From positions 1-64,000 of the forward strand of contig NZ_MUNV01000011.1 of NCBI RefSeq assembly GCF_002001125.1: DNA of 64,000 bases, in the 5' to 3' direction. Position numbers and translations under genes: made by a program. The notes under the pieces are model-generated. The model was not told the DNA's origin. It did not search any database and was given only the letters and a program-made list of their open reading frames with translations. Positions 1 through 64,000 of this stretch are shown piece by piece; positions within the stretch are counted from its first letter, which is position 1; each line of letters opens with the position of its first letter. The stretch is from Rhodanobacter sp. B04. GTDB lineage: Bacteria > Pseudomonadota > Gammaproteobacteria > Xanthomonadales > Rhodanobacteraceae.

Positions 1-30
1 CGCCACCACCGCCACCACCGCCACCACCGC
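1..30. repeat. Short tandem 9-bp repeat (CGCCACCAC, 3.3 copies)
   Basis: The unit CGCCACCAC is repeated three times and followed by CGC at the window edge. Read on the minus strand it would encode Val-Val-Ala repeats. A perfect short tandem repeat in coding DNA could vary in length by slippage, in steps of three residues; that part is inference. Confidence 0.7.
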
Positions 31-39
31 GCGCACCAT
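1..39 (-). CDS. Possible N-terminus of a gene running off the left edge
   Basis: An ATG on the minus strand at position 39 opens a frame reading M-V-R-A-V-V-A-V-V-A-V-V-A to the window edge. This looks like the hydrophobic start of a signal peptide or membrane segment. It would follow the methyltransferase gene on the same strand by about 47 bases. No convincing ribosome binding site is visible and only 13 codons are present, so this is tentative. Confidence 0.2.
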   Translation of the reverse strand, partial: MVRAVVAVVAVVA

Positions 40-86
40 GAGCGCATGGCCGTGGCGTGCCCGCCGGCAGCCGGCAGGACGATGTC

Positions 87-680
87 TCAGGCGGCGACCT
101 GGATATCCGGGCGCCGGCTGATGCAGTAGACCGAGGCCGGCGGCAGGTTGAGCATGACGCCCCCGACGCGCCGAGCCTGCAGATGCAGCCGCTTGAGCAG
201 GCTTGCCGGGAGCGGACAACGCGGACCGTAGGTGAACTGGTAGAACATGCCGTCGGCACGCAGCTGGCGATCGAACACACCCTGCACGATGGCGGCCACC
301 TGCGCGGCCGGCATCGACAGCAGCGGCAAGCCGCTGACCACGGCGCAGGCGCGCTCATCACCGAACAACGGCTGGGTGTGCCCAAGCTGCGCGGCGTCCA
401 TGCGCAGGATCTTCGTTTTCGGATAGCGTCGGGCCAGGGCGTCGGCAAAGTGCGGATCGGCTTCGATCAGTGCGAGCCGATGCGGAGGCACGCCGTGCGC
501 CAGCAGTGCCCGGGTCAAGGCTCCGGTACCGGGCCCAAGCTCGATGACCGGTCCATCGAGCTGGCTCACGTGGGCTGTCATCAGGCGGGCAAGAGCCGCG
601 CCGGATGGCGTCACGGCGCCAATCCGGCGCGGGGCTCGCAGCCACGCGCGCAAGAAGGCGACGGTATCGTTCAATGGCAT
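87..680 (-). CDS. PmtA-like SAM-dependent methyltransferase
   Basis: A 197-residue class I S-adenosylmethionine methyltransferase resembling bacterial phospholipid N-methyltransferases (PmtA-like, COG3963). The N-terminal stretch FLRAWLRAPRRIGAVTPSG (residues 9-27) is characteristic of that group, followed by the SAM-binding glycine motif VIELGPGTGALTRAL at 45-59 and an acidic residue in LALIEAD about 20 residues on. The frame is open upstream to 860, but that would overlap the neighbouring cyclophilin gene; the ATG at 680, just before MPLNDTV, fits the family start. It lies downstream of the cyclophilin gene on the same strand. Substrate (phosphatidylethanolamine or other) cannot be read from the sequence. 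Confidence 0.75.
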   Translation of the reverse strand: MPLNDTVAFLRAWLRAPRRIGAVTPSGAALARLMTAHVSQLDGPVIELGPGTGALTRALLAHGVPPHRLALIEADPHFADALARRYPKTKILRMDAAQLGHTQPLFGDERACAVVSGLPLLSMPAAQVAAIVQGVFDRQLRADGMFYQFTYGPRCPLPASLLKRLHLQARRVGGVMLNLPPASVYCISRRPDIQVAA

Positions 681-756
681 GTAGCGGTTTCCGACATGAT
701 TCAATCTTGCTGCAAGGTAACCGATACGGCTGAACACGATGTTCGCATGAATCGGA

Positions 757-1716
757 TCAATGCGGCGGGTGAGCTGCAGCGGACGCCGGGGTCGGTTCGC
801 GTACTGGCGCATCGATGCCGCACAGGTCGATCTTGCCAGCCGGGACGGCATAGAAGGCATCGCGACGATTGCGCTTTGCCTCGATCAAGGCCGTGAACGT
901 GTTGCTGTCGGTGCGCAGCACTTCGATCGCAGGTCGCTGGGCAGCGGGCAGATCCGCGGCAAGTCGCACGGACTGGATCACGCTGCGTTGGGCCGGCTGG
1001 CTATAAAAGCCCATCGGGCCGGTGCCGCGGGGCAAACCGGACAGCAGTGGCATGCCTTCCAGCACGCGGCCGATCACCGCCAGGTTGCGGTCCAGCCGGC
1101 GCGGCGCCTGGCCGATCACCGCATACAGCGCACTGCCGTTGCCGGTCTCCGGGCCGTTGTCGCGGCCCACGCCGACCATGCCGTAGCAGTGGGTCAGCCA
1201 TTCCTGTCCGCTGGCCGGGTCACGTGCGACCGGAAAACCTTCGGAGAAGCCGACCTGGGGCGCATAGACATCGCCATCGGGTAGCGCGGTCCACGCCAGT
1301 TTCGGATCGATCGGGCGGGTGAATTCCGGCGGTAACGTATTCTTGGCGTTTCCCAGCGAGCGCACCTTCTTCGGGTCACCACCCTCGTCGCCGGCCGGGT
1401 CGTCCCATTGGGTCACGAAGTTGTCCTGTACCCGCACGATCGCCAGCCCGTCGAAATAATGCTGGTGCACCAGGGTGCGGATGTTCGCGGCATGCAACGG
1501 GGTGAAGTCCGGTGCCAGTTCGATCAGCACGCGGCCGGTGGCCAGTTGCATCACCAACAGATTGTTCGGGTCGGGCTGGCGCCATTCGGTGGAGGCGGAT
1601 TTGGCCAGCAGCTCCTGTGTCGTCGGCGTGGGCTTGCTCTGCTCAGCGAACGCGGACAGGGCAAGCAGACTGGTACTCAGCACGGCGGCTGCAACGAGAT
1701 GGCGGCGATGAGACAT
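757..1716 (-). CDS. Periplasmic cyclophilin-type peptidyl-prolyl isomerase
   Basis: A 319-residue exported cyclophilin, expected to catalyse cis-trans isomerisation of proline bonds in folding periplasmic proteins. Residues 1-24 form a typical signal peptide ending near AFA. The cyclophilin fold is suggested by VLIELAPDFTPLHAANIRTLV (about 62-82), HYFDGLAIVRVQDNFVTQWDDP (about 86-107) and YGMVGVGRDNGPETGNGSALYAVIGQ (about 178-203). It is longer than minimal PpiA proteins because of an insertion between the second and third blocks and a C-terminal extension. A strong Shine-Dalgarno-like AAGGGGAA precedes the ATG. It is divergent from the PadR gene, with a shared region containing a perfect inverted repeat. 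Confidence 0.8.
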   Translation of the reverse strand: MSHRRHLVAAAVLSTSLLALSAFAEQSKPTPTTQELLAKSASTEWRQPDPNNLLVMQLATGRVLIELAPDFTPLHAANIRTLVHQHYFDGLAIVRVQDNFVTQWDDPAGDEGGDPKKVRSLGNAKNTLPPEFTRPIDPKLAWTALPDGDVYAPQVGFSEGFPVARDPASGQEWLTHCYGMVGVGRDNGPETGNGSALYAVIGQAPRRLDRNLAVIGRVLEGMPLLSGLPRGTGPMGFYSQPAQRSVIQSVRLAADLPAAQRPAIEVLRTDSNTFTALIEAKRNRRDAFYAVPAGKIDLCGIDAPVREPTPASAAAHPPH

Positions 1717-1749
1717 GCGGTTCCCCTTCAGGTGGCTGATTGGCAGAAG

Positions 1750-1783
1750 GGCAACTTAGCAGAGCTTAGCGGACTAAGTTGCC
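1750..1783. promoter_or_regulatory. Inverted-repeat operator candidate between cyclophilin and padR genes
   Basis: GGCAACTTAG at 1750-1759 and CTAAGTTGCC at 1774-1783 form a perfect 10-bp inverted repeat with a 14-bp spacer. The spacer holds another CTTAG (1765-1769), which itself pairs with the right arm, and a related CAACTTA occurs at 1816-1822. PadR repressors commonly bind dyads at their own promoters, so this is probably the autoregulatory operator of the adjacent padR gene. It could also affect the divergent cyclophilin gene. There is no T-run, so a terminator is unlikely. Confidence 0.5.
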
Positions 1784-1866
1784 GCAGGCATGACTTCAGG
1801 CCCATGTGCTAGTGTCAACTTAATACTATGGTTCACTCAAGTCTAAGCGGCAGTGCGGGTGAGTGG

Positions 1867-2229
1867 ATGGAAGACCATGCCGGCCAATTGAAGAAGTTCC
1901 AGAAGGAGCTCTCCAGCGGCACCGTGTCGCTGGTGCTGCTGGCGGTGCTTGGCCAGTCGCGCCAGCCGATGTACGGCTACCAGATCGCCAAGCGGCTGGA
2001 GGAGGTCGGCGAAGGCGTGCTGGCCGGCAAGCAGAGCGCACTGTATCCCGTGTTGCGCAATCTGGAAGGGGCGGGCTTGCTGGCCAGCGAAGTCGAGCCA
2101 TCGGTCAGTGGACCGCCGCGTCGCTATTACCGCATCACCAAACCGGGGCGCGAGGCATTGCGCGAGTGGGTTGCAGCGTGGACTGCCACCCGCGATTCCG
2201 TCGATAACGTCTTGCAAGGAGGGGTGTAA
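1867..2229 (+). CDS. PadR-family transcriptional regulator
   Basis: A 120-residue PadR-type winged-helix DNA-binding protein. The family core is visible: GTVSLVLLAVLGQSRQPMYGYQIAKRLEE, then GVLAGKQSALYPVLRNLEGAGLL and the wing GPPRRYYRITKPGREAL. The C-terminal helix is short. The frame is open from an ATG at 1828, but the ATG at 1867 has GGGTGAG upstream and gives the usual length; the choice is uncertain. Its stop overlaps the start of the next gene (TAATG), so the two are translationally coupled. PadR regulators paired with HAAS/DUF1700-type membrane proteins are a recurrent arrangement, usually linked to envelope or stress control; the signal is unknown here. Confidence 0.85.
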   Translation: MEDHAGQLKKFQKELSSGTVSLVLLAVLGQSRQPMYGYQIAKRLEEVGEGVLAGKQSALYPVLRNLEGAGLLASEVEPSVSGPPRRYYRITKPGREALREWVAAWTATRDSVDNVLQGGV

Positions 2230-3131
2230 TGAACGCGCCACGCACCATCAACGAATATCTGGAACAGCTTCGTGCCGCCTTGCGTGGCGCCGACCCCGCC
2301 CTGGTCCAGGACGCGCTGTACGACGCCGAGGAACACCTGCGCGCCGAATTGGCCGAGCAGCCGGGCCGCGACGAAGCAGTCATGCTCGAGCACGTGGTTG
2401 GCAGCTATGGCGCGCCGGACGAGGTGGCGGACATCTACCGCGACCAGGAAATCCGGATCCAGCGTGCGATCCGTCCACCGCCGCCGCAGCAGCACCACTC
2501 GGTGCTGGGGCGGTTCTTCGGTGTCGCCGCCGATCCGCATACCTATGGCGCGTTGTTCTATCTGTTGCTGGCGCTGGTCACGGGCATCTTCTATTTCACC
2601 TGGGCGGTGACCGGCCTGTCACTGTCGGCAGGCCTGTCGTTCCTGGTCATCGGCATCCCGTTCTTCCTGCTGTTCCTTGGCAGCGTGCGCGGCCTGTCGC
2701 TGCTGGAAGGGCGCATCGTGGAAACCATGCTGGGTGTTCGCATGCCGCGCCGGCCTCCGTATCCGTCGCAGCAAGGCATGCCCTGGCTGAAACGCATCGG
2801 AGCGATACTCATCGACGGTCGCACCTGGACCACGCTGGTCTACATGTGGCTGATGCTGCCGCTGGGCATCATCTACTTCACGGTCGCGGTGACGCTGTTG
2901 AGCGTGTCGCTGGCCCTTGCCGGTTCGCCCTTCGTCAAGGCCTTTGGCTTCAACGTGGTCAACATGGACGTCGATGGCTTCAGCTACTACGGCCCGGGTT
3001 GGGCTGGCACCATCGCGCTGAGTCTCGTCGGCGTCGTGCTGCTGTTCGCCACCTTGCATCTGGTGCGCGGCATCGGCCGCGTGCACGGCCAGATCGCCAA
3101 GCACCTGCTGGTGCCCAGTTCGGTGGACTGA
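2229..3131 (+). CDS. HAAS-domain / putative sensor membrane protein
   Basis: A 300-residue integral membrane protein co-transcribed with padR. Residues 1-75 form a helical cytoplasmic HAAS-like domain (NEYLEQLRAALRGADPALVQDALYDAEEHL), seen in partners of PadR regulators. A proline-rich linker follows, then hydrophobic segments at about 98-122, 126-150, 190-225 and 255-280. The long hydrophobic part resembles the 'putative sensor' family. The usual interpretation is that such a protein affects PadR activity or is its target. No enzymatic motif is seen. Confidence 0.7.
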   Translation: MNAPRTINEYLEQLRAALRGADPALVQDALYDAEEHLRAELAEQPGRDEAVMLEHVVGSYGAPDEVADIYRDQEIRIQRAIRPPPPQQHHSVLGRFFGVAADPHTYGALFYLLLALVTGIFYFTWAVTGLSLSAGLSFLVIGIPFFLLFLGSVRGLSLLEGRIVETMLGVRMPRRPPYPSQQGMPWLKRIGAILIDGRTWTTLVYMWLMLPLGIIYFTVAVTLLSVSLALAGSPFVKAFGFNVVNMDVDGFSYYGPGWAGTIALSLVGVVLLFATLHLVRGIGRVHGQIAKHLLVPSSVD

Positions 3132-3151
3132 GTGCGCCGGCGACGTGCAGG

Positions 3152-4708
3152 TCAGCGATAGTTGAGGTCAGGCGAAGACAGCAGGAAGGTATTCCACTCC
3201 CGCTGCGAGTCGGCCTTGGCCAGCGCGGCGCGGGTCGCTGCTGAAAGTCGCGGCTCGATGGCGTCGTAGTACAGCCGCGTGGTCAGCATCGGAAATCCGG
3301 CTTCGCGCGCGCTGCTGCCGACCGGTGTGAACAGCTGGTTGTTGCCGGTGCCGATCGCGTTGGCGATGTCGAAGCGCTTTTCCATCTGACCGGAGCTGGA
3401 CCAGCTGGCGCCATCCAGCGGCCAGCCGTCCGGAGTGATGCGCCCGAACAGTGGTTCATCCAGCTGATTCAGCCAGTAGATCAGTGGCAGGGCATTGGCC
3501 AGGGGCTTGCCGTCGTAGGCCAGGCGCACCGACGACACCACGAACTGGGCGGGGTCATTGAATTTGCTGCCGGCGTTGGCCACCAGTTCGCGCGATTCGA
3601 ACATCGTGCGCATCACCTTGGCGATATCGCCGTCGCTGCGCTGGAAGGCGCGGGCCATCTTGTCCACCAGCTTCTTCGGTGGCTGGTCCGCGACGAAATA
3701 TTCGGCAAGCTGCTGCGAGATGAACTGCGCGCAGGCCGGCTGATGCACGAGGATGTCGATCGCCTGGTTTACCTCGCCGAAGCCGCTGCCATGGATGGCG
3801 TGGCCGAGGAAAGTCTTGTCGCTGAAATCGTGCCGCTGCGGGTTGAACTCGAACAGGCCGCTACGCACCACCAGCGGCGCAAACTTCGGATTGAAATGCT
3901 GCGGCTTGCCGTCGACCGGAGCGATGCCCGCGCCGGTGAGGACCAGCGCCAGTTGCTGCACGTCCTGCTGGGTATAACCGGAGTTCACGCCCAGCGTATG
4001 CAGCTCCATCAGTTCGCGCGCGTAGTTTTCGTTGACGTGGCCTTTCGCGTTCTGCGTGTTGTCGAGAAACTCGAGCATCGCAGGGCTTTCCAGCGTGGCC
4101 ATCAGCAGGTCCTTGAATTTGCCCAGGGCGTGCGGACGGATGGTGTTCTGCGCGTAGTCGGCCAGTTCCCAGCGGATGCGCCCCTTCGAGGCGTATACGC
4201 TGAAATGATTCAGCCAGAACCACACTAGCTGCTCTTTCAGCTGGTTCGGGCCATACACCGCCTGCAGCAGTTCGGCTTGCTGCGCCTGTTGTCCCCGTTG
4301 GTTGCCCTGTTGCTGCAGGGCCTTGTTGGCGGCGACTTTGTCCGGCCCATCGGGGAGTGCCTTGATGCGCTGTTGTTCGGCTTGCAGCATGGCCAGCTGT
4401 TGCGCGGTCGGCGTACGGATGGCTTCGAAGCTTCCGATCAGCGTGGCGATTGCAGGCGGAAGTTGGCCATCTACATGGTCGGCGAGTTGCGCATCCAGCA
4501 GATGCTCGCGGCCAAGGTTGCGGTACAGGCTGACACCTGCGGTGTCCAGGCCAAAGCCATCACGACGCAGCCACGCAACATCGTCGCTTCCCAGGCTGGC
4601 CGTGCCGCGTGCGCTGGCCAGCAGCGGCAGTAGCAGGAACAGCGCGGCAACCACGCGCGGTCGACGTGCTGTCGTCACGAGGGAGATGGCAACAGATAGC
4701 GGGTGCAT
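3152..4708 (-). CDS. Exported DUF1800 family protein (copy B)
   Basis: A 518-residue DUF1800 protein with an N-terminal signal peptide (hydrophobic core VVAALFLLLPLLASA). The conserved block KEQLVWFWLNHFSVYASKG, followed by IRPHALGKFKDLL, NENYARELMELHTLGVNSGYTQQDV and PDGWPLDGASWSSSGQMEKR, identifies the family. Biochemical function is unknown. It is the last gene of a three-gene leftward set with DUF1501 and a second DUF1800 protein. The two DUF1800 copies are close paralogues along their whole length, implying a local duplication. It starts 58 bases after the DUF1501 stop. Confidence 0.85.
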   Translation of the reverse strand: MHPLSVAISLVTTARRPRVVAALFLLLPLLASARGTASLGSDDVAWLRRDGFGLDTAGVSLYRNLGREHLLDAQLADHVDGQLPPAIATLIGSFEAIRTPTAQQLAMLQAEQQRIKALPDGPDKVAANKALQQQGNQRGQQAQQAELLQAVYGPNQLKEQLVWFWLNHFSVYASKGRIRWELADYAQNTIRPHALGKFKDLLMATLESPAMLEFLDNTQNAKGHVNENYARELMELHTLGVNSGYTQQDVQQLALVLTGAGIAPVDGKPQHFNPKFAPLVVRSGLFEFNPQRHDFSDKTFLGHAIHGSGFGEVNQAIDILVHQPACAQFISQQLAEYFVADQPPKKLVDKMARAFQRSDGDIAKVMRTMFESRELVANAGSKFNDPAQFVVSSVRLAYDGKPLANALPLIYWLNQLDEPLFGRITPDGWPLDGASWSSSGQMEKRFDIANAIGTGNNQLFTPVGSSAREAGFPMLTTRLYYDAIEPRLSAATRAALAKADSQREWNTFLLSSPDLNYR

Positions 4709-4766
4709 GCGAGAGGTTCCGTCGGGGGCAGGTCACCATCCGTGCAGCGTTGCTGCATGACGCTGT

Positions 4767-5969
4767 TCACACCAGCTGCAGGTCCCTGGGTTTGGCTTGC
4801 GGGAACACCGTCTGCAATTGGCTGTCGCGCAACCCCCACACGCGGCCCATCAGGCCACCCAGGGTGTCGCGGTAATTGTTGAGTACGGGATAGTCGCGGT
4901 TCTGCAGCAGATTCTGCTGGTTGACGGCGACCTGCTCGCCGGCGATGCGGCCACCGTTGACTTTGCCGCCGAGCACCCAGTGCACGGTGCCATGGCCGTG
5001 GTCGGTGCCCTTGTCGCCGTTCTCACGGAAGGTGCGGCCGAATTCGGAGACCACCACCACCACGGTGTTGTTCCATTCGTTACCCAGCGCGTCGGCGTAG
5101 GCACTCAGTCCTTCGCCGAGATTGCGCAGGTTGTTGGCGAGGCCGCCGGTGACGCTGCCCTGGTTCACGTGGGTATCCCAGCCGCCCACATCGATGAAGC
5201 CGAGTCGGTAGCGGTCGCGCATCAGCGTGGCGATGCGTTGCGTTTCGGCAGCAAAGCCTTTCGCGCTGGGTGCACCGCGGCTGGCCTGCACCATTTCGTT
5301 GCGCAGATCCTGCGAGACCGTGTTCGGTAACGCAAGACCGTCCGCGGTGGCGGCGGCGAGTGACGTGCCCTGGTACATCTGGGTGAGGATCGCCGACTGG
5401 CGCGCGTCGAAGTGCGGCTTGGTGTCGCCCTTGAGCGAGATGTTGGGAATGTCATGGGCGGCGCCCTGGAAACTCAGCGGCAGCGTGTTGGTGAAAGCGA
5501 TCGGCGGAATGCCGGGCAGCGTGCCGGACAGGCGGGCGAGAAAGCCGGAGCGGAAGTTGCCGCGCTGGGCGGTCGGTTCGCCGGATTCGATATTGTCCTG
5601 CGTCTCGAAATGGCTGCGCGAGAGATCATCGGTGCCGGCGAACGGCACAAACGCGATCTGCTTGCGCTGCCATAGCGGATAGATCGAATCGCGCAGCACC
5701 GGGTTGAGACCCCAGTTTGCGTCCAGTGCGATCGCGCTGTTCGGATTGCCGGCATCGGGCCTGGCGATCGCCAGCGTCGGTCGCGACTCGTAATAGAAGT
5801 CGCTGTGGTGTGGCACCAGCAGGTTGTTGCAGTCGTAGCCGCCGCGCAGGAATACCAGCAGGAAGCGCGGTGCGCTGGTTGGCGTGGCGAAAAGCTTTCC
5901 GGAGAACGACAGGGCCGGCAACGCGGCAGTGGCGCTGGCGGCGGCAAACAGGAATTCGCGGCGGTTCAT
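4767..5969 (-). CDS. Tat-exported DUF1501 family protein
   Basis: A 400-residue DUF1501 protein. The N-terminus NRREFLFAAASATAALPAL is a twin-arginine (Tat) signal, predicting export of a folded, probably metal-containing protein. DUF1501 belongs to the alkaline phosphatase/sulfatase-like fold group. Conserved elements visible are VFLRGGYDCNNLLVP near the N-terminus, DVGGWDTHVNQGS in the middle, and VVVVSEFGRTFRENG with GTDHGHGT near residue 320, the last resembling a metal-binding site. Function is unknown; DUF1501 and DUF1800 genes commonly sit side by side and are thought to act together. Here one DUF1800 gene lies on each side. Confidence 0.85.
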   Translation of the reverse strand: MNRREFLFAAASATAALPALSFSGKLFATPTSAPRFLLVFLRGGYDCNNLLVPHHSDFYYESRPTLAIARPDAGNPNSAIALDANWGLNPVLRDSIYPLWQRKQIAFVPFAGTDDLSRSHFETQDNIESGEPTAQRGNFRSGFLARLSGTLPGIPPIAFTNTLPLSFQGAAHDIPNISLKGDTKPHFDARQSAILTQMYQGTSLAAATADGLALPNTVSQDLRNEMVQASRGAPSAKGFAAETQRIATLMRDRYRLGFIDVGGWDTHVNQGSVTGGLANNLRNLGEGLSAYADALGNEWNNTVVVVVSEFGRTFRENGDKGTDHGHGTVHWVLGGKVNGGRIAGEQVAVNQQNLLQNRDYPVLNNYRDTLGGLMGRVWGLRDSQLQTVFPQAKPRDLQLV

Positions 5970-6020
5970 GGAGCACCTCGGTGATGGTCAGCAAGTTCGT
6001 CCATGCAGGCAGGGGTCGCG

Positions 6021-7628
6021 TCAGCGGTAATTGAAATCGGGCGACGACAACAGGAACGTGTTCCACTCCATCGGCGACTTGGCCTGGCTAAGCGCGTTGG
6101 TAGTGGCCGTGGACAGCCCTTGCGCGATCGCGTCGCGATACAGCGCCGAGTCGCGCAACGCGGGAGCATCCCGTGGCGGATTCGCCGGCGTGCCGGGCAG
6201 CGCAGGATCGCTGTTGTCCACGAACAGCCGGTTGCGCCCGCTGCCGATCACGCGGGCGAAGTCGAAGCGTTTGCTCATCTGGCCCGAGCCAGTCCAGCTT
6301 GCCGAATCCAGCGGCCAGCCATCGGGCGTGATGCGGCCGTAGAGCGGCTCGTCCATCTGTCGCAGCCAGTTCACCAGCGGCATCGCGTTCGGAATCGGCT
6401 GGCCGTCATAGGTCAGCCGCATCGCGGAAACCAGGAAACGCATCGGGTCCTTGAACTTGTGTCCGTCGAGGGCAGCAGCTTCCGGCGACAGCAGCATCGT
6501 GCGCACGACCGCGGCGATGTCGCCGTCGGTGCGTTGGAACGTGCTCGCCATCGCATCGACCAGCGACGCCGGTGGCTGGTCGGCGATGAAGTAGGTGGCG
6601 AGCTGCTGCGAGATGAAGTGCGCGCACGCCGGCTGGCGCACGATCAGATCCACGGCCTGGGCGATCTCGCCGTAGCCGCCGCCATGGATGGTCTGGCCGA
6701 GGAAGTTCTTGTCGCCGAAATCGTGCTGGTTGGGGTTGAACACGAACAGGCCGTCGCGCACCAGGCCAGGGCGTGCACGGGCGAACAGGTTGCGGCGTGC
6801 AGCCGGCTTCGCCGGCATCAGGCCGGCGCCGGTGAGGATGCGCATCAGCTGCTGCACGTCCTGCTGGCTGTAACCGGAGTTCACGCCCAGCGTGTGCAGC
6901 TCCATCAGCTCGCGCGCGTAGTTCTCGTTGGTCTTGTCCTTGACGTTGTGTGCATTGTCGAGGAATACCAGCATGGCGGGGCTCTGCAGCGTGGCCATGA
7001 CAAGATCCTTGAACTTGCCCAGCGCATGCGGGCGGATCACGTGCTCCTCGTAGTCGGCGGTGAACAGACGTACCGGTCCTTTCTCCGCATACACGCTGAA
7101 GTGGTTGAGCCAGAACCACACCAATTGTTCCTTCAACTGGTCGCCACCATAGATCGCGTGCAGCATCTCGGCCTGCGCGGCCTGTTGGTAGATGTCGCGG
7201 CGGTACAGCTGGAATGCCTTCTTCGCGGCTTCCTTGGCCGGGCTGTCCGACATCTGCTTGAACTGCTGCGCGCGCTCCTGGTACTCGGCAAGCTGCTGCC
7301 CCAGCGGCGTGCTGATGACGGCCAGGTTCTGGATCTGTGCAGCGACCTGTGGCGGCAGGCTGTCGTCACCGCCGGCAAGTTGTTCGTCCAGGAAGCGCGT
7401 GCGGCCCAGTTCGCGATAGCGCGCCAGCGTGGTGCTGTCGAGGCCGAAACCGTCGCGGCGCAACCAGGCGATGTCGCCCAGTCGCAAGCCATCCACCTTC
7501 GCGGTAACTGTCGTGGTTGGCATGCTGTCCGGTGGCCTCCCATTGCCGGCGCAAGCCAGTGCGGGAGCCAGTGTCAGCAGCAAGCCGAGAACCAAAACAC
7601 GGCAGCGTAGCGGGGCGGTGGCAGGCAT
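6021..7628 (-). CDS. Exported DUF1800 family protein (copy A)
   Basis: A 535-residue DUF1800 protein and paralogue of the copy two genes downstream, sharing KEQLVWFWLNHFSVYAEKG, IRPHALGKFKDLVMATLQSPAM, NENYARELMELHTLGVNSGYSQQDV and TPDGWPLDSASWTGSGQM. The open frame extends to 8363, but that would overlap the methyltransferase gene on the other strand. The ATG at 7628 begins a plausible signal peptide (MPATAPLRCRVLVLGLLLTL, cleavage near ACA); an ATG at 7700 is an alternative. Probably first gene of the DUF1800-DUF1501-DUF1800 operon. Confidence 0.8.
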   Translation of the reverse strand: MPATAPLRCRVLVLGLLLTLAPALACAGNGRPPDSMPTTTVTAKVDGLRLGDIAWLRRDGFGLDSTTLARYRELGRTRFLDEQLAGGDDSLPPQVAAQIQNLAVISTPLGQQLAEYQERAQQFKQMSDSPAKEAAKKAFQLYRRDIYQQAAQAEMLHAIYGGDQLKEQLVWFWLNHFSVYAEKGPVRLFTADYEEHVIRPHALGKFKDLVMATLQSPAMLVFLDNAHNVKDKTNENYARELMELHTLGVNSGYSQQDVQQLMRILTGAGLMPAKPAARRNLFARARPGLVRDGLFVFNPNQHDFGDKNFLGQTIHGGGYGEIAQAVDLIVRQPACAHFISQQLATYFIADQPPASLVDAMASTFQRTDGDIAAVVRTMLLSPEAAALDGHKFKDPMRFLVSAMRLTYDGQPIPNAMPLVNWLRQMDEPLYGRITPDGWPLDSASWTGSGQMSKRFDFARVIGSGRNRLFVDNSDPALPGTPANPPRDAPALRDSALYRDAIAQGLSTATTNALSQAKSPMEWNTFLLSSPDFNYR

Positions 7629-7790
7629 GCGTCCGTACTCGGATGAGGGGGTGTTGCGTAGTGTTAACGCAAAGGCCGTGCTTTGGCTGACCGTCGCCAT
7701 GTGACGGATAGCGCATATTCCGGGGCGATTCAGCCGAAGTGCCCATCGCGTGCCGCCGCGGTTACCATGCGACTCCCGCCGGAGCCTGTC

Positions 7791-8399
7791 ATGCCCAAGA
7801 CCTACGACCGCGACTATTTCGACAAGTGGTACCGCGATCCCCGGCACGCGGTCGGTTCGCCGACCGAACTGAAGCGCAAGGTGGCGATGGTGGTGGCGCA
7901 GGCCGAGTACTACCTGGGTCGGCCGATCCGCAACGTGCTCGATGTCGGTTGTGGCGAGGCCACCTGGCGGGCGCCGCTGCGCGCGCTGCGACCAGGTATC
8001 GCCTATCGCGGACTGGATGCCAGCGAATACGTGGTGGCGCGCTATGGCCGCAGCCGCAATATCGGCCTGGCGCGCTTCGGCCAGCTGGAACAGCTGCGCT
8101 TCGATACCCGCTTCGACCTGATCGTGTGCACCGATGTCATGCATTACCTGAAGCCGGCCGAGATCCGCGCCGGCCTGCAGGGCATCGGCGAGATGCTCGA
8201 AGGCGTGGCGTTTCTGGAGGTATTCACCAGTCGCGATGATGTCGCCGGCGACCACCACGGTTTCGTGTCGCGCGCGCCGGCCTGGTACCTGCGCGAATTC
8301 GGTGAGGTTGGACTGCTGCCATGCGGTTCGCACTGCTATCTGGGGCCGCGGCTGGAACGTCACATCGCGGCACTCGAGCGGGCGCAGCTGCCGGCCTGA
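7791..8399 (+). CDS. Class I SAM-dependent methyltransferase
   Basis: A 202-residue methyltransferase. SAM-binding motif I is NVLDVGCGEATWRAPL (about residues 45-60), followed by the acidic residue in YRGLDASEYVV and motif IV FDLIVCTDVMHYL. The ATG at 7791 has GGAG seven bases upstream and gives the start MPKTYDRDYFDKWYRD, usual for this group; the frame is open further upstream without a ribosome binding site. It is convergent with nth. The substrate is not evident. Confidence 0.8.
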   Translation: MPKTYDRDYFDKWYRDPRHAVGSPTELKRKVAMVVAQAEYYLGRPIRNVLDVGCGEATWRAPLRALRPGIAYRGLDASEYVVARYGRSRNIGLARFGQLEQLRFDTRFDLIVCTDVMHYLKPAEIRAGLQGIGEMLEGVAFLEVFTSRDDVAGDHHGFVSRAPAWYLREFGEVGLLPCGSHCYLGPRLERHIAALERAQLPA

Positions 8400-8403
8400 G
8401 GGC

Positions 8404-9042
8404 TCAGTCGGCGGGCGTCTTGTCCTTGTAGCGGCACAGGTCGCGGATCGCGCAGTGCGGGCAGTCCGGCTTGCGCGCCTTGCACACGTAGCGTCCGTGC
8501 AGGATCAGCCAGTGATGGGCGTCCTGCTTGAACTCGGCGGGGATCACCTTCTCCAGCTTGTCCTCGACCGCGCGCACATCCTTGCCCGGCGCGAGGCCGG
8601 TACGGTTGGCGACGCGGAAGATGTGCGTGTCCACCGCGATGGTCGGTTCGCCGAACGCCGTGTTGAGCACCACGTTGGCCGTCTTGCGACCCACGCCCGG
8701 CAACGCTTCCAGCGCTTCGCGGTTAGCTGGCACCTCGCCGTCATGCTGCTCGATCAGGAGCCGGCACAGCGCGATCACGTTCTTCGCCTTCGCGTTGAAC
8801 AGGCCGATCGTGCTGATGTAGCGCTTTAGATTTTCCTCGCCGAGATCGAGCATCGCTTGCGGTGTGTTCGCCACCGGATAAAGTTTCCTGGTCGCCTTGT
8901 TCACGCCGACATCGGTGGCTTGCGCCGACAACACCACCGCGACGAGTAGTTCGAATGGCGTGGTGTAGACAAGCTCGGTGGCCGGGTGCGGGTTGAGTTC
9001 GCGCAGGCGCGTGAACATATCGATCACGTCGGCACGCTTCAC
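8404..9042 (-). CDS. nth: Endonuclease III (DNA glycosylase/AP lyase)
   Basis: A 212-residue bifunctional glycosylase that removes oxidised pyrimidines and nicks abasic sites in base-excision repair. The helix-hairpin-helix [12 protein letters not shown] contains catalytic Lys120, and Asp138 lies in IAVDTHIFR. The C-terminal [4Fe-4S] cluster has the family spacing Cys-x6-Cys-x2-Cys-x5-Cys in [17 protein letters not shown]. Length matches the E. coli enzyme. Translation starts at GTG, which overlaps the TGA of the upstream rnfB-like gene (GTGA), so the two are coupled. Confidence 0.97.
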
Positions 9043-9656
9043 GGCTTCGGCTCCTGTTGTTTTGCCTTGGCACGGGCCAGTGCCGCCAGCACGGGATTGA
9101 CCGGGCTGGTGGTGGCGTCCACCGCCACCTTGCGTGCGGCCAGCTCGGCTTCGCGTTGCGCCCGTTGGCGTTCCAGCCTTGCCTCGCGGCGCTGGAAATG
9201 CGCGCGCGCGGCATCGGCATGTGCCATGTCGATCTGCTCAACTGGCATCGGCAGCAGCACGATGCAGTCGACCGGGCAGGCCGGCACGCACAATTCACAG
9301 CCGGTGCAGTCGTCGGCGATCACCGTGTGCATCAGCTTGGACGCACCGACGATCGCGTCGACCGGGCACGCCTGGATGCATTTGGTGCAGCCGATGCAAT
9401 CGGCCTCGATGATGCGCGCCAGCGTGCGTGGCTTTTCGACGCCATGTTCGGAGCTCAGCGGCAGCAGTGGTCGTTGCAACAATGCGGCCAGCTTTTCGAT
9501 GCCGGCGACGCCACCGGGCGGACACTGGTTGATCTGCGCCTCGCCACGCGCGATCGCTTCCGCATACGGCCGGCAGCCGTGGTAGCCGCATTGCTCGCAC
9601 TGCGTCTGCGGCAGGATCGCGTCGATGCGGTCGACGATGGCCTGGAACTCAGTCAT
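9039..9656 (-). CDS. rnfB: RnfB-like iron-sulfur protein lacking a membrane anchor
   Basis: A 205-residue ferredoxin-like protein of the RnfB/RsxB family. An N-terminal Fe-S domain contains [17 protein letters not shown] (about residues 18-34) with a further Cys in INQCPPGG. Two [4Fe-4S] ferredoxin motifs follow: [12 protein letters not shown] and [12 protein letters not shown]. The C-terminus is a charged, Ala/Arg-rich tail. Canonical RnfB begins with a transmembrane anchor; this protein starts directly at the cluster domain and no other rnf gene is in the window. The ATG at 9656 overlaps the upstream gene by eight bases. It may supply electrons or clusters to a cytoplasmic partner, nth being the obvious neighbour; that is inference. 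Confidence 0.85.
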
Positions 9657-10104
9657 TACGTGCAGGCGTTCCGGTTTCGGCTGCCGACGCAATCAATTCG
9701 GCGTAGGTGTCCGGTGGGGTTGCTTTCCAGCGGTGGCCGCACGACCTGCAGCGCTCCCTCCACTTGTGCATGGGCCAAATCGGCAAACCCAGGAAGCATC
9801 CGAAGAAAAAGGCCCAGCCGCGATAGTTGGGGTTCTCCTCGATATCGCTGCCGTGACAACACGGACATTGATTGTCGTCTTCCAGGCGATAGTCGCCACG
9901 GTGCCAGCGAGCGAGCACGGCACACGCCTGCTCGATGCACGCATCAGGAACCATGATCACCGCGCCACCGAACGCGATGACCTGATGCCACTTGAGACGC
10001 GACAGGCCGCCTTCGAAGACGAAAGCGGTGCAGCCTTCCTCACGCAGCAAGCCGGCGACGATCTCCGCCTCGGCGTGGTCGAAGGATCGGTGGACGCACC
10101 GCAT
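9649..10104 (-). CDS. DUF2007-type protein with zinc ribbon
   Basis: A 151-residue small protein. Residues 1-70 ([31 protein letters not shown]) resemble DUF2007 'putative signal transducing' domains, which have a ferredoxin-like alpha/beta fold. The second half carries two Cys pairs (CPCC near residue 80 and CRSCGH near 118) that probably form a zinc ribbon, with a hydrophobic stretch [15 protein letters not shown] between them. It follows metG by 14 bases and overlaps rnfB, so it belongs to a metG-DUF2007-rnfB-nth transcript. Function unknown. Confidence 0.7.
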
Positions 10105-10118
10105 GCGCGACCTCCCGG

Positions 10119-12224
10119 TCAGCGGACCGTGGCACCCGGCATCGCGCCCTGGTCGGCATCGAGCAGGAACAGGTCGCTGCCGCCGTCGCCGGCCGACAGG
10201 ATCATGCCCTCGGACAGGCCGAAGCGCATCTTGCGCGGGGCGAGGTTGGCGATGAACACCACATTGCGGCCGAGCAGCTTTTCCGGCGTGCCGTAGGCGG
10301 CGCGGATGCCGGAGAAGATCTGCCGCTTGCCCAGCGGGCCGGCATCCAGTTCGAAGCGCAGCAGCTTGTCGGAACCGTCGACGAACTCGCAGGCGAGCAC
10401 CTTGCCGATGCGCAGGTCGAGTCTGGCGAAATCGTCGATGCCGATGGTGGCCGGCGCGGCTACGGTGTCATGGCTGGCAGTGCTGTTCTCGCTCATGGGC
10501 TTGCTGGCTTCCTTCGGTTTTTTCACGGCTACGGTCGCGGGCTCGGCTGGGCCGCCCAGCGATTCCTTCGATGCCTCCACCATCGCCTCGATGCGTTTCG
10601 GGTCGATACGGCCGAGCAGCGGTTCGAAGGCATTGATCGTGTGGCCATGCAGTTCGGCGCGTGCGTTCTCGAAATTGTCGATCGGTGCGGCGAGGAACTG
10701 TTCGGCTGCCGTCACGGTGGCCGGCAGTATCGGCTTCAGCAGGCCGGCGAGCAGGCGGAACGCGGTCAGCGCAAACGAACAGACCTGGTGCAGTTCGGCG
10801 CGACGCGATTCGTCCTTCGCCATCGCCCACGGTGCCTTCTCGGCGATGTGGCCGTTGACCAGGTCCGCCATCAGCACGAAGCGGCGGGTGATTTCGGCGA
10901 ACTCGCCGTCTTCGTACAGCTTGTCGATGTCGTCGTAGTGCGACAGCAGGGTCTGCCACAGCGCGGCCTGCTCGGCGTCGAAGTGGGCAGCCAGCCGGCC
11001 GTCGAAGTACTTCTGCACGAAGCCGGCGGTGCGGCTGGCGATGTTCACCCACTTGCCGACCAGGTGCGAGTTGACACGCTCCTCGAACGCCTTGAGGTCG
11101 AGATCGACGTCGACCGGCGCATCGCTGAGCATGGTGGCGAAGTAGTAGCGCAGGAATTCCGGATGGATGCCGGCATCCAGGTAGGTGCGCGCCTGGATGA
11201 AGGTGCCGCGCGACTTCGACATCTTCGCGCCGTTCACCGTGAGGTAGCCGTTGACGTGCAGCGCGGTGGGCGTGCGGAAGTTCGCGCCGTGCAGCATCGC
11301 CGGCCAGAACAGGCCGTGGAAGTTGATGATGTCCTTGCCGATGAAGTGGTGCATCTCGGCGGTGCTGTCAGGGCCGAGGAAGTCGTCGAACTTCAGCCCG
11401 GTCCGATCGCACAGTGCCTTGAAGCTGGCGAGATAGCCGACCGGCGCATCCAGCCACACGTAGAAGAACTTGCCGGGTGCATCGGGGATCGGGAAGCCGA
11501 AGTAGGGCGCGTCGCGCGAGATGTCCCAATCCTTCAGGCCGCCGTCCAGCCATTCCCGCAGTTTCGCCGCGACACCGCTGTTCGCCACCGGCTTGCCGCC
11601 GGTGAACTTGCCGGCGAACCAGTCGCGCAGCAGTCCCTCGAACTTGCCCAGTTCGAAGAAGTAATGCTCCGAGTCGCGCAGCACCGGCGTGGCGCCCGAC
11701 ATCACCGAGTATGGGTTGATCAGGTCGGTCGGCGCATAGGTGGCGCCGCAGTGCTCGCAGTTGTCGCCGTACTGGTCCGGCGTGCCGCAGTTCGGGCATA
11801 CACCCTTGATGTAGCGATCCGGCAGGAACATCTGCTTTTCCGGATCGAACAGCTGCTGGATGCTGCGCTTGGCGATATAGCCGTTGTCGCGCAGGCGCGT
11901 GTAGATCAGCGAGGCCAGCTCGCGGTTCTCGTCCGAATGCGTGGTGTGGTAGTGGTCGAAGCTGAACTGGAAATCCGCGAAGTCGGCTTCATGGCCGGCA
12001 CGAATGCCCGCGATGAAATCTTCCGGCGTCATGCCGGCCTTTTCCGCGGCCAGCATGATCGGCGTGCCGTGGGCATCGTCGGCGGCAACGAAATGCACCT
12101 CGTTGCCCATCATCCGCTGCGCGCGCACCCAGATATCCGTCTGGATGTAACCCAGCATGTGGCCCAGATGCAGCGGGCCATTGGCATAGGGCAAGGCGTG
12201 GGTGACGAGCAGGCGACGACTCAT
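10119..12224 (-). CDS. metG: Methionyl-tRNA synthetase
   Basis: A 701-residue enzyme charging tRNA-Met. The HIGH-type signature is ALPYANGPLHLGHMLGY near the N-terminus and the KMSKS loop is GAKMSKSRGTF near residue 335. A zinc-knuckle insert (CPNCGTPDQYGDNCEHCG, about 142-159) marks the two-Cys-pair MetG type. The last 110 residues (IDDFARLDLRIGKVLACEF onward) form the OB-fold tRNA-binding domain, preceded by an Ala/Lys-rich linker. It is divergent from apbC beyond the DUF2147 gene, a common gammaproteobacterial pairing. Confidence 0.98.
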   Translation of the reverse strand: MSRRLLVTHALPYANGPLHLGHMLGYIQTDIWVRAQRMMGNEVHFVAADDAHGTPIMLAAEKAGMTPEDFIAGIRAGHEADFADFQFSFDHYHTTHSDENRELASLIYTRLRDNGYIAKRSIQQLFDPEKQMFLPDRYIKGVCPNCGTPDQYGDNCEHCGATYAPTDLINPYSVMSGATPVLRDSEHYFFELGKFEGLLRDWFAGKFTGGKPVANSGVAAKLREWLDGGLKDWDISRDAPYFGFPIPDAPGKFFYVWLDAPVGYLASFKALCDRTGLKFDDFLGPDSTAEMHHFIGKDIINFHGLFWPAMLHGANFRTPTALHVNGYLTVNGAKMSKSRGTFIQARTYLDAGIHPEFLRYYFATMLSDAPVDVDLDLKAFEERVNSHLVGKWVNIASRTAGFVQKYFDGRLAAHFDAEQAALWQTLLSHYDDIDKLYEDGEFAEITRRFVLMADLVNGHIAEKAPWAMAKDESRRAELHQVCSFALTAFRLLAGLLKPILPATVTAAEQFLAAPIDNFENARAELHGHTINAFEPLLGRIDPKRIEAMVEASKESLGGPAEPATVAVKKPKEASKPMSENSTASHDTVAAPATIGIDDFARLDLRIGKVLACEFVDGSDKLLRFELDAGPLGKRQIFSGIRAAYGTPEKLLGRNVVFIANLAPRKMRFGLSEGMILSAGDGGSDLFLLDADQGAMPGATVR

Positions 12225-12314
12225 GGCAGACAGGTACTCCGGGATGACTGCGCATTATGGCATGGCCGTCCAAATCCATGCCTGGTGCGGATCGCCAGAG
12301 GCATGCCATAAATG

Positions 12315-12339
12315 AAAAGCGCGCCATCGGCGCGCTTTT
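12315..12339 (-). terminator. Intrinsic terminator between DUF2147 gene and metG
   Basis: AAAAGCGCGCC (12315-12325) and GGCGCGCTTTT (12329-12339) form a perfect 11-bp stem with a three-base loop; both strands read T-rich tails. It would end the leftward DUF2147 transcript before metG. Confidence 0.85.
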
Positions 12340-12361
12340 CCACGTCAGGCCACGGGGGCGG

Positions 12362-12826
12362 TTACTGTTGCCGCTCCCATACCTGGCTGCGGCCAAGCAG
12401 GGCAAAACCGATATAGCCATGCACGTCGAGTTTCTGCCCGCCATCGGTCAAGGTGAGCCTGACCTTGTAGACCTTGCCGTTCTTGGGGTCGAGGATCTTG
12501 CCGCCGTTCCAGACGTCGTCGTCCTTGCTCACGCCCCACATGATGGTCATGCCGATGATCGGCTGATCCTTGTTGGCACCGTTGCATTGCGTGCACTTCG
12601 GGGGATTGCCGTCGCGGGCAATGTCCTCCGGTGTCGCATTCATCACCTGCAGCACCTTGCCCTGCAGTTTGCCGTTGTTTTCGGTGATCTGGATGATCGA
12701 GGTGGGCTTGCCGGTCGCGTCGTCGACCTGTTTCCACGTGCCTACTGGCGTGTCATTGGCGGCAAAGGCGGCGCTGGCGCCCAGCAGCAGGCTGGCGGCG
12801 ATGGCGAGTCGGAACAGTGGCTTCAT
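12362..12826 (-). CDS. Exported DUF2147 family protein
   Basis: A 154-residue secreted protein. A signal peptide (MKPLFRLAIAASLLLGASAAFA) is followed by a DUF2147 domain: PVGTWKQVDDATGKPTSIIQITENNGKLQGKVLQ, a CTQCNG motif near residue 78, and a beta-rich C-terminus. DUF2147 proteins are small periplasmic, possibly lipocalin-like proteins of unknown role. The ATG at 12826 has GGGAGGT upstream; an earlier in-frame ATG lacks such a site. It stands alone between metG and apbC with its own terminator. Confidence 0.85.
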   Translation of the reverse strand: MKPLFRLAIAASLLLGASAAFAANDTPVGTWKQVDDATGKPTSIIQITENNGKLQGKVLQVMNATPEDIARDGNPPKCTQCNGANKDQPIIGMTIMWGVSKDDDVWNGGKILDPKNGKVYKVRLTLTDGGQKLDVHGYIGFALLGRSQVWERQQ

Positions 12827-12987
12827 GATGACCTCCCGTACGAAAGCGTATGGCCGGAGCCTGCCGGGGCCTGTCCGGAGCGTCAAGCTGCATTGCGCCA
12901 TGCGCTGTGCGGGTTGGCTGATCTGGCTCAGGCGGCACCGGGATGTGGGCTGGCATAATAAGCAGTCCCCCTATCATTCGAGTTCCC

Positions 12988-14082
12988 ATGACACAGGCGA
13001 GCGAAGCCCTGATCCGCCGCATCCTCGGCGAACTGATCGACACCCATACCGGCGCGCCACTGGTCGAGTCCTTGCGTGCGGTCGGCGTGGACGGGACGCG
13101 CGTGTCGGTGGACATGCAGCTTGGCTATCCGGCGGCGGGTGCGATAGACAGCCTGACCGGGCGCGTTCGACAGGCCCTGGAGAGCGACCCGGCGATCGAA
13201 TCGGCGGCCGTCTCGATCACCAGCCGCGTCCACGTGCACAAGGTGCAGGGCACGCTGGGGCCGCTGCCGAACGTGAAGAACATCATCGTGGTGGCATCCG
13301 GCAAGGGCGGCGTGGGCAAGTCCACGGTGTCGGCGAACCTGGCGCTGGCGCTGCAGGCCGAGGGCGCGAAGGTCGGCGTGCTGGATGCCGACATCTACGG
13401 CCCCAGCCAGCCGACCATGCTGGGTGTGCATGGCAAGCCGGAATCGCCGGACGGCAAGAGCATCATCCCGATGCAGGCGCATGGCATGCCGGTGATGTCG
13501 ATCGGCTTTCTGGTGGAAGCGGACACGCCGATGATCTGGCGCGGCCCGATGGTGACGCAGGCGATGATGCAGCTGCTCACCGACACGCGTTGGGAGCAGT
13601 TGGACTATCTGATCGTCGACCTGCCGCCGGGTACCGGCGACATCCAGCTCACGCTGTCGCAGAAGGTGCCGGTGGCCGGTGCGGTGATCGTCACCACGCC
13701 GCAGGACATCGCCCTGCTGGATGCGCGCAAGGCGCTGAAGATGTTCGAGAAGGTCGAGGTGCCGGTGCTCGGCGTGGTGGAGAACATGGCCACGCATGTC
13801 TGCTCCCACTGCGGCCACGAGGAGCACATCTTCGGCGAGGGCGGTGGCGAGCGGATGTCGGCGCAATACGGGGTGCCGTATCTGGGCTCGTTGCCGCTGG
13901 ACATCCGTATCCGCGAGCAGGCCGATGGCGGCACGCCCACCGTGGTGGCGATGCCGGATTCCGATCTGACGGCCCGCTACCGCGAGATTGCGCGCAATGC
14001 GGCAGGCCGCCTGTCGCGCCAGCCACGCAACAAGTCGCTGGGACTGGGCAAGATCGTGGTACAGGGCGCGCCTGCCGCATGA
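12988..14082 (+). CDS. apbC: Iron-sulfur cluster carrier protein, Mrp/ApbC ATPase
   Basis: A 364-residue P-loop protein that carries and transfers [4Fe-4S] clusters. The N-terminal 90 residues are the DUF59/MIP18 domain. The deviant Walker A is VASGKGGVGKSTVSANL (about 97-113), followed by DADIYGPSQPTMLG and DLPPGTGDIQLTL. The cluster-binding pair is in HVCSHCGHEE. The start at 12988 gives MTQASEALIRRIL; upstream frame extension has no family match. Its stop overlaps the FMN reductase start (ATGA). Confidence 0.95.
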   Translation: MTQASEALIRRILGELIDTHTGAPLVESLRAVGVDGTRVSVDMQLGYPAAGAIDSLTGRVRQALESDPAIESAAVSITSRVHVHKVQGTLGPLPNVKNIIVVASGKGGVGKSTVSANLALALQAEGAKVGVLDADIYGPSQPTMLGVHGKPESPDGKSIIPMQAHGMPVMSIGFLVEADTPMIWRGPMVTQAMMQLLTDTRWEQLDYLIVDLPPGTGDIQLTLSQKVPVAGAVIVTTPQDIALLDARKALKMFEKVEVPVLGVVENMATHVCSHCGHEEHIFGEGGGERMSAQYGVPYLGSLPLDIRIREQADGGTPTVVAMPDSDLTARYREIARNAAGRLSRQPRNKSLGLGKIVVQGAPAA

Positions 14083-14624
14083 CGCTGGCGCGGCGGCGGG
14101 TGTTGTGCCTGTCCGGAAGCCTGCGCCGAGTCTCGGCAAACACGGCCGCATTGCAGGCAGCACAGCAGCTGGCAGCAGGTACGCTGGAACTCGATCTCTA
14201 TGCGGGCCTTGGCGCACTACCACTGTTCAATCCGGATGACGAGGCCGCATCCTTGCCTGCTACCGTGCTTGCGTTGCGTGAGACAGTGAGAAGCGCGGAT
14301 GCCTTGCTGATCGCCTGCCCCGAGTATGCGCATGGCGTGCCCGGCGCGTTCAAGAACCTGCTCGACTGGCTGGTGGGCAGTCTGGAGTTTCCGGGCAAGC
14401 CGGTGCTGCTGCTGAATACCGCGGCACGTGGTTCGCATCATGCGCAGGATGCGCTGGGCGAGATCCTACACACCATGGCTGCCCGATTGCTGACCACGCA
14501 TCCGTTCATGGTGGCCTTGCCGGGGGCCGGCTGCAGCGTCGCGCAGGTGTTGGCCAGTACCGAACGCTGCATGGAGTTGCGCGCGGCGCTGGACGTGCTT
14601 GCCGCAGCCCTGGCGGTGGCGTGA
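14079..14624 (+). CDS. NADPH-dependent FMN reductase family protein
   Basis: A 181-residue flavodoxin-like oxidoreductase. The phosphate-binding loop is LCLSGSLRRVSANTAAL (about residues 9-25), then ALLIACPEYAHGVPGAFKNLLDWLVG and FPGKPVLLLNTAARG, all typical of the FMN_red family. It probably uses NAD(P)H to reduce FMN or quinones. It is translationally coupled to apbC. Confidence 0.85.
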   Translation: MTLARRRVLCLSGSLRRVSANTAALQAAQQLAAGTLELDLYAGLGALPLFNPDDEAASLPATVLALRETVRSADALLIACPEYAHGVPGAFKNLLDWLVGSLEFPGKPVLLLNTAARGSHHAQDALGEILHTMAARLLTTHPFMVALPGAGCSVAQVLASTERCMELRAALDVLAAALAVA

Positions 14625-14675
14625 AAGCCTGCAGGCTGGCGTGGTGGCAGCCTGACCATGTATTTTTGTCGTTTG

Positions 14676-14694
14676 CGCCCGGCTCAGCCGGGCG
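14676..14694 (+). other. Hairpin upstream of dcd
   Basis: CGCCCGG (14676-14682) and CCGGGCG (14688-14694) form a 7-bp GC stem with a five-base loop, 25 bases before the dcd start. It lacks a T-tail. It may be a weak terminator for the reductase gene or a leader structure of dcd. Confidence 0.35.
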
Positions 14695-14718
14695 ATCCTG
14701 CTACCGACCGGAGTCCGC

Positions 14719-15285
14719 GTGAGCATCAAGTCCGACAAGTGGATTCGCCGCATGGCCGAGAGCCAGGGCATGATCGAGCCGTTCGAGCCTGGCCAGGTCA
14801 AGCTGCGCGATGGCCAGAAGCTGGTCTCCTATGGCACCTCCAGCTACGGCTACGACGTGCGTTGCGCGCGCGAATTCAAGATCTTCACCAATATCAACTC
14901 CACCATCGTCGATCCGAAAGCGTTCGATCCGACCAGCTTCGTCGACGTCGAGGCGGACGTCTGCATCATCCCGCCGAACTCGTTCGCGCTGGCGCGCACG
15001 GTCGAGTACTTCCGCATCCCGCGCAAGGTGCTGACCATCTGCCTGGGCAAGAGCACCTACGCGCGTTGCGGCATCATCGTCAACGTGACGCCGCTGGAGC
15101 CGGAGTGGGAAGGCCACGTGACGCTGGAGTTCTCCAACACCACGCCGCTGCCCGCAAAAATATATGCCAACGAAGGCGTGGCGCAGATGCTGTTCCTCGA
15201 ATCCGACGAGGAATGCGAGACCAGCTACAAGGATCGCGGCGGCAAGTACCAGGGTCAGCAGGGCGTGACCCTGCCGCGTACCTGA
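14719..15285 (+). CDS. dcd: dCTP deaminase
   Basis: A 188-residue enzyme converting dCTP to dUTP for thymidylate synthesis. Family motifs seen are [38 protein letters not shown] and the catalytic region [21 protein letters not shown], ending with [13 protein letters not shown]. Length equals typical proteobacterial Dcd. Translation starts at GTG with CGGAG upstream. Confidence 0.97.
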
Positions 15286-15382
15286 GCGATCGCCTGAACG
15301 GCCGGCACGGGCAACGCTCCGATTGCCGCGGCCGGGCGTTACACTTCACCCGATTGAACCGATCGACCTCCAGGAGACCTGC

Positions 15383-15859
15383 ATGATCCGCTTTTCCACA
15401 TGGCTGACGCGCGCCACCGCCGCGATCATGCTGGGCAGCACGCTGCTGCTTGCCGGTTGCCATTTCGGCGGCACCAAGGGTGACGTTGCCACTAGCTCCA
15501 TGAAAGGGCAGTTCGACGCGACCATTGAAGCGTACAAGGAAGGTCAGTTTCTGGTAGACGGCGCCGTACTGTCGTCGGCGGATCTCGGCAGCCATTTCGC
15601 TTACTTGAAGGATCAGGGCAAGCTGCCGAGGACGGTGCTGCTGGTGAACAGCGACGACTCGAAGATCCGCAAACAGCATTTGCAGTACATGGCACGGCTT
15701 CGGCTGGATTACGGGTTTCGCGTGTATTACGACGACAAGGGCACGCTGAAGGAGATCAACCCGATCGACACCAAGGCGCGCCAGCTTGAGGATCACCATG
15801 ATCGGGCCCCGGTGGAGGTCCCGCCGCCGCAGGATCATACCGGCGGTCAGCAGTACTGA
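15383..15859 (+). CDS. Uncharacterised lipoprotein
   Basis: A 158-residue protein with a lipoprotein signal: a hydrophobic segment ending in LLLAGC (Cys at about residue 26), so it should be lipid-anchored in the envelope. The mature part has no recognised domain; it contains GQFDATIEAYKEGQFLVDGAVLSSADLGSHF and a mixed alpha/beta-looking DQGKLPRTVLLVNSDDSKIRK followed by a charged tail. CAGGAG precedes the ATG. It follows dcd by 97 bases and ends at a terminator. Confidence 0.7.
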   Translation: MIRFSTWLTRATAAIMLGSTLLLAGCHFGGTKGDVATSSMKGQFDATIEAYKEGQFLVDGAVLSSADLGSHFAYLKDQGKLPRTVLLVNSDDSKIRKQHLQYMARLRLDYGFRVYYDDKGTLKEINPIDTKARQLEDHHDRAPVEVPPPQDHTGGQQY

Positions 15860-15892
15860 TCCCGGCTACTCCTACCTCACGCACTTCCATCG

Positions 15893-15923
15893 AAAGCCCG
15901 CGGAGCAATCCGTGGGCTTTTTC
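15893..15923 (+). terminator. Intrinsic terminator after lipoprotein gene
   Basis: AAAGCCCGCGG and CCGTGGGCTTTTT form an 11-bp stem with one mismatch, a six-base loop and a T-run. Confidence 0.8.
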
Positions 15924-15960
15924 GTGGGGGCGAATACCGACGCTATCGGTATCGCTGCAT

Positions 15961-16614
15961 TCAGTCGAGCGCGCCGCCACCGAGCTTGCGATCGACAGGT
16001 GTGGCGACCGCCGTTCGCAACGCGACCTCCAGGCCATGCACCACGTCGTCCAGCGCCATGCTGGCGGCGCCACGCCGTGCTGCCGCCTGTGCCGGCAAAT
16101 ACGGGATATGGATGAAGCCGGCGCGCACACTGCGTTTCATGGCAGCCAGATGCAGCATGGCATAAGCGATGTGGTTGCAGACATAGGTGCCAGCGCTGTT
16201 CGATATCTCGGCCGGCAGTCCTTGCGCATGCAGTGCCGCAAGCATCGCCTTGATCGGCAGCGTGCTGAAGTACGCCGCGGGTGCGCCGGCGATCACGGGC
16301 TCGTCGATCGGCTGCGCTCCGGCGTTGTCGGGAATGCGCGCATCCTGCAGGTTGATCGCCACCCGCTCGATCGACAACTGCGCCCGCCCACCGGCTTGGC
16401 CGACGCCAAGCAGGATCGTTGGAGCCAGCTCGCGCACCGCCGCCTTGAGCTTACGCAGCGAACCGGCAAACTCCGTCGGCAACTGCAGCGCGACAATCCG
16501 GTGCCCGCCGATGCGCTTGCCGTGCAGTGCGCGCACGGCCTCCCATGACGGGTTGATGCTTTCGCCGCCGAACGGATCGAAGCCGGTCAACAGAATGCGT
16601 GGGATGGTACTCAT
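15961..16614 (-). CDS. pcp: Pyroglutamyl-peptidase I
   Basis: A 217-residue cysteine peptidase (family C15) that removes N-terminal pyroglutamate (5-oxoproline) from peptides. The catalytic triad is visible as Glu83 in SIERVAIN, Cys146 in AGTYVCNH and His169 in AGFIHIPYLP; the N-terminal LLTGFDPFGGESINPSWEAV is typical. It is the last gene of a leftward cluster containing the three 5-oxoprolinase subunits and two predicted permease subunits, so peptide-derived pyroglutamate can be converted to glutamate by one operon. Confidence 0.96.
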   Translation of the reverse strand: MSTIPRILLTGFDPFGGESINPSWEAVRALHGKRIGGHRIVALQLPTEFAGSLRKLKAAVRELAPTILLGVGQAGGRAQLSIERVAINLQDARIPDNAGAQPIDEPVIAGAPAAYFSTLPIKAMLAALHAQGLPAEISNSAGTYVCNHIAYAMLHLAAMKRSVRAGFIHIPYLPAQAAARRGAASMALDDVVHGLEVALRTAVATPVDRKLGGGALD

Positions 16615-16630
16615 GCAGGCCTCATCGAAT

Positions 16631-17599
16631 TCAACGGAATACCAGCAGCCACATCAACATGAAGGTGGTGGCAAGAATCCACAAGGCGCTCCATGCCTGC
16701 GCGCGCATCACTCCATAGGGGCTGCGCAATTCCAGCAGCGCCGCCGGCACCAGGTTGAAGTCGGCTGCCATCGGCGTCAGCAAGGTGCCGCAGTAGCCGC
16801 ACAGCATGCCCATCGAGCCGAGGATTGCCGGGTTTGCGCCGTGCCGATGGATCAGCAGCGGCAGGCCGATGCCGGCCATCATCACCGGAAACGCCGCGAA
16901 CGCGTTGCCCATGATTACGGTGAACAGCACCATGCCGAGGGCGAAGGCGAGCAGGCAGGCGAAGGCGCTGCCGGTCGGCAGGAAGGTGCCGGCCAGCGCC
17001 GTGATCGCCGCGCCCACGCCGCTTTGCGTGAACACCTCGCCCAGCGCTGCCAGCAGCAGCGGCAGCAGCGTCGCCCAGCCGATCGCATCGAGCAGGCGTC
17101 GACCTTCGGCCAGGCCGTCGTGCATCGGTGCATGCGCCACCTGCGCTGCCGCGAACAGCGCCACCAGACAGGCCAGCGCCAGCCCGGTCAGGGTCATCTG
17201 CGCTGTGGCGAATACCGCATGGCCTGCAATGAACAGATGCGCACCGAACAACGCCACCAGCAGGGTCACCAGCGGAATCAGCAGGGCGGGCACGAACAAC
17301 CGGTGACCGAGCCGGATCGCCGACTGCAGGCGTTGCTCGGCGCTGTTGCCTTCGACGTGCGCGTGGCGGCGCAGACGCGGCGCCAGCAACGCGAGCACGA
17401 TCACTCCGGCGCCAGCGAGTTGCGCTGGCAAAGCGTTGCCGGCGGCCTGTTGCGCCAGCACGTAGTCGCCAGTGCCGAACAGTACGCCCAGCACCAGCCA
17501 GAATGCCGCGTGCCAGCCGTGCCGTTCGCGCAGATTGCGCAGGCCGGTGTAGAGCAGAAAGGCGGCGATCAGCCAGTAGGCGTATTCGATGCGCAGCAT
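16631..17599 (-). CDS. DUF979 membrane protein, putative 5-oxoproline transporter subunit
   Basis: A 322-residue polytopic membrane protein of the DUF979 family, with hydrophobic segments along its whole length and the conserved NAFAAFPVMMAGIGLPLLI and GYCGTLLTPMAADFNLVPAALLEL. DUF979 genes occur paired with DUF969 and often near pcp and 5-oxoprolinase genes, hence the suggested role in 5-oxoproline transport; this is not proven. The ATG at 17599 lies just after the DUF969 stop. Confidence 0.8.
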   Translation of the reverse strand: MLRIEYAYWLIAAFLLYTGLRNLRERHGWHAAFWLVLGVLFGTGDYVLAQQAAGNALPAQLAGAGVIVLALLAPRLRRHAHVEGNSAEQRLQSAIRLGHRLFVPALLIPLVTLLVALFGAHLFIAGHAVFATAQMTLTGLALACLVALFAAAQVAHAPMHDGLAEGRRLLDAIGWATLLPLLLAALGEVFTQSGVGAAITALAGTFLPTGSAFACLLAFALGMVLFTVIMGNAFAAFPVMMAGIGLPLLIHRHGANPAILGSMGMLCGYCGTLLTPMAADFNLVPAALLELRSPYGVMRAQAWSALWILATTFMLMWLLVFR

Positions 17600-17601
17600 G
17601 C

Positions 17602-18297
17602 TCAGCCTGCCGATTCGGTGCTTGCGTCGGCGGCACGGCGCTGCAGACGGCGCTGATACAGCCAGATGCGCACGGACTGGATGACGAAGGCTGCGATCGC
17701 CGTGGGTAATGCCCATAGTGCGATCGACAACGGGGTCAGCTCGATGCCGTGCTGTACATAGAAGGCCTGAATCAACAGCACGCCGCCCACGGCGACAAAC
17801 ACGTCCTCACCGAAGAAGCGACCCATGTTGTCGGTGGCGGCGGCCACCGCGCGCAGCTCGTCGCGATCGGCATCGTCCAGCGTGGGGAGGATCTTTTCCG
17901 CCGCCGCCTCACCCATCGGCGCGAGCAACGGGCGCACCGTCTGCGCGGGGCCGGCCACGCCGGTGAGGCCAAGCATGGCCAGCAGCTGACGCAGCAGCAG
18001 GTAGCCGATCAGCAGTCGTGCCAGGGTCAGTCCGTGCAGGTGGTTCATCCAGCGTTGCGCATGCTCGCGCAATCCGGCACGTTCCAGCAGGCCGATCACC
18101 GGCAGGGTCAGCACGAAGATCAGCAGCATGCGGCTGGACACGAAGCTCTTGCCAAGCAGGGCGAGCAGGGCCGGCACCGTGAAACCGGCCAGCATCGCGC
18201 TGCTGATCGCTGCAGTGACCACCACCAGGACCGGATTGAAGCGCAGCAGAAAGCCGACCACGATCACCGCGACGCCGAGCAGGGGCCAGTAGTTCAT
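17602..18297 (-). CDS. DUF969 membrane protein, putative 5-oxoproline transporter subunit
   Basis: A 231-residue membrane protein of the DUF969 family with about five or six hydrophobic helices. Conserved elements are MNYWPLLGVAVIVVGFLLRFNP at the start, LPVIGLLERAGLREHA, and ATDNMGRFFGEDVFVAVGGVLLI. It is the partner of DUF979, two bases away. The ATG at 18297 was chosen over an upstream one because it gives the family N-terminus. Direction and substrate of transport are inferred from neighbours only. Confidence 0.8.
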   Translation of the reverse strand: MNYWPLLGVAVIVVGFLLRFNPVLVVVTAAISSAMLAGFTVPALLALLGKSFVSSRMLLIFVLTLPVIGLLERAGLREHAQRWMNHLHGLTLARLLIGYLLLRQLLAMLGLTGVAGPAQTVRPLLAPMGEAAAEKILPTLDDADRDELRAVAAATDNMGRFFGEDVFVAVGGVLLIQAFYVQHGIELTPLSIALWALPTAIAAFVIQSVRIWLYQRRLQRRAADASTESAG

Positions 18298-18328
18298 GAG
18301 TGATCTCCGTCGTGGTGCGAGGAGGGCA

Positions 18329-19093
18329 TCAATCCGCTCCCGGCGCGGCAATGCGCAGGCCTGCCGCTTCAAGTTCATTGCGCAGCTTGCGCGCCAACTG
18401 CACGGCATGCGCGCCATCGCCGTGCAGGCACAGCGTGTCGGCATGCAGTGGCACGCGTTGGCCATCCAGCGTGTGCGCCACGCCGTCGCGGGCGATGCCG
18501 AGCGCCTGCGCCAGCGCCCGATCCATATCCTCGATCACGGCACCGGCTTCGCGGCGCGGCTGCAACGAGCCGTCGGCGCGATAGCGGCGGTCGACGAAGG
18601 CCTCGGCGGCCACCGCTAGGCCAAGCACCTTGCCGGCCTCGACCAGGGCCGAGCCGGCCAGTCCGAACAGCCGCAACTGCGGATCGAAGTCGCGCACGGC
18701 ACGGGCGATCGCATTGGCCAGCACGGCGTCGCGAGCCGCCATGTTGTACAGCGCACCATGCGGCTTGACGTGGGTCAGCCGGGTGCCGGCCGCGCGGGTG
18801 AACGCGTGCAGGGCGCCGATCTGGTACAGCGTCAACGCATGCGCCTCGGCCGGCGTGACGTTCATTTCGCGGCGGCCGAAACCCTGCAGGTCGGGCAGCG
18901 AGACGTGCGCACCGATCGCCACACCGTGCGCCACCGCCTGCGCCACCGTGTGGCGCATGATCTCCGGATCGCCGGCATGAAAGCCGCAGGCGATATTGGC
19001 CGAACTGAGCAGGGCCAGCAGCGCGTCGTCGTCGCCCATGCGCCAGGCGCCAAACGATTCGCCGAGGTCACCGTTGAGGTCGATGCGGTTCAT
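18329..19093 (-). CDS. pxpA: 5-oxoprolinase subunit PxpA (LamB/YcsF family)
   Basis: A 254-residue subunit of the ATP-dependent 5-oxoprolinase PxpABC, which opens 5-oxoproline to glutamate. The LamB/YcsF signature is clear: IDLNGDLGESFGAW, ANIACGFHAGDPEIM, GAHVSLPDLQGFGRREM and HVKPHGALYN. The start at 19093 gives MNRIDLNGDLGES; an ATG at 19117 would overlap pxpC. It follows pxpC by 14 bases. Confidence 0.95.
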   Translation of the reverse strand: MNRIDLNGDLGESFGAWRMGDDDALLALLSSANIACGFHAGDPEIMRHTVAQAVAHGVAIGAHVSLPDLQGFGRREMNVTPAEAHALTLYQIGALHAFTRAAGTRLTHVKPHGALYNMAARDAVLANAIARAVRDFDPQLRLFGLAGSALVEAGKVLGLAVAAEAFVDRRYRADGSLQPRREAGAVIEDMDRALAQALGIARDGVAHTLDGQRVPLHADTLCLHGDGAHAVQLARKLRNELEAAGLRIAAPGAD

Positions 19094-19107
19094 GCGGGTT
19101 GACTCGC

Positions 19108-20091
19108 TCAAGTGCATTCCAGTCGTTGTGCGATCGTGCCGAGCAGGCGTGCCAGTCGCTGCCGATGTGCGGCCAACCGCGTCAACGCCTCGTCCAGCGT
19201 GGTCTCGTGGAAGCATACGGTATCGCCCGGGCGCCGTTGCGCCAGTCGCGGCAGGTCCACCATGGCGACCTGGCCGATCCGCGGGTAGCCGCCGGTCACC
19301 GGCGCTTCGGCCAGCAGGGCGATCGGCTGGCCGGACGGTGGCAATTGCACGGTGCCGGGCAGGGCTGCTTCGGAAATCAGCTCCAGTGGTGCACGCAATT
19401 GCAGCGTATGGCCGTCCAGGCGGCTGGCGGTGCGGTTGCTGTCCTTGCTCAGGTAAAATTTCCCGCCAAGCAACAGCTGCTGCGATGCTGCATCCAGCTG
19501 CGGCCAGTGGCTGCCACGCAGCAGCGCCAGCGGACGCTGTGCGAAGTCGAACCAGGGTTGCGGATCGAGGCTCCAGCCCAGCAGCCGTACCTCGTCGCCA
19601 GCGAGCGAGCTGGGCAACGCGGGGGCGGCGCCAACCGGCAACAGATCGCCGGCGCGCAACGGTCGTCCGTGCGCGTAGCCGATTTGTGCATGCAAGTCAC
19701 TGCTGCGGCTGCCAAGCAGGGGAGGTACGTCGAAGCCGCCGCGTACGGCGAGATAGCTGCGACAGCCGCTGGCCATGCCGCCGAGGTGCAGCACGCTGCC
19801 TGCAGGCAGATGGCAGGTGGTCCACATCGGCACGTCATGTTCGCCGACGCGCGCGGTGATCGTCGCGCCGGTCAGCGCGATCATCGCAGCCTGTTCGAAG
19901 CGCAGGCTGGGACCGATCAGGGTACATTCGATCGCCGCCTCGCCGCGGGTGTTGCCGACCAGCGCATTGGCCAGTTGCCATGCGGGCGGATCCATCGCGC
20001 CGGCACGGCCCACGCCGAGCGCGGCATGGCCAGGCCGTCCGGCGTCCTGCAGGCTGCTGAGCAGGCCTGGCTTGATGACGGTGACGTTCAT
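19108..20091 (-). CDS. pxpC: 5-oxoprolinase subunit PxpC
   Basis: A 327-residue PxpC (YbgK-type, long annotated as 'biotin-dependent carboxyltransferase'). The N-terminus VIKPGLLSSLQDAGRPGHAALGV and the motifs ANALVGNTRGEAAIECTL, YLAVRGGFDVPPLLGSRSSD and EAPVTGGYPRIGQVAMVDLP are diagnostic. The start ATG overlaps the pxpB stop (ATGA), as usual for this pair. Confidence 0.95.
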   Translation of the reverse strand: MNVTVIKPGLLSSLQDAGRPGHAALGVGRAGAMDPPAWQLANALVGNTRGEAAIECTLIGPSLRFEQAAMIALTGATITARVGEHDVPMWTTCHLPAGSVLHLGGMASGCRSYLAVRGGFDVPPLLGSRSSDLHAQIGYAHGRPLRAGDLLPVGAAPALPSSLAGDEVRLLGWSLDPQPWFDFAQRPLALLRGSHWPQLDAASQQLLLGGKFYLSKDSNRTASRLDGHTLQLRAPLELISEAALPGTVQLPPSGQPIALLAEAPVTGGYPRIGQVAMVDLPRLAQRRPGDTVCFHETTLDEALTRLAAHRQRLARLLGTIAQRLECT

Positions 20092-20783
20092 GCCGGATGG
20101 GTCGCTGCCAGCTTGCGGAACTGGTCTTGGTCGATCGCCTGGAAACGCACGCGATCGCCGGGTATGAACCGCGATGGCCTGTTCGCCGCGATGTCGAACA
20201 GGCGCAACGGCGTGCGTCCGATCAGTTGCCAGCCGCCCGGCAGCGCCTCCGGATAGATGCCGGTCTGGCTGCCGCCGATCGCCACGCTGCCGGCCGGCAC
20301 GCGTTGGCGCGGATCGGTGCGGCGCGGTACGGCCAGCTGTGGATCCAGCCCGAGCAGGTAAGGAAATCCAGGGGCGAAGCCGAGCATCGCCACCCGATAG
20401 TCGGCGGCCGTGTGACGGGCGATCACGCTGTCCGCATCGAGCCGGCAAAGTGCGGCGACCTCGGCCAGATCCGGCCCGTACTCGCCGCCGTAGCAAACCG
20501 GGATCACCAGCTCTCGGGCTGTGGCAGTCGTTGCAGCGGCTTCATTCAGCGCTGCGCTGGCGGCAGCCTGCACTTGTTGATGCGGGTCGGCGCCGGGCCA
20601 GTGCCGCAGGTTGAAGCGCAGCAGCACGCTGGCATACGCGGGTATGCATCCCACTTGTGGGAGGCGCTGGCGCAGACAGGCCGTCGCGGCCTGGACTCGC
20701 GCATTGAGTTCGATGTCGATGCGCTCGCCAAAACGCAGCAGCAGCGCATCCTCGGCCAGCGCCTCGAACTGGATGGCCGGCAT
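20088..20783 (-). CDS. pxpB: 5-oxoprolinase subunit PxpB
   Basis: A 231-residue PxpB (YbgJ-type, KipI-like) subunit. Characteristic parts are LRFGERIDIELNARVQ, VIPVCYGGEYGPDLAEVA, RVAMLGFAPGFPYLLGLD, RVPAGSVAIGGSQTGIYP and PGGWQLIGRTPLRLFD. The ATG at 20783 (MPAIQFEALAEDALLLRFGE) gives normal family length; the frame is open further upstream. It overlaps pxpC and lies eight bases after the HIT gene. Confidence 0.95.
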   Translation of the reverse strand: MPAIQFEALAEDALLLRFGERIDIELNARVQAATACLRQRLPQVGCIPAYASVLLRFNLRHWPGADPHQQVQAAASAALNEAAATTATARELVIPVCYGGEYGPDLAEVAALCRLDADSVIARHTAADYRVAMLGFAPGFPYLLGLDPQLAVPRRTDPRQRVPAGSVAIGGSQTGIYPEALPGGWQLIGRTPLRLFDIAANRPSRFIPGDRVRFQAIDQDQFRKLAATHPA

Positions 20784-20790
20784 CACAGCG

Positions 20791-21216
20791 TTACCCGGCG
20801 GCTTTGGCGAGCGCTTCGCGCAGCGCATCCAGCCGTGCGGTCAGGACAGCTGCGGCATACGGCTGAGCACCGCCATGCCCCCATACCGGTCCCGGCCACG
20901 CGGCGTCGCCCTCGCAGCGCGCGACTACATGGACATGCAGCTGGCGCACGATATTGCCGAGTGCGCCGAGGTTGAGTTTGTCGCAGGGCGCGACCGCACG
21001 CAGGGCTGCCGTTGCGCGATTCACTTCCTGCCATAGCAGGGCCTGTTCGTCGGCGGACAGATCGGTGATCTCCACCCGTCCGGCGCGGCGCGGCACCAAC
21101 ACCAGCCAGGCGTAACGTGCGTCGTTCATCAGTCGCACATCGCACAGGGCGAGCGAGGTGATCAGCCGCGTGTCACCGTCCAACCGGGGGTCGAGGATGA
21201 AGCTGGGACGGCTCAT
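20791..21216 (-). CDS. HIT domain protein
   Basis: A 141-residue histidine-triad nucleotide hydrolase-like protein. It contains MNDARYAWLVLVPRRAGRVEITDL and NIVRQLHVHVVARCEGDAAWPGPVWGHG. In this short proteobacterial HIT subgroup the first His of the canonical triad is normally Gln (QLHVHV), so the substitution is not a defect. The start at 21216 overlaps the upstream hydrolase stop (ATGA). Confidence 0.85.
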   Translation of the reverse strand: MSRPSFILDPRLDGDTRLITSLALCDVRLMNDARYAWLVLVPRRAGRVEITDLSADEQALLWQEVNRATAALRAVAPCDKLNLGALGNIVRQLHVHVVARCEGDAAWPGPVWGHGGAQPYAAAVLTARLDALREALAKAAG

Positions 21217-21881
21217 GCGCCAGCCAGATGCTGGTCGAAAAATGCCAACGTGCGCTGCAGCGCAAGTCTCGCGCTGGCCTCGTCGTAGCTGGCACCGACA
21301 TCGCGATTGAAGCCGTGATCGGCCGGATACGTGAAAGTCTCCATCTGCGGCAGCGCCTCGCGATGCTTGGCCACCATCTCCGGCGTGATGTGCTGGTCCT
21401 TCTCGCCAAAGTGGAACATCACTGGCGCCCTCGGTGTCTCGTTCAGGAACGGCAGGTTGCGGGCACCGTAGTAGCTCACCGAGGGCAGGCCCAGCCGCAA
21501 TGCAGCCAGCAGCGCCACCGTGCCGCCCCAGCAATAGCCAACGGTGCCGATCTTGCCCGCCGCCGCGATCGCCTCGGCCGCGCTGGCGACATCCTCCACG
21601 GCGCGTTCCAGCCCCAGTTCGGTGATCAGTTGCCTGCCTTTCGCATAGCCGGCCTCGTCGTAACCAAGCTCCACGCCGGTTTCCAGGTGGTCGAAGAATG
21701 CCGGCGCGATGGCGGTGTAGCCGTGCTCGGCGAAGCGATCGACCACGCTGCGCATGTGCGCGTTGACGCCGAAGATCTCCTGGATCACCACGATGCCGCC
21801 CTTCGGCTTGCCCTGCGGTTGGGCCAGATAGGCGCCGATGCACTGGGTGCGCGTGGTGGGTAGGTTGATCTGCTGGCCCAT
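21213..21881 (-). CDS. Dienelactone hydrolase family protein
   Basis: A 222-residue alpha/beta hydrolase of the dienelactone hydrolase type. The nucleophile is Cys117 in [12 protein letters not shown], with Asp162 (GEKDQHI) and His189 (YPADHGFN) completing the triad; [13 protein letters not shown] is the oxyanion region. The ATG at 21881 gives the typical start before GAYLAQPQG. It is the first gene of the leftward run that continues through the HIT gene into the 5-oxoproline cluster; a metabolic link is not obvious. Confidence 0.9.
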
Positions 21882-21945
21882 GGCGGGATGCTCGTGGTTT
21901 CGAAGCCGTGATCTTAGCCGCCACGGCATCGCCCGCGTGCTCGCG

Positions 21946-21951
21946 TATAAT
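21946..21951 (+). promoter_or_regulatory. -10 box candidate for rimO
   Basis: A perfect TATAAT lies 38 bases before the rimO ATG, in the gap between divergent rimO and the dienelactone hydrolase gene. No strong -35 is visible. Confidence 0.5.
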
Positions 21952-21988
21952 CGCCTGTTTTCCCGCACGCAAGACGGTAACCACGCTG

Positions 21989-23326
21989 ATGTCCCAGGCC
22001 GCACACAAGATCGGTTTCGTCAGCCTCGGCTGCCCCAAGGCGCTGGTCGATTCCGAGCGCATCCTCACCCAGCTGAAGGTCGAGGGCTACCAGATCGTGC
22101 CCAGCTACGGCGAAGCCGATGCGGTGGTGGTGAACACCTGCGGCTTCATCGACGCGGCGGTGCAGGAGTCGCTCGATTCGATCGGCACCGCCCTGCACGA
22201 GAACGGCAAGGTGATCGTCACCGGCTGCCTCGGCAAGCGCGAGGCGTTGATCCGCGAGGCGTACCCGGAGGTGCTGTCGATCAGCGGCCCGCAGGATTAC
22301 GCCAGTGTGATGACAGCGGTGCACACGGCACTCCCGCCGAAGCGCAACAAGTTCATCGACATCGTGCCGGACACGGGTGTCAAGCTGACGCCGAAGCATT
22401 ACGCCTACCTGAAGATTTCCGAAGGCTGCAACCACCGCTGCAGCTTCTGCATCATCCCGTCGATGCGCGGCAACCTGGTCTCGCGCCCGGTCGACGAGGT
22501 GTTGCTGGAGGCCGAGCGGCTGGTCAAGGGCGGCGTCAAGGAGCTGCTGGTGATCTCGCAGGACACCAGCGCCTACGGCGTGGATCTGAAGTACGCCGAA
22601 CGCCAGTGGCGCGACAAGACCTACCGCACGCGCATGACCGAGCTGTGCGATGGCCTGTCCGAGCTGGGTGTGTGGTCACGTCTGCACTATGTCTACCCGT
22701 ACCCGCACGTGGACGAGGTGATGCCGCTGATGGCCGCCGGCAAGCTGTTGCCGTACCTCGACATCCCGTTCCAGCATGCCAGTCCGCGCATCCTCAAGTT
22801 GATGAAGCGCCCGGGCAATATCGACAGGACGCTGGATCGCATCCAGAACTGGCGCAAGCTCGTGCCTGACCTGACCATCCGCAGCACCTTCATCGTCGGT
22901 TTCCCCGGCGAGACCGATGCCGAGTTCGAGGAGTTGCTCGACTTCCTGCGCGAGGCCGAGCTCGATCGCGTCGGTGCGTTTGCCTATTCGCCGGTGGACG
23001 GCGCCAAGGCGAACGAGTTGCCGGATCCGGTCTCCGAGGAATTGAAGGAAGACCGCCTCGAACAGTTCATGGCTGTGCAGGCGGAAATCTCCGCGGCGAA
23101 ACTGCAGCGCAAGATTGGTCGCATCATCACCGTGCTGGTCGACGAGGCTGGTGCAGGTGGTGCGGTGGCGCGTTCGGCGGCGGATGCGCCGGAGATCGAC
23201 GGCACCGTGCTGATCGCCGACGGCCAGGCGCTGAAGCCGGGCCAGTTCGTCGACGTGCTGGTCGAGGGCGCCAGCGAGCATGACCTGCATGCGCGGCTGG
23301 CCCATCCCAAACTCAAGCTGATGTAA
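21989..23326 (+). CDS. rimO: Ribosomal protein S12 methylthiotransferase
   Basis: A 445-residue radical SAM enzyme that methylthiolates an aspartate of ribosomal protein S12. The N-terminal cluster ligands are Cys15, Cys51 and Cys80. The radical SAM Cys-x3-Cys-x2-Cys motif is Cys147, Cys151 and Cys154 in [18 protein letters not shown] domain forms the C-terminus. [17 protein letters not shown] is RimO-specific rather than MiaB-like. The ATG at 21989 gives [17 protein letters not shown]. Confidence 0.97.
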
Positions 23327-23335
23327 GCCGGCGTC

Positions 23336-24148
23336 ATGCGCTATGTCGCGCCGGCACGCGGCACGGTCGATCCGCAGGTGTTCGGCCGCATGCCGCTGCT
23401 GGCGTGGCGCGAGTACGCCGACCTGCTTGCGGGGTCGCAATGGCCCACGCTCGATGTACTCAATGCCTTGTGGCCGGCGCATGCGCGGACCCGCTTCGTG
23501 GCGCAGGACCATGAGCTGCTCGCCGATGGCCTGCACTACGAGCAGCGCATCGCCGAGCGTGGACAGATCGCCACCCGAATCGGCAACTGGCATGACCTGC
23601 TCAATGCGCTGGTATGGCTGCGCTACCCGGCGATCAAGCAGGCGTTGAACCAGCGCCAGGTGGCCGAGATCGCCCGGATGGGCCCGAAGCACCGTTCACG
23701 TCCGCAATACGCGATGACCCATTTCGACGAGGCCGGCGTGATCGTCGTGCTGCGCGATCCGGCGCTGCTGGCGCTGTGGGATGCGCACGACTGGCACGGC
23801 CTGTTCTGGCGACGGCGGCAGGCGTGGCTGGACGGTGCGATCCAGCTGGAACTGTTTGGCCATGCAGTGCTGGAACACGGCTTGAGCCCGGACAAGCTGC
23901 TGGTCGGCAAGGCGCTGGTTTTTCAATCGTCGCGTGACGTCGATGCCGGGGATGCCTGCGCCGAATGCGCTGCGGCCGTTGCGGCAGGCAAGCTGCTGTG
24001 CGACCCGTTGGAGTTGCGCCCGCTGCCGTTGTCGGGGCTGCCGGGCTGGCATGCCGACAATGCCGACGAGGCGTTTCATCTCACCACTGTCTGCTACCAG
24101 CCGCGACGTGCCGGACGCGAGTACCCGCCGGCGCATGCGCAACCGTGA
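23336..24148 (+). CDS. DUF3025 family protein
   Basis: A 270-residue protein of the DUF3025 family, with the conserved central part YEQRIAERGQIATRIGNWHDLLNALVWLRYP and RSRPQYAMTHFDEAGVIVV. No enzymatic motif can be assigned. It starts nine bases after rimO and is probably co-transcribed. Confidence 0.8.
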   Translation: MRYVAPARGTVDPQVFGRMPLLAWREYADLLAGSQWPTLDVLNALWPAHARTRFVAQDHELLADGLHYEQRIAERGQIATRIGNWHDLLNALVWLRYPAIKQALNQRQVAEIARMGPKHRSRPQYAMTHFDEAGVIVVLRDPALLALWDAHDWHGLFWRRRQAWLDGAIQLELFGHAVLEHGLSPDKLLVGKALVFQSSRDVDAGDACAECAAAVAAGKLLCDPLELRPLPLSGLPGWHADNADEAFHLTTVCYQPRRAGREYPPAHAQP

Positions 24149-24219
24149 TCCGTCGATCAGCCTTGCCCCGGTGGATGAACCCGACTATATAAAGGCATGG
24201 CGGGCCGGTCGGGGGATCC

Positions 24220-25272
24220 ATGGCAGTGAACGCGTCTTGGCTGCACCGGTTGTGCGCCCGTCGCTACCTGGCGTGCATCGCCTCGGTCGGGTTCTGCCTC
24301 GGCCCGCTGCTATTCGGTGCGAGTGCACAGGTTCCGGGGCAGCTTGCCAGTCAGGCTGCACCGATCCGTTTCGGCATCCTGCCGATCGGCAGTGCCGCCG
24401 AATCGCTGGAGCAATGGCGGCCGCTGCTGGACGATCTGCGCAAGCGGCTGGGTCATCCGGTAACCACGGTGTCGGTAAGCAGCTATGCCAGCCTTTCCAA
24501 CGCGATCGGCGCACAGCGGGTGGATATCGCCTTCCTGTCCGGCAAGCTTGCCGTGGAGGCGGTCACCCACCAGCACATGCAGGTGTTCGCCCAGTTCTTG
24601 CGCAGTGACGGCGCGACGGGCAATGTCGCCATGCTGGTGGTACGCGACGACAGTCCGATCCACAGTGTCGCCGAATTGCTGGCCAGCCCCGGTCGCTGGC
24701 GCTACGCCCGCAGCGAACAGCTTTCGGTGACGGGTTATACCGCGCCGGAGGCCGACGTATTCGCGCCGCATGGGCTCAATTCCGACACTTTTTTTGCCAA
24801 CGTGCAGGTCGGCGACCATCAGAGCAATCTGCTGGCCGTGGTCAATCGCGAGGCCGATGTAGCCAGCAGCAACAATCCCGACATGGACCTGTTCCACCGC
24901 AACTTCCCGGGCGAGGCCGCCCAGCTCAGGGTGATCTGGCGCTCGCCGTTGATCCCATCAGGCGTCCTGGTCGTACGCGAAGGGTTGGCAGCGGCATGGC
25001 GCCGGCAATTGACGGCGTTCATCCTCGCCTACGGCAAGGGCGCGGGCGAAGCTGGCGCGCGCGAACGTGCCCAGCTCTCGCGTATTCCCGACCTGGGCGG
25101 CTTTGTCGCGCAGAACAATCATGTACTGCAACCGTTCGTGGACATGCAGTACGCCTTGCTGCGGCAGGAGGCCGAGCATGGCCAGTGGGTGAGCCCGCAG
25201 GCGCGCCAGGCCCGGCTGGTACAGATCGAGCAGCGCTACCAGCGGGATACGCAGGCGCTGCAGGGGCATTGA
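24220..25272 (+). CDS. PhnD-like periplasmic substrate-binding protein (orphan)
   Basis: A 350-residue exported protein. An N-terminal hydrophobic stretch (YLACIASVGFCLGPLLFGASAQ) precedes a PhnD/phosphite-type binding fold: IRFGILPIGSAAESLEQWRPLLDDLRKRLG, SSYASLSNAIGAQRVDIAFLSGKLAVEA, and SPLIPSGVLVVREGL. No permease or ATPase gene is nearby, so it may serve a distant ABC transporter or act as a sensor-type binding protein. The ligand cannot be assigned. Confidence 0.8.
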   Translation: MAVNASWLHRLCARRYLACIASVGFCLGPLLFGASAQVPGQLASQAAPIRFGILPIGSAAESLEQWRPLLDDLRKRLGHPVTTVSVSSYASLSNAIGAQRVDIAFLSGKLAVEAVTHQHMQVFAQFLRSDGATGNVAMLVVRDDSPIHSVAELLASPGRWRYARSEQLSVTGYTAPEADVFAPHGLNSDTFFANVQVGDHQSNLLAVVNREADVASSNNPDMDLFHRNFPGEAAQLRVIWRSPLIPSGVLVVREGLAAAWRRQLTAFILAYGKGAGEAGARERAQLSRIPDLGGFVAQNNHVLQPFVDMQYALLRQEAEHGQWVSPQARQARLVQIEQRYQRDTQALQGH

Positions 25273-25302
25273 GCGTGGGCGAAAACGGAGCCCTTTGAGG
25301 GC

Positions 25303-25803
25303 CTAGTCGTAATCCACCGCGATTACCGCAAATTGCGCCGCCCCGCCGGGCAATTCCGCCGCAAATTCATCGTCGATGCGCTTCTTGAGTGCTGCCCGGG
25401 CCATCGGCGAATCGATGCTGATCCAGCCCAGCTTCGCGTCGGTTTCGTCCGGGCCGACGATGCGGTAGCGCAGGATCTCGCCGGTATCGACGTTCTCCAG
25501 CTCGATCCGTGCACCGAAGAACACCAGCCTGCGATCGCTCGGCGCACCCTCGGCCACCTTGAGCGAGGGAATGCGCTTGCTGAGGTAGCGCGCGCGGCGA
25601 TCGATCTCGCCCAGCTGTTTCTTGCGATAGATGTATTCGGCGTTTTCCGAGCGGTCGCCTTCGGCAGCGGCGGCGGCGAGCGCCTTCACCACTTCCGGAC
25701 GAAGCACGTGCCACAGGTGATCGAGTTCGGCCTTGAGTCGCTCGAAACCATCGCGGGTGATGATCGCGGTGGAGCCGGGCGAAGCTGGGCGCCAGCGGCT
25801 CAT
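25303..25803 (-). CDS. greB: Transcription elongation factor GreB
   Basis: A 166-residue Gre factor that restarts backtracked RNA polymerase. The N-terminal coiled coil [28 protein letters not shown] carries the acidic tip [26 protein letters not shown], which is GreB-like. The C-terminal FKBP-like domain follows. The ATG overlaps the stop of the upstream gene (ATGA). A weak GCCCT/AGGGC hairpin at 25290-25302 separates it from the convergent PhnD-like gene. Confidence 0.9.
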
Positions 25804-27044
25804 GCGGGGTCCCCCAGGTGCTGCCGCTGGGCATGGATGTCGGCGCGCAGCGGATGATCGGGCCAGGCGCAGGCCAGCTGGTCCAGCAGTTGCGCCGCTT
25901 CGGCGTGCTGGTCGGCGTGTTCGCCAAGCAGGCGCGCGGCGAGCAGGCCGTAATGCGGTACTTGCCGGTCGCGTGGCCACTGCGCGAGGTAGCTGCGGCA
26001 GAGGTGCAGGGCGAGCCGGCTCATGCCCAGCCGTGCCGCCAGGTCGGCCAGTTCGCCGCAGGTGCGCGGATCGTCCGGAAAGAAGCCGGCATCGATGCCG
26101 CAACACTCCTGCAGCACGCCGAGCGCGCGGCGCGACTCGCGTTGGGCGATCAGTGCGGCCATCCAGATCTGCCCATGCACCAGCAATGCGTCCTTCAGCC
26201 CCTGGCGTTGCAGCAGCTGACGATAGGCGTGATGCAGCGGGGCCGGCGCCGCGTGGTCGCGCAGGCGCGGCACCAGCAGTTCAAGCGCAGCCTGCGGTTG
26301 TTCGGGCGCCAAGGCGGTTACCTCGTCGAGCAGGCGCTGGTCGGCGTCCTGGTGGATTTCCCTGGCCAGTCGATGCGCCTGCGGTTGCACGCCGAAATGC
26401 TCGTGGCGCTGGTGGATCAGCACGCCCATCAGGTGGAAGTTGAACAGCGTGGCGTAGTTCGCCACCAGGTAGAACAGCGGCAACGAGATCACCCGCGGGA
26501 AGGCGGATTCGAAGGCCATTTGCGCCACGCCGACAATCACCGCGATCAGGCACTGCACGCCGATCAGCAGAAGATAGGGCAGGCCGAAGCGCGACATCAC
26601 CTGGATCCAGGTCAGCGGATTCAGGGCATGGCCGACGCTGCCGTCGAGCGCCAGCGACATGGCGATGGCCGGCAGGCTGACGGCCATCAACAAGGTGACG
26701 ATCCAGGTTCCGCCGTCGAAGTTCAGCTTCACCAGCAAAGTCAGCACGGTGGACCACAGCAGGATCGCCACCAGTGCCCAGCCGCCGTGGCCGGGCTCGG
26801 CGAATTCAGGCGGTGTCGCGTAGCCGTCGGCGGTATGCCGCAGGCATTCCAGCGCATACAGGTAGGTGGCTGCCCAGATCACCAGTTCGAGCATCCAGCC
26901 AGCTACGGGCAGCAGCGCCAGATAATGGGCGAGCGTGAATGCGGCGAGCGCAGGTACGCCGGCGCCGCGCAGCGGATAACGCAGCGCGTCGGGCCATTGC
27001 TGCGAAAGTGGCAGGTGTGGATCGAGCAGCTCGATTCTCGGCAT
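25800..27044 (-). CDS. Membrane protein with C-terminal TPR-like region
   Basis: A 414-residue protein of unknown function. The N-terminal half has about six hydrophobic helices (residues 28-75, 92-135, 150-205), including the DUF4013-like [31 protein letters not shown]. The C-terminal half is soluble and helical with TPR-like repeats ([23 protein letters not shown]-like, [44 protein letters not shown]), suggesting protein binding. It overlaps greB and may be co-translated with it. Confidence 0.6.
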
Positions 27045-27207
27045 GAGTGTGATGTCCGTTCAGTGTTCGCCATCGTGGCTGAGCTGGTTTTTGCTCATGG
27101 CATGCCGCCCGTGGGTCATCGCACGATTGTAGCCAGGACCGTCGCCGGACCGTTCTGCGTCTGCCCGCGTTGAGTCATGGCGCCGTGCCGGCTATGGTGT
27201 CGGTTTT

Positions 27208-28701
27208 ATGCGGGTGAAGTCTGTGATGGTGCTGCGTCCTGTTGTTCGCTCCCTGCGCCTGGCGCCCATCGCGGCGGCGCTGGGATTGCTGGCTGCCTGC
27301 GCCAGCTCCGCCGGCAGTCGGCCGTCGGCGCCAGTCAATGCGCTCTACGGCCAGCTCGACCAGGCCAGCAAAGGCTACGAGACTGCCTTGCAGCAGTCGC
27401 GTGCAGGCGATCTGGAGGCCTCGCAGCTGACCCTCACCAGGTCGCTGGATCAGTTGAAGGCGGCGTCGGCGCAATGCGGCAACACGCCGGGTTGCGATCC
27501 GCAACGGTTCTTCTCGGTGTTCGACCATCTGCTGCGCCTGAAGGATGGCGATTTCGACGATGGCCAGGATCTGAACAGCGACGTCGATCCGTCGCAGGCG
27601 GCCTTGGCCGCCGGCAAGACCGGTGCGGCCAGCCTGCCCGAGGCGCAGCGCAGCGTGACCTTGCTGCACGGGCAGAAGCTGTCCGAGCTGATCGCGATGA
27701 ATGGCCCGGTGAAGGCTGCCCTCGAGATGTGGTTGACCCAATTTCGACCGCAACTGATGGATGCTTACGTCAATTACCAGTACCTGCGCTACCAGATGTG
27801 GCCGCAGTACCAGAAGGCCGATCTGCCCGAGGCACTGCTGTTCGGCATCATGGCGAAGGAGTCGGGAGGCAAGGTGCACGCGGTGTCGCGTTCGGGTGCG
27901 GCCGGCCCGCTGCAGTTCATGTATGCCACCGGCATGCGTTTCGGCCTGGGCATGGACAACGGCTTCGACACACGCTTCGACCCGCAGGCGTCGGCGCGGG
28001 CGAATGCCGAATACCTGAACGAGCAACTGCAGGTCTTCAACAACAACCTCGAGCTCACGATCGGCGCCTACAACGGCGGCGAGGGTCGCATGCGCCGGCT
28101 GGTCGGCGACGACACGTCGGTGAGCTTCTACGATCCGCGCATCTACAACCAGCTGTCGCAGGAAACCCGCGACTATGTACCGTCAGTGCTCGCGGCGGCA
28201 TGGCTGTTCCTGCATCCGGACAGTTACAACCTGCGTTTCCCGCGGGTCGATGGCGCGCCGGGCTCGATCACCCTGCAGCGCCCGGCCTCGCTGTCCGAGC
28301 TCACCGTGTGCCTGGGTTCGACGGCCGGGATGGAAGATGGCTGGTTCCGCACCTTGCGCAATCTCAATCCCAGACTGGACCCGCAGGTAGCCCAGCCGGT
28401 CGGCACTTCGCTGCAGGTGCCCAAGCCGCTGGAGCGGGTGTATGCCTCGCGCTGTGTCGATGGGCCATGGCCGATCCTCGCGCATGACCTGCACAGTGCG
28501 GTGGTACCGGTGGTACAGGCGCCGCCGCCGGAGCCGACGGTGCGCAAGGAACGTCGCTACAAGGTTCGTCCTGGCGACACCTTGATCAGCATCGTGCGCA
28601 ACCTGCATTGCTCAAGCGTGCAGGAAGTCACCGAAATGAACGGGCTCAAGCACCACCATCTCGCCGTGGGTCAGGAGCTCAAGCTGCCGGTCTGCCGGTG
28701 A
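27208..28701 (+). CDS. Lytic transglycosylase with LysM domain (lipoprotein)
   Basis: A 497-residue predicted murein hydrolase. The signal sequence ends in LGLLAAC, a lipobox, so it should be membrane-anchored. A helical region precedes the SLT domain, whose catalytic Glu is in LLFGIMAKESGGKVHAVSRSGAAGPLQFM (about 210-238), followed by NAEYLNEQLQVFNNNLELTIGAYNGGEGRM. A C-terminal LysM module (YKVRPGDTLISIVRNL, about 451-495) binds peptidoglycan. The architecture resembles MltD. An ATG six codons inside is an alternative start. Confidence 0.88.
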   Translation: MRVKSVMVLRPVVRSLRLAPIAAALGLLAACASSAGSRPSAPVNALYGQLDQASKGYETALQQSRAGDLEASQLTLTRSLDQLKAASAQCGNTPGCDPQRFFSVFDHLLRLKDGDFDDGQDLNSDVDPSQAALAAGKTGAASLPEAQRSVTLLHGQKLSELIAMNGPVKAALEMWLTQFRPQLMDAYVNYQYLRYQMWPQYQKADLPEALLFGIMAKESGGKVHAVSRSGAAGPLQFMYATGMRFGLGMDNGFDTRFDPQASARANAEYLNEQLQVFNNNLELTIGAYNGGEGRMRRLVGDDTSVSFYDPRIYNQLSQETRDYVPSVLAAAWLFLHPDSYNLRFPRVDGAPGSITLQRPASLSELTVCLGSTAGMEDGWFRTLRNLNPRLDPQVAQPVGTSLQVPKPLERVYASRCVDGPWPILAHDLHSAVVPVVQAPPPEPTVRKERRYKVRPGDTLISIVRNLHCSSVQEVTEMNGLKHHHLAVGQELKLPVCR

Positions 28702-28711
28702 GGTGGCCTGC

Positions 28712-29149
28712 TCAGGCGACCGCGCTGTTTTGCATCCAGCTTTCAGCGCTACTGCTGCTGCCGTGAACTTCCTTCAGTTCGCGCAGCAGCTGCATCAGCT
28801 GCCGATGTTGCGGCTGCAGGCTGGTGTGCGGAGAATTCTTGGTCTCGTGGTAGGCCACCGCCAGCCACAGCGCGATACCGCGTAGCGCCACTTCGTGGTT
28901 GGTCGAGCAGGCGCGCTCGTAACCGGCCTCGGTTCCCTGGCCCCAGGGCTGGTAGCGCGCTTCCGGCGGCGTGCCGTAGAGATGCGGAAAGTCGCTGCGC
29001 GAGGCCTGGCCGATCTCGCGCAGGGTCAGTGTGCTCAGACGGGTGCGACTGCGCCTGGGCAGGGCGCGAATGCTGCGCTCGATGTCGCGGAACTGGCGGC
29101 CAAGCTGGCGCGCACGCATCATCACGAAGAATGGAGTGAGCAGTTGCAT
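28712..29149 (-). CDS. Conserved hypothetical protein
   Basis: A 145-residue protein with no recognised domain. It is rich in Arg in the first third (RARQLGRQFRDIERSIRALPRRSRTRLS) and contains LREIGQASRSDFPHLYGTP and GIALWLAVAYHETKNSPHTSLQPQHRQLMQLLRELKEVHG. A coding role is supported by a clean start, no overlap with neighbours and its position convergent to the transglycosylase gene. No signal peptide or membrane helix is evident. Confidence 0.6.
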   Translation of the reverse strand: MQLLTPFFVMMRARQLGRQFRDIERSIRALPRRSRTRLSTLTLREIGQASRSDFPHLYGTPPEARYQPWGQGTEAGYERACSTNHEVALRGIALWLAVAYHETKNSPHTSLQPQHRQLMQLLRELKEVHGSSSSAESWMQNSAVA

Positions 29150-29290
29150 GAGTCTCCCCGGTGCTGGAATGCGGCAGCACTGGACGCGCAGCCAAGCGCG
29201 CAGCCTATCGGGATCATCTTCGAAATAGCGCGCAAAGCGTCACAAAATGACGCGCGGCGTCAGTTTTCGGGTTGTGCCAGACTTGTCATC

Positions 29291-30130
29291 TCAGTTGCGT
29301 CCGAGACGCTGCCCCACCTGCACGGCTTGCTGCGGCTGCAGTGCATCGAGTTCGACCGTGCCTTCCGGCAGCAACAGGATCACGGTGGACCCCATGTTGA
29401 AGCGCGCCATTTCGGCGAACCGTTCCAGCGTGATGTGCTGGCCGGCAAACGACTTGCGCCGGATCGACGAGGCATAGGGCGGGATGACCAGTCCGTCCCA
29501 CACGGTGGCCACCGACGAGACCAGGATCGCGCCGACCATCACCACCACGAACGGGCCGTGCTCGCCATCGAAGTGGCAGACCAGTCGTTCGTTGCGTGCG
29601 AACAGGCGCGGGATCGCTTCCACCGCGAACGGCGCCACGCTGAAGATGCGGCCGGGCACGTGCACGGTTTCCTTCAGCGTGCCTTGCAGCGGCATGTGCA
29701 CGCGATGGTAGTCGCGGGGTGACAGATAGACGTTGACGAAGCGGCCATGGCGGTACGGCGCGGCGGCAGCCTCGTCGCCGCCGAGCAGTTCGGCGGCGGT
29801 GTAGTCCTGCCCCTTGGCCTGGAAGATGCGTCCATCGACGATCGCGCCGGACTGGCTGATGCGGCCATCGGCGGGGCACAGCAGCGCGGCCGGGTCCGCA
29901 TCCGCATGGCGCGCGTCGGGGCGCAGCTTGCGCGTGAAGAACGCGTTGAAATGCTGATAGGCCAGCGGATCGGGCTGTGCGGCCTCGGCCATGTTCACGC
30001 GGTAATTGCGTACGATCGTGCCGATCAGCCAGTTCTTCCATGGCGCGAACGTCCAGCGCGTGGCCCAGTAGACCACGCGCGACAAGGCACGATGCGGCAG
30101 GATGTACTGCAGGAATACGTTGAAAGTCAT
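29291..30130 (-). CDS. psd: Phosphatidylserine decarboxylase proenzyme
   Basis: A 279-residue membrane enzyme making phosphatidylethanolamine. Signatures are [43 protein letters not shown] and [14 protein letters not shown] near the C-terminus. The self-cleavage motif, usually LGST, is MGST here; cleavage between Gly and Ser would create the pyruvoyl group, and the scissile residues are intact. It is divergent from prmB. Confidence 0.96.
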
Positions 30131-30166
30131 CCGCCCAGTATACGGGGTGAAGCTGCCTGTAGGCCT

Positions 30167-30172
30167 TATAAT
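30167..30172 (+). promoter_or_regulatory. -10 box candidate for prmB
   Basis: A perfect TATAAT lies 32 bases before the preferred prmB start, inside a short palindrome GGCCTTATAATGGCC. A clear -35 is not seen. Confidence 0.4.
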
Positions 30173-30204
30173 GGCCGGCCATCCCGTTGCACTCCTGGAT
30201 CGCC

Positions 30205-31131
30205 GTGACCGCCGAACTCGCCTCCATCATCGACTTCATCCGCTACGGTGCCAGCCGCTTCTCGGCCGCCGGGCTGACCTTCGGCCACAGCCACGACAAC
30301 CCGATCGACGAGGCCACCCACCTGGTCCTGGCCAGCCTGCACCTGCCGCCGGACATTCCGCCGGCGTATGGTGCGGGCAGGCTCACGGCGGCCGAGCGCG
30401 AGAACGTGCTGGCGCTGATTGAGCGCCGCGTGACCGAGCGCCTGCCGGTGGCCTACCTGGTCGGCGAAACCTGGTTCGCCGGGCTGAAATTCAAGAGCGA
30501 CCGCCGCGCGCTGGTGCCGCGCTCGCCGATCGCCGAGCTGATCGAGTCGGGCTTTGCGCCATGGCTGGACGAGCGCCATATCGAGCGCGCACTGGACCTG
30601 TGCACCGGATCGGGCTGCATCGGCATCGCGATGGCCGAGTACAACCCGCAGTGGCAGGTCGACCTCGTCGACATCAGCGACGAGGCGCTGTCGCTGGCGC
30701 GCGAGAACATCGTGTTCCAGCATGTCGAGGGGCGGGTCGAGGCGATCCAGTCCGACCTGTTTGCGGGGGTGAAAGGGCGTCGTTACGACCTGATCGTCTC
30801 CAATCCGCCGTACGTCACCGAAGCCGAATACTCGGCGTTACCGGGTGAGTACGCGCATGAGCCGAAGCTGGGCCTGACCTCGGGCGCCGATGGCCTCGAC
30901 CTGTGCCTGCGCATGCTGGACGAGGCCGCCGACTACCTTACCGAGGACGGCCTGCTGATCGTCGAAGTGGGCGAAAGCGAGCATGCGCTGGCCGCCCTGC
31001 TGCCGGAAGTCCCGTTCATCTGGATCGAGTTCAAGGTGGGCCAGATGGGCATATTCGCGCTGGAGCGACGCGATCTGATCGAGCACGCTGCGGCGATCCG
31101 TGCGGCGGCTGCGGCGCGCCGCATCGCCTGA
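30205..31131 (+). CDS. prmB: Ribosomal protein L3 glutamine methyltransferase
   Basis: A 308-residue N5-glutamine methyltransferase acting on ribosomal protein L3. The SAM motif is [20 protein letters not shown], the catalytic NPPY motif is in [39 protein letters not shown], and [14 protein letters not shown] precedes them, a PrmB hallmark distinguishing it from PrmC. GTG at 30205 is preferred ([19 protein letters not shown]); TTG at 30187 would add six residues. Confidence 0.93.
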
Positions 31132-31143
31132 GGGACCCTGTTG

Positions 31144-31610
31144 CGTGGAATTGGGCACGCCGCGCTTGTGGCTCGATGCATTGCGCGTGGCCGAGCCGAA
31201 GTGGATACCCCGGGTGGCTGGTTCCAGCGTGCGATCCGTTTGGGCGAGAGTGGGGGAGTTGATTGGCGACCTGGGCATTCACATGCCTCCGGACGTCGAT
31301 GGTGCGGTCGAATTTGGAGCCAGCATCGCGCTGGCCCATCGGAGCAGGGACTACGCATGTGAGGCGGTGCACGCGCTATTCGAACTGGTGTCCGATCGCT
31401 TCGGCCGGCGCCGCATCAACGCCTCGGTCGATCCGCGCAACCTGGCCAGCATGGCGGTACGGGCGCGCGCTCGGCATGTGGCAGGAGGTGCTTCACCGGG
31501 AAAGCCTGTGGCTGCACGGTGAATGGGTCGACGACGTGGTGTCTGCGCTGTTGGCCGGCGAATGGCGTGCCAGGCAGTCCACTGGCCCGGTCCGAGCGTC
31601 ATCGCGTTAA
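31144..31610 (+). pseudogene. Degraded GNAT-family N-acetyltransferase
   Basis: The region encodes recognisable GNAT (RimJ/RimL-like) pieces in two frames. From a GTG at 31144 it reads ELGTPRLWLDALRVAE, then jumps to GELIGDLGIHMPPDVDGAVEFGASIALAHRSRDYACEAVHALFELV and NASVDPRNLASMAV. Around 31453-31466 the frame shifts, and the next frame continues RALGMWQEVLHRESLWLHGEWVDDVVSALLAGEWRAR to a stop at 31610. A stretch of roughly 60-70 residues usual between the first two blocks is missing. An internal deletion plus a frameshift indicate a decaying gene between prmB and aroC. Confidence 0.75.
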
Positions 31611-31643
31611 GCTGTGAGGGTTTCCCTCGGACGTCCAAATCCC

Positions 31644-32732
31644 GTGTCCAGCAATTCCTTCGGCAAGCTCTTCACTGTCACCACCTTCGGCGAAAGCCAC
31701 GGCCCGGCCATCGGCTGCGTGATCGACGGCTGTCCGCCGGGGCTTCCGATCAGCACCGAGGAATTCCGTCAGGATCTGGATCGTCGCGCCACCGGCCGAA
31801 GCCGCTACACCTCGCAGCGGCACGAGGCGGATGAGGTGGAGATCCTCTCCGGCGTCTACGAGGGCAGGACCACCGGCACGCCGATCGCGCTGCTGATCCG
31901 CAATACCGATCAGCGCAGCAAGGATTACGGCGACATCGTGTCGACCTTCCGCCCCGGCCATGCCGATTACACCTATTGGCAGAAATACGGCATCCGCGAT
32001 CCGCGTGGCGGCGGACGTTCGTCCGCCCGCGAAACCACGATGCGGGTGGCTGCCGCTGTGATCGCCAAGAAATGGCTGGCCGAACGCCACGGCGTGCATG
32101 TGCGTGGCTATCTGGCGCAAATCGGCGATGTCACGCCGGATGCATTCGACTGGAATGCGGTGGAGCAGAACCCGTTCTTCTGGCCCGCCGCGGAGCAGGT
32201 GCCGGCGTTGGAAGCCTATGTGAATGCGCTGCGCAAATCCGGCGATTCGGTCGGCGCGCGCGTCAACGTGGTCGCCGACGGCGTGCCGCCGGGTTGGGGC
32301 GAGCCGATCTACGGCAAGCTGGACGGCGACCTGGCCAGCGCGCTGATGTCGATCAACGCGGTGAAGGGCGTGGAGATCGGCGACGGTTTCGCGGCGGTCA
32401 GCCAACGCGGAAGCCAGCATCGCGACGAAATGCATTTGGACGGCTTTACGTCCAATCATGCCGGTGGCATCCTTGGCGGCATCAGCACGGGGCAGGCAGT
32501 CACCGCCTCGATCGTGCTCAAGCCCACTTCCAGCATCCTGATTCCCGGCCATAGCGTGAACCTGGCCGGCGAGCCGGTGGAGGTGGTGACCAAGGGGCGC
32601 CACGATCCTTGCGTCGGCATCCGCGCCACACCCATCGCCGAGGCGATGATGGCCATGGCGCTGATGGATCACGCGCTGCGCCATCGCGCCCAGTGCGCAG
32701 ACGTAGGCGCGGTGGTGCCACGCATCCCGTGA
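31644..32732 (+). CDS. aroC: Chorismate synthase
   Basis: A 362-residue FMN-dependent enzyme making chorismate, the last step of the shikimate pathway. Signatures are [79 protein letters not shown] and [19 protein letters not shown] at 31644 gives the family start and length (E. coli AroC has 361 residues); an earlier GTG at 31614 would add ten residues. Confidence 0.97.
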
Positions 32733-32763
32733 CGCGACACATGCCGTATCCGGAGTCACGCTC

Positions 32764-33756
32764 ATGACCGACAAGCCACGCGTCTGGATTTCGCGTCCTA
32801 CCTTCCCCGGCATCATTGCCCGGCTTGAGCCGCATTTCGAGGTGACGGCCGAGGCGGAGGAAAGGAAGTTCAGCTCCTCGGAGCTGGCGGCAAAGCTGGC
32901 CGGTCAGGATGCTGCGATTGTCGGCCTGAAGGACCGCATCGGGCCGGCAGAAATTGGCCAGGCGACAAGGCTGCGCATCGTCGCCAATCTCGGCGTCGGT
33001 TACGACAACCTCGATCTGGATGCGCTGAGCGCGGCCGGCATTGCCGCCTCGAACACGGCCGACGTGCTCAACGAGAGCGTGGCCGACTACGCCTGGGCAT
33101 TGATGCTTGGCGCGGCACGCCGGATGAATGCCGCCGAGCGCTGGCTGCGTGCCGGGCACTGGCATGCCACCGAGTTCAGGCAATGGCTGGGTACTGACGT
33201 CCGTGGCCATACGCTGGGCATTCTCGGCATGGGACGCATCGGCCAGGCGATTGCACGGCGTGCCGTCGGTTTCGGCATGCCGGTGATCTACCACAACCGT
33301 TCGCCGTTGCCGGAGGCGGACGAGCGTGCCTGCGACGCGCGCTATGTGGACAAGTCGCAGCTGCTGCGCGAGTCCGATTTCCTGATCCTGGTGCTGCCGT
33401 TGACGCCGCAGACCCGGCACGCGATCGGCGCGCCCGAGCTGGCACAGATGAAACCGACCGCGATGCTGGTGAATGTGGCGCGTGGCGGCATCGTGGACGA
33501 CGCGGCGCTGGCGACGGCCCTGCGCGAGAAACGGCTGGCCGGGGCCGCGCTGGACGTGTTCGAGCGTGAGCCGGCCGTGCATCCGGGCCTGCTCGAGCTG
33601 GACAATGTCGTGCTCAGCCCGCATATCGCCAGCGCCAGTCAGGAAACGCGCCGCGCCATGACCGCACTGGCCGTCGACAATGTCCTGGCGCTGTTCGGCC
33701 ACGGCCCGCATGCCGGGCGGCCGCCCACCATCCTCAACCCGAACGTGCTGGCTTGA
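32764..33756 (+). CDS. D-isomer 2-hydroxyacid dehydrogenase
   Basis: A 330-residue NAD(P)-dependent dehydrogenase of the D-2-hydroxyacid family, close in character to glyoxylate/hydroxypyruvate reductase (GhrB) enzymes. The Rossmann motif is LGILGMGRIGQAIARR. The catalytic Arg is in VNVARGGIVDD, Glu in VFEREPAVHPG and His in LSPHIASASQETR. GGAG precedes the ATG. Substrate (glyoxylate, hydroxypyruvate or glycerate) is not decided by sequence. Confidence 0.88.
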   Translation: MTDKPRVWISRPTFPGIIARLEPHFEVTAEAEERKFSSSELAAKLAGQDAAIVGLKDRIGPAEIGQATRLRIVANLGVGYDNLDLDALSAAGIAASNTADVLNESVADYAWALMLGAARRMNAAERWLRAGHWHATEFRQWLGTDVRGHTLGILGMGRIGQAIARRAVGFGMPVIYHNRSPLPEADERACDARYVDKSQLLRESDFLILVLPLTPQTRHAIGAPELAQMKPTAMLVNVARGGIVDDAALATALREKRLAGAALDVFEREPAVHPGLLELDNVVLSPHIASASQETRRAMTALAVDNVLALFGHGPHAGRPPTILNPNVLA

Positions 33757-33796
33757 GTCCGGCCCGACCATCCCCCCGAACGAAGAACCCCATTAC

Positions 33797-34828
<1,032 letters not shown>

Positions 34829-34830
34829 CC

Positions 34831-35112
34831 ATGCGTTACCTGCCAATTCTGGGAGTGCTGGGGTTCATGCTGTCGGCGGCTGCGTGGGCCGACGACGGCA
34901 AGCCGGTCCAGGCGCCAGCGCCGTTGCACCAGGCACGGCAACGCCTGGCGCAGCACGAGGCTGAAGTGAAGCGTCTGCAGCGGGATGTCGACCGCCAGGA
35001 GTCGGACAGCAAGCAGGCCAGCGAGCGCCTGCAGCAGCAGGATCAGACGATCGCCGAGCTGCAGAAGCAGCTGGATGCGCTGCGTGCCCAATCGTCGGGC
35101 AAGCAGCACTGA
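34831..35112 (+). CDS. Small exported coiled-coil protein
   Basis: A 93-residue protein starting two bases after asd. A signal peptide (MRYLPILGVLGFMLSAAAWA) is followed by a heptad-rich helical region from about residue 30 to 88 (ARQRLAQHEAEVKRLQRDVD, ERLQQQDQTIAELQKQLDAL), predicted to form a coiled coil in the periplasm. Its position between asd and fimV suggests an envelope role, possibly with FimV; this is inference. Confidence 0.7.
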   Translation: MRYLPILGVLGFMLSAAAWADDGKPVQAPAPLHQARQRLAQHEAEVKRLQRDVDRQESDSKQASERLQQQDQTIAELQKQLDALRAQSSGKQH

Positions 35113-35119
35113 GCGCATG

Positions 35120-35143
35120 GCTGCAGTGAGAACGCACTGCAGC
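35120..35143 (+). terminator. Hairpin after asd operon
   Basis: GCTGCAGTG (35120-35128) and CACTGCAGC (35135-35143) form a perfect 9-bp stem with a six-base loop just after the small coiled-coil gene. No T-run follows, so it may be a weak or factor-dependent terminator or an mRNA-stabilising hairpin. Confidence 0.45.
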
Positions 35144-35276
35144 AATGTATCGCAAGTATTCGCCCCACCTATTGTTGATTGGCCTGCATGTAACTAAAGT
35201 GGCAACTCGTTAGGGCCGCAGCCGCCACCGCGGTAATACCAAGAATGGCGCCAGGGATCGTTCGGGGGAGCACACA

Positions 35277-37625
35277 ATGAATCGTTCGTTGAAGTTGTCG
35301 ATGTTGATGGCATTGGCACTGGGCAGCAGTCAGGTGATGGCGCTCGACCTTGGCCAGATCCAGGTCAAATCGGCGCTGGGCCAGCCGCTGCTGGCGGAAA
35401 TCCCCCTGCATCCGGCCAATCCAGGTGAACTGAAGAACCTTACCGTCCAGCTCGCATCCAGCGAGGACTTCGTCCGCGCCGGTATCGCCGGCGGCCGTAC
35501 CGCGATCCCGCTGCATTTCAGCGTCGCCGATGCCGGTACGGGCCACCCGGTCATCCGCATTACCAGCAGCGTGGCCGTGGACGATCCCTACCTCGACCTG
35601 CTGATCGAGGTGAACGGCCATGCCGGCAAGAGCGTGCGCGAGTTCGCCATCCTGCTGGATCCGCCGGGTGCGCAGCCTGCGGCTCCGGCCGCCGCTCCCG
35701 TGCAGGCACAGCCAGTCCACAGCAGCCGCGCCACCAATGCCACCACCACGGCAGCTTCCAAGCCGGTGCACGCGGCGCCGGCCGCCACGGCCGGCAACGG
35801 CCAGTACGGTCCGGTCGAGCGCGGTCAGACGCTGTCATCGATTGCCCGCAGCACGGCGCCCGCTGGCGTCGATGTGCAGCAAATGATGCTGGCGCTCAAA
35901 CAGGCCAACCCGGATGCGTTTTACCGTGACAACATCAACGCCCTGAAGAGCGGCTCGGTGCTGCGCGTGCCCACGTCTGCGGAAGCGCAGGCGATCGCCA
36001 TGGCCGCAGCGGTTGCCGAAGTGCGCCGCCAGAACAGCGACTGGCGCGCTGGCGTGCCGGCCAAGCCCAGCGTGGTCGCCGACGCGGCGACCCGATCCGC
36101 TTCCAGCGCGTCCGGCAATACCTCCAGCGGCGCAGGTGACCGTCTTGCACTGGTTCCGGCAAAGGACGTCAACGGATCCGGCGCCGAAGGTGGCAGTGCC
36201 GCAGGCAAGGGCGACAAGTCCGCCGCCAGCCTGCGCCAGGATCTGTTGCGTACCCAGGAAAGCCTGGCCAGCCTGCAGCAGCAAAGCGCCGACCTGAAGA
36301 CCCGTCTGAAGGACCTGACGGACATCAATGGCAAGAACGAGCATCTGCTCTCGCTCAAGGACAGCGAGATCGCCGAATTGCAGAACCAGCTGGCCGCCGC
36401 ACGCAAGGCGGCAGGCCAGCCCGCTGTGGCGAGCGCCGCGACGGCAGCCAAGCCGGCGGCGCCTGCCGGTGTCGCAGAAGCCTCCACGGCAGCGCCCGCG
36501 TCACAAGCCAAGCCGGAAGCTGCATCGGCCGGCAGCGCAAGCACGCCGGCGGCGGCCGCGTCCACCGCGGCGACTGCGGCCGCCACTGCCTCCAGCGCGC
36601 CGGCTGCGGTGCCCACAGCGCCGGCAGCCGCGGCAACGCCGATCAAGCCGGCCGCCAAGCCCATCGCTCACCCGAGCCCTGCGCCGGTCGAGCAGCCCTG
36701 GTACATGCAGACATGGGCCTGGGCTGCTGGTGCGGGCGCCATCGTGGTGCTGCTCCTGCTGGCCCTGCTTGGTCGCAGGCGCAAGCCGGCGGCAGGCGTG
36801 GCGGCGAAATCCGCCTCGTCGCTGGCCGACCGCTTCGGCACGGCTCCGGCAGCAGGTCAGGACCTGGTCAGTGGCGACGATATCGACCAGGAAGAACTGC
36901 TCGACCAGCTGGCCGAGCACCCGGATGACATCGGCCTGCACCTGGAGCTGGTTACCCTGTATTACTCGCGGCGCGACGTCGAGCATTTCGAGGCCGCGGC
37001 CGAGGCGATGCACGCCCACATCACCGACCCGCAGCAGGACGAGTGGCAGGACGTGGTGCACATGGGCGAAGACCTGGTGCCAGGCCATCCGCTGTTCGAC
37101 CACCACGTCGAGCCGCCGATGCACGAGGACGCCGAGGCACATCACCCGTTCAACATCGACGACTACCATGCCGATGGCGATGCGCCCACGGTGGTGTCGG
37201 CGATGCCGCCAATGCCGCCGCAGGCCCCGAAGAAGGTCAGCGAATACAGCTTCAATTTCGATCTGACCCATCCTGCTGCTGCCGCCGATACTGCAGCGCC
37301 CCCCCCGGCCGCCGCGGACGATGCCACGGTGATGGCACCGCTGGTGTCGGATGCGCATGCGCCAGAGGCTCGGCACGATGCCGAGCCGACTTCGAGCTGG
37401 CATTTCGAGGAGCCGGACAGCGCGCACCTGCATCATGCCGACGATCACGGCAGCGACCTGGGTGAATTCAACGATGACCCGATCGACACCAAACTCGACC
37501 TGGCCCGCGCCTATGTGGACATGGGTGATGCCGATGGCGCCCGCGCGATGTTGAGCGAGGTGATGAAGGAGGGCAGCCAGATGCAGCGGGATGTCGCCAA
37601 GCGCCTGCTCGATACCCTGCACTGA
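35277..37625 (+). CDS. fimV: FimV/TspA-like polar hub protein
   Basis: A 782-residue inner-membrane protein of the FimV family, which organises the cell pole and promotes type IV pilus and secretion functions. Residues 1-22 are a signal peptide; the periplasmic part starts [22 protein letters not shown] (FimV N-terminal domain), has a LysM-like region near 180-225 ([16 protein letters not shown]) and a coiled coil near 315-380, then Ala/Pro-rich linkers. A transmembrane segment lies near 478-500 ([21 protein letters not shown]). The acidic cytoplasmic tail ends in the conserved FimV C-terminal motif [26 protein letters not shown]. Confidence 0.93.
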
Positions 37626-37652
37626 GTCGAGCCGCATGCGGCAAGCATGAAG

Positions 37653-37681
37653 AAACCGGGCCGGCCTTGCCGGCCCGGTTT
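37653..37681 (+). terminator. Terminator-type hairpin after fimV
   Basis: AAACCGGGCCGGC (37653-37665) and GCCGGCCCGGTTT (37669-37681) form a perfect 13-bp stem with a CTT loop. The T-run is only three bases. Confidence 0.75.
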
Positions 37682-37735
37682 CGTTGCCGGGCTGCTAATC
37701 TCTCGTGTCTTCAAAGCCGGCTCTTGTACATCCCC

Positions 37736-38518
37736 ATGCGTATTGCTCTTGGCATCGAATACGACGGCACCGATTTTTCCGGCTGGCAACGCCTAAAAAC
37801 CGATGCCAGCGTGCAGGGGGCGGTCGAGCAGGCGCTGTCGGCGGTGGCTGCGCATCCGGTCGAGATCAGCTGCGCCGGACGCACCGATGCCGGTGTGCAT
37901 GGACGTTGCCAGGTGGTGCACTTCGACACCGAGGCGCGGCGCGACATGCGCGGCTGGGTGCTTGGTACCTGTTCGAACCTGCCCGCCAGCGTCGCGGTGC
38001 TGTGGGCGCAACCGGTGCTGGAAAGCTTTCACGCACGCTATGCCGCGCGCAGTCGCCGTTACCGCTATCAGATCCTCAATCGCCCGGTACGCGCAGCACT
38101 GGATGCGCGCTATGTCACCTGGGAGCGCTTGCCATTGGACGCCGGGCGCATGCACCTGGCGGCGCAGGCCTTGCTCGGCGAACACGACTTCAGCGCATTC
38201 CGCGCATTGTCCTGCCAGGCGGCGCATCCGCGCCGCACGGTGCTGGCGGTGAACGTGCGGCGCGAGGGCGAGCAGGTCCTCATCGAGATCGAGGCGAATG
38301 CCTTCCTGCACCATATGGTGCGCAATATCGTGGGTTCGCTGCTGCCGATCGGCCGCGCCGAGCAGCCGGTCGAATGGATGGCCGAACTGCTGGCCGGCTG
38401 CGACCGCCAGGTGGCCGGGCCGACCGCACCGGCTACCGGGCTGACCTTTGTCGGCCCGCGTTACGAGAGGTACTGGGGTTTGCCTGCGGATGTCTGCCTG
38501 GCAGGTGCAGGCGAATGA
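37736..38518 (+). CDS. truA: tRNA pseudouridine(38-40) synthase
   Basis: A 260-residue enzyme modifying the tRNA anticodon arm. Catalytic Asp51 is in [34 protein letters not shown] opens the protein and [14 protein letters not shown] is near the C-terminus. The ATG at 37736 gives the standard N-terminus. Its stop overlaps trpF (ATGA). Confidence 0.97.
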
Positions 38519-39156
38519 CGCGGACTCGCATCAAGTGCTGCGGCATGACCCGCGTCGAGGATGCATTGCTCGCCGCGCGGCTGGGTGCGGATGCGATCGG
38601 GCTGGTGTTCACCGCACGCAGCAAACGGCGGGTGACGATGGCGCAGGCGCAGGCGATCCGTCGCGCGCTGCCGCCGTTCGTCGCCTGCGTGGCGCTGTTC
38701 ATGGACGACGAGGCGCTCTTCGTCGAGGAGGCGATCGCTGCGGTGCAGCCGGATCTGCTGCAGTTCCATGGCGACGAGCGCGACGACTGGTGCGCGCAGT
38801 TCGGCCGCCCCTGGCTCAAGGCCATCGCGATGGGCGGCGGCGCAGCGGCGTTGCCGCGGCTGCGCGCCCACCCGGGCGCGGCGGGGCTGCTGCTGGACGG
38901 GCACGGCCTCGGCGAGGCCGGAGGCAGCGGCAAGGCGTTCGACTGGTCGCTGCTGCCGCACGATCTCGCGCAGCCGCTGATCCTTGCCGGCGGCCTGCAT
39001 GCAGGCAACGTGGGTGCGGCGGTTCGCATGACGCGACCGTGGGCGGTGGATGTGGCCAGCGGGGTGGAATCGGCACCGGGCATCAAGGATGCGACCAGGC
39101 TGGCGGACTTCATGGCAGCCGTGCAGGCGGCGGACGGGACGGAAGGACAATCATGA
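38515..39156 (+). CDS. trpF: Phosphoribosylanthranilate isomerase
   Basis: A 213-residue (beta/alpha)8 enzyme of tryptophan synthesis. The catalytic Cys lies in [36 protein letters not shown] and [13 protein letters not shown] with [15 protein letters not shown] are family signatures. It overlaps truA at its start and the JmjC gene at its end, so the three are one transcript. Confidence 0.96.
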
Positions 39157-40187
39157 GCGAATTCGCCGGTGCGACCCCCGCACCCGCCGCGATCGAGGAA
39201 TACCACCCCGGCGGCGATCGCCCGTTCGGCCTCGACGACGTGCTGGGCCACGACCGCCCGCTGGTGATCCGCGGCCTGGTCAACGACTGGCCCATCGTGA
39301 AGCTGGCGCGGCAGTCGGACACCGCCTTCGCGCAGCGGCTGGCGGAGCTGGACAACGGTGCCGACGTGAGCACCCTGATGGTCGCGCCGGAAGCCGACGG
39401 CATCATCGGCTACGCGGCAGACATGAGCGATCTCAGCTACCAGCACTTCAAGGTGCCGGTCACCCTCGGCCTGCAGCGATTGGCGAGCTACAGCCGGCGC
39501 GAGAACGCGCCGGGGCTGGTGATCCAGAGCGCGCCGATCCGCGATTGCCTGCCCGGATTCCTCGCCGAGCACGCATTGCCTTTCCTCGACCCGGGCGTGG
39601 AGCCACGCCTGTGGATGGGCAACCGGGTCACCACGCCCACGCATTTCGATTCGCAGCACAACATCGCCTGCGTGGTATGCGGCACGCGCCGCTTCACGCT
39701 GTTCCCGCCGGAGCAGTTGCCCAACCTCTACATTGGCCCGCTGGATTTCGCACCCACCGGCGCGGCGATCAGCATGGCCCGGCTGGACCAGCCGGACGAT
39801 CCGCGCTATCCGCGCCTGAGGCAGGCGCTGGCCGCCGCGCAGGTGGCCGAGCTGCATCCGGGCGACGCGATCTACATGCCGCCCCTGTGGTGGCACAACG
39901 TCGAGTCGCTCGGACAGCTCAACGCGCTGGTGAACTACTGGTGGAGTCCCGTGCAGGTTGAGGGTTTCACCACGGGCCATGCACGGGCCGCGCTGTACCA
40001 CTGCCTGCTCGCCTTCCGCACGCTGCCGCCTGCCGAGCGGGCCGGCTGGAAGAATTTGCTGGACCACTACGTGTTCGGCGACGAGGAGGCCATTGCGCAT
40101 ATCCCCGAACATCGCCGCGGCGTGCTCGGCCCATTGACGCCCGAAACGGTCGAACAGTTGAAGCAGGGCGCGCGCCTCAACCTCTGA
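39153..40187 (+). CDS. JmjC / cupin-8 2-oxoglutarate-dependent oxygenase
   Basis: A 344-residue protein of the cupin_8/JmjC class, expected to be an Fe(II)- and 2-oxoglutarate-dependent hydroxylase. The iron ligands fit HFD in TPTHFDSQHNIACVVCGTRRFTLFPPEQ (about residue 163) and a distal His in YMPPLWWHNVES (about 248). The start PLVIRGLVNDWPIVK is usual for the family. Its start overlaps trpF (ATGA) although it has no known role in tryptophan synthesis. The substrate, possibly a protein residue, is unknown. It converges with trpI. Confidence 0.85.
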   Translation: MSEFAGATPAPAAIEEYHPGGDRPFGLDDVLGHDRPLVIRGLVNDWPIVKLARQSDTAFAQRLAELDNGADVSTLMVAPEADGIIGYAADMSDLSYQHFKVPVTLGLQRLASYSRRENAPGLVIQSAPIRDCLPGFLAEHALPFLDPGVEPRLWMGNRVTTPTHFDSQHNIACVVCGTRRFTLFPPEQLPNLYIGPLDFAPTGAAISMARLDQPDDPRYPRLRQALAAAQVAELHPGDAIYMPPLWWHNVESLGQLNALVNYWWSPVQVEGFTTGHARAALYHCLLAFRTLPPAERAGWKNLLDHYVFGDEEAIAHIPEHRRGVLGPLTPETVEQLKQGARLNL

Positions 40188-40200
40188 CGGGGGGCAGGCT

Positions 40201-41091
40201 TCAACTCCCTGCCAGCTCCCGTCGCAACCAGTCCGTCAGCGCGCTCGCGCGCGCGTCGTCGGCGCGCTTCGGTGCACACAACACCCAGCTCGCCGGCGTG
40301 GCACGGAATCCCCACGGCGCAGCCAGTCGGCCGGCGGCGAGGTCATCGGCCACCAGCGGCTGCGGCGCGATCGCCACGCCGAGGCCGGCCACTGCCGCTT
40401 CCAGCAGGTAATAGAGGTGTTCGAACGACTGCCCGTAATGCAGCCGGCCGGCGGCGATCCGCTGCGTGCGCGCCCATGCCGGCCACGCCTGCGGGCGCGA
40501 GGCGGTGTGCAGCAGCGCCTCCTTGCACAGTGCGTTCGCACTGGCCTTGCGCAGGGCGGCGTAACGCGGATGACGCGGACTGAGCACGGGGCCGATCCGC
40601 TCCGGGGACAACACCTGCGCCTGCCACGGCGTTGGCCACGGCGGCTCGGCCAGCAGCAGGGCGGCGTCCAGGCCTGGCAAGGTCGGCGCGGACAGGTCCT
40701 CGACGGCGCACAGGTGCAGTTTCAGGTCGGGCAGGTCGCGACCCAGTCGCTCCAGCCGGGGAATCACCCAGCGTGCCAGCACGCTGCCGGCGCAGCCGAG
40801 CACGAATGGTGCATGGCTGGTCTCGCGGCGCAGCTTGTCGCAGGTCTGGCGCAGTTGCGCGAATGCACTGGCGGCGCCGTCGCGCAACTGGCGGCCCGCA
40901 GCAGTCAGCGTCAGCCCGCGTCCCTCGCGACCGAATAGCGGTACCCCCAATTCGGCTTCCAGCGCACGGATCTGCCGGCTCACCGCACCGTGGGTTACAT
41001 GCAGTTCGGCGGCAGCACGGCTCACACTTTCCAGCCGTGCTGCGGCCTCGAAGGCTCGCAGGGCGTTCAGCGAGGGCAGTTCACGGGACAT
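40201..41091 (-). CDS. trpI: LysR-type activator of trpBA
   Basis: A 296-residue LysR regulator. The N-terminus [42 protein letters not shown] closely follows the pattern of Pseudomonas TrpI, and the gene is divergent from trpBA exactly as there. TrpI activates trpBA in response to indoleglycerol phosphate, which would be the expected effector. The C-terminal substrate-binding domain is complete. Confidence 0.85.
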
Positions 41092-41097
41092 GTTATC

Positions 41098-41114
41098 TGT
41101 GAGTTTTCCTGACA
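41098..41114 (+). promoter_or_regulatory. LysR/TrpI binding site candidate
   Basis: TGTGAG-N5-CTGACA, an interrupted dyad with the T-N11-A arrangement of LysR regulators, lies seven bases before the trpI start and about 105 bases before trpB. It is the best TrpI site in the divergent region and would allow autoregulation and trpBA activation. Confidence 0.5.
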
Positions 41115-41220
41115 GGTTGCGGTGATCTTATCGCTTTTGCCGGGCGCGCCACTGCGCTACGGTGAGCGCCTTGCTGCAGCGCACGGGCGCGGCGGCGATT
41201 CTCCCGAGACGAGTGACGGC

Positions 41221-42428
<1,208 letters not shown>

Positions 42429-42432
<4 letters not shown>

Positions 42433-43229
42433 GCCGCATCGACCGCCGCTTCGCCGCACTGAAAGCCGCAGGTCGCACCGGCTTGATCCCCTTCGTCACC
42501 GCGGGCGATCCGTCGCCGCAACACGTGGTGGCGTTGATGCATGCGCTGGTCGATGCCGGCGCCGACCTGATCGAGCTGGGCGTGCCGTTCTCCGATCCGA
42601 TGGCCGATGGCCCGGTGATCCAGCACGCCAGCGAGCGGGCGATCGCGAAAGGCGTCGGCCTGAACGAAGTGCTGGGCTGGGTCGCTAGGTTCCGCCAGCG
42701 CGATGCCGAGACGCCGATCGTGTTGATGGGTTACCTGAATCCGGTCGAGATCCACGGCTATGCGCGCTTCGCGCAGGAAGCCGTGCAGGCCGGCGTCGAC
42801 GGCGTGTTGCTGGTCGATTGCCCGCTGGAAGAGGCGGCGGTATTGCAGCCGCTGCGCGAGGCCGGATTGCAGCAGATCCTGCTCGCTGCGCCGACCACCG
42901 CACCCGTGCGTATGGCGCAGCTGTGCGGTTCCGCGGAAGGTTTCCTGTACTATGTCTCGTTTGCCGGCATCACCGGTGCGGCACACTTGAGCACCGGCGA
43001 TATCGCTGCGCGCGTGGCGGATATCCGTGCTCACGCGAAGGCGCCGGTGGCAGTAGGCTTCGGTATCCGCGATGCGGCGAGTGCCAAGGCGATTGCCGGT
43101 TTTGCCGATGCGGTGGTGATCGGCAGCGCATTGGTCGAGCGCTTGGCCGGGGCAACGGATGCCGAGGAAATGACCATGCGGGTCCACGCGTTTCTCGCGC
43201 CGATCCGCAGCGCGCTCGATGCGCATTGA
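42429..43229 (+). CDS. trpA: Tryptophan synthase alpha subunit
   Basis: A 266-residue subunit cleaving indole-3-glycerol phosphate. Catalytic Glu49 and Asp60 are in [39 protein letters not shown] and [14 protein letters not shown] are conserved. It is coupled to trpB. Confidence 0.98.
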
Positions 43230-43290
43230 GTGCAGCATGGTGCGGCGGGTTGAAAGACAGGGTCGAGGCGGCATGAGCCCTCACCCTTCG

Positions 43291-43311
43291 CCCTCTCCCA
43301 GAGGGAGAGGG
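43291..43311. repeat. REP-like palindrome between trpA and accD
   Basis: CCCTCTCCC (43291-43299) and GGGAGAGGG (43303-43311) form a perfect 9-bp palindrome in the sequence context of the dispersed CCTCACCC...CCCTCTCCC intergenic repeats found in many proteobacteria. It lies in the 164-base gap between trpA and accD. Confidence 0.65.
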
Positions 43312-43393
43312 ATGCGCGTGGTGCCATGCGGGTTCGCTTGATGGAGGTTGTCGAATACGACAGCCCCTGTTTTCAGATAGAGGTTGGGTCGAT

Positions 43394-44263
43394 ATGAATT
43401 GGCTGCAGAAAATCATGAACCCGCGCACCCGCCCGCCGGGTACGAACGGCGGCAAGGGTTCGGTACCCGAGGGCGTGTGGGAGAAGTGCGGCGGTTGCGG
43501 TACCGTGCTGTACCGGCCGGAGCTGGAGCGCAACCTGATGGTCTGCCCGAAGTGCGGCCATCATCACTACATCAGTGCCCGCACGCGGTTGGATGCGCTG
43601 CTGGATGAAGGCTCCGCCCAGGAACTGTGGGCCGGCCTGGAACCCACCGATCCGCTGAAATTCCGCGACTCCAAGAAGTATCGCGACCGCATCGTCGCCA
43701 CCCAGAAAAAGCTCGGCGAGAAAGACGCGCTGCTGGCCATGAGCGGCAAGCTCAAGGGGCGTCCGCTGGTGGCGGTGGCGTTCGAGTTTGCTTACATGGG
43801 TGGCTCGATGGGTTCGGTGGTCGGCGAGAAATTCGCCCGCGCCGCCGAACGCGCACTGGCCGACCGCAGTGCGCTGGTGTGCTTCTCCGCCACTGGCGGC
43901 GCGCGCATGCAGGAGGCGTTGTTCTCGCTGATGCAGATGGCCAAGACCTCGGCGGCGCTGGCGCGCCTGCGCGATGCCGGCGTGCCGTACATCAGCGTGC
44001 TGACCAATCCGACCACCGGTGGCGTATCCGCCAGTCTGGCGATGCTGGGCGACATCAACATCGGCGAGCCGAAGGCGCTGATCGGCTTCGCCGGTCCGCG
44101 CGTGATCGAGCAGACCGTGCGCGAGACGTTGCCGGAAGGCTTCCAGCGTTCCGAGTTCCTGGTCGAGCACGGTGCGATCGATCTGATCGTCGACCGTCGC
44201 GAAATGCGCGACAAGCTGGCGGACCTGCTCGGCATCCTGGTGAAGGCGCCGCGCGCGGCCTGA
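43394..44263 (+). CDS. accD: Acetyl-CoA carboxylase carboxyltransferase beta subunit
   Basis: A 289-residue subunit making malonyl-CoA for fatty-acid synthesis. The N-terminal zinc ribbon uses Cys32, Cys35, Cys51 and Cys54 ([10 protein letters not shown] and MVCPKCGHH). The crotonase-fold core includes [35 protein letters not shown] and [12 protein letters not shown]. In related bacteria folC usually follows directly; here a terminator and a repeat array follow. Confidence 0.97.
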
Positions 44264-44287
44264 TCGGATGCAGCTGCAGCAGCGAAG

Positions 44288-44318
44288 CGATGCCGCCGTA
44301 TGGCGGCATCGCCGTTTT
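44288..44318 (+). terminator. Intrinsic terminator after accD
   Basis: CGATGCCGCC (44288-44297) and GGCGGCATCG (44302-44311) form a perfect 10-bp stem with a GTAT loop, followed by CCGTTTT. Confidence 0.8.
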
Positions 44319-44342
44319 CGAACCGGGTTTTCTGCGCGCGGG

Positions 44343-44434
44343 TTTTCCACAGCCGATGTGGAAGCCTGCCGGCAAAGCCTGTGGACAAGCCGCGCCTGCA
44401 GCTTATCGATCAGACACTTGCTACGCGCTGAGCA
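44343..44434 (+). repeat. DnaA-box-like 92-bp module, copy 1
   Basis: The module opens with TTTTCCACA (44343-44351, a match to the relaxed DnaA-box TTWTNCACA), then an inverted TGTGGA after five bases (44357-44362), then TGTGGACAA (44380-44388, inverted TTGTCCACA), and ends with CACTTGCTACGCGCTGAGCA starting at 44415. TCCACAG at the left and CTGTGGA at the right can also pair over about 26 bases. No gene is convincing here. Confidence 0.75.
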
Positions 44435-44462
44435 GGAATTGCACAGGCACCCCACTCGACAA

Positions 44463-44482
44463 CCCCGGGCGGTAGGCCGGGG
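44463..44482. other. GC hairpin between modules 1 and 2
   Basis: CCCCGG (44463-44468) and CCGGGG (44477-44482) can form a 6-bp stem with an eight-base loop in the spacer between the first two repeat modules. There is no T-run. Confidence 0.35.
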
Positions 44483-44503
44483 TCGTCATGTCCGGCGACA
44501 CAG

Positions 44504-44595
44504 TTTTCCACAGCTGCTGTGCACGCCTTCCGTGAAAGCCTGTGGACAACCTGATTTGGCCCTTTTGCCGACAGGCACTTGGCACGGCGTGCTGA
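44504..44595 (+). repeat. DnaA-box-like 92-bp module, copy 2
   Basis: Same layout as copy 1: TTTTCCACA at 44504-44512, TGTGCA (one change from TGTGGA) at 44518-44523, AAAGCC leading into TGTGGACAA at 44541-44549, and CACTTGGCACGGCGTGCTGA from 44576. Internal spacings (37 and 35 bases between block starts) equal those of copies 1 and 3. Confidence 0.75.
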
Positions 44596-44629
44596 CATTT
44601 TGCGCAGTGTCTGCCGGTTCGGTGCGGAG

Positions 44630-44721
44630 TCATCCACAGCGATTGTGGAGCGTGACCGGTAAAGCCTGTGGACAAGTGCGCTATCTGACTGACCGCAAAG
44701 GCGCTTGTGACGGCGTGCGCA
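44630..44721 (+). repeat. DnaA-box-like 92-bp module, copy 3
   Basis: Same layout: TCATCCACA at 44630-44638 (one base from TTATCCACA), TGTGGA at 44644-44649, AAAGCC leading into TGTGGACAA at 44667-44675, and CGCTTGTGACGGCGTGCGCA from 44702. It ends 24 bases before the stop of the PAP2 gene on the other strand. Confidence 0.75.
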
Positions 44722-44745
44722 AATGCTGATCAGCCGCGTGTCGGC

Positions 44746-45321
44746 TCATGCGAGCTTCGAGGCCATCGACAGCAGCCACAACGACGCTGCGCCCAGCCCG
44801 CTGCCGATGAGGATGGCGGCGAGCACGTCGCTCGGATAGTGCAGCCCGAGGATCACTCTCGAGATCGCGATCAGGGTGGTGAATCCGATCAGCAGCGGCG
44901 CCAGCTGCGGATACCAGGCCAGTGCGACGATGCTGAAGCTCACCGCCTGCAAGGTGTGTCCCGACGGAAAGCTGAATTCATCCAGCGCCGGCACATGCGC
45001 GATCACGCCAGGACAGGCCCGGTATGGGCGCGGTCGATGCGTCCAGCGTTTCAGCAGGCGATACAGCAGCAGTGCGGTCAGCCCGGTAGCGGCCATCTGC
45101 GCCGCGGCGGCCAGCCCGCGCGGACCGCCGACCAGGGCCAGCACGGCCATCAGTACGTACCAGAACACGCCGTCGCCGAGCCGGCTGACCGCACCGAAAA
45201 ACATTCCCACGGCGCGTCGTGCACCCCAGCGGTTCGCCGCGACGCAGACGCGGCGGTCCAGTGCGAAGCGGGTCGGCCCGATCGACAGCTCAGGCGTGTG
45301 CAACGGCGGCAATGTGTTCAT
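44746..45321 (-). CDS. PAP2-family membrane phosphatase
   Basis: A 191-residue membrane protein of the PAP2 (lipid phosphatase) family. The three catalytic motifs are present: KRWTHRPRP, FSFPSGHTLQAVSF and SRVILGLHYPSDVLA. Hydrophobic helices surround them. It may dephosphorylate undecaprenyl pyrophosphate or phosphatidic acid-type lipids. Its start overlaps the glycosyltransferase gene by 32 bases, so the two are probably functionally coupled. Confidence 0.9.
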   Translation of the reverse strand: MNTLPPLHTPELSIGPTRFALDRRVCVAANRWGARRAVGMFFGAVSRLGDGVFWYVLMAVLALVGGPRGLAAAAQMAATGLTALLLYRLLKRWTHRPRPYRACPGVIAHVPALDEFSFPSGHTLQAVSFSIVALAWYPQLAPLLIGFTTLIAISRVILGLHYPSDVLAAILIGSGLGAASLWLLSMASKLA

Positions 45322-46450
45322 GCTGGTTTTCCTCGGCCATCTCGCGCAGGAGGGTTTCGAAATCGCGGATTACCGAATCGGGCGAAAGTCCCGCCATGCC
45401 GGCATGGGCGGCGCGACCCATGTGCCGGATCAGGCCGGGATTGCTCGCCAGCCTGGCGGCGGCATCCATGAAGGCCGTGGCGTTGCCCGATTCGATGCAG
45501 TAGCCATTGATGCCGTCGACCAGGTGCTCGCGTGCGGCGCCTTCGGCATAGGCGACCACTGGCAGGCCGGCAGCCAGCGCTTCGAGAATCACGTTGCCGA
45601 AGGTTTCGCTGAGGCTGGGGAAGGGAAACAGGTCTGCGCTGGCGACATGCCGCGCCAGCGCTTCGTCGCGCTGCACGCCGGCAAAGATGAAATCCGGATG
45701 CGCCGCTTCCAGCGCCGGGCGTGCCGGGCCATCGCCGACCCAGACGTAGCGCGCGCGCGGTATCCGCTGCTGGATGGCGCGAAATGCCTGCACGGCCAGT
45801 TCAAGATTCTTTTCCGGCGCGATGCGTCCCACGTACAGCACTACCGGCGTGCCTGCATCGACACCCCACGCGTCGCGCAGGTCGTCGTCGCGCCGGTTGG
45901 GGTGAAAGAGTTGCGTGTCCACCGCGCGGCGCAGCAGGCGGGCATTGGAGATGCCCATGGTGTGCAGTTCCTGCGCGAGCGCATCGGTAGGCACCAGGGT
46001 CGCGGCAGCGCGTCGATGAAAACGGCGCAGGTAGCTGCGCACCACCGGCGTGAGCAGGCCCAGGCCGTAGTGGTCGGCGTAGCTGTCGAAGCGGGTATGG
46101 AAGCCGCTGCTGATCGGGATCCCCAGTCGCGTGGCTGCGCGCACGGCCGACCAGCCGAGCGGCCCTTCGGTGGCGACGTAGATCGCATCGGGGCGCTGCT
46201 GCTGCCAGTGCTGGCGCAGCGTGCCGCCAGCGGGCAGGCCGAAGCGCAGGCCCGGGTAACGGGGCAGCGCGCCGCCGCGGACGTTGAGTACGTCGATACC
46301 GGGCTCATCGACGTGTGGCCGAGGCTGGCGCGGGCGGACCAGATCCACCTGGTGGCCGCGGGCGGCGAGCCCGGCAGCCAGGCTGTGCACGGTCAATGCA
46401 ACCCCGTTGATTTCGGGTGGATAGGTTTCGCTGACGATGCCGATGCGCAT
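45290..46450 (-). CDS. GT4-family glycosyltransferase (MgtA-like)
   Basis: A 386-residue GT-B glycosyltransferase resembling bacterial glycolipid alpha-mannosyl/glucosyltransferases. The N-terminus is MRIGIVSETYPPEINGVALTVHSLAAGL; the donor-binding region contains VLYVGRIAPEKNLELAVQAF and SLSETFGNVILEALAAGLPVVAYAEG with the E-x7-E pair. The start at 46450 is preferred because longer frames give no family match. Together with the PAP2 enzyme it suggests glycolipid synthesis. Confidence 0.9.
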   Translation of the reverse strand: MRIGIVSETYPPEINGVALTVHSLAAGLAARGHQVDLVRPRQPRPHVDEPGIDVLNVRGGALPRYPGLRFGLPAGGTLRQHWQQQRPDAIYVATEGPLGWSAVRAATRLGIPISSGFHTRFDSYADHYGLGLLTPVVRSYLRRFHRRAAATLVPTDALAQELHTMGISNARLLRRAVDTQLFHPNRRDDDLRDAWGVDAGTPVVLYVGRIAPEKNLELAVQAFRAIQQRIPRARYVWVGDGPARPALEAAHPDFIFAGVQRDEALARHVASADLFPFPSLSETFGNVILEALAAGLPVVAYAEGAAREHLVDGINGYCIESGNATAFMDAAARLASNPGLIRHMGRAAHAGMAGLSPDSVIRDFETLLREMAEENQHEHIAAVAHA

Positions 46451-46605
46451 GAAGATACCCGTGCTGGCTTGGCGCAGCATCGGGCGCTGGCGTTTCGGCG
46501 GTGTGGCGGGTGCATGACGCCGCGGTGACGCCGCCATTGCCCAGAAGTGTCTTGTCCGGGCAGACGCGCCTACACTGGGTCTTTCTGCCAACGAGGAAAA
46601 CGCCG

Positions 46606-47040
46606 ATGAAACGCATCCTGCTTGCGCTTGCCCTGGGTGGACTGGCCGGCGGCGTGATGGCTGCCGATGCACCGACCCTGCCGGTCACCAGGGCTCCCGC
46701 CGACGCCACGGTCTACATCATCTCGCCCGGCGATGGCGCCACTGTCGGCCGGGAATTCACCGTGCGCTTCGGTCTCAAGGGCATGGGCGTGGCGCCGGCC
46801 GGCGTGTCCAAGGAGCACACGGGCCACCATCACCTGCTGGTCGACGTGAAGGAGCTGCCGGCTGCCGGTGTGCCGATTCCGAAGGACGACAACCATCTCC
46901 ACTTCGGTGGCGGCCAGACCGAAACCACGCTCAAGCTGAAGCCCGGCACGCACACCTTGCAACTGGAGCTTGGTGACGAGAACCACGTGCCGTTCGCCCC
47001 GCCGCTGGTGTCGAAGAAGATCACCATCCACGTCAAGTGA
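46606..47040 (+). CDS. Exported DUF4399 family protein
   Basis: A 144-residue periplasmic protein. The signal peptide (MKRILLALALGGLAGGVMAA) is followed by a DUF4399 domain: VYIISPGDGATVGREFTVRFGLKGMGVAPAGV, a histidine cluster TGHHHLLVDV, and LHFGGGQTETTLKLKPGTHTLQLELGDENHVPF. The His-rich strand may bind metal; function unknown. CGAGGAAAA precedes the ATG. Confidence 0.85.
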   Translation: MKRILLALALGGLAGGVMAADAPTLPVTRAPADATVYIISPGDGATVGREFTVRFGLKGMGVAPAGVSKEHTGHHHLLVDVKELPAAGVPIPKDDNHLHFGGGQTETTLKLKPGTHTLQLELGDENHVPFAPPLVSKKITIHVK

Positions 47041-47070
47041 GGCCGGGCAGCACTCGCTTGCCGGTTGCGG

Positions 47071-47859
47071 TCAGTGCCCGAAGTAGATCGAGACGCCTAG
47101 ATTGGTCTGCCAATCGGGAGCCGCGCCACTCAGCCGGCGATCGAAGCCGGCATCGAGCTGCACGCGCGGGGTGACCATCCATGCCAGCCCGCCACCGGCG
47201 ACCGTGCCGCTGCCCTGATCCGGCACATGCAACCAGGCGGCCTCGGCATACAGCGTCACCGTCTTGCCCAGCGCGTAGTTGTCGCTGGCCGCCACGGTGG
47301 TACTGTCCGCGCCGCCGCTGCGCACGTCCTGGAGATACAGGCCCAGTGAGTTGTTCTCGTTTGCCTGCAGGTTGAACTGTGCCCCAAGCAGGTACTGGCG
47401 GCGCTCGCTGCGAAACGCCTGTGCGCCATCGGTGAATTCCACGCTGCCGAGCAATCCCCAGCTGAAGGCCTGGTTTGAGGAGGGCAGGGCGAGCTTCAAT
47501 CCCAGGACGGTGTCGCCGTGCCCCTGGATGCTGGTGTCGCCGCCCGCACCTGTCTGCCGCAATGCATTCCATGGTGAACTGCCGAGTTGCAATTCCACCG
47601 GACCGCCAAGGCCGATGCGCAGCAGGCTGTCCGCGCTGTACAGTGAACTTGAGGTGCCATCCTGTCGGTCGCGGCTCCAGTCCGGCAGTCCCTGCTCGAC
47701 GATGATGTCGCCAGCATCCAGCACGACGGGCGTGAAACCGTAGCCAGGGCGGTCATAGCCGGGGTTGCCGGCCCATGCGGGCTGGGTGAGGCCGAGCCCG
47801 CCCAGTATCGGCATGACGAACCGCGCAAGGTACGGAATGCGGCGTGTGTGCCGCATCAT
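47071..47859 (-). CDS. Exported beta-barrel-type outer membrane protein
   Basis: A 262-residue protein with a signal peptide (hydrophobic core [13 protein letters not shown], cleavage near WAG) and alternating beta-strand patterns up to a C-terminal aromatic end VSIYFGH, typical of outer membrane barrels. [14 protein letters not shown] and [13 protein letters not shown] resemble the MetA-pathway/phenol-degradation transporter-type proteins. The true start is uncertain among ATGs at 47895, 47859 and 47856. It is divergent from gltX. Confidence 0.65.
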
Positions 47860-47926
47860 GCATCGGCTGCCGCCCCGGTATCGGCTAAAATCCATCGCTT
47901 CGTTCCGTTCCTTCAGAAAAGACCCC

Positions 47927-49327
47927 ATGACCGTTCGTACCCGCTTCGCTCCCAGCCCAACCGGTTTCCTGCATATTGGCGGTGCGCGCACTGCACTGTA
48001 TTGCTGGCTGGAGTCGCGTCGCCGCGGTGGCGAATTCATCTTGCGCATCGAGGATACCGACCGCGAGCGTTCGACCGACGAGGCCGTGAAAGCCATCATC
48101 GATGCGATGCACTGGCTCGACCTCGACGCCGACGAAGGTCCGTTCTACCAGACCCAGCGGCTGGAGCGATACAAGCAGGTGGCCGATGAGCTGGTTGCCG
48201 CCGGCAAGGCGTATTACGCCTACGAGAGCAAGGACGAGATCGAGGCGATGCGCGAGGCCGCGATGGCGAAGGGCGAGAAGCCGCGCTACAACGGCTATTA
48301 CCGGGATCGCAACGAGCCTTTCCGTGAAGATCCCAATCGCGTGATCCGTTTCCGCAATCCGAGCGAAGGTTCGGTGGTATTCGACGACAAGGTGAAGGGC
48401 CGGATCGAGTGGGCGAACACCGAGCTGGACGACCTGGTGATCTTCCGCTCCGACGGCTGGCCGACCTACAACTTCGCCGTGGTTGTCGATGATATCGACA
48501 TGGGCATCACCGAGGTGATCCGTGGCGACGACCACGTCAACAACACGCCGCGCCAGATCAACATCTATCACGCGCTCGGTGCCAAGGTGCCGGAGTTCGC
48601 GCATCTGCCGATGATCCTCGACAAGGAAGGCAAGAAGCTGTCCAAGCGCACCAGCGCGGTCAGCGTGATGGATTACCGCGCCGACGGCTTCGTGCCGCAC
48701 GCGCTGCTGAACTACCTGGTGCGGCTGGGCTGGTCGCATGGCGATCAGGAGATCTTTTCGCGTGAGCAGATGATTGCGCTGTTCGACATCAGTGATGTCA
48801 ACAAGGCCGCTTCGCGCTTCGATACCGAGAAGCTCGCCTGGCTCAACCAGCATTACCTGAAGACCGACGAGCCGCAGTCGCTGGTGGCGGAGTTCGCCTG
48901 GCATCTGCAGCATGCCGGCATCGATAGCTCGAAAGGCCCGGCGCCGGTCGACGTGATCATCGCGCTGCGCGACCGCGTACACACGCTGAAGGAAATGGCC
49001 GAGCGCGCGAAGATCTGGTACGCGCCGATCGCCGAATGGGACGACAAGGCAGTCGCCAAGCACCTGAAGAACGACAGTGCGGTGGCCGTGCTAAACGCGG
49101 CAAAGTCGTTGCTGGCCGATTGCGAGTGGAAACCCGAGCCGATCCATCAGGTGATCGAGCAGGTGGCCGCGAAACTGGAACTGGGCATGGGCAAGATCGC
49201 CCAGCCGCTGCGCGTGGCGATGACCGGCACCCAGGTGTCGCCGTCGATCGAGCACACGATCTATCTGGCCGGTCGCGCCGAGGCGCTCAAGCGCGTCGAC
49301 GACGCGATCGCCCTGGCGCAGGGTTGA
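47927..49327 (+). CDS. gltX: Glutamyl-tRNA synthetase
   Basis: A 466-residue class I aminoacyl-tRNA synthetase. The HIGH motif is [19 protein letters not shown] and the KMSKS loop is [16 protein letters not shown]. The anticodon-binding C-terminus is complete. No zinc-binding Cys cluster is seen between the two motifs. The ATG at 47927 gives [13 protein letters not shown]. Confidence 0.97.
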
Positions 49328-49362
49328 TCCCGCCATCATGTCGATGACGCACTGAGCGCGGC

Positions 49363-49641
49363 ATGGACGATCTGATCGCCAGAGCCTCCCAGGGCGTTGA
49401 TCCCGACGCACCGGGCGCGTTCTGGCAGATCTTCGTCAATCTGTTGAATATGCTGCCGTGGGCCGCCATGTTCTGGTGGAACCTGCTGTTCGTTGCCGTC
49501 GGTGCATTGTTGGGTTGGTGGCGCGGCCGAACCGCGGAAGGCATCGTCTGGGCGCTGGTGCTGGGGCCGATCGGCTGGGTCGTGATCCTCGCCAAGCCCC
49601 GGCCCAAACCGCCTGCCAGGCCGCCGCCGTTGCGGCGGTGA
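49363..49641 (+). CDS. Small membrane protein
   Basis: A 92-residue protein with two hydrophobic segments (about 24-50 and 58-76; VNLLNMLPWAAMFWWNLLFVAVGALLGWW) and a proline/arginine-rich C-terminal tail (PRPKPPARPPPLRR). It lies between gltX and zur with 35- and 56-base gaps. No family was recognised. Confidence 0.65.
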   Translation: MDDLIARASQGVDPDAPGAFWQIFVNLLNMLPWAAMFWWNLLFVAVGALLGWWRGRTAEGIVWALVLGPIGWVVILAKPRPKPPARPPPLRR

Positions 49642-49697
49642 ACTCGGCCAGGGTACGCGGCAGGCGCCAGTGTATGATCCATCCAGAGGTAAGACCC

Positions 49698-50183
49698 TTG
49701 AGCCACGACGCTGCCCACCACACGCACGCGCATCACCCGCATCATCACGATGCGAAGGGTTTCGTACGCGCGGTCGAGCATGCCAGCGAGGAACGCGGCC
49801 TGCGCCTTACGCCGTTGCGCAAGGAAGTGCTGGAGCTGATCGCCGACGCGCACAAGCCGATCAAGGCCTACGACCTGCTCGACCTGCTGCGTGAGAAGCA
49901 CGGCAATGCGGCACCGCCCACGGTCTACCGTGCGCTTGATTTCCTGCTGGAGAACGGCTTCATCCACAAGTTGGAATCGATCAACGCCTTCGTCTCCTGC
50001 CACCATCCGGCCGAGGCGCATCAGGTACCGTTCCTGATCTGCGATACCTGTTCCAGCGCGCAGGAAGTGTGCGATGAGCGAGTGGCCGAGCTGATCGAGG
50101 CCCAGGCCGCGGCACTCGGCTTCCGGCCGCAGGCGCAGACGCTGGAAGTGCACGGCACCTGCAAGAACTGCCGTAAGCCCTGA
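49698..50183 (+). CDS. zur: Zinc uptake regulator, Fur family
   Basis: A 161-residue Fur-family repressor. The winged-helix contains GLRLTPLRKEVLELIADAHKPIKAYDLLDLL and APPTVYRALDFLLENGFIHKLES; the dimerisation domain has HHPAEAHQVPFLICDTCSSAQEVCDE and a C-terminal CKNCRKP pair for structural zinc. A short His-rich N-terminus (HHTHAHHPHHH) is unusual for Fur. Zur rather than Fur is inferred from the CxxC pairs and the following metal genes. TTG at 49698 has AGAGGT upstream; ATG at 49674 would add eight residues. Confidence 0.87.
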   Translation: MSHDAAHHTHAHHPHHHDAKGFVRAVEHASEERGLRLTPLRKEVLELIADAHKPIKAYDLLDLLREKHGNAAPPTVYRALDFLLENGFIHKLESINAFVSCHHPAEAHQVPFLICDTCSSAQEVCDERVAELIEAQAAALGFRPQAQTLEVHGTCKNCRKP

Positions 50184-50235
50184 TCGGCCTTGTTAGATCG
50201 TTGGTCGCCTCGGCGAGACGGTATGGCGCTCTTGA

Positions 50236-50252
50236 ATGTTATAAAGTAACAT
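50236..50252 (+). promoter_or_regulatory. Zur-box candidate upstream of merC-like gene
   Basis: ATGTTA-TAAAG-TAACAT is a perfect 6-bp dyad with a five-base centre, closely matching the gammaproteobacterial Zur operator pattern (GTTAT...ATAAC type). It lies 53 bases before the MerC-like gene and directly after zur, so Zur probably represses this gene when zinc is plentiful. Confidence 0.7.
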
Positions 50253-50304
50253 ATCATCCACTAGGGTTATCGAGTCGCCACGTTTGGCGACGGCAGACAG
50301 GTCG

Positions 50305-50739
50305 ATGGACTCCGAGCAGGCAAACAAATCCCGCTGGTGGCATGTGGCCGACCGCATCGGTGCGACGGCTTCGTTCCTGTGCGCGATCCACTGTGCGCTG
50401 TTGCCGTTCGTGCTGGCGCTGTTGCCGTTCATCGGCCTGGAGTTTCTGGCCGATCATCGTTTCGAGCGCGGCTTCGTGTTCTTCGCCTGCACGCTCGCCC
50501 TGTTCGCGATGATCCGCGGCTATCGTCGTCACCAGGTCACGCTGCCCTTGCTGCTGGCCGCGCCAGGGCTGGGCCTGCTGCTGCTTGGCGTCACTTACGC
50601 CGAGCACTATTCGGTGATCCTGCACAGCGTGCTGGTGACCTGTGGCGGCCTGCTGGTGGCTTCGGCGCATTTCGTCAATCTGCGCAGTGACCGTCGCTAC
50701 GGCCATGACCATGTGCATGGCCCGCAGTGCGCGCACTGA
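50305..50739 (+). CDS. MerC-domain membrane protein
   Basis: A 144-residue membrane protein with four hydrophobic helices and the MerC signature CAIHCALLPFVLALLPFIGLEFL (Cys-x3-Cys in the first helix). The C-terminus is His-rich (YGHDHVHGPQCAH). MerC proteins import mercury, but MerC-domain proteins near Zur are thought to handle zinc or another divalent metal; the upstream Zur-type site supports this. TTG at 50284 is an alternative start. Confidence 0.8.
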   Translation: MDSEQANKSRWWHVADRIGATASFLCAIHCALLPFVLALLPFIGLEFLADHRFERGFVFFACTLALFAMIRGYRRHQVTLPLLLAAPGLGLLLLGVTYAEHYSVILHSVLVTCGGLLVASAHFVNLRSDRRYGHDHVHGPQCAH

Positions 50740-50800
50740 ATCGCGTGCAGCCGCACCCTCGTGATTGTGTAACGGCAGCTGCCGTTCCTAGCATGCACGG

Positions 50801-51745
50801 ATGAGCATGTCGCATACGCACTCGCACGATCATCCACGCGCGCATGAGCACGCCATTCCGGGCGGTGGCCAGGACCGCAAGCTGCTGTTTGCCTTCGTCC
50901 TGACCACCTTGATGATGGTGGCCGAGGTGGTCGGCGGCGCATGGTCCGGCTCGTTGGCGCTGCTGGCCGATGCCGGTCACATGATGGTCGACGCACTGGC
51001 GCTGCTGCTGGCGCTGGTCGGCGCGTGGATGGCGACCCGGCCGGCCGATGCGCGGCGCAGCTACGGCTATGGCCGGATCGAGGTGCTGGTTGGCTTCGTC
51101 AATGCACTGAGCCAGTTCGTCCTGGTTGGCTGGATCATCTACGAGGCGATCACCCGGCTGATGCACCCCGGGGAAATCCTGTCCGGGACGATGCTGGTGG
51201 TGGCGATCATCGGCCTGCTGGTGAACCTGCTGGTGCTGCGCATGCTGCACGGGCATGCGCATGACAACGTCAATCTGGCCGGCGCGAGCCTGCACGTCTT
51301 GGGCGACCTGCTCGGTTCGGTGGCGGCGGTGGTGGCGGCGCTGGCGATCCGCTGGCTTGGTTGGGAGTGGGCCGATCCGGTGCTGTCGTTGCTGGTGTCG
51401 CTGCTGATCCTCAACAGTGCGTGGCGCCTGTTGCGGCTGTCCGGGCACATCCTGCTTGAAGGCGTCCCCGACGGGATGGACAGTGCGGCAGTGGAAGTGT
51501 CGCTGCGTGGTGCCGATCCGTCGATCCGTGATATTCACCACCTGCACGTATGGCAGCTCGCGTCGGGCTCGCGCATGGCGACCCTGCATGCCGAGCTGCA
51601 TGAGCATGCCGATGGCGCGCAGGCCTTGCGGGCGATCAAGCAGATGCTGCGGGAGCATTTCGGCGTCCAGCATGTGACCGTGCAGATCGATCCGGGCGAA
51701 TGCCTGGATCAGGCGCCGGGTTGTGCGGGGCACGGCCATCGCTGA
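50801..51745 (+). CDS. Cation diffusion facilitator (zinc exporter, ZitB/CzcD-like)
   Basis: A 314-residue CDF transporter exporting zinc in exchange for protons. The His-rich N-terminus (SHTHSHDHPRAHEHA) is followed by six helices with the metal site in two H-x3-D motifs: ADAGHMMVDAL and LHVLGDLLGS. The C-terminal cytoplasmic domain includes IRDIHHLHVWQLASGSRMATLHAEL. H-x3-D in both helices fits zinc-preferring ZitB/CzcD. With zur and the MerC-like gene it forms a zinc-homeostasis group. Confidence 0.92.
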   Translation: MSMSHTHSHDHPRAHEHAIPGGGQDRKLLFAFVLTTLMMVAEVVGGAWSGSLALLADAGHMMVDALALLLALVGAWMATRPADARRSYGYGRIEVLVGFVNALSQFVLVGWIIYEAITRLMHPGEILSGTMLVVAIIGLLVNLLVLRMLHGHAHDNVNLAGASLHVLGDLLGSVAAVVAALAIRWLGWEWADPVLSLLVSLLILNSAWRLLRLSGHILLEGVPDGMDSAAVEVSLRGADPSIRDIHHLHVWQLASGSRMATLHAELHEHADGAQALRAIKQMLREHFGVQHVTVQIDPGECLDQAPGCAGHGHR

Positions 51746-51771
51746 CGCTGGCTGCTGAGGTCCCGCGCTGC

Positions 51772-51777
51772 TATGAT
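51772..51777 (+). promoter_or_regulatory. -10 box candidate for the THX gene
   Basis: TATGAT lies 36 bases before the THX start and 27 bases after the CDF gene stop. The -35 region is poor. Confidence 0.35.
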
Positions 51778-51812
51778 GGTAGGCCGTTCATCCAATAAAT
51801 CAAGGAGTTCCC

Positions 51813-51974
51813 ATGGGTAAGGGCGATCGCAAGACCCGTCGCGGCAAGACCTACCGCGGCAGCTACGGCAATACCCGTGCGCACGGCGCGCTGCCGGCCG
51901 TCGTCGGCGCCAAGCCGACGGTGACCAAGCCGGCCGCCGCGAAGAAGGCTGCGCCGAAGAAGAAGTCGGCCTGA
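51813..51974 (+). CDS. 30S ribosomal protein THX
   Basis: A 53-residue very basic protein beginning MGKGDRKTRRGKTYRGSYGN and ending in an Ala/Lys-rich tail (AAAKKAAPKKKSA). The N-terminal 26 residues match the bacterial THX (plastid PSRP-7-related) family, which stabilises the head of the 30S subunit. AAGGAG stands seven bases upstream and a strong terminator follows. Confidence 0.9.
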   Translation: MGKGDRKTRRGKTYRGSYGNTRAHGALPAVVGAKPTVTKPAAAKKAAPKKKSA

Positions 51975-52000
51975 GCCAGCCCGCACCGGACTGATGAAGA

Positions 52001-52023
52001 CCCCCGCCCCGGCGGGGGTTTTT
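52001..52023 (+). terminator. Intrinsic terminator after THX gene
   Basis: CCCCCGCC (52001-52008) and GGCGGGGG (52011-52018) with a CC loop, followed by TTTTTG. Confidence 0.9.
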
Positions 52024-52217
52024 GTTTTCAGGGATGTGGATTTGTTCGAGTCGCAGTCGATACGCCTGATCGTGCGCCTGTGTCGCAGGCGATGGCTGGG
52101 GACGCAGCGAACGTCATTGCCCGTCCCGTCGATTCGTTGCGCATCGAGCCGACGCGCGGGAGATGGCTGTCCCGGCGCCGGAATCTGAATGCCGGTTGAC
52201 ACACTTAGGCAACCGGT

Positions 52218-52274
52218 TTGCCGCGCTGCCACATGCCATGTATCATTCGATCCATTGTGTTAATGCATTAGTAC
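52218..52274 (+). promoter_or_regulatory. his operon promoter and TrpR-family operator candidate
   Basis: TTGCCG (52218-52223) and TATCAT (52241-52246) are spaced by 17 bases. Just downstream, GTGTTAATGCATTAGTAC (52257-52274) is an 18-bp dyad (7 of 9 positions paired, core TAATGCATTA perfect) that resembles the E. coli trp operator half-site CTAGTAC. It overlaps the expected transcription start, a repressor position, and ends three bases before the TrpR-like gene. Confidence 0.6.
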
Positions 52275-52277
52275 ATT

Positions 52278-52616
52278 ATGAAACGTCGATCGCTGGATCC
52301 CGAAACCCCCGACGAGTCAGCCAAGCTGAGCCTTTGCGAGGCCCTGCTGTCGATGAAGAACGCCGACGAGATGGGCGCCTTCCTGGGCGACTTGTGCACG
52401 CCTGCCGAACTGGAGGTGCTGGTGGACCGTTGGCGGGTGGTGCCGTATCTGCTGGAAGGCATCGCCTATCGGGAGATCCACGAGCGCACCGCGGTCAGCA
52501 TCACCACCATCGGACGGGTGGCTCGCTATCTCAACCAGGGCAACGGCGGCTATCTGGCTGCGGCAGCTCGCGCGGCCCGCCGGCAATCGCTGGCGGCGAA
52601 GAAGGCAAAGGCATGA
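52278..52616 (+). CDS. TrpR-like regulator (YerC/YecD type), predicted his repressor
   Basis: A 112-residue all-helical DNA-binding protein of the TrpR superfamily, YerC-like subgroup. The core LCEALLSMKNADEMGAFLGDLCTPAELEVLVDRWRVVPYLLEGIAYREIHERTAVSITTIGRVARYL carries the helix-turn-helix. As first gene of the his operon it is probably an autoregulator responding to histidine, as proposed for TrpR-like genes heading his operons in Xanthomonadales; this is inference. The stop overlaps hisG (ATGA). Confidence 0.85.
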   Translation: MKRRSLDPETPDESAKLSLCEALLSMKNADEMGAFLGDLCTPAELEVLVDRWRVVPYLLEGIAYREIHERTAVSITTIGRVARYLNQGNGGYLAAAARAARRQSLAAKKAKA

Positions 52617-53506
52617 AGACGCGTGACCGTTTGCGTATTGCGATGCAGAAATCCGGCCGGCTCACCGAGCCTGCGCTGGAACTGCTCACCCGTTGCGGGC
52701 TCACGTTCCGGCAGAGTCGCGACAAGCTGTTCTGTTTCGGTGAGGGCGAGCCGGTCGACCTGCTGCTGGTGCGCGATGACGACATCCCCGGCTTGATCGC
52801 CCAAGGTGTTTGTGACCTCGGCATCGTCGGACGCAATGTGCTGAGCGAATTCCAACTCACCGCCGGATGCGAGCTTGCGCCGCTCAGCGAACTGCGTCCG
52901 CTCGGCTTCGGTCGCTGCCGCTTGTCGATCGCGGTGCCGCAGGAGCTGGATTACCACGGGCCGCAGCAGTTGGAAGGCCGGCGTATCGCCACCTCGTATC
53001 CCGGCCTGCTCGGCGAGTGGCTGCGCACGCATGCCGTGGATGCCGGCGTCGTGATGCTGGCCGGTTCGGTCGAGATCGCGCCGAAGCTGGGCACCGCCGA
53101 TGCGATCTGCGACCTGGTGCAAAGCGGCGGCACCCTGGTCGCGAACCAGTTGCGCGAGGCCGAGGTGCTGCTGGAAAGCGAGGCGGTGCTGGCGGGGTCG
53201 TTGACGCTGCCGGTCGATGAGCGCGGCGACATGCTGGAGCTTCTGCTGAAGCGGCTGGATGGCGTGATCCAGGTGCGCGAATCACGCCTGCTGCTGCTGC
53301 AGACCTCGCGTCACACGCTGGAGGCGGTTACCCGGCTGCTGCCGGGTGGGCCACAGCCAACCCTGCTGTCGGTGGCCGGTCAGCCGGATCAGCTGATGCT
53401 ACAGGCGCTGTGCGCCGGCGAGGTGAGCTGGCGGCAGCTGGAAGAGATCAAGAAGGCCGGTGCGCGCGAGATGTATGTGTTGCCGGTGGAGAAAATGCTC
53501 GTATGA
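52613..53506 (+). CDS. hisG: ATP phosphoribosyltransferase (long form)
   Basis: A 297-residue enzyme for the first step of histidine synthesis. [33 protein letters not shown] and [12 protein letters not shown] with [25 protein letters not shown] are typical. The C-terminal ~75 residues are the regulatory histidine-binding domain of the long form, so no HisZ is needed. Confidence 0.97.
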
Positions 53507-54825
53507 AGCAGGTTGGCATGAACCGTATCGACTGGAATGCGTTGGACGATGCTGCGCGAGGCGAGGCATTGGCGCGCCCCGCACAGTCGCGCGCCGATGA
53601 GCTGCGGCGCGGCGTCGAGCGGATCGTCGCCGCCGTGCGCGAACGTGGTGATACCGCATTGCGGGAACTCAGCGCGAAATACGACCGTTGCGCGCTGGAA
53701 GCGATCGAAGTGGACGAGGCCGAGTTCGCCGCCGCCGAAGCATCGCTCGATCCGGCCCTGAAAGCCGCGATCCACGAAGCGGCCGCACGCATCGAACTGT
53801 TCCATCGTGCGGCTGCGCCGCAGCCCGTGGGCGTGGATACCGCTGCTGGCGTCCGGGTGGAGCGGATCTTGCGCCCGATCAGCCGGATCGGCCTGTATGT
53901 GCCGGCGGGCACGGCGCCGTTGCCATCGACCGCACTGATGCTCGGCATCCCGGCGCAGATCGCCGGTTGCCGCCAGGTGGTGTTGTGTTCGCCGGCGCGC
54001 GCCGACGGATCCTGCGACGAGGCGGTGCTGTATGCGGCACGCGTCACCGGCGTGCACAAGGTATTCAAGCTCGGGGGTGCGCAGGCGATCGCGGCGATGG
54101 CGTATGGCACGTCCAGCGTACCGAAGTGCGACAAGTTGTTTGGCCCCGGCAACGCCTGGGTTACCGAGGCTAAGCTGCAAGTCTCCGCTGATCCGGATGG
54201 TGCGGCGATCGACATGCCTGCTGGCCCCTCCGAGGTGCTGGTGATTGCCGATGCCGACGCCAACCCGATGTTCGTCGCCGCCGATCTGCTGTCACAGGCC
54301 GAACATGGCCCGGATTCGCAGGTGATCCTGCTGAGTCCTTCCACGGCGCTGCTGGACCAGGTGGCGATCGAGGTCGAGCGGCAACGTGCCGAACTGCCGC
54401 GTGGCGACATCGCGGAGAAGGCGCTGGCGCAGAGTCGTTCGATCGCCGTCGATTCGCTGGCGCAGGCGGTCGCGGTGAGCAACCGCTACGCGCCCGAGCA
54501 CCTGATCCTGCAGGTGGCCGAGCCCCGCGCCTTGCTGGATGGCATCGACAGCGCCGGCTCGATCTTCCTCGGTGCATGGACGCCTGAATCGGTAGGCGAT
54601 TACTGCAGCGGCAGCAATCATGTGCTGCCGACCTACGGTTATGCGCGCAGCTACAGCGGCATATCGGTGGCGAGCTACCAGAAGCAGATCACGGTGCAGG
54701 AAGTGAGTGAAGAAGGCTTGCGCAATATCGGCCCGTGCACGGCGACGCTGGCGGCGGCCGAGCAACTGGAAGCACATCGTCGCGCCGTGACCCTGCGCCT
54801 GGCAGCACTGGAGGCGCGGCCATGA
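53503..54825 (+). CDS. hisD: Histidinol dehydrogenase
   Basis: A 440-residue zinc enzyme performing the last two oxidations to histidine. Motifs include [40 protein letters not shown] and [14 protein letters not shown], with the zinc-site region [11 protein letters not shown] and the C-terminal [13 protein letters not shown]. The ATG at 53503 overlaps hisG; an ATG at 53518 is an alternative. Confidence 0.97.
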
Positions 54826-55934
54826 GCGTGCTCGATCTGGCACGGCCGGAAATCCGCGCCATGCAGCCGTATTCCTCCGCCCGCATGGAGGCCAGCGGTG
54901 GTCAGGTATTCCTCAACGCGAATGAATCCGCATGGGCGCCGGTGGGCGACGATGGCCTCGGTTGCAACCGCTATCCCGAGCCGCAGCCAGCAGCCTTGGT
55001 CGACGCGCTGGCCGCGCTCTACGGCGTGCGCCGCGAACAATTGCTGGTGGGCCGTGGCAGCGACGAGGCGATCGATCTGCTGGTGCGTGCGTTCTGTCGT
55101 GCCGGCGAAGACGCGATCCTGATCCAGCCGCCGACCTTCGGCATGTACGCGGTATGTGCACGGATCCAGAATGCCGGCGTGATCGAGGTGGCGCTGCAGG
55201 CCGATTTCACCCTGGACGTGGACGCGATACTCGCTGCGATGACGCCGGCGGTGAAACTGGTCTTCATCTGCACCCCGAACAATCCCACCGGCCAACTGGT
55301 GCCGCGGGCGAGTGTCGAACGGCTTGCGCAGGCGCTGGCCGGTCGCGCGTTGCTGGTGGTGGACGAAGCCTACGTGGAGTTCACGGATGCTGGCGACACC
55401 AGCGTGGCCGACCTGATCGACCGCTACGACAATCTTGCCGTACTGCGTACCTTGTCGAAGGCCTGGGCCTTGGCTGGCGCGCGCATCGGTACGTTGCTGG
55501 CGAACGCCGAGGTGATCGCGCTGCTCAAGCGGATCATGCCGCCGTATCCGCTGCCCTTGCCGTGCGTGGAAGCTGCGCTGATCGCGTTGTCCGGCTGGGG
55601 CCAGGTGAATGCGCGCAATCATGTCGCCATCGTGCGCAATCAGCGGGGGCGGATGCATGAAGCGTTGCGCCAACTGCCCGGCGTGCGCGAGGTGCTGCCG
55701 TCGCAGGCGAATTTCCTGGCCGTGCGTTTCGAGGACGCTGGCGCGATGTATCAGAAGCTGCTTGCCGCGGGCATCGTGGTACGCGATGTACGCCGCTATC
55801 CGAATCTTGGCGACGCGCTGCGCATCACCATCGGTACACCCGATGAAAACGATCGTGTCCTGAACGAGTTGAAACAGGCGGCCATCGGTGGCCGTGGTTT
55901 TGTCGGCAAACCGGCTTCGGGTGACTACGCATGA
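54822..55934 (+). CDS. hisC: Histidinol-phosphate aminotransferase
   Basis: A 370-residue PLP aminotransferase. The PLP lysine is in [46 protein letters not shown] and VVDEAYVEF are class I/II features. It overlaps hisD (ATGA). Confidence 0.96.
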
Positions 55935-56995
55935 GCCGCAAGATTCTTTTCGTCGATCGTGACGGTTGCCTGATCGAGGAGCCGGCTGACGAACAGATCG
56001 ACAGCTACGACAAGCTGGCGCTGTTGCCGGGCGTGATCGCCGCGCTGCAGCGCTTCGTCGCCGCTGGTTACGAGCTGGTGATGGTGACGAACCAGGATGG
56101 CCTCGGTACCGACAGTTTCCCCGAGCCGCACTTCGCCGGGCCGCACGAGCTGCTGATGCGCATCCTCGCCTCGCAGGGAGTGCGTTTCCGTGAAGTGCTG
56201 ATCGACCGCAGTTTCCCGCATGAGGGCAAGGACACCCGCAAGCCGGGCATCGGCATGCTGCGCCATTACCTCGCCGACGACGGCTGGAGCCGGGCGGCCT
56301 CGGCGATGGTCGGCGATCGCGAGACGGATCTGCAGTTCGCCGCGAACCTCGGCGTGCGCGGCCTGCGCGTGGGCCCGCTCGGCGTGAGCTGGGACGAGCT
56401 TGCACACCAGCTGCTGGATGCGCCGCGCACGGCGACGGTGGTGCGCAATACCAAGGAAACCCGCATCACGGTCAGCGTGGACCTGGACAAGCTGGCCGAG
56501 CCGAAGGCGCATACCGGGCTGGGTTTCTTCGACCACATGCTGGAACAGATCGGCAAGCACGGCGGCTTCGCGCTGGAGCTGAGTTGCGACGGCGACACCC
56601 ACATCGACGAGCACCACACCATCGAGGACTGCGCGCTGGCGCTGGGGCAGGCATTGAAGCAGGCGCTGGGCGACAAGCGCGGCATCGGTCGTTACGGCTT
56701 CACCTTGCCGATGGACGAGTCGCAGGCCAGCGCGGCGCTGGATCTGTCCGGGCGGCCGTACTTCGTGTTCGATGGCCGCTTCCCGCGCGAACGCGTGGGC
56801 GAGGTGCCGACCGAACTGGTGCCGCACTTCTTCCGCTCGCTGTGCGAGACGCTGGGCGCGAACCTGCACCTGGCCGTGCAGGGCGACAATGCGCATCACA
56901 TGGTCGAAGCCTGCTTCAAGGTGGTCGCGCGCACATTGCGCCAGGCAATTCGCCGCGAAGGCAGTGAGTTGCCCAGCACCAAGGGCGCCTTGTAA
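55931..56995 (+). CDS. hisB: Bifunctional histidinol phosphatase / imidazoleglycerol-phosphate dehydratase
   Basis: A 354-residue fusion as in enterobacteria. The N-terminal HAD phosphatase has [10 protein letters not shown] (catalytic Asp pair) and [16 protein letters not shown]. The C-terminal dehydratase has [20 protein letters not shown] and [17 protein letters not shown] with the manganese-binding histidines, plus a second pair near [11 protein letters not shown]. It overlaps hisC. Confidence 0.97.
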
Positions 56996-57585
56996 TGAGC
57001 GTGGTCCTCGTCGATGCGGGCGGCACCAATATCGGCTCGGTACGCTATGCGCTGCAGCGGCTCGGCGTGGATGCCGCGCTGACGGCGGACGCCGCGGCGA
57101 TCCGCTCTGCCGACAAGGTGATCCTGCCCGGCGTCGGTGCGGCCGGTCCCGGCATGGCGCGGCTGCGCGAGCTTGGATTGATCGAACTGATGCGTACGCT
57201 GACCCAGCCGGTGCTCGGCGTTTGCCTGGGCATGCAGCTGTTGTGCGCGGATTCGGAGGAGGGCGATACCACCTGCCTCGGGCTGATACCGGCGTCGGTG
57301 CGCCGTTTCGTCGAAGCTCCCGGCCTGCGCGTGCCGCACATGGGCTGGAATCAACTGCGCGCGAAACAGCCGCACCCGTTGCTGGCCGGACTGGGCGGCG
57401 ACGATCAGGCCTACTTCGTGCACAGCTATGCGGTGCCGGTGGGCGACTGGAGTCTTGCCACCAGCGACTACGGCGAAACGTTCTCGGCGGTGATCGCCCG
57501 CGACAACTTCCACGGCATGCAATTCCACCCTGAGCGCTCCGCCGCGGTTGGCGCGAAGCTCCTGCAGAATTTTCTCTCGTTATGA
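56995..57585 (+). CDS. hisH: Imidazole glycerol phosphate synthase, glutamine amidotransferase subunit
   Basis: A 196-residue glutaminase supplying ammonia to HisF. The nucleophile is Cys77 in GVCLGMQLLC and the His/Glu of the triad are in GMQFHPERS; ILPGVGAAGPGMARL is typical. The start shares a base with the hisB stop (TAATG). Confidence 0.97.
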   Translation: MSVVLVDAGGTNIGSVRYALQRLGVDAALTADAAAIRSADKVILPGVGAAGPGMARLRELGLIELMRTLTQPVLGVCLGMQLLCADSEEGDTTCLGLIPASVRRFVEAPGLRVPHMGWNQLRAKQPHPLLAGLGGDDQAYFVHSYAVPVGDWSLATSDYGETFSAVIARDNFHGMQFHPERSAAVGAKLLQNFLSL

Positions 57586-58310
57586 CATTCGAAGTGATCC
57601 CGGCGATCGACCTGCGCGCCGGCCAGGTGGTACGCCTTAAACAGGGCGACTACGCGCAGCAGACTACCTATGCAAGCGATCCGCGCGAGCTGGCGCAGCG
57701 CTATGCCGCTGCGGGTGCACGCTGGCTACATCTGGTCGATCTGGACGGCGCCCGTTCCGGCAGCCTCGACAACCTGGCTGTCATCCAGGCCATCGCCGTC
57801 GACGGCATGCAGATTCAGGCCGGTGGTGGCGTGCGCGGGGAGGCCGATCTCCAGCGTCTGTTCGAGGCCGGCGTGCGTCGCGTGGTGCTGGGCAGCGTGG
57901 CGATCCGCGAGCCCGGGCTGGTCGCCGGCTGGCTGGCCAAATACGGCGCCGAGCGGCTGACCATCGCGCTCGACACACGCCTTGTCGACGGCCGCTGGGC
58001 CTTGCCCAGTGCCGGCTGGACCGAAGTCGAGGCGCGCACGCTGGACGAGCTCGCACCGTGGTATGCCGCGCGTGGCGCACGCCATCTGCTGTGCACCGAC
58101 ATCGACCGCGACGGCATGCTGGCCGGTTTCAATCTGGAGCTGTATCGCCATCTCGCCCATCGCGTGCCGCAGCTGGCGGTGCAGGCTTCCGGCGGCGTGC
58201 GTTCGCTGGACGATATCCGTGCGGCACGCGAGGCCGGTGCACAGGGCGTGATCCTTGGGCGTGCCTTGCTGGAAGGGCGCTTCACCGTGCAGGAGGCGCT
58301 GGCATGTTGA
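57582..58310 (+). CDS. hisA: ProFAR isomerase
   Basis: A 242-residue (beta/alpha)8 isomerase. The catalytic Asp is in [63 protein letters not shown] and [12 protein letters not shown] are conserved. It overlaps hisH (ATGA). Confidence 0.97.
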
Positions 58311-59101
58311 GTCGCCGCATCATTCCCTGCCTGGACGTGCGCGACGGCAAGGTGGTCAAGGGCGTGCGTTTCCGCGATCACGTGGTGATGGGTGAGATCG
58401 TCGACCTCGCCTTGCGTTATCGCGACGAGGGTGCCGACGAACTGGTGTTCTACGACATCACCGCCAGCCCGGAAGGACGCGGCGTAGATCGCGGCTGGGT
58501 CGAGCGGGTGGCACGGGTGATCGACATTCCGTTCTGCGTCGCCGGCGGCATTCGTTCGGTGGACGAGGCGCGCGCGGTGCTGCATGCCGGCGCCGACAAG
58601 ATTTCGGTCAACTCGCCGGCGCTGGAACGCCCAGCACTGATCGACGAACTGGCGGCTGCATTCGGCGTGCAGTGCGTGGTGGTCGGCATCGACTCGCTGC
58701 GCGATGCGGATGGTGCTTGGCGCGTACGCCAATACACCGGCGACCCCACGAAAACGCAGGCGCTGCCGCGTATGACTTCGGACTGGATGATCGAGGCGCA
58801 GCAGCGCGGTGCCGGCGAGATCGTGCTCAACTGCATGGGTAGCGACGGTGTGCGCCAGGGCTACGATCTGGAGCAGCTGTCGATGGTCCGCGCGATCTGC
58901 CGGGTGCCGCTGATTGCCTCCGGCGGTGCCGGCGCGCCGGAGCATTTCCGCGATGCCTTCGTCGAGGCCGACGTGGACGGCGCACTGGCCGCCAGCGTGT
59001 TTCACTCCGGTGCCATCGCGATCCCCGAACTCAAGCACTATCTGCGCGGGCAGGGCGTGGCGGTCAGAGAAGTGAGTAAAGAAGCGAGGAGTGAGAAGTG
59101 A
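58304..59101 (+). CDS. hisF: Imidazole glycerol phosphate synthase cyclase subunit
   Basis: A 265-residue cyclase. [18 protein letters not shown] contains the catalytic Asp; [38 protein letters not shown] and [14 protein letters not shown] follow. The C-terminal tail [10 protein letters not shown] extends beyond the usual end and is encoded by the left arm of a repeat element, so the original stop appears to have been replaced. Confidence 0.97.
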
Positions 59102-59166
59102 GAGAAAAGCTGACCCCAGATCAATGGCCGCAGTCCGCGGCGCTCTTACCCACTCCTCACTCCTTC
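59081..59166. repeat. Imperfect inverted repeat element at the hisF-hisI junction
   Basis: GAAGCGAGGAGTGAGAAGTG begins at 59081, and a related inverted arm CTCTTACCCACTCCTCACTC lies at 59143-59162. The arms pair imperfectly over about 20 bases with a 38-base loop. The GAGGAGTGAGAAGTGAG style is typical of dispersed repeats in xanthomonad-type genomes. The left arm is translated as the end of HisF, and the whole separates hisF from the best hisI start. Confidence 0.6.
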
Positions 59167-59181
59167 CCTGCGGCCACGCGT

Positions 59182-59817
59182 ATGACCAACACTTCAGCCA
59201 CCGACTTCAGCCGCCTCGACTGGGCCAAGGGCGGCGGCCTGCTGCCGGCGATCGTGCAGCACTGGCTGAGCGGCGAAGTGCTGATGCTCGGCTACATGAA
59301 TGCCGAGGCGCTGGCGCAAACCCAGACCGGCGGCAAGGTCACGTTCTACAGCCGCAGCAAACAACGCCTGTGGACCAAGGGCGAAAGCTCCGGCCACTTC
59401 CTGGTGCTGAAAGGTATCCGCATCGACTGCGATGCCGACACCTTGCTGGTGCAGGCCGAGCCGCACGGGCCGACCTGCCATCTGGGCACGTCCAGCTGCT
59501 TCGGCGAAGCCGTGCAGCCGCCACTCGGTTTCCTGGCCGAACTCGATGCGCTGGTGTCGCGACGCCATGACGAGCGCCCGCAGGGAAGCTACACCACCCA
59601 GTTGTTTGAAGGTGGCATTCGGCGCATGGCGCAAAAGGTGGGCGAAGAAGGTGTCGAGACCGCCTTGGCCGCCGTGGCGCAGGACGACGCCGAGTTGCTG
59701 GGTGAAGCGGCTGACCTGATCTTTCACCTCACCGTGGTATTGCGTGCGCGCGGCTTGTCATTGGGCGATGTCGCGACGACGCTCGCCAGGCGGCATGCAG
59801 CGCACGACAGGCGATAA
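59182..59817 (+). CDS. hisI: Bifunctional PRA-CH / PRA-PH
   Basis: A 211-residue fusion of phosphoribosyl-AMP cyclohydrolase and phosphoribosyl-ATP pyrophosphatase (HisIE). The cyclohydrolase half has MLGYMNAEALAQT, LWTKGESSGHFL, DCDADTLLVQ and GPTCHLGTSSCF; the pyrophosphatase half has KVGEEGVETALAA and DLIFHLTVVL. The ATG at 59182 is preferred; a GTG at 59098 would add 28 residues encoded by the repeat element. Confidence 0.95.
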   Translation: MTNTSATDFSRLDWAKGGGLLPAIVQHWLSGEVLMLGYMNAEALAQTQTGGKVTFYSRSKQRLWTKGESSGHFLVLKGIRIDCDADTLLVQAEPHGPTCHLGTSSCFGEAVQPPLGFLAELDALVSRRHDERPQGSYTTQLFEGGIRRMAQKVGEEGVETALAAVAQDDAELLGEAADLIFHLTVVLRARGLSLGDVATTLARRHAAHDRR

Positions 59818-60008
59818 GGGCTGCAGACGGCGCCTGGATCGAGTTCGCCAGCCAGGATGGGCCGGCAACCGTGTTGCTCCAAGTTTCAATGCCTGATTCG
59901 GCACAGGCGGGTCGTACCCGCATTGCCGGCAGACGCGTCGACCAAGCTGGCATGTTGACCGCAAAAAGGCAGCTGCTTCGACTTCGTTCGTCGTGATGGC
60001 CTCGTGAC

Positions 60009-60040
60009 TTGACTCTAGACCTTGATCAAAGGTCTAGACT
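60009..60040 (+). promoter_or_regulatory. MerR-type promoter with operator dyad
   Basis: TTGACT (60009-60014) and TAGACT (60035-60040) are separated by 20 bases, the overlong spacer used by MerR activators. Between them TCTAGACCTT and AAGGTCTAGA (60014-60023 and 60029-60038) form a perfect 10-bp inverted repeat with a five-base centre. It lies just upstream of the MerR gene and should control both this gene and copA. Confidence 0.85.
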
Positions 60041-60047
60041 ATGTGCC

Positions 60048-60470
60048 ATGACTGCTCAAACTTCCTCCCTGACCATCGGTGCCGTCGCCAAGCGCGTCGG
60101 CGTGGCGATCGACACGATCCGGTATTACGAACGCGAGGGCCTGCTGCCCGAGCCCGTGCGTCGTGCCTCGGGCTATCGCAGTTACGGCGAGGGCACGATT
60201 GCGCAGCTGCGCTTTATCCGGCGCGCCAAGGACCTCGGCTTCACGCTGGAGGAGATCCGCGAGTTGCTGGCCTTGTCGGCGGATCGGCAGCGTGGCGTGA
60301 AGGCGGTGAAGCAGCGGGCACAGCAGCGGCTGGCCGCGATCGAGCAGCGCATCGTCGAGTTGCAGCGCGTGCGCGATGGGCTGGCGCAGCTGGTCGAGTC
60401 CTGCCCGGGCCATGGCAAGCCGGAGGAATGCCCGATCCTGTGCGCGCTGCTCGATGAGGCGGTGCCGTGA
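60048..60470 (+). CDS. Heavy-metal-responsive MerR-family regulator
   Basis: A 140-residue MerR activator. The winged helix-turn-helix [31 protein letters not shown] is followed by the dimerisation helix. The metal loop [14 protein letters not shown] has two Cys separated by eight residues, resembling CueR/HmrR-ZntR loops; CueR itself has seven. The downstream copper ATPase suggests Cu(I)/Ag(I) sensing. The stop overlaps the ATPase gene. Confidence 0.9.
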
Positions 60471-63022
60471 TGGACGAGCATGCGTCCTGCTGCCAGGGCG
60501 CCGACCAGTCCGCGAGTGCAATGGCGACCGATCCTGTCTGCGGCATGCGGGTGGATTCGGTCGGGTCGAAACATCAATCCACGCATGATGGGCAGGTGTT
60601 TCATTTCTGCTGCGCGGGTTGCAAGACGAGGTTCGACGCCTCGCCGGCGATGTATCTGCACGCGCCTGGTTTCAAGGCGACGGCGCCAGCTTGCTGCGCG
60701 GCGAAGCCTGCGGCGTCCTCCGATCATGCGCATGCCACGAAGGATCCGGTTTGCGGCATGACCGTCGATCCGCGCACTGCGAAGCATCGTGCGGAACATG
60801 CCGGCCACACGTATCACTTCTGCGCCGCGCGCTGTCGCGAGAGGTTTGTGGACGATCCGGACGCCTGTCTTGAACAGCGTGCGGCTGCACCAGCGGTGCG
60901 GCCAGGTGCGCTCCATACCTGCCCGATGCATCCGGAAGTGCAGCAGGTCGGCCCCGGCGCTTGCCCGAAGTGCGGCATGGCGCTGGAACCGATGATGCCA
61001 AGCCTGGACCCGGACGATGGCGGTGAACTGTCAACGATGACGCGGCGCTTCTGGACGCTGCTGACGTTGACGTTGCCCGTGTTTGTGCTGGCGATGGGGC
61101 CGCACCTGCTTGGCTGGCATCTGCCCATGCCATGGGAGCGCATGGCTGGCTGGGTCGTGGCGCTGTTGGCGACCGTCGTGGTGTTGTGGGGTGGTGCACC
61201 GTTCTTTGTGCGTGGCTGGCGTTCGCTGCGGCCGTGGCATCCGAACATGTACACGCTGATCGCGTTGGGCGCCGGCGTGGCGTGGCTGTACAGCGCGCTG
61301 GCATTCCTGTTGCCGGATATCTTTCCCTCCGGCTTCCGCGACATGCACGGCAACGTCTCGGTTTACTTTGAATCGGCAGCCGTCATCGTGACCCTGGTGA
61401 CGCTGGGCGATTTCCTGGAACTGCGTGCGCGCCGCCGTACTGGCGCGGCGCTGAAGGCGCTGCTTGGCCTGGCGCCGAAGATCGCATGGCGGATTGCCAC
61501 CGACGGCAACGAGGCCGAGGTGCCGCTGGACGACGTGCACGCTGGCGACGTGCTGCGCGTGCGTCCCGGCGAGAAGGTGCCGGTGGATGGCGTGGTGCTC
61601 GATGGCGAGAGCCATATCGATGAGTCGATGCTCACCGGCGAGCCGATGCCGGCGGCCAAGGCGAAAGGCGATGTGCTCACTGGCGGCACGGTGAATCAGG
61701 ATGGCGCGCTGACCATGCGCGCGCAGAAGGTCGGTGATGCGACGATGCTGGCGCAGATCGTCGCGCTGGTGGCGCAGGCGCAGCGCAGCAGGGCACCGTT
61801 GCAACGCGTGGCCGATCGGGTGGCGGCGTGGTTCGTGCCGGCGGTGGCGGCGATCGCACTGCTGGCGTTTGCGCTATGGGCGGCGCTGGGGCCGGAGCCG
61901 CGGTTCGCGCATGCGCTGATCGCGGCGGTGTCGGTGCTGATCATCGCTTGTCCGTGCGCACTGGGCCTGGCCACGCCGATCTCGATCCTGGTAGCCAGTG
62001 GCCGCGGCGCGCAGAACGGCGTGTTGTTCAGGGATGCCAGCGCGATCGAGGCCATGCGCGAGATCGATACGCTGGTTTTGGACAAGACCGGCACGCTGAC
62101 GATCGGCAAGCCGGCATTGACCGAGCTGGTCAGCCTTGGCGACCTGCCGCGCGAGCGCTTGCTGGCATGGGCCGCTGCGCTGGAGCGGCCGAGCGAACAT
62201 CCACTGGCGCGGGCAATCGTCACGGCAGCGGCAGCTGAGGGTGTGGCCGTGCCGGTGGCGACGGCTTTCCGTTCGCTGAGCGGCCGCGGTGTTCACGCGA
62301 CCGTGGATGGCGGCGAAGTGGCGCTGGGCAATGCGAAGCTGATGGACGAGTTGCATGTCGCCATCGGCGACGACGCGACTGCCCGCGCCGAGGCATGGCG
62401 CGAACGGGGTGCGACGGTGATGTTCCTTGCCGTCGGCGGAGCACTCGCCGCCGTGTTGGCGGTGGCCGACCGGATCAAGCCGGATACGCCGGCAGCGCTG
62501 GAGTCGCTGCGCAAGGCTGGCCTGCACATCGTGATGCTGACGGGTGACAGCGCCACAACCGCGCAGGCGGTGGCACGCGAGCTGGGCATTGACGAGGTGC
62601 ATGCCGACGTGTCGCCGGCCGGCAAGGCTGCGGTGGTGAATCGGCTCAAGGCCGCCGGCCACCGTGTTGCGATGGCCGGCGACGGCATCAACGACGCGCC
62701 GGCGCTGGCCTCGGCCGACATCGGCATCGCGATGGGCCACGGCACCGACGTGGCGATGGAGAGTGCGCAGGTGACGCTGGTGAAGGGCGAGCTTGGCGCG
62801 ATCGTGCGGGCGCGTGTGTTGTCGCAGGCGACCGTGCGCAACATCCGGCAGAACCTGTTCTTCGCCTTCGTCTACAACGCCGTCGGCGTGCCGCTGGCGG
62901 CCGGTGCGCTATACCCGTGGCTCGGCATCACGCTGTCGCCGATGATCGCCGCGCTGGCGATGAGCCTGTCGTCGGTTTCGGTGGTGAGCAACGCGCTGCG
63001 GCTGCGGCAGGTACGGCTGTGA
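60470..63022 (+). CDS. copA: Cu(I)-exporting P1B-type ATPase with two YHS domains
   Basis: An 850-residue P-type ATPase. Two YHS-like metal domains (each with DPVCGM, near residues 21 and 92) and a heavy-metal-binding motif [21 protein letters not shown] (about 150-170) replace the usual HMA domains. The core has CPC in [13 protein letters not shown] (about 494), [11 protein letters not shown] (about 538), SEHPLAR, and [10 protein letters not shown] (about 737). YN and [15 protein letters not shown] in the last helices indicate Cu(I) specificity. The ATG at 60470 overlaps the regulator stop; GTG at 60467 is also possible. Confidence 0.92.
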
Positions 63023-63119
63023 CGACTGTCACCAGCGATCGCTGACGACTGCGCCTGTCGCCAGCCGGGCGATCTGCCGATCATTTCTCCCGCACCACGA
63101 CGGTGCGCGGAGAACCGAC

Positions 63120-63239
63120 ATGAAGGCCTTCATCAAGTACCCGGTCCTGGACAAGTGCCTCGCACTGTTGGTCGCGCTGGCGGCAACGGCGATGGTGGTG
63201 TTCGCGCTTTGCCACGCCAGCATTGCACTGCCGGTCTGA
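63120..63239 (+). CDS. 39-residue single-pass membrane microprotein
   Basis: A short ORF, MKAFIKYPVLDKC followed by a hydrophobic stretch LALLVALAATAMVVFALC and a short tail. GGAGAA stands seven bases upstream. A single transmembrane helix with a Cys at each end is predicted. It may be an accessory to the copper ATPase 97 bases upstream; there is no family evidence. Confidence 0.5.
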   Translation: MKAFIKYPVLDKCLALLVALAATAMVVFALCHASIALPV

Positions 63240-63320
63240 GCGTCTCGACAGCGTCGCCATCTTTCCATCCTTCTTCGTCATCGACACCGGCCTGCATCGG
63301 GCCTGGTACGGGAGATCACC

Positions 63321-63485
63321 ATGAACGTCATCAACGACACCCGCAGCACCCTGGAAAAGCATATGCCGCTGCTGCTTGGTTTGCTGGTAGCCCTGCTGGC
63401 CGGCAAGGCGCTCAAGAAAATGTTCTGGACGGTGTTCGGCATGTACATGGCGCTGCATTACAGCGGCATCCATCCGTTCGGTTGA
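63321..63485 (+). CDS. 54-residue membrane microprotein
   Basis: A short ORF reading MNVINDTRSTLEKHMPLLLGLLVALLAGKALKKMFWTVFGMYMALHYSG to the end. GGGAGAT precedes the ATG. A hydrophobic helix (MPLLLGLLVALLAG) and a second amphipathic/aromatic one are predicted. It sits between the copper genes and folC. Function unknown. Confidence 0.55.
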   Translation: MNVINDTRSTLEKHMPLLLGLLVALLAGKALKKMFWTVFGMYMALHYSGIHPFG

Positions 63486-63573
63486 TGTGATGCTTTAGAC
63501 TTTGCGCATGTACATCCATGCGATGCGCCGGTAGCGCTGGGTGCCGATCCACCCCCAGGCACAAAGTCACTGC

Positions 63574-64000
63574 ATGACCCGAACTCTCGCCGAATGGCTG
63601 GCTTATCAGGAACACACCAACGTGCACGGCATCGAGCTGGGACTCGATCGCGTGCATGAGGTATGGCAACGGATGGATGCGCCCGCGCCGGCACGACGCG
63701 TGATCACGGTCGGCGGCACCAATGGCAAGGGTTCCACCGTGGCCATGCTCGAGGCCATGCTGAAGGCGGCAGCCCTGCGCGTGGGCAGCTTCACCTCGCC
63801 ACATCTGCGGGATTACAACGAACGGGTGCGCATCGACGCCGCGAATGTCGACGACGCCAGCCTGATCGCCTCGTTCGAACGGATCGAGGCGGCGCGTGGC
63901 GGCACGCCGCTGACCTATTTCGAGTTCGGTACGCTGGCCGCGCTGGATCTGTTCGCCCGCGCCGACCTCGATGTGGCGGTGCTGGAAGTGGGCCTGGGCG
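63574..64000 (+). CDS. folC: Dihydrofolate/folylpolyglutamate synthase (partial)
   Basis: The first 142 codons of FolC; the window ends inside the gene. The P-loop VITVGGTNGKGSTVAML and the SPHLRDYNERVRI motif are diagnostic, and YFEFGTLAALDLF with VAVLEVGLG follow. FolC joins glutamate to dihydropteroate and folates. It normally follows accD, which here is about 19 kb upstream. Confidence 0.95.
   Translation, partial: MTRTLAEWLAYQEHTNVHGIELGLDRVHEVWQRMDAPAPARRVITVGGTNGKGSTVAMLEAMLKAAALRVGSFTSPHLRDYNERVRIDAANVDDASLIASFERIEAARGGTPLTYFEFGTLAALDLFARADLDVAVLEVGLG

Follow-up and report, generated by a model that had tools for sequence, protein, structure and literature searches.

DnaA is the protein that starts chromosome copying, and DARS are the sites in Escherichia coli that recharge it; such recharging by DNA sites is established for E. 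coli, and there are reports of it from related bacteria. One source of ADP-DnaA in E. coli is Hda, a factor with which the idea of a clamp motif is associated. The cores of the two E. coli DARS share the geometry I(+)-5 bp-II(-)-3 bp-III(-), reading TTATCCACT-5-TGTGGATAA-3-TGTGTATTA at DARS1 (L196, 2108) and TTATTCACC-5-TGTGGATAG-3-TGTGAAGAA at DARS2 (L197, 4136). A passage of PMC5742627 gives the spacing as equal at both DARS, with box I opposing boxes II and III, and describes the head-to-head pair as a prominent DARS feature, where DnaA on box I would contact DnaA on box II in a head-to-head manner. On the spread of these elements, a passage of PMC4245941 limits conservation of the DARS2 core to those gammaproteobacteria that are related to E. 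coli, a passage of PMC10380432 presents DARS-like sequences as conserved in many proteobacteria, and the passage of one review on DARS-like sequences and DnaA concerns Vibrio. In the full-text literature searched, nothing joined a DnaA-reactivating sequence with Xanthomonas, or a DnaA box with Rhodanobacter.

The stretch analysed here (the window) is 64 kb of the genome of the soil bacterium Rhodanobacter sp. B04, and direct reading of its sequence showed three units in the non-coding gap between accD (43394..44263, + strand; Pfam Carboxyl_trans and Zn_ribbon_ACC) and a convergent PAP2-family gene (44746..45321, - strand; Pfam PAP2). Box I of the units starts at 44343, 44504 and 44630, giving start-to-start spacings of 161 and 126 bp with the three copies in register. 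The array starts 31 bp past the stem of a terminator-like hairpin of accD (44287..44312, + strand), which was recognised from the RNA fold of 44265-44325 (z -3.02) and from a self-complementary match; a consensus terminator scan found no terminator. Box I is TTTTCCACA in units 1 (44343..44351, + strand) and 2 (44504..44512, + strand), as supported by sequence, pattern match and TTDTCCACA count, and TCATCCACA in unit 3 (44630..44638, + strand), as supported by sequence and pattern match. Five bp after box I lies TGTGGA (TGTGCA in copy 2), belonging to a box II on the minus strand that was placed by sequence and alignment: TGTGGAAGC in unit 1 (44357..44365), head-to-head with box I at 5 bp, TGTGCACGC in unit 2 (44518..44526) and TGTGGAGCG in unit 3 (44644..44652). 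An inverted TGTGGACAA stands at +37 in all three units, where the TTDTCCACA counts place box IV, TTGTCCACA on the minus strand (44380..44388, 44541..44549 and 44667..44675), and the block at +72 is CACTTG (CGCTTG in copy 3).

A 46-bp pattern allowing at most two mismatches matched three times, compared with 0.00 times in 100 dinucleotide shuffles of the window. The sequence-only reading had described three units with identical internal spacing, built from box I, TGTGGA or TGTGCA and elements at +37 and +72; each of these elements is present as it stated, and the shared spacing is borne out by the absence of any match in the 100 shuffles. It had also taken the boxes for DnaA boxes, which fits, as they match the DnaA consensus. 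The consensus TTDTCCACA occurs seven times in the window against 0.58 expected, five of the seven lying within 333 bp in the array, and 38 times genome-wide against 24 for the reversed control, five of the 38 being those inside the array.

Between boxes II and IV, the box score at offset 25 on the minus strand exceeded all 1000 spacer shuffles in each of five locus classes (score against shuffle maximum: accD-type, 5.66 vs 3.69; XanB, 5.86 vs 4.14; XanC, 7.0 vs 4.39; Geobacter-type, 7.83 vs 5.00; the rest, 6.03 vs 4.06). Since this holds in all classes, the unit design is I(+)-5 bp-II(-)-2 bp-III(-, degenerate)-3 bp-IV(-), with all four elements being predicted DnaA boxes. The support for box III is at the level of the class and not of the single unit, which applies equally to the degenerate minus-strand boxes placed at 44368..44376, 44529..44537 and 44655..44663; in Rhodanobacter box III is weak, and a better box occupies the II–IV spacer in other lineages; Luteibacter, for example, has TGCATAA there, and L134, a Geobacteraceae MAG, has TGTGCATAA.

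The array is the sole such locus of its own genome. A genome-wide count of the module, the check that the sequence-only reading had suggested, returned one locus with three units: one BLAST place at E ≤ 0.001, and three forward and no reverse matches of the 46-bp pattern at two mismatches or fewer (a loose three-mismatch pattern gave 65 matches vs 65 for the control and is hence uninformative). A DNA match to the array was found in 34 of 35 genomes of the same genus, with G022 lacking a convincing one. Thirty Rhodanobacter loci were read, comprising the locus of the window and those of 29 relatives, with G006, G010, G027, G028 and G029 left out; they hold 74 units, three in 16 loci, two in 12 and one in the remaining two. 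Of these 30 loci, 29 have a recognisable accD and 27 a recognisable PAP2 gene, and the two genes lie on opposite strands in 26/26 loci where both were found. The 74 units had been selected by their boxes, so that box conservation is partly built in, and the count was therefore repeated with selection by one box only. Selection by exact box IV alone recovered box I (at least 8/9) at -37 in 72/72 units and TGTG at -23 in 70/72, and selection by exact box I alone recovered box IV at +37 in 67/67 units and TGTG at +14 in 65/67. In box II of the 74 units only TGTG shows almost no variation. Conservation is not confined to the boxes: it includes GGnAAAGCC ahead of box IV and short segments as far as +103, after which the columns are near zero. 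The unit-to-unit distance is variable in the 30 loci (113-162 bp).

A quasi-palindrome, G...A.....T...C, at +86 or +87 when counted from the first base of box I, is common to the modules and to a second site beside priA described below. In the window it lies about 87 bp from box I in all three units (44430..44444, 44591..44605 and 44717..44731, no strand assigned), placed by motif counts. This loose Fis-like motif was chosen after the alignments had been viewed, and stricter forms and two control motifs were also run; it was found in 68/74 accD units (61 at +87, 7 at +86) and, at +86, in 20/21 XanB units, 17/18 XanC units and 29/30 priA sites, against a mean background of 0.7-1.5 percent over all offsets; in these counts the two one-unit loci figure among the first units and among the last. 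It is weaker elsewhere, with 16/32 other loci at +86 and five more at +85, and two of six Geobacter-type loci at +86 and two at +85. Among further units the motif was present in 60/87; after removal of 17 that have sequence in common with the earlier loci, 51 of 70 carry it at +85 to +88, compared with 0.50 percent per offset elsewhere. The motif resembles the Fis consensus quoted in a passage of PMC8682772. The strict Fis consensus was matched by 48/74 accD units at +87 and, at +86, by 0/21 XanB units, 1/18 XanC units and 6/30 priA sites, and thus the strict form fits the accD class alone well. Scoring against the IHF consensus (at least 11/13 positions) gave IHF-like matches at +65 in 26/30 first units and at +120 in 20/30 priA sites; the match in unit 1 of the window (44408..44420, + strand, 11/13 positions) is at this common offset. 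In the last units of the 30 Rhodanobacter loci there was no IHF-like match at this threshold.

The modules resemble DARS1 and DARS2 in being intergenic, in the order box I(+)-5 bp-II(-), in later boxes oriented like II and in having putative accessory sites beyond the core, which in DARS2 are for IHF and Fis. They differ from DARS in that box III follows II by 2 bp, not 3, and is degenerate, in a fourth strong box, IV, placed 3 bp after III, which DARS are without, in standing as one to three tandem units in Rhodanobacter, and in the +87 motif; at E. coli DARS1 and DARS2 no quasi-palindrome was present at +86. The accD units carry the head-to-head I/II pair with a 5-bp gap, and of the DARS gaps of 5 and 3 bp it is the second that they lack, whereas the priA site of the same genome has both. 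The I-5 bp-II pair taken alone (at most one mismatch) gave eight matches vs two for the control in the own genome and was unspecific in three relatives (matches/control 4/8, 9/10 and 9/6). To datA the modules are similar as a non-coding DnaA-box cluster outside oriC, with IHF-like matches in some units; they differ in that no head-to-head 5-bp pair was found in 6 kb around E. coli datA, and in that datA is near oriC and the modules lie in the far half of the chromosome. The double DnaA boxes of E. coli in a passage of PMC11317965 sit on one strand with 2 or 3 bp between them, a rule that II-2 bp-III-3 bp-IV fits, but the module has four boxes, including the opposed box I.

As the own genome is in 30 contigs, the position of the array was taken from relatives. 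In four Rhodanobacter genomes the accD arrays lie 0.407, 0.377, 0.350 and 0.383 of the genome from dnaA (the G032 value being relative to its main contig, treated as the whole genome), and a dif-like site, located with a dif pattern, lies at 0.500, 0.491, 0.455 and 0.493 in the same four. Xanthomonas modules lie at 0.330, 0.358, 0.436 and 0.468 (G061) and at 0.318, 0.348, 0.440 and 0.474 (G060), two places in each of these genomes being two-mismatch matches. All modules of the six genomes are therefore in the half far from dnaA; the Rhodanobacter values represent one inherited place and those of Xanthomonas are mostly shared, so that the number of independent places is about five. With the oriC coordinate given in a passage of PMC11317965, E. 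coli DARS1 lies at about 0.33, DARS2 at 0.21 and datA at 0.10 of the genome from oriC. The array is not oriC itself, which the sequence-only reading had already called unlikely: dnaA is on another contig of the own genome (C30, the array being on C27), and 2.3-3.5 kb around dnaA in 10 genomes contained no I-5 bp-II pair.

The second site, TTATCCACA-5-TGTGGATAA-3-TGTG.A, has the exact geometry of the E. coli DARS core. Its pattern was found once in each of six genomes searched (four Rhodanobacter-type, two Xanthomonas), with no match for the reversed control, and the copy of the own genome is located upstream of priA (G000 contig 24, 347618-347649; L200/L267). All 30 Rhodanobacter loci that were read gave a priA match, as did both Xanthomonas loci, where it is downstream of the site; boxes I and II are identical in 30/30 loci read, and a search of 40 genomes of the genus returned a DNA match to the site in 39. 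Its distance from dnaA is 0.130, 0.142, 0.121 and 0.133 of the genome in Rhodanobacter (G024, G026, G030 and G032) and 0.124 and 0.119 in Xanthomonas (G060 and G061). Given what the passages of PMC10380432 and PMC4245941 say on the spread of DARS, this site may be covered by earlier work. A further TTATCCACA-5-TGTGGATGA pair, outside both site classes, was seen on G030 contig 1 at 2091657 (L207).

Beyond the genus, the four-box module (at most two mismatches) was found in 140 of 298 genomes drawn from Xanthomonadales, at 1-15 copies each, with all 140 belonging to two families (f1 and f2); the reversed control matched once, in one genome. A scan of genome contigs returned at least 116 loci with the module. 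Among the 116 loci listed, 45 share their neighbours with the array of the window, 41 of them having accD itself; two mainly Xanthomonas contexts account for 21 and 18, six are Geobacter-type and 26 are others. With neighbour genes taken as ORFs chosen using GC3, the module lies between NUDIX and SDR, GSP-synthase and MFS, OEP and prephenate dehydrogenase, and miaB and phoH genes in Xanthomonas, between kup and ruvB and between an S46 peptidase gene and miaA in Luteibacter, between FUSC and aromatic lyase genes in Oleiagrimonas, and between murJ and a DUF815 gene in Geobacter. As the neighbours differ between genera, the design is conserved more than the address. The Geobacter-type records with the four-box module are L107, L134, L147, L150, L156 and L174, the site of L150 being the one between murJ and the DUF815 gene; lying far outside Xanthomonadales, these modules would be ancient, transferred or convergent. 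Record L097, filed under Candidatus Eremiobacteraeota, has a Rhodanobacteraceae-like accD-PAP2-gltX region (accD 90 percent) and is probably a misbinned MAG contig. A phage element was rejected, the module pattern having 0 matches among viral contigs.

With its anatomy, fixed spacing, conservation and position as described, the array is on balance best explained as a chromosomal DnaA-bound locus of three tandem DARS-like modules that reactivates ADP-DnaA, an explanation drawn by analogy and held with somewhat better than even confidence. In each module DnaA would occupy boxes I and II in a head-to-head arrangement and II-III-IV in one orientation across gaps of 2 and 3 bp, and a Fis- or IHF-like bending protein at the +87 quasi-palindrome may help assembly. 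By analogy with DARS1 and DARS2, ADP-DnaA would then release ADP, take up ATP and initiate again; we infer nucleotide exchange of this kind rather than sequestration or hydrolysis. Hda is encoded in the genome (242.9 bits, cut-off 194.8). Because the origin is far away, replication would reach the array late in each round. A DNA-bound role is the likeliest given the convergent neighbours together with the lack of a promoter-like site and of RNA structure in the array, and reactivation is favoured over titration by the head-to-head pair and the remote position. The DARS reading also draws support from the fixed spacing recovered on selection by one box, from the priA-side site with exact DARS geometry, from the quasi-palindrome common to that site and the modules, from the fit of II-III-IV to the double-box rule and from the presence of Hda. 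Counting against the DARS reading are the different spacing of III, the extra box IV and the weak III in Rhodanobacter, as well as the uneven fit to the strict Fis form, the last units that have no IHF-like match and the absence of the +86 motif from DARS1 and DARS2; the poor specificity of the I-5 bp-II pair taken alone and the narrow spread that the passage of PMC4245941 assigns to the DARS2 core count against it too.

The tandem copies suit reactivation or titration alike, and a locus like datA, at which the array would titrate DnaA or promote DnaA-ATP hydrolysis and so restrain initiation, is the strongest rival, unlikely though it seems. The density of consensus boxes, five of the 38 in the genome within 333 bp, is in keeping with such a locus, and tandem repetition, with one genus reaching 15 units per genome, would suit a sink; however, for titration a total of five consensus boxes is small, no I-5 bp-II pair was found in 6 kb around datA, and datA lies about 0.10 from oriC whereas the measured modules are 0.32-0.47 from dnaA, where dosage is lowest. 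With 0.35-0.41 of the genome between it and dnaA in the four Rhodanobacter relatives measured, the array is not a cluster near oriC. The sequence-only reading had proposed a datA- or DARS-like locus; the DARS option is the one favoured by the 5-bp head-to-head pair, which is not found around datA, but the exact DARS spacing is not reproduced.

It is improbable that the array is bound by another protein using TGTGGA-type boxes, as the boxes fit the DnaA consensus, including the TTATCCACA pairs at the priA site, and TGTGCATAA serves as box III in one Geobacter-type locus. Regulation of the neighbouring genes by DnaA is a still more distant prospect: DnaA is known as a regulator, the second site precedes priA, and four of ten module contexts are between tandem genes (miaB/phoH, murJ/DUF815, kup/ruvB and S46 peptidase/miaA), but the other six are between convergent genes, accD and PAP2 keep to opposite strands in every locus with both, neighbours change from genus to genus, and no sigma-70-like promoter was found in 44200-44800. 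A REP-like dispersed repeat or RNA-hairpin family with no replication role, for which the inverted boxes are able to pair and ten genomes of one Dyella-like genus (g23, including G080, G292, G295 and G313) carry 6-15 similar units each, is scarcely credible, given one locus only in the own genome, no compensatory changes and 34/444 broken pairs over 74 units, unit RNA fold z values of -0.96, -0.69 and 0.45 (no excess folding) and a single Rfam match, inside accD and far below the gathering score. The suggestion in the sequence-only reading that the hairpins do something else is disfavoured by the same compensatory-change and folding results, and the tens of near-identical dispersed copies that it had named as counter-evidence do not occur in the own genome; the g23 modules are mostly clustered, up to six units about 113-206 bp apart, with four near-identical dispersed copies in addition in G080.

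Returning to reactivation by DARS-like modules, a wider and more tentative reading, which we consider rather doubtful, is that Xanthomonadaceae and Rhodanobacteraceae recharge DnaA at two sites, a DARS-type site at priA and the tandem four-box variant, the latter acting as a terminus-side timer set by unit number. The priA site would be the unvarying one, at about 0.12-0.14 of the genome from dnaA, and the four-box variant the fast-evolving one, its gap differing between genera but its place remaining on the terminus side; late duplication of the four-box array would then license the next initiation. The unvarying priA-side site provides a built-in comparison with exact DARS geometry. If the sites act like DARS, DnaA recharging would reach into Xanthomonadales, in part through a second, tandem architecture, and, if this is true, a unit number that varies by species would open site position, dosage and initiation timing to natural comparison.
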